From Parafrankia elaeagni (GTDB lineage: Bacteria; Actinomycetota; Actinomycetes; Frankiales; Frankiaceae), in NCBI RefSeq assembly GCF_000374165.1, contig NZ_KB893761.1, positions 189,177-225,286 of the forward strand: a stretch of 36,110 nucleotides of DNA, given 5' to 3'. The notes under the pieces are model-generated. The model made no database searches and was not told the DNA's origin. It saw only the letters and a program-made list of their open reading frames with translations. A program made the position numbers and the translations under genes. Within the stretch, counting starts at the first letter, position 1; each line of letters starts with the position of its first letter. Shown one piece after another: positions 1 through 36,110 of the stretch.

Positions 1-212
1 CCGAAGCCACCTACGGCCCCGACCACCCCGAGGTCGCCCTCGGCCTGAACAACCTCGCCTCGGCGCTGCGAACCCTGGGCCGGGCCGGAGAGGCACTGCC
101 GCTGTTCCAACACGCCCTGACCATCACCGAAGCCACCTACGGCCCCGACCACCCGAGTGTCCTCATCATTCATGGGAATCTGGAATCTGCTCGAAACGCT
201 CTCGACGGGTGA
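1..212 (+). CDS. Tetratricopeptide-repeat protein, C-terminal fragment
   Basis: The reading frame is open from base 3 and stops at 210-212; the start lies outside the window. About 69 residues are visible, with kinesin-light-chain-like TPR units of 42 residues: the phrase EATYGPDHP occurs twice, and helices such as LNNLASALRTLGRAGEALPLF lie between. The first 28 bases of the window recur exactly at 127-154, so the repeats are nearly identical at DNA level as well as in protein. In actinomycetes such arrays commonly form the sensor or scaffold end of large NB-ARC/STAND-type ATPases, but no ATPase part is in view, so the role is unknown. The last unit decays into a short tail (SARNALDG). The family call is sure; the function is open. 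Confidence 0.85.
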   Translation, partial: EATYGPDHPEVALGLNNLASALRTLGRAGEALPLFQHALTITEATYGPDHPSVLIIHGNLESARNALDG

Positions 213-669
213 CCACAGACAGGCTCGCCGCTGGTAGCTGCGAGAAGGCTGCCCGGGGAGCGAAGCGCCCTGGCACTGGTGATGGGGCTGTCGGCTGGCG
301 TGCCCTCTGCTCGTTCATCGGCTGCCCACTGGCGTGCGCGACGAACGCCCGCAACGCCCTGTTCCGTGCCTCGGCTGGTTCACGACCGGTGGCCTTCGTC
401 GAACATCTCGGATGGTCTATGCGGTGTGGGGTGCGACGGGCCCGGCGAGCACGGCCGTTCACGGCCGCGCGCAGGCGGTCGCGCGGCGCGGCACGCACCG
501 CGGCTTGATCTATAAACAGGGAGATTCGGCAACAAGGCAGGCTCGTCCATTGTCCGATCCCAGGAGATGCTTTACATCTCAGTCCCACCTGATGCTTGAC
601 CTGATTCACAACAGGTGGGCTGGTGGCTGGCTAAGCCGAGGAGACGACTGCCGCGAGGAGGTCGAGGAC
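213..669. other. Intergenic region without a supported gene
   Basis: Open frames here have Arg/Ala/Pro-rich translations with no recognisable domain. A dyad with 8-bp arms CCCACCTG (584-591) and CAGGTGGG (612-619), separated by 20 bases, lies 50 bases before the next gene and could be an operator. The stretch around 505-580 is poorer in G+C than the flanks. It may be decayed mobile DNA. Confidence 0.5.
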
Positions 670-1263
670 ATGGAGGCACTCGCCGTCCTGGCAGCGTTTG
701 GCTCAACCGGCCGGGTTGGCCCTCTCTATCCCGGCGCTCGGCTCCGGGAGGTCGCCGCCGTCTGCGGTATGCCGTGGGACATCGGACGGATCAAGCGGAA
801 CCACAGGTGGCCGCACCTGTACTCCTACGGTGATGTGGAGTTCGTTGTATGCCGCTGCCGGATCGTGACATCAGTGACGGTCCAGACCTGGCGAGAGACC
901 GTCGAGTTGCCGGGGCAGGCGCAGTCCGGCGAGGTCATCACTCTGTCTGCGCGACTGACCTTCGCCCAGGTGGTCGACGCCCTGGCCGCCGCGGACTGCC
1001 AGTGGGAGCAGTGCAAGGCGACCCAGGGGCACCGCGCGTTGCGCACCCTGCCGCAACGCGTCGACTTCACCTTCGTCACCGACGATGGAGCCGAACCCAT
1101 GCTCCACGTGGCCGGAACCTGGTCGCACGACCATGACTGCATCTCGACGGCGACCGTCGCCGCTGCTTTCTCCGACGACTTCCCGCCCGAGCAGTCCCGC
1201 AACAGACCGCCACTTCAGGTGCCGGGAGCTGGCCCGCAACCCTGGGCCAACCGTCAAGCATGA
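670..1263 (+). CDS. Hypothetical protein, 197 residues
   Basis: ATG at 670 is chosen because GAGGAGG (655-661) sits 8 bases upstream; the frame is open further upstream, but that extension has noncoding composition. The protein is soluble, with no signal peptide or membrane segment. The N-terminal half carries YPGARLREVAAVCG, then a Trp/Tyr-rich segment ending in YSYGDVEFVVCRCR. This pattern (PG-x-LREV, then YGDVEF) recalls small immunity- or SMI1-like actinobacterial proteins, but I cannot assign a family. The second half has TFAQVVDALAAADCQWEQC, a likely amphipathic helix, and a Pro-rich tail. It stands alone between the TPR gene and the integrative element and may be cargo of either. Function is unknown. 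Confidence 0.65.
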   Translation: MEALAVLAAFGSTGRVGPLYPGARLREVAAVCGMPWDIGRIKRNHRWPHLYSYGDVEFVVCRCRIVTSVTVQTWRETVELPGQAQSGEVITLSARLTFAQVVDALAAADCQWEQCKATQGHRALRTLPQRVDFTFVTDDGAEPMLHVAGTWSHDHDCISTATVAAAFSDDFPPEQSRNRPPLQVPGAGPQPWANRQA

Positions 1264-1276
1264 GGTGGGGGGCTGG

Positions 1277-1471
1277 CTAGCCTTCGAGCGCGCCGGGGCG
1301 GTGTTGGCGTAGCCAGGCTTCGACCTCGGGGCGGCGCCATGCGCGGAAGTTGGGGCGCTCGATGACAGGGGTCGGAAAGTCGGACGCCTTCGAGATCATC
1401 TTGTTCACGGCGGTCTGCGAGATGCCGAGCAGCGAGGCTATATCGCTGCTGGTCACGGTCTCGTCTGCCAC
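1277..1471 (-). CDS. AlpA/MerR-type helix-turn-helix regulator, 64 residues
   Basis: This small DNA-binding protein has the fold of AlpA/excisionase-type winged helix-turn-helix proteins: SSDIASLLGISQTAVNKMIS forms the HTH and FRAWRRPEVEAWLRQH the wing and C-terminal helix. The start is GTG at 1471 with no Shine-Dalgarno; a TAATGT hexamer ends 6 bases upstream, which points to a leaderless transcript. It is divergent from the rep-xis-int row, and two 18-bp palindromes lie just upstream of its start, so it is probably the autoregulated repressor or directionality switch of the element. An excisionase role is possible, but a second HTH protein directly next to the integrase fits that job better. 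Confidence 0.75.
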   Translation of the reverse strand: MADETVTSSDIASLLGISQTAVNKMISKASDFPTPVIERPNFRAWRRPEVEAWLRQHRPGALEG

Positions 1472-1477
1472 GGGGCA

Positions 1478-1504
1478 ACATTAGTGGGTTGCAGCGCTAC
1501 AACC
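1478..1504 (-). promoter_or_regulatory. Putative leaderless promoter overlapping operator
   Basis: Read on the minus strand, TAATGT (1478-1483) is a good -10 element, 6 bases before the GTG at 1471. The -35 region, 17 bases further upstream, falls within or next to the palindrome at 1487-1504, so a bound regulator would block polymerase. Confidence 0.45.
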
Positions 1505-1539
1505 TCTGGCTGCACACTTGTGGTTGTAGCGCTGCAACC
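1487..1539. repeat. Pair of inverted 18-bp near-palindromes (operator)
   Basis: GGTTGCAGCGCTACAACC (1487-1504) and its exact reverse complement GGTTGTAGCGCTGCAACC (1522-1539). Each half is itself palindromic except for one base pair. The centres are 35 bp apart. They lie in the divergent region between the AlpA-like gene and the rep operon, the expected place for a shared operator. Confidence 0.75.
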
Positions 1540-1553
1540 AAGGCCGAGGAGGC

Positions 1554-1588
1554 GACCCCGTCGCGTGGTAGCGACACGAGACGGGGTC
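1554..1588 (+). promoter_or_regulatory. Strong 5'-leader hairpin
   Basis: Arms GACCCCGTC (1554-1562) and GACGGGGTC (1580-1588) pair perfectly. Inside, CGTG (1564-1567) pairs with CACG (1575-1578) after one mismatch, leaving a 7-base loop. It ends 33 bases before the next ATG. No long T-run follows, so an attenuator or mRNA structure is as likely as a terminator. Confidence 0.5.
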
Positions 1589-1621
1589 TTGGCAACGGAC
1601 CTGCAAGGAGGCCCGCAACCC

Positions 1622-1858
1622 ATGACCACCCTGTCATCCCCCGATTCGACGGGAGAACCGTTCCGCTCGTCGAAGTTCGTCACTGTGTCCCGCGCCCGGC
1701 ACGTTCCAGTGGTCGACCACGGCGTGACGATCGACCCCTGCGCCACGGTCGCGGACGTCTCGGCCGCTTTGGCGCTGTTGCCTGCCGGTGCTGTGTTCGC
1801 AGAGCACTTCGGTGATGTTGAGGTGACCTTGCTCTTCCGAGAGATGCAGTCCGACTGA
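1622..1858 (+). CDS. Small hypothetical protein of the integrative element, 78 residues
   Basis: ATG at 1622 is preceded by AAGGAGG about 10 bases upstream. The protein starts MTTLSSPDSTGEPF and ends FREMQSD. The middle (TVADVSAALALLPAGAVFAEHF) suggests one amphipathic helix followed by a beta strand (DVEVTLLFRE). No Cys, no membrane segment and no known motif is seen. It is the first gene downstream of the paired palindromes and precedes rep, with a hairpin terminator between. Small conserved proteins of unknown function are frequent in this position in actinomycete integrative elements. Coding is likely because of the strong ribosome site and normal third-position GC; the function is unknown. 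Confidence 0.6.
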   Translation: MTTLSSPDSTGEPFRSSKFVTVSRARHVPVVDHGVTIDPCATVADVSAALALLPAGAVFAEHFGDVEVTLLFREMQSD

Positions 1859-1866
1859 TCCGCCTG

Positions 1867-1895
1867 GTGGGGGTGCGCGCCCGGCGTACCCCCAC
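1867..1895 (+). terminator. Hairpin between the 78-aa gene and rep
   Basis: Perfect 8-bp arms GTGGGGGT (1867-1874) and ACCCCCAC (1888-1895), loop of 13, then TTTGG. It lies 9 bases after the stop at 1858. The upstream GTG that would extend rep falls on this stem, which argues for the later rep start. Confidence 0.5.
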
Positions 1896-1934
1896 TTTGG
1901 TGCTACTTCTCGGCAAGATTCTTTTCGGGAAGCG

Positions 1935-1980
1935 GTGGACGTCGGCGGACGGCCACGGACGACCGTGGACATCGGTGGAC
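1935..1980 (+). repeat. Iteron-like direct repeats upstream of rep
   Basis: GTGGACGTCGGCGGAC (1935-1950) and GTGGACATCGGTGGAC (1965-1980) match at 14 of 16 positions and are exactly 30 bp apart, about three helical turns. They sit 22 bases before the rep start, where a replication-initiator or repressor binding site is expected. Confidence 0.45.
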
Positions 1981-2001
1981 GATGGGAGAAAGGGCGGCAA
2001 A

Positions 2002-3759
2002 ATGCTGTCTGCGCCTGCTGGCCTGCATTTACGCTGGTTTGGCGGTCACCCTGGTGGGGTGGCAACCGGACTGTCTCCCTCACAGCATCCCGAGCGGATG
2101 GGTACGCGCGCGGAGCGTGCCCGGATGCCGCTGGCCCGGCACGTCGTCGAATCCGTTGCCATCGACAACGGTGTGTGCATTCGGCCGATGCCGATGCGGC
2201 GGACGAATCTGGACACCGGCGAGACCGAGATCGTTCCCGTCCCGTGCGGGGCGACGCTGGCGAGCACGTGTCCTCCGTGTGCGGAGCGGGCGCGGCGGCT
2301 GCGGATGGCGCAGTGCAAGGCGGGCTGGCATCTGGACGACGAACCGCTCCCCGACCCGGACCCACCCTCCGAGGAGGTGAAGATCCTCGCCGGATTCCGG
2401 GCGGACCTGGAAGTGCACCGGCGGGACGCCGAACGCGACGGGGACGCGGCCGGCGTGGCGGAGATCGACGAACTGATCGGTCAGGTGGACGACGAGCTGT
2501 CCGCGCTCGGTGTGCGTGGCAGGGCTGCGCCGGGCAACCGGGAGCGCCCTCGCCGTATCCGGTCGACCCGGCGCCGTCAGGACGCCCCGGATCTGCCCCG
2601 ACTCCCGGTGGAGAAGCGCACGGTCGGGCGGACCTTCGAGGCGGTGGACGGGACGGTGCGGCGGCCGTCGATGTTCCTCACGCTCACCTGTGACACGTAC
2701 GGGCGGGTGAACTCCGACGGGACGCCGGTGGACCCGAGCTCGTACGACTACCGGCGTGCCGCGCGGGACGCGATCCACTTCCCGAAGCTGGTGGACCGGT
2801 TCTGGCAGAACCTGCGCCGTGCGGTCGGCTGGGATGTGCAGTACTTCGCCGTGCTGGAACCGCAGCGCCGGTTGGCACCGCATCTGCACGCGGCGATCAG
2901 GGGGACGGTTCCGCGGAACCTCCTGCGCCAGGTGGCGGCCGCGACCTATCACCAGGTCTGGTGGCCTCCGTGTGACCGGCCGGTCTACGGCGACGATCGG
3001 CTTCCGGTCTGGGATGAGGCGGCCGGCGGCTACCTCGACCCGGCCAGCGGGGCACCCCTGATCACCTGGGATGAGGCGCTTGACGCGATCGGCGAGGACG
3101 ACGAACCCGCCCACGTCGTTAGCTTCGGCCCGCAGCTACGCGCGGACGGGATGACCGCGAACTCCGCGAACACCGGCCGGATGATCGGCTACCTGACGAA
3201 GTACCTGACCAAGAGCCTCGACGCCTGCCACGCGACGGACACGGACACGCAGCGGCGGCATGTGGACCGGCTCGCTGAGGCGCTGCGCCACGAGCCGTGT
3301 TCGCCGACCTGCGCGAACTGGCTGCGCTATGGGGTCCAGCCGAAGAACGCCAAGCCGGGCCTCGTTTCGGGACGGTGCCGGGGCAAGGCACACCGGCGGG
3401 AAACCCTGGGCTTCGGCGGGCGGCGGGTCCTCGTCTCCCGCAAGTGGTCCGGCAAGACGCTGAGCGATCACAAGGCCGATCGGGTCGCATTCATCCGGCA
3501 ACAGCTCGAAGCACTCGGCCAGACCGGAACCGGCCCGGCCGCCGGGCACGACCCGGCGCGCACCGCCTGGACGCTGCTGCGCCCCGGCGACCCGACGGCA
3601 CCTCGCCGCGAACACCTGCTTCTCCACGCCGTCGCGCAACGGCGCGCCTGGCGCGCGCAGTTCGACGCCGCTCGTCTGCTCACGACCGGGCCGCCGCCCG
3701 ATGTTCCGGCAACCGCGCCGGCTGCATCGGCTGCTTCGCCTGCGCATCGCGCTGCCTGA
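2002..3759 (+). CDS. RepSA-like replication initiator of an integrative element
   Basis: 585 residues. This family starts rolling-circle-type replication of actinomycete integrative elements such as pSAM2. The N-terminus has VCIRP and a Cys-rich stretch (PCGATLASTCPPCAERARRL) typical of the family, then WHLDDEP. The HUH-like metal motif is PHLHAAIRG (His294, His296); the Tyr motif is GYLTKYLTKS (Tyr397, Tyr401), a candidate for the nicking Tyr. A second Cys cluster (CSPTCANWLRYG) and GRCRGKAHRRETLGFGGRRV follow. ATG 2002 has a purine-rich site (GGGAGAAAGGG) upstream; ATG 2098 is an alternative closer to the conserved domain start. Xis follows after 25 bases and int overlaps xis, so the three are probably co-transcribed. 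All key motifs appear intact. Confidence 0.9.
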   Translation: MLSAPAGLHLRWFGGHPGGVATGLSPSQHPERMGTRAERARMPLARHVVESVAIDNGVCIRPMPMRRTNLDTGETEIVPVPCGATLASTCPPCAERARRLRMAQCKAGWHLDDEPLPDPDPPSEEVKILAGFRADLEVHRRDAERDGDAAGVAEIDELIGQVDDELSALGVRGRAAPGNRERPRRIRSTRRRQDAPDLPRLPVEKRTVGRTFEAVDGTVRRPSMFLTLTCDTYGRVNSDGTPVDPSSYDYRRAARDAIHFPKLVDRFWQNLRRAVGWDVQYFAVLEPQRRLAPHLHAAIRGTVPRNLLRQVAAATYHQVWWPPCDRPVYGDDRLPVWDEAAGGYLDPASGAPLITWDEALDAIGEDDEPAHVVSFGPQLRADGMTANSANTGRMIGYLTKYLTKSLDACHATDTDTQRRHVDRLAEALRHEPCSPTCANWLRYGVQPKNAKPGLVSGRCRGKAHRRETLGFGGRRVLVSRKWSGKTLSDHKADRVAFIRQQLEALGQTGTGPAAGHDPARTAWTLLRPGDPTAPRREHLLLHAVAQRRAWRAQFDAARLLTTGPPPDVPATAPAASAASPAHRAA

Positions 3760-3784
3760 CCCTGGTACCGAACAGGAGCACGCC

Positions 3785-4075
3785 ATGAACGATCACACGG
3801 CCCCTGAACCTGCTCCGGCCGTGCCGGTGCTCGCGGACCTGCCCGACCGGCACGCACCCGACCCGGTGACCTTCGACGACCTCGCACGGCTGCCGGTGGT
3901 GCTCGACCTGCCGACGGCGGCCCGGCTGCTCGGCATCGGCAGGACCGCCGCCTACGAGATGGTGCGCGATGGGCGGTGGCCGACTCCGGTCATCCGACTG
4001 TCCAGCAGAAAGATCCGGGTTCCGTCCGCGCCGCTGCTGGACCTGCTCGGCGTCGACTGGCGGCAGGCGTCGTGA
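3785..4075 (+). CDS. xis: Excisionase-type helix-turn-helix protein
   Basis: 96 residues. The C-terminal two thirds form an excisionase/MerR-like HTH: LDLPTAARLLGIGRTAAYEMVRDGRWPTPVIRLSS, then a wing (RKIRVPSAPLLDLLGVD). A Pro/Ala-rich N-terminus of about 35 residues precedes it. ATG 3785 has AGGAGC upstream. The stop overlaps the integrase GTG by 4 bases (GTGA), so the two are translationally coupled. Such proteins bend attachment-site DNA and turn the integrase toward excision. Family and position agree; the role in excision is inferred. Confidence 0.85.
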   Translation: MNDHTAPEPAPAVPVLADLPDRHAPDPVTFDDLARLPVVLDLPTAARLLGIGRTAAYEMVRDGRWPTPVIRLSSRKIRVPSAPLLDLLGVDWRQAS

Positions 4076-5316
4076 GCACCGGCGGCCGGCAGGGCAGCGT
4101 CCGCAGGGACGCTTCCGGCAAGTGGTTCTTCGTTGTCGACATCACCGCACCCGGTGGGCCGCGTCGGCAGGCCCGACGGCGTGGGTTCGCCACCAAGAAG
4201 GCAGCGCAGGCGGCCCTGACGGAGTTTCTCGGCAAGCTCGCGGCCGGTGCGTACGTCGAACCGTCCAGGCTGACGGTCCAGGAGTACCTCGACACTCGGT
4301 GGCTTCTGGTGGCCGAGGGGGAGCTACGACCGTCGACGCTCGCGTCGTACCGGCGGAACCTCCGACTGCATGTTCTGCCCAGGATCGGCGCGGTCCGGCT
4401 CCAGCTCCTCGACACGGCCACGCTCCAGGCGCTCTACGCGGAGCTTCTGCGCGGCGGCCGGGTGGACCACGCGCGTGGAAGCGGACTGTCCCCACGGACG
4501 GTGCTCTACATCCACACGATCATCCGCAGCGCGTTGAAGACGGCGGTCGAGTGGGACCTGATCCCGCGTAATCCGGCGGACCGGACGAAGCCGCCGCGCA
4601 AGAAGGCACAGGCGGACCGCCACACGAAGATCCAGACCTGGACGAACGCGGAACTGCGGAGCTTCCTCGAAGCGACACGGGACGAACCGATGTACGCGCT
4701 GTGGCTGCTGCTGGCCACGACCGGGGTGCGGCGCGGTGAGGCGCTCGGGCTCGCCTGGTCCGCGGTCGACCTCGACGCGGGGCGGATCTCGATCCGCCGG
4801 ACGCTCGTCGACGTCACGAACAGTGCCACCGGCCGGGTGCCGGTGTTCAGCGACCCGAAGACGGCGCGCGGCTCGCGGGTCATCGCCCTGGACGCGGCCA
4901 CCACGGCGGCGCTGCATGAGCTGCGGGAGACCAAGGCCAAGGAACTCGCGCTCCTCGACAAGGAGCCGGAAGCCGATCTCGTCTTCACCCACTGGGACGG
5001 CCGGGCGATGCACCCGGAGCGGATGTCCCGTGCGTTCCTGCGGCGCGTGAAGCGGCTCGGCCTGCCGATGATCCGGCTGCACGACCTGCGGCACACGTGG
5101 GCGACGCTCGCGCTGGCCAGCAACGTGCACCCGAAGATCGTCTCCGAGCGGCTCGGGCACGCCAGCATCACGATCACGTTGGAGATCTACAGCCACGTCA
5201 TGCCCGGGATGCACGCGGACGCGGCCGAACTCGTCGCGGGCCTCATCCTCGGCACCGGTGAGGACACAGGCGACGGCCCGGCGGACGGTGACGACGCGGC
5301 CGTGACCAATCCGTGA
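4072..5316 (+). CDS. int: Tyrosine site-specific integrase
   Basis: 414 residues from GTG 4072, which overlaps the xis stop. It has an N-terminal arm-type binding region (residues 5-60, VRRDASGKWFFVVDITAP), a SAM-like core-binding domain (about 65-170, TVQEYLDTRWL) and a C-terminal catalytic domain. The catalytic set is complete: Arg220 (TTGVRRGEALGL), Lys263 (DPKTARGSR), His337 and Arg340 (LHDLRHTWAT), His363 (LGHASI) and the nucleophile Tyr373 (EIYSHV). The gene ends 75 bases before the 3' end of tRNA-Leu, matching integration into that tRNA. An in-frame open extension upstream overlaps xis and is not needed. It looks functional. Confidence 0.95.
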   Translation: MSTGGRQGSVRRDASGKWFFVVDITAPGGPRRQARRRGFATKKAAQAALTEFLGKLAAGAYVEPSRLTVQEYLDTRWLLVAEGELRPSTLASYRRNLRLHVLPRIGAVRLQLLDTATLQALYAELLRGGRVDHARGSGLSPRTVLYIHTIIRSALKTAVEWDLIPRNPADRTKPPRKKAQADRHTKIQTWTNAELRSFLEATRDEPMYALWLLLATTGVRRGEALGLAWSAVDLDAGRISIRRTLVDVTNSATGRVPVFSDPKTARGSRVIALDAATTAALHELRETKAKELALLDKEPEADLVFTHWDGRAMHPERMSRAFLRRVKRLGLPMIRLHDLRHTWATLALASNVHPKIVSERLGHASITITLEIYSHVMPGMHADAAELVAGLILGTGEDTGDGPADGDDAAVTNP

Positions 5317-5391
5317 CCAAACGGCCCGGACGATCAGAAGGGAGAGCCGTGGGCAAGTACCTGACCTGCGAGAACGCTTCTGGTCAGTCGG

Positions 5392-5472
5392 TGCGGGAGG
5401 GGGGACTTGAACCCCCACGCCCTAGGGCGGCAGATCCTAAGTCTGCTGCGTCTGCCATTCCGCCACTCCCGC
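5392..5472 (-). tRNA. tRNA-Leu (anticodon TAG)
   Basis: The minus strand folds as a class II tRNA. The 7-bp acceptor stem is GCGGGAG with CTCCCGC and discriminator A. The anticodon stem GCAGA/TCTGC encloses loop CTTAGGA (anticodon TAG), followed by a long variable arm and a T arm with GGTTCAAGTCC. The 3' CCA is only partly encoded (A, CC, then G). Its 3' end faces the integrase gene, so it is the likely attB tRNA, with an intact 3' half after integration. Confidence 0.95.
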
Positions 5473-5893
5473 GTCCGTCCAGATTAGCGATCCGGGGTCG
5501 CAACGCGGGACGTGGGGCGTGCGGTTCCGGTGGTCTCGTGGCGATCTCCGGGAGTCGGGGTTGCGGCGTGGGCCGGGCAGGAGCTGTGGTGTCGATGTTG
5601 GGTGCACGGGTGCTGCCGGGCCGGGTGTCGGGCGATAGGTCGGCCCACGGACGTTTCGGGTGGCGATTGGCGGAAAAGACCTGGTTAAGCCCTTGGTGCT
5701 ACGTCGTTCGGGTGGGGCGGCGCCGCTCGGGGGCGAGCATGACCCTTAACTCGATCATGAACCGACCAGGTGTCGCCGACCCAACACGGCCGGAGTGCGT
5801 GAGTGTCGTCGACGCGACCGTCAGGCAACCCCGTTCAGGTGCACGGTGTACCTGCGCCGGTGGGCGCCTGGATGCCTCTGGGGGAAAGATCAT
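5473..5893. other. Intergenic region upstream of tRNA-Leu and the next gene
   Basis: No credible gene. The tRNA promoter should lie at its left edge on the minus strand, but I see no clean -35/-10 pair. A 19-bp imperfect palindrome (CAGGTGCA at 5836-5843, TGTACCTG at 5847-5854, one mismatch) lies 40 bases before the ATG at 5894 and is a possible operator for that gene. Confidence 0.45.
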
Positions 5894-6343
5894 ATGACCA
5901 CCGCTGCGGATGCCACGCCGAACGAGTCCGAACTGTTGGCTGGCGCGCCCGCCATCGAGGGCCGCTTCGGCGGGTCAGCGACGGCGGTGGGCCAGGGAGA
6001 GCGTGACCGGGCCCGCCGCCTGATCGACAACGGGCGCGCGACGATGGCCGTGATCAGCGCGGTGAGTGACACCGGCCTGCGGGTCGACGGGGGAACCGTC
6101 GCGGAGGTGCACCTGCTCGTGGACCGCCCCGGTGCGGAGCCCTACCCGGTGACTCGCCGCGCGGTGGTCCCGGAGGCGGTGGTCCCGGAGGCGGTGGTCC
6201 CGGAGAACGAGCGGCGCGCCGGGCGGACGGGTTCGGTCGGCGGCGGCGTGCCGCGTCAGCTCCGTCGCCGGGTCCCGGTCCTGGTGGATCCCGCGCAGCC
6301 CGACAACGTGCTGCTGATGTGGGACCTGCGCGTCGCGAGCTGA
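5894..6343 (+). CDS. Hypothetical protein with internal VVPEA repeats, 149 residues
   Basis: ATG 5894 follows GGGGGAAAG at good spacing. The N-terminal part (MTTAADATPNESELLAG) is flexible. The core, from about residue 36 (RDRARRLIDNGRATMAVISAVSDTGLRVDGGTVAEVHLLVDRPG), alternates strands as in small beta-rich actinobacterial proteins that end in a PVLVDPAQPDNVLLMWDL segment; here that segment closes the protein. No signal peptide or membrane helix is seen. Three perfect 15-bp copies at 6161-6205 encode AVVPE repeats in the middle of the domain, a probable recent slippage expansion. Convergent with the peroxiredoxin gene. Function unknown. Confidence 0.7.
   Translation: MTTAADATPNESELLAGAPAIEGRFGGSATAVGQGERDRARRLIDNGRATMAVISAVSDTGLRVDGGTVAEVHLLVDRPGAEPYPVTRRAVVPEAVVPEAVVPENERRAGRTGSVGGGVPRQLRRRVPVLVDPAQPDNVLLMWDLRVAS
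6161..6205 (+). repeat. Three perfect 15-bp tandem copies
   Basis: The unit GCGGTGGTCCCGGAG occurs three times without mismatch, in frame within the 149-residue hypothetical gene. Confidence 0.9.
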
Positions 6344-6382
6344 CAGCCGCAGGCGCCTCGCGCGCTGACAGCTGCCGCCGCT

Positions 6383-6436
6383 CCCGAAACCGGGGCAGAT
6401 CCCGAAACCGGGGCAGATCCCGAAACCGGGGCAGAT
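6383..6436. repeat. Three 18-bp tandem copies between convergent genes
   Basis: The unit CCCGAAACCGGGGCAGAT is perfect in all three copies; a degraded fourth copy runs into the end of the peroxiredoxin gene at 6449. Each unit contains the near-dyad CCCGAAACCGGGG, so the transcript could form small hairpins. Confidence 0.85.
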
Positions 6437-6448
6437 CCTGAAGCCGGG

Positions 6449-6937
6449 TCAGCTCGCGAGGCCGATGTCCTTCAGCAGCTTGGCGACGTGGCCGGTGGCG
6501 CGCACGTTGTACTGCGCCTTCTCGACGGTGCCGTTTTCGTCGATGACGAACGTCGAGCGGATGACGCCCACGGTCTTCTTGCCGTACATGGTCTTCTCGC
6601 CGAACGCTCCGTACGCGGACAGCACGGCCCGGTCGGGGTCGGAGAGCAGCGGGAAGGTGAGGCCCTCGGCGTCCCGGAACTTCACCAGCTTGGCCGGCTT
6701 GTCCGGCGAGACACCGAGGACGTCGATGCCCGCGTCGTTGAGCAGGGCGAGGTTGTCGCGGAAGTCGCAGGCCTGCTTGGTGCAGCCGGGGGTGGACGCC
6801 GCCGGGTAGAAGTACACGACGACCTTGCGGCCCCGGAAGGACGACAGGGCGACGTCCTTGCCGTCAGCGTCGGGCAGGGTGAAGTCGGGCGCGGGGTCAC
6901 CGGGGGAGAGCCGGGCGGCGCTGGCGGTCTCGGTCAT
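6449..6937 (-). CDS. bcp: Thioredoxin-dependent peroxiredoxin, Bcp/PrxQ type
   Basis: 162 residues, full length for the family. Bcp reduces hydrogen peroxide and organic hydroperoxides in the cytoplasm and is recycled by thioredoxin. [10 protein letters not shown] near the N-terminus and the active-site segment [20 protein letters not shown] are visible: Cys52 is the peroxidatic Cys after the TPG motif and Cys57 the resolving Cys, giving an intramolecular (atypical 2-Cys) cycle. The C-terminal [19 protein letters not shown] is also typical. ATG 6937 gives the normal start ([19 protein letters not shown]). It is monocistronic by appearance: the next minus-strand gene upstream ends at 7043 with a hairpin between. 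Confidence 0.95.
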
Positions 6938-6962
6938 GACCGAGAAGCTAGTCGCGGCCCGT

Positions 6963-14475: not shown

Positions 14476-15584
14476 CGGAGACCCCCGCCGGCGTCCCCAC
14501 CGTGCTCGTCATCGGTGCCCTCGTCATCGGTGCCCTCGTCAACGGCCTGGACGGCGAGGGTGCCGGTGCTCAGCCCGAGGACGTCGGCGGCGTCCTGGAC
14601 GACCCGGCGCTCGTCCGGATCGAAGTACCCGTCCGCCCGCCCGACGACAGCTCCGAACCGCAGCACCGCCCAGGACCGCACGGAGTCCCCGCGCACCTTG
14701 CCGATCTCGCGCAGCGCGGCCCGCCGGCCGGCCACGAGGTCCGCGCGCAGGCGGGCGACATGCTGGTCGAACAGGTGTTCGAGATCGGTGCGCGGGTAGT
14801 CCGCCAGCACCGCCTCGCCGTGGATTGACCCGACCATCGCGTCGCGCTCCTCGGGGTCGACGCGCCCGTCCGCCACCGCGACCAGGGCGCAGACGGCCAC
14901 CGCGGCGTCGCGGAACGCCTCGCCGTGCAGGTCGTCGCGACGCGCGATCAGCTGGGCGCGCAGGGTCCGGACCGACTGGCGCAGAGCTGTCCACCACGGT
15001 TCCGCGTCCGTGACGGCCAGCCCGTTCCAGGACGGCCAACTCTCGGACCACCAGGCCGTGGCGGCCCGGCCCACCTCGACCGGCCGGATGTCCGCCAGCG
15101 TGGTCCCCGACGTCCCCTCGTAGGGCCGGAGAAGGCGCAGCCCCGGCGGAAGATCCGTGCCCGTCGGGTGACGCGCCGGATCGAGGACAACGGCGTAGAG
15201 CACGGTCAGCACATGCCGGTCGTGCGTCGGGCCGCCGGCCGGGGTCGCTCCACCGTCGGAGCGGGAGTGGCTGTGCTCAACACACCCCGCGAAGGCGAAG
15301 CCCCGACCGGCTTCCTGCGGATGTGCTGACCGTGTGGTGCCCCGGCGGGCTGTGGTGCCCTGGCGGGCTGTGGTGCCCCGGCGGGCGGAGCCGGGTGCTG
15401 ACACGGCACCGCGGGGCAGCGTGGCCCGCAGCAGGCGCCCCGCGGCGGCCAGGGAGGACTCGCCCGGGCGAGGGGCGCCCCCCGGAAAACGGAGCGCGCC
15501 GTCGCCCGTGGAGTGGACCAGGAAGCCCCCGTCGAGCTCGACGAGCAGTGCGACGTCCATCAGAAACTGCGTCTGTGCCGGCAT
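14472..15584 (-). CDS. Fusion of a degenerate Nudix-like domain with a TerB-like domain
   Basis: 370 residues from ATG 15584 (MPAQTQFLMDVALL), with GGGGGA upstream; an ATG 57 bases earlier lacks a ribosome site. N-terminal part: VALLVELDGGFLVH, then PGGAPRPGESSLAAAGRLLRATLP, a Nudix box in which Gly, first Glu and Arg are kept but all three core Glu are lost. A Thr/Gly/Arg insert with 6-residue repeats follows, and the fold ends near LRPYEGTSGTTLADI. C-terminal part (about 230-355): AVCALVAVADGRVDPEERDAMV and VVGRADGYFDPDERRVVQDAADVLGL, the doubled acidic helix motif of TerB. TerB proteins act in envelope or metal-stress signalling. The next gene is coupled and carries a second degenerate Nudix domain. 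Confidence 0.82.
   Translation of the reverse strand: MPAQTQFLMDVALLVELDGGFLVHSTGDGALRFPGGAPRPGESSLAAAGRLLRATLPRGAVSAPGSARRGTTARQGTTARRGTTRSAHPQEAGRGFAFAGCVEHSHSRSDGGATPAGGPTHDRHVLTVLYAVVLDPARHPTGTDLPPGLRLLRPYEGTSGTTLADIRPVEVGRAATAWWSESWPSWNGLAVTDAEPWWTALRQSVRTLRAQLIARRDDLHGEAFRDAAVAVCALVAVADGRVDPEERDAMVGSIHGEAVLADYPRTDLEHLFDQHVARLRADLVAGRRAALREIGKVRGDSVRSWAVLRFGAVVGRADGYFDPDERRVVQDAADVLGLSTGTLAVQAVDEGTDDEGTDDEHGGDAGGGLR
15333..15386. repeat. Three 18-bp tandem copies
   Basis: The unit TGTGGTGCCCCGGCGGGC at 15333, 15351 and 15369; one mismatch in the middle copy. In frame, giving RRGTTA-type repeats in the Nudix-TerB protein. Confidence 0.9.
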
Positions 15585-15750
15585 ACCGTCCCCCGAATGT
15601 GACGTCCTGCGGTCACCTGGATGCTGGTATGTCGACATCATCTACTGCCCGGCGATAAATTCACCGCATTCTGGCTGTCTGGTGGCGCAGTGTCGGGGCG
15701 AGTGGCGCGATCGCTGCTCCGGGCACGGACGGCCGGTCACGCGAACGTTC

Positions 15751-16179
15751 TCAGTAGGCCCGGCACCCGACGGCTGTCGACTCTGCGGATGGCAGCTCGA
15801 ACCAGACCTGTTTGCCCACGCCGGCGGAGGGCGGGTCATCCACCACACCCCAGCTCGTCGCGAGGGCGCTGACGAGCTGCATGCCCCGGCCGGACTCGTC
15901 GTCGTCCTGCGCGGCCCGAAGCACAGGCCGCAGCGGGCTGCCGTCACTCACGGAGACGCGGATCAGGTCGGAACCGCACTCGACGGTGAGCCGCAGCACC
16001 TCACGCGCACCGACAAACCGGACCGCGTTCGTGACGACCTCGCTGACCAGCAGTTTCGCGACCTCAGCGGCGTTACCGCAGCCCCACGCCACGAGCAGGT
16101 CGGCAACCAGCGCACGGGCCCGCCCGGCCGCCCGTGGGTCAGCGGGCAGGTCGAAGCCTGCGGTCAGCGCTTCGGCCAC
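15751..16179 (-). CDS. RsbW-like ATP-binding protein (GHKL fold)
   Basis: 142 residues from GTG 16179 (GGAAGG upstream). This is a stand-alone histidine-kinase-type ATPase domain as in anti-sigma/Ser-kinase regulators: the N box is LLVSEVVTNAVRFVG (Asn51), the G1 box VSVSDGSP (Asp79, Gly80) and the G2 box ESGRGMQLV (Gly97, Gly99), then GKQVWFELP. Actinomycetes carry many such proteins; they phosphorylate anti-anti-sigma (STAS) partners or bind sigma factors in the cytoplasm. No STAS, PP2C or sigma gene is adjacent, so the partner is unknown. It precedes the Nudix-TerB gene by 166 bases on the same strand, which permits but does not prove co-regulation. Confidence 0.9.
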   Translation of the reverse strand: MAEALTAGFDLPADPRAAGRARALVADLLVAWGCGNAAEVAKLLVSEVVTNAVRFVGAREVLRLTVECGSDLIRVSVSDGSPLRPVLRAAQDDDESGRGMQLVSALATSWGVVDDPPSAGVGKQVWFELPSAESTAVGCRAY

Positions 16180-16353
16180 ACATCACCTTCCGGGCGGTCG
16201 TCCATCCGGGCCTGCCAGCGGCGCCACGGTAGAGCCGGCGTCGCGTTCCTCCCACCTCGGGAGTCGCCTCAAACCTGCCTGACGTGGTCCGGCCACATCA
16301 CGCGCACGAGCGACAGCCTGACCCCTGCTCAGCCAGGCGTGAAACAGGACTCG

Positions 16354-16387
16354 CCGTGGCCGGCTCGGGGTTTCCCCGCCACCACGG
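16354..16387 (-). terminator. Candidate hairpin after the Pro-rich gene
   Basis: Inner arms CGGGG (16366-16370) and CCCCG (16374-16378) with a TTT loop, extended by outer CCGTGG (16354-16359) and CCACGG (16382-16387) with internal mismatches. It lies 33 bases past the stop at 16420. Confidence 0.4.
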
Positions 16388-16419
16388 CCGGGCTCCGTCC
16401 AGGTCGGTCATGACCCTCC

Positions 16420-18792
16420 TCAGATCACGTCGATGCCGTCGAGCACCGAGTCCTTGCGCGCGAGCCAGGCCCGGGCGACCGCCTCGACCTCGGCGCTCGT
16501 CGGCTGATCCGAGCCCGCGCCGGGGTGCTGGCCTCGCGCCATGCCCTCCGGACCTGGCTGCTGCGGCCCACCGATGCCGACGTCAGCGCTGCCTGGGCCC
16601 GTGCCTGCTCCACGATGGCCGTTCTGCCCGTGCCCGTTCTGCCCACCGTGCCCGTTGTTCGCACCGGCCTGGCCGCCGTGGCCGCCGTGGCCGTTCTGGC
16701 CCGGCCCCGTGGGGCCGGTGGGGCCCCCGAGGCGTGCGCGGCTGGCCGGGTCCCGCCCCGTCCCGGCCCATGAGTCGTCGACCGAGATGGGGCGGCGCTG
16801 CTCGCCTCCCGGACTGGCCCACGGTGAGCCCTGCGGGCGGGGCTGTTCCGGCCCCGCATGCCGGCCGCGCGGACGGCTCTGGTCAGCCGAGAGCCGCCCT
16901 GTCGCCGGGCGGCTGCCCCGGTCGGCGCCGCGGACGATCTCCGGGTGGCGCGGCGGCGGTGGGCCGGCGGCGGCCGCGGCCTGCCCGCGGGCGAGTTCCG
17001 CGGCCCGCGCGGCGGCGAGACTCAGCTCGACCGGGCCGGAGATCGGCGGCGCCGGCCGGGAGGCCGGCACCGACAGCCGCTCCGCGTCCGCGGCCGGGGC
17101 TGCCCGCCCGACGTCGGCCGGCGGCCGGGACGCAGCGGCGGGTGGCTCGAAGAGGCTCCCGCGTGACGCGTCCTGTGCCATCCCGGCAGGAGGCTGCCCG
17201 TGTACCGGGCCCCGGTCGCCGGATCCGGTGGGGAGCTGCCCCGTGGGGACAGGCCCGGTGGGCACCTGCCCTGCCCGGCCCGGCCCGGCCGGGTACTGCC
17301 CGGTGGGGACCTGCCCGGCCGGGTACTGCCCGGTGGGGACCTGCCCGGCCGGGTACTGCCCGGTGGGGACCTGCCCGGTCTGGTACTGCCCTGTCGAGGT
17401 CTGCCCGGCGTGAAGGTGCCCGTTGGGGACCTGCGCAGTCGGGACAGGACCGGTTGTGTGCTGCCGGGGCGCGAACTGTCCGCCGGGCACGGGCCCGCCG
17501 GGCACCGGCCCGGTCGGGAGGTGCCCGGTCGGGACCGGCCCGGTGGGCACGGGGCCCGTCGGGTGCTGCGCGTGGGGAGCGCCGGGCGGGCGGAGGCGCG
17601 GGGGCTGCTGCCCGTCCCAGCCAGGCTGACCGGAGGACCCGGGCGGACCCGCGTATGCCGGCTCGCCGGGATGGGTCGGCTGGGAGGGAAAGCTCGGCTG
17701 GTAGGGCTGCCGTGGGTCGCCGTGGCGCGGCGGCTGGCTCGGCCGGTCCCGGTAGTCGGGCTGGTGTGGCTGCTGCGGCGGGCTCGCCATGGGCCCGGCC
17801 GCGGGCCGGACGCCGGGCGGCGGCACGGCAGGCCGTGAGAAGCCGGGCGCGGGCCCCGGCCCGGTCAGGGGATTCTGCTGTTCGCGGGGGTCCCGGGGCA
17901 GGTCGCCGTGCTGCCCCGGGACGGCCCAGCCGCGGCTGGGGGGCCCGCCCAGGAACGGACTGGCGGTGGGCGGGTGCAGGCCGGGCGGTGCGAGCCGACG
18001 GTCCGGGTCCGGCTGCGCCGGCTGCGGTCGTGCGGGCGGGGGCTGACGGGTCGCCGGGTACTGCTGGCCTGCCAGCGGCTGGGCGCCGGTCATGGTCCGG
18101 TCGGGCTGCTGCTCGGCGGCGGGGGCCGTGTTCGTCCCGCGTGCTGCCGCCGCGCCCGGGCGGCGGATGCCAGCCAGCGGGTCGCCGAAGACGGGCCGGC
18201 GTGTCGGACCGGTGGCCGGGCCGCGGGTCGTTCCGGCGCCACGCGGGACGTCGTTCACTCCCGCGGCGGCCGCGGCCGGGGGAGCTGTGCCCGGCAGGCG
18301 GGCCGGGGCGTGCTCTCCCGGCGGCGGCTGGTGCGGCATCGACTGCGTGGTGCCGGGGTTCGACACCGTCGAGTAGGACCCGGTGTCGAACGGCGGGGGA
18401 GGGGGAGATGCGGCGGACGCCGGCGGCGAGGGAACGCGGTCCGGTGCCCGGTGCTGGTCGACGGCGCGGCGGACGGCATCCACCGGTGTTCCCCGGGTGT
18501 CGGTGACGCGGGCGGTGGCCGTCGGATCCGGCAGGGCGCGGGGCGCGACGGCGTCCTCGGTGGCGGCCAGCTCCCCGGTAATCGCGACGATGGTGGCGCA
18601 GGGCCAGAGCCGGTCGCAACTCAGACACAGATCAAACTCGTTGGGCTGATGGAGATCGATGAGAGTGACCAGCGAGTTGATGTGCTCGACGATCCGTGGT
18701 CCGGCCAGTACCGGCCCGTTCGCGATCATCTCGAGTTCCGAGCGCAACTGACCGTGGTACCGCTCGACGTCGACTACGCGCGGATCCTCCAT
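16420..18792 (-). CDS. Large Pro/Gly/Gln-rich protein with N-terminal Cys motif
   Basis: 790 residues from ATG 18792 ([20 protein letters not shown]); a GTG at 18843 would add 17 residues. Neither start has a clear ribosome site. Only the ends look folded. The N-terminal 80 residues contain a helix ([19 protein letters not shown]) followed by [14 protein letters not shown], a Cys-x2-Cys-x4-Cys arrangement that may bind zinc. The last 25 residues ([25 protein letters not shown]) form a likely amphipathic helix. The 680 residues between are disordered Pro/Gly/Gln sequence with a 10-residue repeat array ([10 protein letters not shown]). No signal peptide or membrane helix. Function is not recognised; the shape suggests a scaffold or condensate-forming protein (inference). 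Confidence 0.7.
17281..17390. repeat. 30-bp tandem repeats encoding [10 protein letters not shown]
   Basis: Three near-perfect 30-bp copies (17291-17320, 17321-17350, 17351-17380) in the Pro-rich gene; more divergent units extend from about 17215 to 17560 as [10 protein letters not shown] variants. Confidence 0.88.
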
Positions 18793-19244
18793 CGAAGGCA
18801 GCATGCACCATTGCGGGCGGAAACGTGCGGGCGGCACCACCACAGCGTGTAACAGGTGACAAGGTCATCACGATCTGCGTGCAAACGCGGTGCCGGTCGG
18901 CAGTGCAGTGTGCGGCGATCGCCACGCACTGCTTATATCGGGCATCTCCGCGTTCTGTTTCCTCACCGGGAGCCTTCACTCAAAGTGCTGGCCGGTGGCC
19001 CGGAGATGGGGGGCGGACCGGCAGCCGCGACGCTCACAAGAAGCGAATCTGGCCGGTCAGAGCTGTATCTGGGGGCGCTGCGGCCGTGGCGGACCTTCAT
19101 GCGGGAAGCGCATGACCGGCCGACGGCCCGAAGGTGCCGGGCTGTGTGGGTGTTCTGGCGGCCGACGGCAGAGGCTGTGCCCCGCCCGGGCTGCCACCCG
19201 CCCCCTGCGCTGTGCGCTGACTGGCGCTGACTGGCGCCGGCAGG
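18793..19244. other. Intergenic region between two Pro-rich protein genes
   Basis: 452 bases without a supportable gene. It should contain the promoter of the 790-residue protein gene. Short direct repeats (GCTGACTGGC twice near 19218-19237) lie at its right edge. No clear hairpin or promoter. Confidence 0.5.
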
Positions 19245-19928
19245 TCAGGCCCGGTCCGGGCGGACCTCGCCGTCTCGGCGGACCTGGCGCATCAGGCCCT
19301 CCTGGAGACGGGCGAACTCCTCGATGTAGGGGCTCTCGACGCCGCCGGCGGCACCGGTCTCCTTGCCGTTCTGCGAGCGGTCGAAGACCGGCTCGAAGCC
19401 GGCGAACTGACCGCCGCCCTGACCTGGCAGCCGCTCGTTCGGCGCGTCGAAGGCCGGGTAGTGCGAGCCTCCGGCCGGAGGGGGCGGCGGGGGCGGCGGC
19501 GGGGTGCCGCGCTCCGGCTGGCTGTCGTATCCGGGCGGGCCGTAGGCGGGAAGGTTGCCGGCGCCCGCGGGCGGACGCTCGGAGCCGTTGTCGAACGCGG
19601 GGTAGTGCGAGCCGTTGGACGACGGACGTTCACCCGAGGTGTCGTAGCCGAACCCCCCCGCGGACGACGGACTGCCGGGCGCGAGGGAAAGCGGTGCCGG
19701 GCCGCGCAGGCCGTCGCCGGGCCCGAGTTCCTGCTGGTCGCTGGCGAGGAAACCGTCTGATACCGGGTAGATCCGGGCGGAGAGGCTGACCGACATCGGG
19801 TCGCTGCCGTACGTGATGACGTCGACCTGGTCCTCCGGGCCGATGCCACCGCTTCTCGCGAGATCGACGAACCGGAACAGGTCGGCCCAGCGCAGCCCTT
19901 CAAGGTCCACACTGATTCTCAGCGCCAT
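19245..19928 (-). CDS. Hypothetical protein with conserved N-terminus and SHYPAFD repeats
   Basis: 227 residues from ATG 19928 (GGGATGGGG upstream). The first 60 residues look like a small folded domain: MALRISVDLEGLRWADLFRF, then VDVITYGSDPMSVSLSARIYP. The rest is low complexity: two SHYPAFD motifs, a run of nine Pro, and Gly/Ser/Pro linkers. The C-terminal 35 residues are charged and helical (SPYIEEFARLQEGLMRQVRR). No signal peptide or Cys. It shares the layout of the 790-residue neighbour (small head, disordered middle, helical tail), which hints at a shared cellular role, but I see no sequence relation. Function unknown. Confidence 0.7.
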   Translation of the reverse strand: MALRISVDLEGLRWADLFRFVDLARSGGIGPEDQVDVITYGSDPMSVSLSARIYPVSDGFLASDQQELGPGDGLRGPAPLSLAPGSPSSAGGFGYDTSGERPSSNGSHYPAFDNGSERPPAGAGNLPAYGPPGYDSQPERGTPPPPPPPPPAGGSHYPAFDAPNERLPGQGGGQFAGFEPVFDRSQNGKETGAAGGVESPYIEEFARLQEGLMRQVRRDGEVRPDRA

Positions 19929-20301
19929 TGGTTTGCCCCATCCCTCGGCTCGTGCGTGTCGACCGTTACCTGGCTTCCGACGCGGACGCTTGTGCTGGGT
20001 GCCGGGCATCCCCTCCGGCGCGCCTCCCGGCACCCGGCCGTGATGGGCCGGATGACGATGGGCGGCAGCTTATACCGCGTTGAGGTGTCAATCCCCATCA
20101 GGTCTGGTTGATATGCCGGTGTCCGTGGATGGAGCGGCCGTCGCAGTTTCGGCCGCTTCCGGGCCGGGGCCGGGGGACCTTCGCTGCGGCGCGTTTGCCA
20201 CTACGGGTGACGGGTGGCCGCGGTTACCGGGCGGGTACGGGCCGGGGCAATCGGATACATCCGGCCGGCGCCGGGGGTCCGGGCGAGTAGGGTCCGAGCG
20301 T
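19929..20301. other. Divergent intergenic region with inverted repeat
   Basis: It lies between the minus-strand hypothetical gene and the plus-strand GroES-like gene. Arms GTGCCGGG (19999-20006) and CCCGGCAC (20026-20033) enclose 19 bases, 71 bases upstream of the ATG at 19928; an operator or leader hairpin is possible. Confidence 0.4.
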
Positions 20302-20688
20302 GTGAGCGTAGTTTCCGGCGGTGTCAACGGTGTCAACGGTGTCGGGGGCGCGGCCGGCATCGATGTTGCGAGTGGCTCGTTGCCCATCCGACTCCTGCAC
20401 GACCGGGTGCTGGTGCAGCCGCGGGAGGATTCCGCGGACCGGCGTTCGAAGGCAGGCATCGTGATCCCCGCCACCGCGCAGATGGGTAAGCGCCTGTCGT
20501 GGGCTGACGTGGTCGCCATCGGGACGGTGGTGCGCACGGTCCAGGTGGGTGACCGGGTGCTCTATGACCCCGAGGACCGCGCCGAGGTTGAGCTGCACTC
20601 GACGACCTACATCCTGATGCGCGAACGCGACGTGCACGCCGTGGCTGCGGAGCGGCTCGATGACGGACTTACCGGGCTGTATCTCTGA
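20302..20688 (+). CDS. GroES-like co-chaperonin, stand-alone actinobacterial type
   Basis: 128 residues from GTG 20302. After a Gly/Val/Asn-rich leader of 25 residues comes a Cpn10 fold: LPIRLLHDRVLVQPREDSADRRSKAGIVIPATAQMG, where GIVIP matches the mobile loop that docks on GroEL, then GDRVLYDPEDRAEVELHSTTYILMRERDVHAV. It ends AERLDDGLTGLYL, a C-terminal extension seen in the divergent actinobacterial GroES-like paralogues rather than canonical GroES. No groEL is next to it. Whether it caps GroEL is unknown. The exact start is uncertain because no strong ribosome site precedes this GTG. Confidence 0.85.
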   Translation: MSVVSGGVNGVNGVGGAAGIDVASGSLPIRLLHDRVLVQPREDSADRRSKAGIVIPATAQMGKRLSWADVVAIGTVVRTVQVGDRVLYDPEDRAEVELHSTTYILMRERDVHAVAAERLDDGLTGLYL

Positions 20689-20699
20689 CCTCGCTGTCT

Positions 20700-20727
20700 G
20701 ATCACATTTCGGCATCTCTATGTGATC
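20700..20727 (+). terminator. Hairpin after the GroES-like gene
   Basis: Perfect 8-bp arms GATCACAT (20700-20707) and ATGTGATC (20720-20727), loop of 12, starting 12 bases after the stop and followed by pyrimidine-rich sequence. The arms are unusually AT-rich for this DNA; an operator is the alternative. Confidence 0.5.
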
Positions 20728-21297
20728 TCCTCTGATCTCCGTCATCTCCCCTCGGGCCGGCCCACGGCCGCCACGCCGCGAGCCGTTGGCTGTTCGGTCA
20801 TCCCCTGACCGCTGCCGTGTCTGGCTGCCGTCGTGTCTGGCTGCCGTCGTGTCTGGCTGCCGGCCTGCTGCTTTCGCCGCGCCGCCACACCACCGTTGGG
20901 TGGCCCGCCTCGACCGGCCATCGTTCCTTGAACCGGCTGCTCCGAGCCCGCCCGTCCCGACGGGTACAGGCTTTCTCGGTGGGTGGTCGGTCGGCGCCGG
21001 AGCCGGATGTGGCGGGAGTGACACAGCGCCAGGGTGCCCCTGCTTGGTCTGGCGACTCTTCGACCCGTATCCTTCGGGCGGCTTTGGAGATCCGTGTTCC
21101 GAACCGGTGGCCCTGGGTACCGGCTTCCGGCATGGGGAATGCGGACATCTGCCTGGCGCTTACTTCTCGGCCAGAGCCACTGCTTATTGTGATCAGCCGA
21201 TGTCGTTCGGGTACCGTGCTCGCTCGATCCCGTTGTGGATCGACGTCGGTGTCGACAGGCCGCGGTCTGTGAGGACAAGGGAAAGGTAAGGAGAGGC
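20728..21297. other. 570-base intergenic region
   Basis: No convincing gene. It holds three tandem copies of a 16-bp unit (TGTCTGGCTGCCGTCG) at 20818-20863, a period that is not a multiple of three, which supports noncoding DNA. The promoter and leader of the DUF4193 gene must lie in its last part; the sequence just before the gene is purine-rich. Confidence 0.5.
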
Positions 21298-21597
21298 ATG
21301 GCTCGTGACTTCGACGCTCGGCGCAGCACGGATGTCGAGGAGGACGAGCTCCAGGAACAGAGCCTGGAGACGCTGAAAGCCCAACGTGCTGGTGCGGCGG
21401 CCGATCTCGGCGACGACATGGACGCGCTGGAGGCCGAGCTCGACCTCCCGGACGCCGAGGTCCGGGACGAGGAGCTCGCGTTGCGGGTGCTGCCGCGCCA
21501 GGCGGACGAGTTCACCTGCACGAGCTGCTTCCTGGTACAGCACCGGAGCCAGCTCGCCGACACCCGCCGGACCATGTGCGCCGACTGCGCGGCCTGA
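21298..21597 (+). CDS. DUF4193-family zinc-ribbon protein
   Basis: 99 residues. ATG 21298 follows AAGGAGAGG at good distance. The N-terminus is MARDFDARRSTDVEEDELQEQ, followed by acidic helices (ETLKAQRAGAAADLGDDMDALEAELDLPDAE). The C-terminus is FTCTSCFLVQHRSQLADTRRTMCADCAA, with two Cys-x2-Cys pairs forming a zinc ribbon. This is the DUF4193 family, widespread and conserved in actinobacteria, of unknown function; a nucleic-acid or RNA-polymerase contact is plausible from the acidic-plus-ribbon layout (inference). The stop is embedded in the first of two copies of an 18-bp direct repeat (21591-21608, 21611-21628). Confidence 0.92.
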   Translation: MARDFDARRSTDVEEDELQEQSLETLKAQRAGAAADLGDDMDALEAELDLPDAEVRDEELALRVLPRQADEFTCTSCFLVQHRSQLADTRRTMCADCAA

Positions 21598-21704
21598 CCG
21601 TTTTCGGGGCGGCCTGACCGTTTTCGGGCCTGACCGTCTTGTGTCCGGCCTGACAGCTGTGGGCGCGCGCTGATTCGGTGGCGACGGATCGGTGGCGACG
21701 GATC

Positions 21705-21753
21705 GGACGGTTCCGGGAGAGAACGCGCCGGTGAGGTGCTTCCGGAACCGTCC
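21705..21753. promoter_or_regulatory. 12-bp perfect inverted repeat with 25-base loop
   Basis: GGACGGTTCCGG (21705-21716) and CCGGAACCGTCC (21742-21753). It lies about 108 bases after the DUF4193 stop and 125 bases before the LAL regulator. The long loop fits a two-site operator or a structured leader better than a standard terminator. Confidence 0.45.
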
Positions 21754-21877
21754 ACGTCCGTCGTGATCTCCGCCGTGTCCTCGCTGTGCCGCCGGGCCGA
21801 CACCACCCCCTGGTTGCCGAAAGCACAGAGTGCCTGTACCACTACCCTTGGCATTGTGAGTCGGGGGTGATCAAGTC

Positions 21878-24800
21878 GTGGGTGCACAGGGAGCGGTGGG
21901 CCGTCCGGACGGTCCGGATTCCGTCGTTCCCGGGCACGGTCCGAGCGCGGCCCCAGACCTGCTGCCGTGGCCGTACCTGCCGCGCACGGCGGCGTCGGCA
22001 TCCGAACTGCCTGTCCTCGGCACCAGGCTCGTGCCGCCACGGCCGGTCGTCCCCTCCATCTCGCGTGTGCGGCTGCTGGACAGGCTGGACACGGCGGTCG
22101 ACGGCCCGCTGACCTGCGTCTGCGCGCCTGCCGGCACCGGCAAGACGATGCTGCTTGCCGACTGGGCCAGATCCGGGCGGTCGCGGCACCCCGTGGTCTG
22201 GCTTCGTGTTGATCCCGCGCTCGGATCCCTCGGATCCCGGCGCGGGCGTCAGGCCGCCGGCCGGGTTCCGGGCGCGCAGGAAACGCCGGGCACGCCCGGG
22301 CTTTCCGCGCCGCCCTCCGGTCCACACCGGTCTGCGCCGTCCGTCTCGCTGTGGGCGCAGATCCTGCGCGCACTGTGTCGAGACGCCGCGCTGCCCGCCG
22401 GCGATCAACTGGCCCGGCTGGCGGCTGGGGCTGCTGGGGCTGCCGACAGCTGCCCCGAGCGTTTCCGGCGCGAACTCGTCAACCACCTCGCCGAGATGCC
22501 CGCTCCCGCGGTGCTGATCCTGGACGACGCCCACCTGGTCCGCGACCCAGATGATCTTGCCGTGCTGGAGCTGCTGGCGGGCGAGGGGGACGGACGTCTG
22601 CGGCTGGTCCTGGCCGGTCGGACACCCGTGCTGCGCGCCCACCGCCTCCGCGCCGAGGGCCGGCTCACCGAGTTCGGCCCGCCCGACCTGGCTTTCACCC
22701 CACAGGAGACGGCCCAGCTGCTCGCCGCGCACGGCCTCGCAGTCACCGACCGGCTGGCGACGGCCCTGTGGCGGCAGACTGAGGGGTGGGCGGTCGGTCT
22801 GCGCCTCGCTGCCGTCGGCGCAGTGGAACGCGCGAGGTCCGCTGACGGTGCGCGGCCCGTCGGCGCGCCTCGGGACGGCTGGCCGGCGGGCGATGCTGAG
22901 GAGGGCCGGGAAGCGGGGCTGGCCGGTGCGGGGGAGGGCAGCGTTCCCGCGGAGCCTGATCCCGCCTGGGGCCCTCAGACGGCCATCACCGAGTACCTGC
23001 ACGCCGAGGTCCTGTCGAGCTACCCGGAGCCGACCCGCCGATTCCTGCTCCGGACCAGTGTCCTGGAACGGATCAGCGGTCCGCTGGCGGCCGCGGTCGC
23101 TGCGATCGACATCGTGCCGGACGGCATCACACCGGACGGCATCACACCGGACGGCATCGGGGCGGTCGGGCCGGTCTGGCGGCCGGGGGCGGCGCGGGCC
23201 CGGCGCGGAGCCGTCCATCTGCTGCGCGACTTCGCGCGAACCGGTGGTTTTCTCGTTTCGCTCGACCGGTTCCGGCCGGGCAGCCACCCGGTCGGAACCG
23301 CCGCGGGCGCTGAAGCCACCGATCCGTCGCCGGACTGGTACCGGTACAACCGGTTGCTGGGGATGGCCCTGCATGGGCTGCTCCAGCAGGATCCGGATGA
23401 GGATCCCCGCGAGCTCAACCTGCGCGCAGCGCTGTGGTTCGCAGCGAACGACAGCACCTCCGACGCGGCCCGGCACGCACTGCGGGCCGGGGACTGGTGG
23501 TACCTCGCCTGCCTGCTGGTCGACGGCTCCGCTCTGATGGACATCCTGTTTGGACGGGCGCCCGAACTCGGAGTGCTCGTGGCGGCGCTGCCGGCCGGGG
23601 CAGCGGGGCTGTCACCCGAATGCGACCTCGTCCTGGCCGTGGCCCACCTGCGGTCAGGGCAGCTGGAGGCCGGGTCGGCGAGCCTGCTGTCAGCCCGCGC
23701 CCGACTGCCCGCGGTCCTGTCCGGGCCGGGTGCCTCCCGGCGGCGCACTCTTGTGGAGCGGATCGACCTGGTTGAGATGTACCGGGCCGAGCTCGCCGGG
23801 CAGCCGGCCGAGATGATCACTGCGTCCCGGCGGCTGCTGCGCTCCAGTGCCACCAGCGCTTCCAGACCATCCGGCAGGCCCGAGGCCTCCGGCCAGTCGA
23901 ACCTGCCGGATCCGTCCGGCGTGTCCGGCGTGTCCGGCGCGGCGGACCAGCTCGCTGCGACCAGGAAGGACCCGCCTCGCCCCGGACGTCCCGTGGATGA
24001 GCGGGCACGGGCGGTGGCGCTGTGCGCGCGCGGCCGCGGCGAGCTGTGGCTCGGTCGTCTTTCCGCCGCCGCCGGGTTCCTGCAGGAGGGGGCTGTCGCC
24101 GCCCGGCGGGCTGGGCTCACCGGCGTGGAGACGTCCTGCCTCGGCGCGCTTGCTCTGCAGTACGCCCTGCGTGGCCGGCTGCGGCAGGCCGAGAGCGTGC
24201 TGAGCATGGTGTTCGGCGACGCGGACCCCGCCAGCGACCACCACGCGCCCGACGCGGGGCCGGCCGCGGCCGTGCCCGGGTTCGCCGAGGCGTGGTTGGC
24301 CGCCGCGATGGTGTGGCTGCAACGGGTCGAGCTCGCCGAGGCCGGCCGGTGCCTGGGTGCGGCACGTCGGTCGCTGACCGTTGCGAACCCGGCTTTCCTG
24401 GCCGAACTCATCACCATCTGCGACACCCGGCTGCGGCTGTTGCGGGGCGCTCCCGACGATGTGCGCGCGGCCAGACGCATGCTCGCAGTCGGCAGGCCCG
24501 GGCCGATGCCGCCGTTGTGCGCAGCTGCCCGCCGGGCCGCGGAGGCGGACCTGCTTGTCGCCGCCGGGACTCCGGAGGCCGCCCGGCGCCTGCTGCTGCG
24601 CGACAGCGAACGTGCCGCGGACCCGCAGGTCCAGCTCGCGCTCGCGCGTTCGGTGCTGTCCTGCGGTGATGTGCCGGCCGCGGAGGAGACGCTCGCCCCC
24701 CTGCTGCGTGCCGACGACGGCGGCGCGGGCCTGGTCGCGGCCTGCGTGCTCGGCGCGGTCGCCGCCGCCCGGCGCAACGATCACGCCCGGGCCGGCGGGC

Positions 24801-25651
24801 TGCTCGCGCGGGCCGTTGCGCTCGCCGCCGACGAGGGAATGGTGGCCCCGTTCACCGAGGCCGGCGAGGAGCTGCTGGACCTGATGGCCGCCCACCCCGA
24901 GCTGACCGACGGCCAGCCCGCCTTCGTGGCGGCCCTGGACCGGTCCGCGGCGCCACGCCTGGCTGCCTCACTGCTGGCGGTCACGCCGCGGGCCGCCGCT
25001 CCGGACGACCTGGCGTCGCCGCCGGGCCCGTCGAACGGGCTGCGCCCGACGGGCCTGCCCCGGCCGGCGACGGGTTCCGGCCTCGCGACGGGGGGCCGCG
25101 GGAGCTCCGGTGGCCGAACGGTGCCCGGCGCGGGTGCCGAGGTGATCGTCCCCACCCCGACCAGACCGCCGGCGGATCGGGCCGGCGGGGCCACCCCGGG
25201 ACGCTGGCCGCCGTCCGCACCGGCAGCCGGCCCCCGCGCTGCCACTCCGGCACCCGCCGCCGACGGAGCCCGGTTCGCCAGAGGGGCGCCGGGTGCCGCC
25301 GGCTCGCGTTCCGCCGGCCCGGCCCCGGCAGCCGGGTTCGGGGCGGGCCCCGGGGCGGGGAACAGGCCGGAGAGCCTCGGCAGACCGGAAGAGACCCGAC
25401 CGGGAGCGGGAGGTGGGAGCCCCCTCGTACTGCCGGGAGGTCTGGGCGCCGAGCCCGCGGAGCGGCTGAGCGAACGTGAGCTGGCCGTGCTCAGCTACCT
25501 GCCGACCATGCTGACGACCGCGGAGATCGCGGCGGAGATGTACGTCTCGGTCAACACGGTCAAGACACACCTCAAGAGCATCTACCGCAAGCTGGACGTC
25601 GCCCGGCGCCGCGACGCGGTCCACCGCGCCCGGGCGCTGCACCTGCTGTGA
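21878..25651 (+). CDS. LAL-type (MalT-like) LuxR-family transcriptional regulator
   Basis: 1257 residues from GTG 21878 (GGGGGTGA upstream). An N-terminal STAND-type ATPase has Walker A CAPAGTGKT (82-90, Lys89) and Walker B VLILDDAH (Asp216, Asp217). A long helical TPR-like middle (about 490-1040) follows, for example AGDWWYLACLLVDG and ARAVALCARGRGELWLGRL. Then comes a 150-residue Pro/Gly/Ala linker and a LuxR HTH (about 1197-1257): LSERELAVLSYLPTMLTTAEIAAEMYVSVNTVKTHLKSIYRKLDV. Such proteins sense a ligand through the middle region, hydrolyse ATP and activate promoters; many sit beside secondary-metabolite genes. A small DNA repeat gives TPDGI copies near residue 412. The target is unknown. 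Confidence 0.93.
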   Translation: MGAQGAVGRPDGPDSVVPGHGPSAAPDLLPWPYLPRTAASASELPVLGTRLVPPRPVVPSISRVRLLDRLDTAVDGPLTCVCAPAGTGKTMLLADWARSGRSRHPVVWLRVDPALGSLGSRRGRQAAGRVPGAQETPGTPGLSAPPSGPHRSAPSVSLWAQILRALCRDAALPAGDQLARLAAGAAGAADSCPERFRRELVNHLAEMPAPAVLILDDAHLVRDPDDLAVLELLAGEGDGRLRLVLAGRTPVLRAHRLRAEGRLTEFGPPDLAFTPQETAQLLAAHGLAVTDRLATALWRQTEGWAVGLRLAAVGAVERARSADGARPVGAPRDGWPAGDAEEGREAGLAGAGEGSVPAEPDPAWGPQTAITEYLHAEVLSSYPEPTRRFLLRTSVLERISGPLAAAVAAIDIVPDGITPDGITPDGIGAVGPVWRPGAARARRGAVHLLRDFARTGGFLVSLDRFRPGSHPVGTAAGAEATDPSPDWYRYNRLLGMALHGLLQQDPDEDPRELNLRAALWFAANDSTSDAARHALRAGDWWYLACLLVDGSALMDILFGRAPELGVLVAALPAGAAGLSPECDLVLAVAHLRSGQLEAGSASLLSARARLPAVLSGPGASRRRTLVERIDLVEMYRAELAGQPAEMITASRRLLRSSATSASRPSGRPEASGQSNLPDPSGVSGVSGAADQLAATRKDPPRPGRPVDERARAVALCARGRGELWLGRLSAAAGFLQEGAVAARRAGLTGVETSCLGALALQYALRGRLRQAESVLSMVFGDADPASDHHAPDAGPAAAVPGFAEAWLAAAMVWLQRVELAEAGRCLGAARRSLTVANPAFLAELITICDTRLRLLRGAPDDVRAARRMLAVGRPGPMPPLCAAARRAAEADLLVAAGTPEAARRLLLRDSERAADPQVQLALARSVLSCGDVPAAEETLAPLLRADDGGAGLVAACVLGAVAAARRNDHARAGGLLARAVALAADEGMVAPFTEAGEELLDLMAAHPELTDGQPAFVAALDRSAAPRLAASLLAVTPRAAAPDDLASPPGPSNGLRPTGLPRPATGSGLATGGRGSSGGRTVPGAGAEVIVPTPTRPPADRAGGATPGRWPPSAPAAGPRAATPAPAADGARFARGAPGAAGSRSAGPAPAAGFGAGPGAGNRPESLGRPEETRPGAGGGSPLVLPGGLGAEPAERLSERELAVLSYLPTMLTTAEIAAEMYVSVNTVKTHLKSIYRKLDVARRRDAVHRARALHLL

Positions 25652-25724
25652 GCGCAGCACCTGTTGTGAGTCCTGCATCCGCTGTGAGCGCAGCCGCCTC
25701 GGCCGTCGGGCCCGCGGGCCCCGT

Positions 25725-26321
25725 TCAGCGATCGGAGCCAGGCACGGGCGGGCGTACCTCGTCCGGCCAGCCGGCCTCGTCGAGCTGCCAGCTCGCCCGC
25801 GGCGGCAGCAGGGTCGGGCTGCCGTCCGCCGGGCCGGCCTGGTCCTGGGCGGGCCAGGGCCGCGGGGCACCTTCGGGCTGGTCGTACGGGCTGCCACCCT
25901 GGCTGGTGGTGTACGGGATCCCGAGGTCGGTGGCCTCATCCCAGCCTTGCTGGACGTCCGGACGGGGACCCCGCCTCGGGGGTGACTGATTGTCCTCGAA
26001 ACGGATTCCGGCAGCCCGGGCTGGCATGTCCCACGCTGATTGCGCGGCGGGCCAGAAGCGCTCCGTCGAGCCATCTTCCGAGGGACGCCACAGGGGAAGC
26101 CGGGAGGGAAGTGGAAGCGTCCTCGCGACCGGGCGGGCCCGGAGCCGGCCGGCGCGGACTGCGCGGGCGGCCTGGACGGCCAGCGTGGCGCCGCCGGTAG
26201 CCATGATGATCGATCCGAGTATCTGCAGGTCGACGCCACTCAACCGGTAGGACAACGCATAGCGGAGAGTTGCGCCGGCGGCGATGAGAAAGATCGAGAA
26301 GCCGGTCGTCACGCGCCTCAC
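25725..26321 (-). CDS. Membrane protein with DUF6458-like N-terminus
   Basis: 198 residues from GTG 26321; GTG 26312 is an alternative with GGTGAGG close by. The N-terminal 55 residues carry two membrane helices: GFSIFLIAAGATLRYAL, then VDLQILGSIIMATGGATLAVQAA. This is the small actinobacterial DUF6458 pattern (G-x-S-I-FLIA-GA-LR-A, then V-x-LQ-x-LG-I-x-M). The remaining 140 residues are a cytoplasmic Pro/Gly/Arg-rich tail without motifs; most family members lack such a tail. It lies between two LuxR-type regulators, convergent with the first and divergent from the second. Function unknown. Confidence 0.75.
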   Translation of the reverse strand: MRRVTTGFSIFLIAAGATLRYALSYRLSGVDLQILGSIIMATGGATLAVQAARAVRAGRLRARPVARTLPLPSRLPLWRPSEDGSTERFWPAAQSAWDMPARAAGIRFEDNQSPPRRGPRPDVQQGWDEATDLGIPYTTSQGGSPYDQPEGAPRPWPAQDQAGPADGSPTLLPPRASWQLDEAGWPDEVRPPVPGSDR

Positions 26322-26758
26322 CTCGTATCGGCATGCCCGCGGAGGCCGCCAGAGTGGTGATCCGCTGCGAGTAGCGAGATACGTACGGTGAGAAAGCTAC
26401 CCTCCGTGCCGATCGACTACACGCTGGTGACCGAAGGTGGAGGTGGTGGTCGGACCGGGCCAATTCGAGGGCCGTTGGTGGCACCTTTGGGGGGCGGAGT
26501 CCTGCCGTTGTCGTTACGGACCGCGTCCGAGGGGTCACGCACAACGGCGCTGCGAAGGTAAATCGCGGTTGAACTGAGGTTCATTAGTCACATAAGCCAG
26601 TCAGGCTTATCAGGCGCCAGAAAGTAGGTGTTGCAGGGTGGCATCTGGGTAGCCGCGGCCCTAGGCTTGCCGAACATGTCCAACTTGGCCGGAAATACGC
26701 CGGCTGATTCGCGACTACCGGCCAGTGACCTGGTGTCGGTCTGCCCCCGGAGGCATGT
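26322..26758. other. Divergent intergenic region with dyads
   Basis: No supportable gene. It holds a candidate promoter with an AT-containing dyad (26569-26610) and a second inverted repeat, TGGCCGG (26686-26692) with CCGGCCA (26718-26724), 35 bases before the next start. Local G+C is lower around 26540-26640 than in the flanks. Confidence 0.55.
26569..26610 (+). promoter_or_regulatory. Candidate promoter overlapped by a dyad
   Basis: TTGAAC (26569-26574), 16 bases, then CATAAG (26591-26596), with matches of 5/6 and 4/6 to the -35/-10 consensus. Arms ATAAGCC (26592-26598) and GGCTTAT (26604-26610) overlap the -10, so a bound protein would repress. Confidence 0.35.
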
Positions 26759-27802
26759 GTGACTGACCGAATGCTCAGCAACCCCGATGGTAGCCCCAGC
26801 GCCCACCCGGCCAGCGGCCGGCTTGCCGTGACGATGGACACATCGTCGGGGGTTTCCCGGCCGACCGGCGTTCCGGTGCCCCATCGGGCTCCCACCGCCC
26901 GGCACACCCCCATCGCGGCGACCTCCGCGGTGGGCCACCCCGCGTCGCGCACCCGTCCCGGTGCGGTCGCGGCGGGGCTGCCGAACCGAGCCGCTGTTCC
27001 CGCCCGCGGGCCGCAGGTGCCCCGCGACCTCGCCCTGGGCGCAGCGGAACTGCGCGGCGTCCTGCGCGTCGTCGAGGACTGCGAGCGGGCCGCCTCACTG
27101 CCCGCGTTCCGCGAGGCCGCGCTCGACGGCATGGCGCGCCACCTCGGCTACCGCCACTCCGCCTTCTTCCTGGGATCGTCGCCGCAGGCGACCTTCCAGG
27201 ACGCCCGCCCCACCGGCCGCGGCCTCGCGCTGCGCATGGCCGGGCCGTTCCTGGAGCGGTACCGCAGCCTCGAGGTCTTCAACGACCCGGAGAGCCTGCG
27301 GTTGATGTGGGAGCGCGGGCTCGTCACGCTGGACGAGATCGGCGTCCCCGACCGCCCCGAGGTGCGGCTGCGGCTCGAGCGCTTCCTGCGCGCCCACGGA
27401 ATCCACGCGAAGCTGCTGATCCGGCTGGCCGGCAACAGCGGCGTCGGCGCCGTGGTCTCGCTGCTCGACCCCCGCCCGGGTGCGTTCGGCCCGCGGGACC
27501 GGGCCGTCGGCGCGGTGCTCGCCCGCCACCTCGGCAACCTGCTGCGCTTCTACATCCGGGTCAACCCGGGACCGGCCGTCACGGCCAAGCTCTCCGCCCG
27601 CGAGCGGGACGTGGTCCGCCTCGTCGCGGAAGGCCAGTCGAACCGGCAGGTGGCGGAGGCGCTCTGCATCAGCATCGACACGGTCAAGCACCACCTGACC
27701 CACGCGCTGGTGGCCACGGGCTGCTCGAACCGCACCCAGCTCGCCCTCGCCTGGCAGCGCGAGATGGGCTCCATGCCGGCACCCGGGCTTCCCCGACTGT
27801 AG
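26759..27802 (+). CDS. LuxR-type regulator with N-terminal sensor-like domain
   Basis: 347 residues from GTG 26759; GGAGG lies 5 bases upstream, and the nearby ATG at 26755 hits a stop at once. Residues 1-90 are disordered. Residues 95-265 form a GAF/autoinducer-like sensor (VVEDCERAASLPAFREAALDGMARHLGYRHSAFFLG, then LEVFNDPESLRLMWERGLVTLDEIG and LLIRLAGNSGVGAVVSLLDPRPGAF). The C-terminus is a LuxR HTH starting about 278: LSARERDVVRLVAEGQSNRQVAEALCISIDTVKHHLTHAL. No phospho-acceptor receiver domain is present, so a small ligand is a more likely signal. No AHL synthase is nearby. It is the last regulator before the lipid synthase, on the same strand. Confidence 0.88.
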   Translation: MTDRMLSNPDGSPSAHPASGRLAVTMDTSSGVSRPTGVPVPHRAPTARHTPIAATSAVGHPASRTRPGAVAAGLPNRAAVPARGPQVPRDLALGAAELRGVLRVVEDCERAASLPAFREAALDGMARHLGYRHSAFFLGSSPQATFQDARPTGRGLALRMAGPFLERYRSLEVFNDPESLRLMWERGLVTLDEIGVPDRPEVRLRLERFLRAHGIHAKLLIRLAGNSGVGAVVSLLDPRPGAFGPRDRAVGAVLARHLGNLLRFYIRVNPGPAVTAKLSARERDVVRLVAEGQSNRQVAEALCISIDTVKHHLTHALVATGCSNRTQLALAWQREMGSMPAPGLPRL

Positions 27803-27812
27803 GCCAGGTCGG

Positions 27813-27831
27813 CGGTGCCGCCCGGGCACCG
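27813..27831 (+). terminator. Hairpin after the LuxR-type regulator
   Basis: CGGTGCC (27813-27819) pairs with GGCACCG (27825-27831), loop of 5, starting 10 bases after the stop. Confidence 0.5.
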
Positions 27832-29920
27832 GCCGCCCATCCCGACATCCCTGGACACTCCCAGCGCCATCCGCGTATGAACGTCAGCTCAGCAAGCGCC
27901 TGATCCGCGCACCCCGCGGCGGCGCCGCCCGGACGAGAGCGTCCGACGGCGCGGCCCGGATAGCACCGCCCGGCCAGCCCCTCCTGGCCGGCCCGGCCGG
28001 CACCACCGGCTGGAACGGGGTCGGACCTGCCCATGTCCGGCCCTCGCCGACGGTGCGGTTAACAGCCCGCGCCCCGGCAGGTCCGCCCGGACCGCGTCCT
28101 CGCATGCCCCCGCGCGACGCGTCCGAGGCCGACCGTGTGACGACATGCCCCCGGGGGCCGTGACCGCGACCGGGCCCTGCCCGCCTGCCTGCCCGTCCAC
28201 CCGGACCGGTCACGCTCTTCGTCGGACTCCGTCGCCTGTACCCCGTGTTCCCAGCACCCGGTCCTCCCGGGACCGCGTGTTCCCGAAGCCGCGCGTCCCC
28301 CGGAGCCGCGCGTTCGTCCCGCCGGGCCTGTGCCGCCGTGCAGGCCCGGCGCGGCGTGTCCCCGGGCGCCCGGCTCGACGCCCGGCGAGCGGAACCGGCG
28401 GGGTGGCGGAACCAGCGGGATTGGTCGTCCGTTGGGGAGTTCTGTGGTTCTCCCGCCGCCGGGATGCGCCGGGGCGGCTGGCCGCACCCGTCCTCGCCGC
28501 TCCTGCCCCACCGGCGGCAGGGCCCACTGGCGCGGGCTGCCGGGCCGCCGGGCCGTCGGGCCGCCGGGCCGTCGGGCCGGCGACCTGCGGCGGCCGTGAC
28601 CTCCTGACCCTGCCTGACCCCCTGCCCGACCGGCTGGCCGGCCCGCGCGCCGCAGCTGGCAGCACGGTGGCCGTCATCGTGCGAACGTCGCCAGCGCCGA
28701 GCGAGGCGCGCCGCCGGGTTGTTGCTCCGGGGGCTCTCGGTTCTGTCCCGAGTCATCGCGGGGGCCCGTGTCCGGTCTCGCCGCTGGCAGCCTGGTGATG
28801 GTGCCGAACCCCACCCCGTGAACCGGGTGGGCGTCCACCGAGCTTCTGTTGGTGGTCTGTCGGTCACGGCCGGTCTCTAGTCACTTCGGGTGGTCTCCCG
28901 GTCGCGGCCGTTGGGTGCCATGCTGGTGGATCGGCACGAAATGATCGCGCGCCCGCACTCCGGAACCCGTGCAGTCGCGTGGTCGCAATGCGACTTGAAC
29001 AGCGTATTTATCAATCCAGTGTGAGGGTTGTGGGCGACATCAGTGAAAAGTCCGGCGCCTGTGCTTGCGACGCTGCCCGCGAAGTGACTAGGTTGAAAGG
29101 GCCATAGCGTCACGTGTACGGAGGGCAGAAGAGGCGAGTCCGCTGACAGCGCGTCCGCCGGTCCAGGGCCGGCGTCGGCGCGTTGTTCCGGCAGGGACCG
29201 GAGGAACACCTGGATGAATGTCATGTCGGGGGGGAACAGTGCGATCAGCCATCGCGCGTCAGGGACCCGGCCGAAGAAAGGTGCATGGGTTTTTCCGGGT
29301 AGGTTCCACTGCCCGCCTTCCATGCCCGGACAGTGCCAGGTACCGGACCGCGTAAACATGAGAAATCAGCCGGCAGAGCGGAGTTGTAGGGCCTGCCGGC
29401 GTGGCGCGACTGATGCCACCTCGCGATTCGCGAGCGATGACAACATGGGCAATGACAGCAACAACCCCGGCATTGGCCGTGCAGCGCGAGGAGGGCCCGG
29501 GGCCAGCCGCGCGGGCATCGCGGCAGTCTGCGGCGATGGGGCCGGCCAGGACGCCCGGCCTGCGTCTGATGTCGTCATGGCCGGTGACGGGCAGGGCCCT
29601 GACCAGGCAGATCACAACGCTGTTTCGCGGTGGCACCTACGTGTGGAGACCCGGTTGGGGCCGGCTAGGATTTCGCGCACGCTCGCTGGCTCAGGTGACC
29701 CGACCGGACCGGACCACCATCACAGTGACCGAATCGCCGCCAGCGGCGCGGCGCCTGTCCGGGCACCCGCTGCTGTCCCCGACTGGGAGTTGCACCTGTT
29801 CGTACTGGCGCCGCCCGCCCACGTCCGGTTCCGGGACGCCGACTGCTTCGGCCCCGTGCTGACAGCAACCGACCCCGGCCGTCTCCGTCTTCGGCGGGGC
29901 CAGGCCAGGAGGAGCAACCG
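27832..29920. other. 2.1-kb region without a convincing gene
   Basis: Open frames on both strands here translate to Arg/Pro/Gly-rich sequence with no domain. The right half (about 28900-29480) has lower and uneven G+C. Visible structure: alternating GCCGGGCCGTCGG units near 28535-28580, and a hairpin with arms CCCACCC (28810-28816) and GGGTGGG (28825-28831). AGGAGGAG (29908-29915) is the ribosome site of the synthase. It should hold the promoter of the large synthase and may contain gene remains. Confidence 0.55.
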
Positions 29921-32900
29921 ATGAGCAGCGCAGCGAGCGCGCACCCCCGGACCGAGCCCGACGACCAGGGCGAACGGGATCTGGTCGTCGTCATCAGCCC
30001 GTTCGGGGAGCCGGCGCCGCACCTGGTCGCGGCGGTCGGGCATGCCGGCGGCACGGGAATCCTCGATCTCGGCCTGGACCCGGCCCGCGGCCGCGAGGCA
30101 CTGGCCGCCGCGGCTGCCTGGTCGCCGGTGCCGATCGGAGTACGGGTGGCCCAGGGCTGCCCGCTGGAGCTGGCGGAGCTGCCTGCGTGCGTCGACACCG
30201 TGGTCCTCGGTGTCGACGCACCGTGGGGAGCGGCCGCGGTTTCCGCCGCGGGCCGGCGGGTGCTCGTCGAGGTGCTCTCGGTTTCGGCGGCGCGCCAAGC
30301 ACTCGACGACGGCGCGGATGGCCTGATCGCCCGCGGCAACGAGGCCGGCGGACGGGTCGGTGATCTCACGACATTCACTCTGCTCCAGTACCTGATCGCT
30401 GCGAAGCCGACACGGCTGGACGGAACAGTTGCCCCCGTGTGGGCCGCCGGTGGGATAGGCCCGGCGACCGCGGCGGCGGCTGTAGCCGGCGGCGCGGCCG
30501 GCGTCGTCCTCGACTCGCAGCTGGCTCTGGTACGGGAGGTGGAACTGCCCGCCGAGGTCGCGAAGGCCGTCCGCGCGATGGACGGCAGCGAGACCGCGCT
30601 GATCGACGGCCACCGGGTCTACGTGCGGCCTGACCTGCCCGTGGCCGGGCTGGTGGGCTGGGCGTCCGCGTCCGCCGTCCCGGGCGGGACGGTCGGAACC
30701 GGCGCGGGCGTCGCTGTGGTCACCGACGCCGGGCGGGCAGCGGACGAACCGGAGGTGGACTTCCGCGACACCGGTGGCGAGCGGGCGTCGGACGGCGCCC
30801 TGAGCGCCCCCACCGCCCCCACGGTCCCCGTCGCCCTGCGGCTGGGCGGGCGGGACCTGCGGGAGCAGCTGCTGCCGGTCGGGCAGGACGGCGCGTTCGC
30901 TGCCGGTCTCGCCGATCGCCACCACACGGCGAGCGCGGTTGTGCGGGCCGTACGGGAGTCGATCCGTTCCTCGCTCGCGTCAGCGGCCCGGCACCGGCCG
31001 CTCGCCCCGGGCTCGGCGTTCGCCGCCGCCCGCGGGCTGCGTCACGCCGTCGCACAGGGGCCGATGACCAGGGTCAGCGACAGGGCGCAGTTCGCGCTCT
31101 CGGTGGCCCGCGAGGGCGGACTGCCGTTCCTGGCCCTGGCCCTGATGAGCGGCAAGGAGACGCGAGCGCTCCTGGAGGAGACCGCCGCACTGCTCGGCGA
31201 CCTGCCCTGGGGCGTGGGGATTCTCGGCTTCGCGCCGCCGGAGACGCGGGCCGCCCAGCTGGACGCGGTCTACGCCGTCCGCCCGCCGTGCGCGCTGATC
31301 GCCGGTGGCCGACCGGCGCAGTCGGCGCCGCTGGAGGCGGTCGGGATCGACACCTTCCTGCACGTCCCGTCCCCGGGCCTGCTGGACCGGTTCCTCGCCG
31401 ACGGGGCGCGCAAGTTCGTCTTCGAGGGCCGCGAGTGCGGCGGCCACGTCGGGCCGCGGGCGAGCTTCCCGCTCTGGGAGGCGCAGATCGCCGGTCTGCT
31501 GGAGTTCGCCCGGCGCGGGGACGACGGGCCGGAGTCGCTGCGGGACCTGGACGTCCTGTTCGCCGGCGGGATCCACGACCCGGCCTCGGCCGCGATGGTC
31601 GCGGCGGCGGCGGCGCCGCTGGTCGACCGCGGTGCGCGGATCGGCGTGCTCATGGGCACCGCCTACCTGTTCACCGACGAGGCGGTCGCTGACGGGGCGA
31701 TCATGCCGGGCTTCCAGGACGCGGCGATCACCGCGTCCCGCACGGTGCTGCTCGAGACCTCGCCGGGGCACGCCACGCGGTGCGTGGAGTCCGCCTACGT
31801 GCATGACTTCCTCCGCCGGCGGGACGAGCTGGCCGCGGCCGGCGTCCCGCGCAAGGAGATGTGGGCCGAGCTGGAGCAGCTGAACCTCGGCCGGTTGCGC
31901 ATCGCCAGCCGGGGCGTGCGGCGGGAGGGCACCCAGCTGGTCACGGTCGGGCCCGACGAGCAGGCCACCGAGGGCATGTTCATGATTGGTCAGGTCGCCG
32001 GCCTGCGTTCGGCGCGGACGTCGATCGCCCGCCTGCACACCGAGGTCACCCAGGACGCGACAGCCCACCTGGCCGCTCGCGCGAGCGAGTTCGCCGGGGC
32101 GGCCGTCCCTGGTCCGGCCGGGCCCGCCGCGGCCCCCGTGGTTCGTTCGAGTGCTGATGATGGTGCTGACGGTGACCGGCTGGCGCGCGCCGCCCGTTCC
32201 GTCGCGGCGGTGCGTGAATCCGCCCGTCCGCTCGATGTCGCGATCATCGGAATGTCGGCCGTGTTTCCGCGGGCTGCCGACGACAAGGACTACTGGGCCA
32301 ACGTGGTCGCCGGGGTCGACGCGATAACCGAGGTCTCGCCCGAACGCTGGGACGCGGATTTCTTCTACGACTCCGACTCCATGGTGAAGGACGCCGGCCG
32401 GCGTACGCCGTCAAAATGGGGCGGCTTCCTGCCGCAGATTCCCTTCGACGCCCTTGCCTATGGAATTCCGCCCCGTTCGCTCCGCAGTATCGATCCGGGT
32501 CAGCTTCTCGCTCTTGAAGCGGCCTCCCGGGCTCTTCGCGACGCCGGATACGAGGACCGCCCGTTTGACCGGAAGCGTTCCTCGGTGGTGTTCGGTGCGG
32601 AGTCCGGATCGGACCTCTCCACCGCCTATGGTTTCCGTTCGGCTCATCGTTCCTGGGTCGGCGAGCTCCCCGCGGAGCTGGAGGAGATCCTGCCCGATCT
32701 CGACGAGGATTCCTTTCCGGGGCTGCTGGCGAACGTCATCGCCGGCCGGGTGGCCAACCGCCTTGATCTCGGCGGTCTGAACTTCACCGTGGATGCGGCC
32801 TGCGCCTCCTCTCTGGCCGCGTTGGACGCCGCCTGCAAGGAACTTTCGGCCGGTTCGTCCGACCTTGTGCTGTGCGGCGGGGTGGACACGCATTCAAGCG

Positions 32901-35900
32901 TGCATGACTTCCTGCTTTTCGCCTCGGTGCACGCGCTGTCCCCGGGTGGGCGGTGCCGCAGCTTCGCCGCCGGTGCGGACGGCACCAGCCTCGGTGAGGG
33001 CGTCGCGGTGGTCGTCCTCAAGCGGCTCGCGGACGCCCAGCGTGACGGTGACCGGATCCGGGCCGTGATCCGCGCGGTCGCCGGCTCGTCCGACGGCCGG
33101 GCCCTCGGGCTGACCGCCCCGCGCAAGGCCGGCCAGGTGATCGCGCTGGAACGTGCCTACTCGTCGGCGGGGATCTCGCCGTCCGAGGTGGGGATGCTGG
33201 AGGCGCACGCCACCGGCACCGTCGTCGGCGACCGGACGGAGCTCGCCACTCTCACCGAGGTGTTCAAGGAGCACGGCGCCGGCGCCGGCCAGTGCGCCGT
33301 CGGCTCGGTGAAGTCCCAGATCGGCCACACCAAGTGCGCCGCGGGGCTTGCCGGTCTGGTCAAGGTGGCACGCGCGGTGGAGACGGGCGTCCGCCCGCCG
33401 ACCCTGCACGTCGACCAGCCCAATCCGTACTGGGACCGGTCGGACAGCCCGTTCTACTTCGACGACCGGGCCCGGCCCTGGGTGGCGCCCGCCGGAGCCC
33501 GGCACGCCGGCCTGTCCGCCTTCGGCTTCGGCGGGACCAACTTCCACGTCGTCGTCTCCGCCTACGACAAGGCACCGGAGCCGGCTCACGGCCTGGACCG
33601 CTGGCCGGCCGAGCTGTTCCTGGTCCAGGGCCGCGACCGGGAGGCCGCGCTGCGCCGCCTGGACCGCCTGGACGCGCTCGCCCGTGCCAACGACGGTGCG
33701 GGACGTCCCTACCAGCTGCGCGATCTGGCCCGTACCGTGTGCGAGGAGGCCGGGGGACCGGTCCAGATCGCCTTCGTCGCGGACGACCTGGACGCCCTGG
33801 CGGGCGCGATCACCCAGGCCAGGGAGCCCCTTTCGGCCCCGCGGGCAGGCGTGTTCGTCCGCGGCGGTGACGACGGTGCCACGGTGGCCGCCGGCATCGC
33901 GCCGGGTCCCGACACCGGGGCCGAAGCGGTGCCCGGGGGCGACGGCACGGCGGGCAGCCTGGCCTTTGTCTTCCCGGGGCAGGGGAGCCAGCGGCCGGGC
34001 ATGCTCGCGGATCTCTTCGTGGCCTTTCCGCGGCTTCGTTCGCTGCTGGAGCTCGCCCCGGACGTGGCAGCGACCATGTTCCCCCCGGCGGCCTTCAGCG
34101 ACGCCGAGCGCGCCGCCCAGACCGCCGCCCTCACGGACACCCGGGCCGCCCAGCCCGCGTTGGGGCTGGCCGGACTGGCCGTCTTCGAGCTGCTGGCGGG
34201 GCTGCGGATCCGTCCGGATCACGTCGCCGGGCACTCGTACGGCGAGCTGGCGGCGCTCAGCGCCGCCGGCGTCCTCGACCGGGAGGCGCTCGTCCGGCTC
34301 AGCCGGGCCCGCGCGGACGCGATCCTCGCGGCGGCGGGCAGCGACCCCGGCACCATGGCCGCGGTGTCCGCGACAGCGGACCAGATCCGGGCCGCGCTCG
34401 GGGAACCCGCGGACGACGGCACCATCGCCGGCGTGGCCCTCGCCAACCAGAACGCACCCCGCCAGACGGTGATCTCCGGGCCGTCCGCCGCCGTCGACGC
34501 GGCGGTGGAGCGGCTGAAGGTGGCCGGCCTGTCGTCCCGGCGGATCCCGGTGGCCTGCGCCTTCCACAGCCCGGTCGTCGCCGGCGCCGCGCACACGCTC
34601 GCCACCGAGCTCGACGGGACGACTCTCGCGACGAACGTCATCCCGGTGTGGTCCAACACCCTGGCGGCCCCCTACCCGGGGACGCCGGCGGAGATCCGCG
34701 CGGTGCTCGCCGGCCAGGTCGCGGCGCCGGTCCGCTTCGTGGAGCAGATCGAGGCCATGTACGCCGCCGGCGTCCGTGTCTTCGTCGAGGCCGGGCCGGG
34801 CCGGGTGCTGGCACAGCTCATCGGCAAGATCCTCGCCGGCCGGCCGCACCGGGTGGTCGTCACCGACGCGCCGGCCGAGAACGGCCTGCGGCGCCTGCTG
34901 CTCGCCGTGGCCGAGCTCGCCGCGGCCGGCGTGGATGTCGACCCGTCCCCCCTGTTCACCGGGCGGGACACCCGTCCGGCCGCGGCCGAGCGCATGCCGC
35001 GCCGGCCCGGCTGGCTTCTCGACGGTGCCTACGTGCGGACCAGCGACGGACGTCAGCTGCCCGGCGGCCTGCTGCCGGCGCGGCGGATCGCCCCGGCCGC
35101 CCCGGTCACCGCCGCCCCGGTCACCGCCGCCCCGGTCACCGCCACCCCGGACAGCGGCGCCCCAGCCGCGCACCGACACGATCTTCTCGAATGGCCGGGT
35201 ACGGGGCCCGGCGAATCGGTGGGAGGTTCTGCAGTGGTCGATCTTCGGACCGTCAACGGGAACGGCGTCGCTCACCCGGCGGCAGGCCCGAGCCCGAACG
35301 GAGCCCGGGCCGCTGTCCCATCTGGCACAGCCCCGGCCGGCTCCGTCCCGGCTCCTGACGCCCCGCCCGCTGGTGCCCCGGCCGCTGCGGCGCCCGCCGC
35401 TCCCGGCCCGACCGACAGCCTGGTGCTGGAGTTCCTGCGGACGGGCCGAGAGCTCGTGGCCGCCCAGCGGGACGTCCTGCTCACCTACCTGAACGCCGGC
35501 CGGCCCGCGCCGGCCAGCACCGCACCGCCTGCCGCGCCGGCCCAGCTCCCGCTCGGCACCTCGCGGGCCTGGCCGGAGTCGAACGGCCACCTGCCCGGCA
35601 CGGCGGCGCAGGGCCCGGGCCTCGCCCACGCCCCACGCCACGCTGACTTCGGCGCGGCGGCCGTCGTGCCGCCGCCGACCGCGGCTGTCCCGACCGCGGC
35701 TGTCCCGACGGCAGGCGGGCTGGCGGCCGGCGCTCCGGAGACGGGCGTCTCCGTCAACGGCACCGGTGCCCTGCACGCCTCCCGGACTGTCTCGGTGCCC
35801 GCGCAGGTCACGGCGCGTTCGGTGGAGACAGCCGGGCCGGTGGTCCGTGGGATGGGTGAGGTCACGGATGCCGTGGTCGGGGTGATCGCGGATCTGACGG

Positions 35901-36110
35901 GTTATCCGGTGGAGATGCTGGAGCCTGATCTGGATCTTGAGGCTGATCTGTCGATTGATTCGATCAAGCGGACGGAGATCCTCGGGGAGCTTGCCGGGCG
36001 GGTGGGTCTGCCGGGTGCGGGCGGCGGGGCGTCCGAGCTGGACGAGTCGGTGGTCGAGGAGTTGGCGGCGGTGAAGACGGTGCGGGGGATCGCGACCTGG
36101 ATCGTCGAGC
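29921..36110 (+). CDS. PfaA-like type I lipid/polyketide synthase (NPD-NPD-KS-AT-ACP), truncated by window end
   Basis: 2063 codons visible; no stop. ATG 29921 follows AGGAGGAG at ideal spacing. Domains: NPD/FabK-like flavin domain 1 (about 15-235; AAGGIGPATA, but GNEAGGRVG with Arg145 where His is expected). NPD/FabK-like domain 2 (about 350-690; QGPMTRVSD, EGRECGGHVG with His509, AGGIHDPASA), resembling PfaD enoyl reductases. KS (about 770-1205; active Cys961 in DAACASSLAAL, His1096 in HATGT, His1136 in KSQIGHTKC). AT (about 1346-1640; Ser1439 in GHSYGELAAL, and CAFHSPVV, malonyl type). Ala/Pro linker with short repeats. ACP (about 1965-2055; Ser2014 in LSIDSIKRTEIL, the PUFA-synthase ACP motif). 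This predicts iterative assembly of a reduced or partly unsaturated long acyl chain from malonyl units in the cytoplasm; the product is unknown. Confidence 0.93.
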   Translation, partial: MSSAASAHPRTEPDDQGERDLVVVISPFGEPAPHLVAAVGHAGGTGILDLGLDPARGREALAAAAAWSPVPIGVRVAQGCPLELAELPACVDTVVLGVDAPWGAAAVSAAGRRVLVEVLSVSAARQALDDGADGLIARGNEAGGRVGDLTTFTLLQYLIAAKPTRLDGTVAPVWAAGGIGPATAAAAVAGGAAGVVLDSQLALVREVELPAEVAKAVRAMDGSETALIDGHRVYVRPDLPVAGLVGWASASAVPGGTVGTGAGVAVVTDAGRAADEPEVDFRDTGGERASDGALSAPTAPTVPVALRLGGRDLREQLLPVGQDGAFAAGLADRHHTASAVVRAVRESIRSSLASAARHRPLAPGSAFAAARGLRHAVAQGPMTRVSDRAQFALSVAREGGLPFLALALMSGKETRALLEETAALLGDLPWGVGILGFAPPETRAAQLDAVYAVRPPCALIAGGRPAQSAPLEAVGIDTFLHVPSPGLLDRFLADGARKFVFEGRECGGHVGPRASFPLWEAQIAGLLEFARRGDDGPESLRDLDVLFAGGIHDPASAAMVAAAAAPLVDRGARIGVLMGTAYLFTDEAVADGAIMPGFQDAAITASRTVLLETSPGHATRCVESAYVHDFLRRRDELAAAGVPRKEMWAELEQLNLGRLRIASRGVRREGTQLVTVGPDEQATEGMFMIGQVAGLRSARTSIARLHTEVTQDATAHLAARASEFAGAAVPGPAGPAAAPVVRSSADDGADGDRLARAARSVAAVRESARPLDVAIIGMSAVFPRAADDKDYWANVVAGVDAITEVSPERWDADFFYDSDSMVKDAGRRTPSKWGGFLPQIPFDALAYGIPPRSLRSIDPGQLLALEAASRALRDAGYEDRPFDRKRSSVVFGAESGSDLSTAYGFRSAHRSWVGELPAELEEILPDLDEDSFPGLLANVIAGRVANRLDLGGLNFTVDAACASSLAALDAACKELSAGSSDLVLCGGVDTHSSVHDFLLFASVHALSPGGRCRSFAAGADGTSLGEGVAVVVLKRLADAQRDGDRIRAVIRAVAGSSDGRALGLTAPRKAGQVIALERAYSSAGISPSEVGMLEAHATGTVVGDRTELATLTEVFKEHGAGAGQCAVGSVKSQIGHTKCAAGLAGLVKVARAVETGVRPPTLHVDQPNPYWDRSDSPFYFDDRARPWVAPAGARHAGLSAFGFGGTNFHVVVSAYDKAPEPAHGLDRWPAELFLVQGRDREAALRRLDRLDALARANDGAGRPYQLRDLARTVCEEAGGPVQIAFVADDLDALAGAITQAREPLSAPRAGVFVRGGDDGATVAAGIAPGPDTGAEAVPGGDGTAGSLAFVFPGQGSQRPGMLADLFVAFPRLRSLLELAPDVAATMFPPAAFSDAERAAQTAALTDTRAAQPALGLAGLAVFELLAGLRIRPDHVAGHSYGELAALSAAGVLDREALVRLSRARADAILAAAGSDPGTMAAVSATADQIRAALGEPADDGTIAGVALANQNAPRQTVISGPSAAVDAAVERLKVAGLSSRRIPVACAFHSPVVAGAAHTLATELDGTTLATNVIPVWSNTLAAPYPGTPAEIRAVLAGQVAAPVRFVEQIEAMYAAGVRVFVEAGPGRVLAQLIGKILAGRPHRVVVTDAPAENGLRRLLLAVAELAAAGVDVDPSPLFTGRDTRPAAAERMPRRPGWLLDGAYVRTSDGRQLPGGLLPARRIAPAAPVTAAPVTAAPVTATPDSGAPAAHRHDLLEWPGTGPGESVGGSAVVDLRTVNGNGVAHPAAGPSPNGARAAVPSGTAPAGSVPAPDAPPAGAPAAAAPAAPGPTDSLVLEFLRTGRELVAAQRDVLLTYLNAGRPAPASTAPPAAPAQLPLGTSRAWPESNGHLPGTAAQGPGLAHAPRHADFGAAAVVPPPTAAVPTAAVPTAGGLAAGAPETGVSVNGTGALHASRTVSVPAQVTARSVETAGPVVRGMGEVTDAVVGVIADLTGYPVEMLEPDLDLEADLSIDSIKRTEILGELAGRVGLPGAGGGASELDESVVEELAAVKTVRGIATWIVE
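35099..35143 (+). repeat. Three perfect 15-bp copies in the synthase linker
   Basis: The unit GCCCCGGTCACCGCC gives APVTA repeats between AT and ACP. A second 15-bp duplication (PTAAV) occurs near 35680-35710. Confidence 0.88.

Follow-up and report, generated by a model that had tools for sequence, protein, structure and literature searches.

The PfaA-like type I synthase of Parafrankia elaeagni begins with two barrels of the FabK/nitronate monooxygenase (NMO) type, the first of which (copy 1) has lost the catalytic residue and most of the FMN contacts of FabK, with the corresponding sites being intact in the second (copy 2). Both lie within the window, that is, the whole 36,110-nucleotide stretch of DNA analysed here. 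The N-terminus of the synthase would form a two-barrel enoyl-reductase unit of an iterative lipid synthase, and it is probable, in our judgement, that copy 2 is the working reductase of this unit and copy 1 its dead structural partner in cis.

Domain layout and fold of the two barrels

The synthase gene starts at position 29921 and runs on the plus strand to 36109, encoding 2063 aa up to the window end, where the still open reading frame is cut off by the end of the contig; the full length is 2930 aa in the P. colletiae relative (L042). The domain order in the window ORF is NMO-type barrel 1, NMO-type barrel 2, KS, AT, and ACP. Copy 1 spans 29975..30640 (aa 19-240) and is followed by a disordered linker at 30668..30814 (aa 250-298; pLDDT <50) and by copy 2 at 30824..32059 (about aa 302-713). 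Behind them, and likewise on the plus strand, are the ketosynthase domain at 32234..33559 (aa 772-1213; PF00109 and PF02801, with a fabF-type span), the acyltransferase domain at 33959..34930 (aa 1347-1670; PF00698 and the fabD model), and the first acyl carrier domain at 35870..36010 (aa 1984-2030; PF00550, with DLSIDSI at aa 2009). The KS-AT-ACP(n)-KR order of PfaA is present, with the full-length P. colletiae protein reading KS-AT-ACP-KR and containing two ACP motifs. Against the PfaA model TIGR02813 (curated cut-off, 1010.1 bits), the window protein, cut short by the contig end, scores 678.6 bits, below the cut-off, and the full P. colletiae, Pedobacter, and Beijerinckia relatives score 909.3, 1032.3, and 1156.1 bits, respectively. 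Copy 1 of the window is 97% identical to copy 1 of another genome of the same genus (G017).

The original prediction, made from the sequence alone, placed two NPD/FabK-like segments at the start of the synthase, and both were found to be FabK/NMO-type TIM barrels. Whether the shorter first segment (residues 15-235) would model as such a barrel had been one of the two points on which it was to stand or fall; modelled alone, copy 1 gave a complete, eight-stranded FabK-like barrel (pLDDT 94.9) with a strong fold match to FabK. Copy 1 thus has the barrel of FabK but not its lid, catalytic His, motif-I Met, or strand-8 Gly; copy 2 has both the barrel and the lid. The model of the tandem—two domains plus linker—reached a pTM of 0.91, which, although pTM is an indirect measure, fits a fixed mutual placement of the two barrels.

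Copy 2 carries Met382 of motif I (QGPM; 31064..31066), the catalytic His509 within E-x-G-G-H-x-G (31445..31447), and the strand-8 FMN-phosphate motif Gly579-Thr580 (31655..31660), all on the plus strand. Its identity to FabK in structural alignment is 22-25%, and its score against the FabK model TIGR03151 is 48.2 bits, far below the curated equivalog cut-off of 453.1 bits. The PfaD model TIGR02814 did not match copy 2 at E≤1, either among all matches of one query (P0003) or among the best 25 of 33 families for another (P0001), and the PfaD N-terminal domain PF18328 gave no hit at E≤1; in a search of the organism's own genome, TIGR02814 returned a single match, on another contig (C50). The second segment had been likened to PfaD as well as to FabK. 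The former likeness failed, with PfaD being ruled out by the lack of a match to its model, and by sequence copy 2 is classed as FabK-type, not PfaD-type. Its most likely reaction, judging from the conserved residues, is the reduction of enoyl-ACP with FMN, and as a working FMN-dependent reductase of the FabK type it would saturate enoyl-ACP chains for the KS-AT-ACP-KR portion fused behind it.

Loss of the reductase site in copy 1 and its retention across relatives

In the solved reductase scERb, FMN is reported to be contacted by the motif-I residues around a conserved Met, by a Glu that precedes motif III and a Gly within that motif, by two Gly residues of a single loop, by a Gly-Thr pair, and by the catalytic His (PMC13311796). 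The corresponding sites were read in an alignment of 76 tandems (the window and 75 of 80 kept loci) with 13 reference FabK/NMO proteins, the placement of motif I and of the Glu site in copy 1 being alignment-based. All substitutions described here are on the plus strand. At the motif-I Met position, copy 1 has Pro27 (29999..30001), with P in 71/76 rows, a gap in three, A and L in one each, and Met in none; the same column in the references is Met in 9/13 and a gap in 4/13. Seven residues before the catalytic His site, where the references have Q 9, E 2, D 1, and V 1, Arg138 (30332..30334) stands in place of Glu/Gln, with R in 40 and K in 26 of the 76 rows. The catalytic site itself is occupied by Arg145 (30353..30355), the 76 rows reading R 59, A 4, L 4, P 3, K 2, and one each of V, W, S, and Q. 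The phosphate-binding Gly on barrel strand 8 is replaced by Asp198 (30512..30514) in 76/76 rows and, beyond the alignment, by D in 68 and E in one of 69 loci and by D in 38/38 weaker matches; the catalytic His and strand-8 Gly are present in 13/13 references. Gln200 is found in 72/76 rows.

Not all of the site has been lost, however. Copy 1 retains E141 (76/76), G143 (73/76), G144 (76/76), and the strand-7 Gly pair (76/76), and with E-x-G-G and, at the phosphate site, the strand-7 GG thus kept, some ligand could still bind. In copy 2, the Met, Glu, His, Gly-Gly, and Gly sites are invariant over the same 76 rows and the Thr site has Thr in 72 and Ser in 4, the Met and His counts being partly so by construction because the loci were fetched by two copy-2 patterns (motif-I Met; His) and the reading scripts required the His motif. 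Five loci were left out of the alignment: L042, with Arg in copy 1; L048, which is cut before copy 1; and L072, L075, and L090, which have a variant copy-2 motif and, read by eye, showed Arg in copy 1 and His in copy 2.

A count free of any copy-2 condition was made on 70 loci fetched by copy 1 alone, namely the best 30 from the window's order, 10 from the phylum sample, and the 30 best of 52 strong matches in the genus of genome G058; one of these is the window itself and two repeat others. Copy 2 was present in 69/70, the exception being a 385-aa ORF (L041), which was dropped. Conditioned on copy 1 only, copy 2 had His, Met, Glu, and Gly in 69/69 each, and copy 1 was non-His in 69/69. The letter at the copy 1 site was R 13, A 5, V 4, L 4, F 2, and P 2 in the 30 loci of the window's order, and R in 30/30 of the best matches from the genus of G058. 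In one locus (L024, genome G021), copy 1 lies in two overlapping pieces with one TGA, reflecting a frameshift or an assembly error.

Since the first 70 loci were best matches, 40 weaker copy-1 matches were added (21 of the remaining 22 from the genus of G058 and 19 from the window's order), of which 38 were readable. The copy 1 site in these was R 32, P 4, V 2, and His 0, and copy 2 had His in 36/36 with a letter there, L201 and L227 being cut before the copy-2 motifs; Met was likewise found in 36/36. The two unread loci, L231 and L234, have copy 1 and copy 2 in separate reading frames, through frameshifts or assembly errors. A separate reading, with the copy-2 His motif required, covered 116/120 loci and gave R 78, A 9, L 9, V 5, P 5, W 3, F 2, K 2, S 1, Q 1, gap 1, and His 0; the four missed were L072, L075, and L090 (all Arg) and L041, without copy 2. 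These counts are of loci, not of independent species, because the loci overlap between searches (e.g., L003/L042, L004/L043, L036/L170, L037/L165). The predicted replacement of the catalytic His by Arg145 was borne out, with no relative read having His at this site (0/107 loci fetched by copy 1, 0/76 rows, and 0/4 divergent relatives), as was the retention of His509. The loss of His as a one-strain oddity was rejected, the substitution being family-wide, and so was a special role for Arg145, the site being loose in the window's own family: Arg is, on these readings, the commonest letter but not essential to the picture.

With respect to distribution, a copy 1 match was found in 34/36 genomes of the window's order at E≤0.001, some of them only NMO-like, in 11/396 genomes of the phylum sample at E≤1e-15 (including the organism's own genome and one with only the 385-aa L041), and in 115/150 genomes of the genus of G058 at E≤1e-12. 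In this last genus, among the matches listed, 52, from 50 genomes, score 189 bits or more, and the next are NMO-like proteins at 91 bits. A copy-2-pattern scan confirmed at least 573 relatives, 80 of which were kept; these come, by record title, from at least seven phyla, including Actinomycetota, Acidobacteriota, Planctomycetota, Myxococcota, Chloroflexota, Bacteroidota, and Pseudomonadota, and many are MAGs. Of seven records from a plasmid search, two from Streptomyces had both copies, two were weak Listeria matches, and three at first matched copy 2 only. The last three—Beijerinckia indica, Methylosinus, and a Rhodobacteraceae strain—turned out to have a copy 1 as well, divergent and reading Q, R, and W, respectively, at the His site, so that single-barrel fusions were rejected; in Methylosinus, the annotated start omits the first half of copy 1. 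A further divergent KS synthase (L150, genome G437, reached via L099) has copy 1 eroded to part of a barrel (EAGGLVP, with L at the site) and copy 2 retaining EGHEAGGHVG. The Asp198 site reads A, S, S, and G in these four divergent relatives, and Asp198 is therefore not universal.

Selection was gauged by Nei-Gojobori dN/dS of the window against eight relatives, a crude method in a GC-rich genome, giving 0.14-0.36 for copy 1, 0.11-0.35 for copy 2, and 0.17-0.70 for the linker (aa 241-300) in eight comparisons, and 0.08-0.23 for the KS in the five pairs reaching it. In two pairs (L005 and L006), the linker, at 43 codons, was no looser than copy 1. On these ratios, copy 1 is plainly constrained, much like copy 2, and is a conserved pseudo-reductase rather than a decaying relic. 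The description of the first copy as a pseudoenzyme is thus well founded, because the His is absent from all relatives read, other FMN contacts and the lid have been lost, and copy 1 is under purifying selection.

Origin and role of copy 1

An ancient tandem duplication had been proposed as the source of the two barrels, and as worded this proposal was not supported. In a tree with PfaD, copy 1 and copy 2 formed two clean groups (100/99 and 100/100) without a supported sister relation; in a tree without the longest branches, they grouped at 80/77, unstarred, with long branches meeting. In profile comparisons, each copy was nearer to the FabK-like references (7.8e-20 for copy 1 and 3.3e-17 for copy 2) than to the other copy (2.8e-10). 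Tandem duplication is therefore only possible. For separate recruitment of the barrels from the FabK/NMO family, with which the profile comparisons and the tree with PfaD are in keeping, the chances fall just short of even: the copies do group once the longest branches are removed, and two fast-evolving copies would each seem closer to a slow relative anyway.

As a FabK-like barrel minus its lid, catalytic His, and most FMN contacts, copy 1 would be unable to carry out reductase chemistry and be retained as a pseudoenzyme. As to what it does, it most likely serves copy 2 as a structural partner in cis, a reading that draws on structural models and on analogy. FabK reductases are homodimers (PMC9260719), and thraustochytrid ERb, insoluble and without FMN alone, is reported to form a stable heterodimer with ERc (PMC13311796). 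By packing on copy 2 in the same chain, copy 1 would replace the second subunit of the FabK homodimer, thereby allowing the reductase to fold and to hold FMN and leaving the KS dimer to set the megasynthase symmetry. Consistent with this are the full barrel formed by copy 1 alone, the pTM of the tandem, the losses in copy 1 at the scERb-named sites that are intact in copy 2, the retention of copy 1, and the selection acting on it. On the other side, the precedent is imperfect, with ERb keeping its His and binding FMN in the heterodimer and hence being no pseudoenzyme; the eroded copy 1 of L150 fits a tightly needed partner less well; and two copy 2 barrels, one from each chain of the KS dimer, could pair with each other just as well.

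The same substitutions may be read differently, with the FMN site having been remodelled (Arg/Lys138, Arg145, Asp198, Gln200) for the phosphopantetheine arm, a nucleotide, or acyl-ACP, and copy 1 being a ligand-binding or regulatory domain that gates or docks substrate for copy 2. Their conservation in the alignment (Asp198 76/76, Gln200 72/76, Arg/Lys138 66/76, Arg145 59/76) and the kept GG loops are in favour of this reading, but Arg145 is freely replaced in the window's order and Asp198 in the four divergent relatives, and no fixed binding signature therefore spans the copy 1 family; we regard such a role as unlikely. That copy 1 remains active as a flavin enzyme, through a different chemistry having no need of the His, is very unlikely: the retained E-x-GG-x-x-G and strand-7 GG and the fold match are offset by five separate losses around FMN, lid included. 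Loss of FMN binding has been reported for a single lid change, M276A, in Thermotoga maritima FabK (PMC13311796, citing Ha et al., 2017), and FMN would be expected to be repelled where its phosphate site holds an acidic residue. A neutral duplication relic on its way out is barely credible, neutral decay being rejected on dN/dS. The eroded copy 1 of L150 and the loose His site in the window's family are what such a relic would show, but purifying selection of about the same strength on both copies, residues invariant across phyla, and the presence of copy 1 in all three plasmid records that first matched copy 2 only are not; samples fetched by copy 1 are themselves silent on its loss.

Genomic context, related synthases, and significance

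Two LuxR-type regulators lie upstream of the synthase (21878-25651 and 26759-27802), one of them large, with AAA and MalT-like TPR matches. A 236-aa ORF at 29214-29924 overlaps the synthase start; it has no Pfam match, similar ORFs occur only in the same-genus loci compared, and it is perhaps not a gene. In the relative L130, on the minus strand, the next gene overlaps the synthase end and encodes a KS-AT-DH protein of 1638 aa, without a PPTase match at E≤0.001; the second gene of Pedobacter has an ACPS and no DH match at E≤0.01. Further downstream in L130 are genes for an alpha/beta hydrolase, a UDP-glycosyltransferase-like protein, and a methyltransferase, which makes a glycosylated lipid a reasonable guess as the synthase product; nothing specific on Frankia glycolipids was found in the open-licence literature searched. 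Elsewhere in the same genome, contig C50 carries a separate PfaD (30772-32079; locus L129, 8095-10248), with 627.5 bits against TIGR02814 and a FabD helical-insert match, which adjoins a KS-AT-ACP-KR-DH gene and carboxylase genes. This locus is a second Pfa-type cluster, of a more classical appearance.

PfaA proteins with a fused reductase have already been published, as pfaDA with pfaBC, with examples from Renibacterium, Flavobacteriales, and Ottowia and with a fused pfaBC carrying a PPTase in Renibacterium (PMC13291983), and Type M secondary lipid synthases have been reported in three Frankia genomes (Shulse and Allen, 2011; PMC3098273). The present synthase resembles these published fusions in having a reductase before a PfaA-like KS-AT-ACP-KR protein, followed in L130 by the KS-AT-DH gene. 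Unlike it, the published fusions are described, in the text consulted, as having one fused ER, called a pfaD homologue; here, there are a second, inactive barrel and a FabK-type copy 2. Two FMN-reductase-type barrels per synthase are also found in thraustochytrid ERb/ERc (PDB 9SDD), in which ERb needs its partner to fold and bind FMN; these are, however, PfaD-like, located on two different chains, and both reported to have the catalytic His and FMN (PMC13311796). The difference from FabK lies in the score of copy 2 against TIGR03151, in the absence from copy 1 of the lid, the His, and most FMN contacts, and in the fusion of both to a PKS-like protein.

Type P synthases include those of Beijerinckia and Azotobacter (PMC3098273), and ArsA of Azotobacter vinelandii is reported to make the acyl chains of phenolic lipids (PMC3098273, PMC4824345). 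The Type P protein of Beijerinckia indica (L191) has the same order as that in the window, starting with a copy 1 whose His site is Gln and a His-bearing copy 2 and going on to KS, AT, ACP, and KR. It differs in having Ala at the Asp198 site and downstream neighbours annotated as KAS III C-terminal-domain proteins, compared with the KS-AT-DH gene. In the open-licence literature searched, as far as its text was available, no description of an inactive first barrel or of a second ER in such synthases was found.

We tentatively propose, at somewhat less than even confidence, that a dead FabK barrel was fused before a live one as a built-in pseudo-dimer partner, or as a remodelled docking site, that it has been kept since before these synthases spread over many phyla, and that it is common to a Type P synthase of the phenolic-lipid kind, that of Beijerinckia. 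If so, copy 1 would be an overlooked, conserved pseudoenzyme in a widespread class of bacterial lipid synthases, and would explain how a normally dimeric FabK-type reductase was built into a KS-dimeric megasynthase. The annotation of both barrels as active reductases would then call for caution, and the pair would allow the reasons for which pseudo-domains are kept during PKS/FAS evolution to be tested cleanly.
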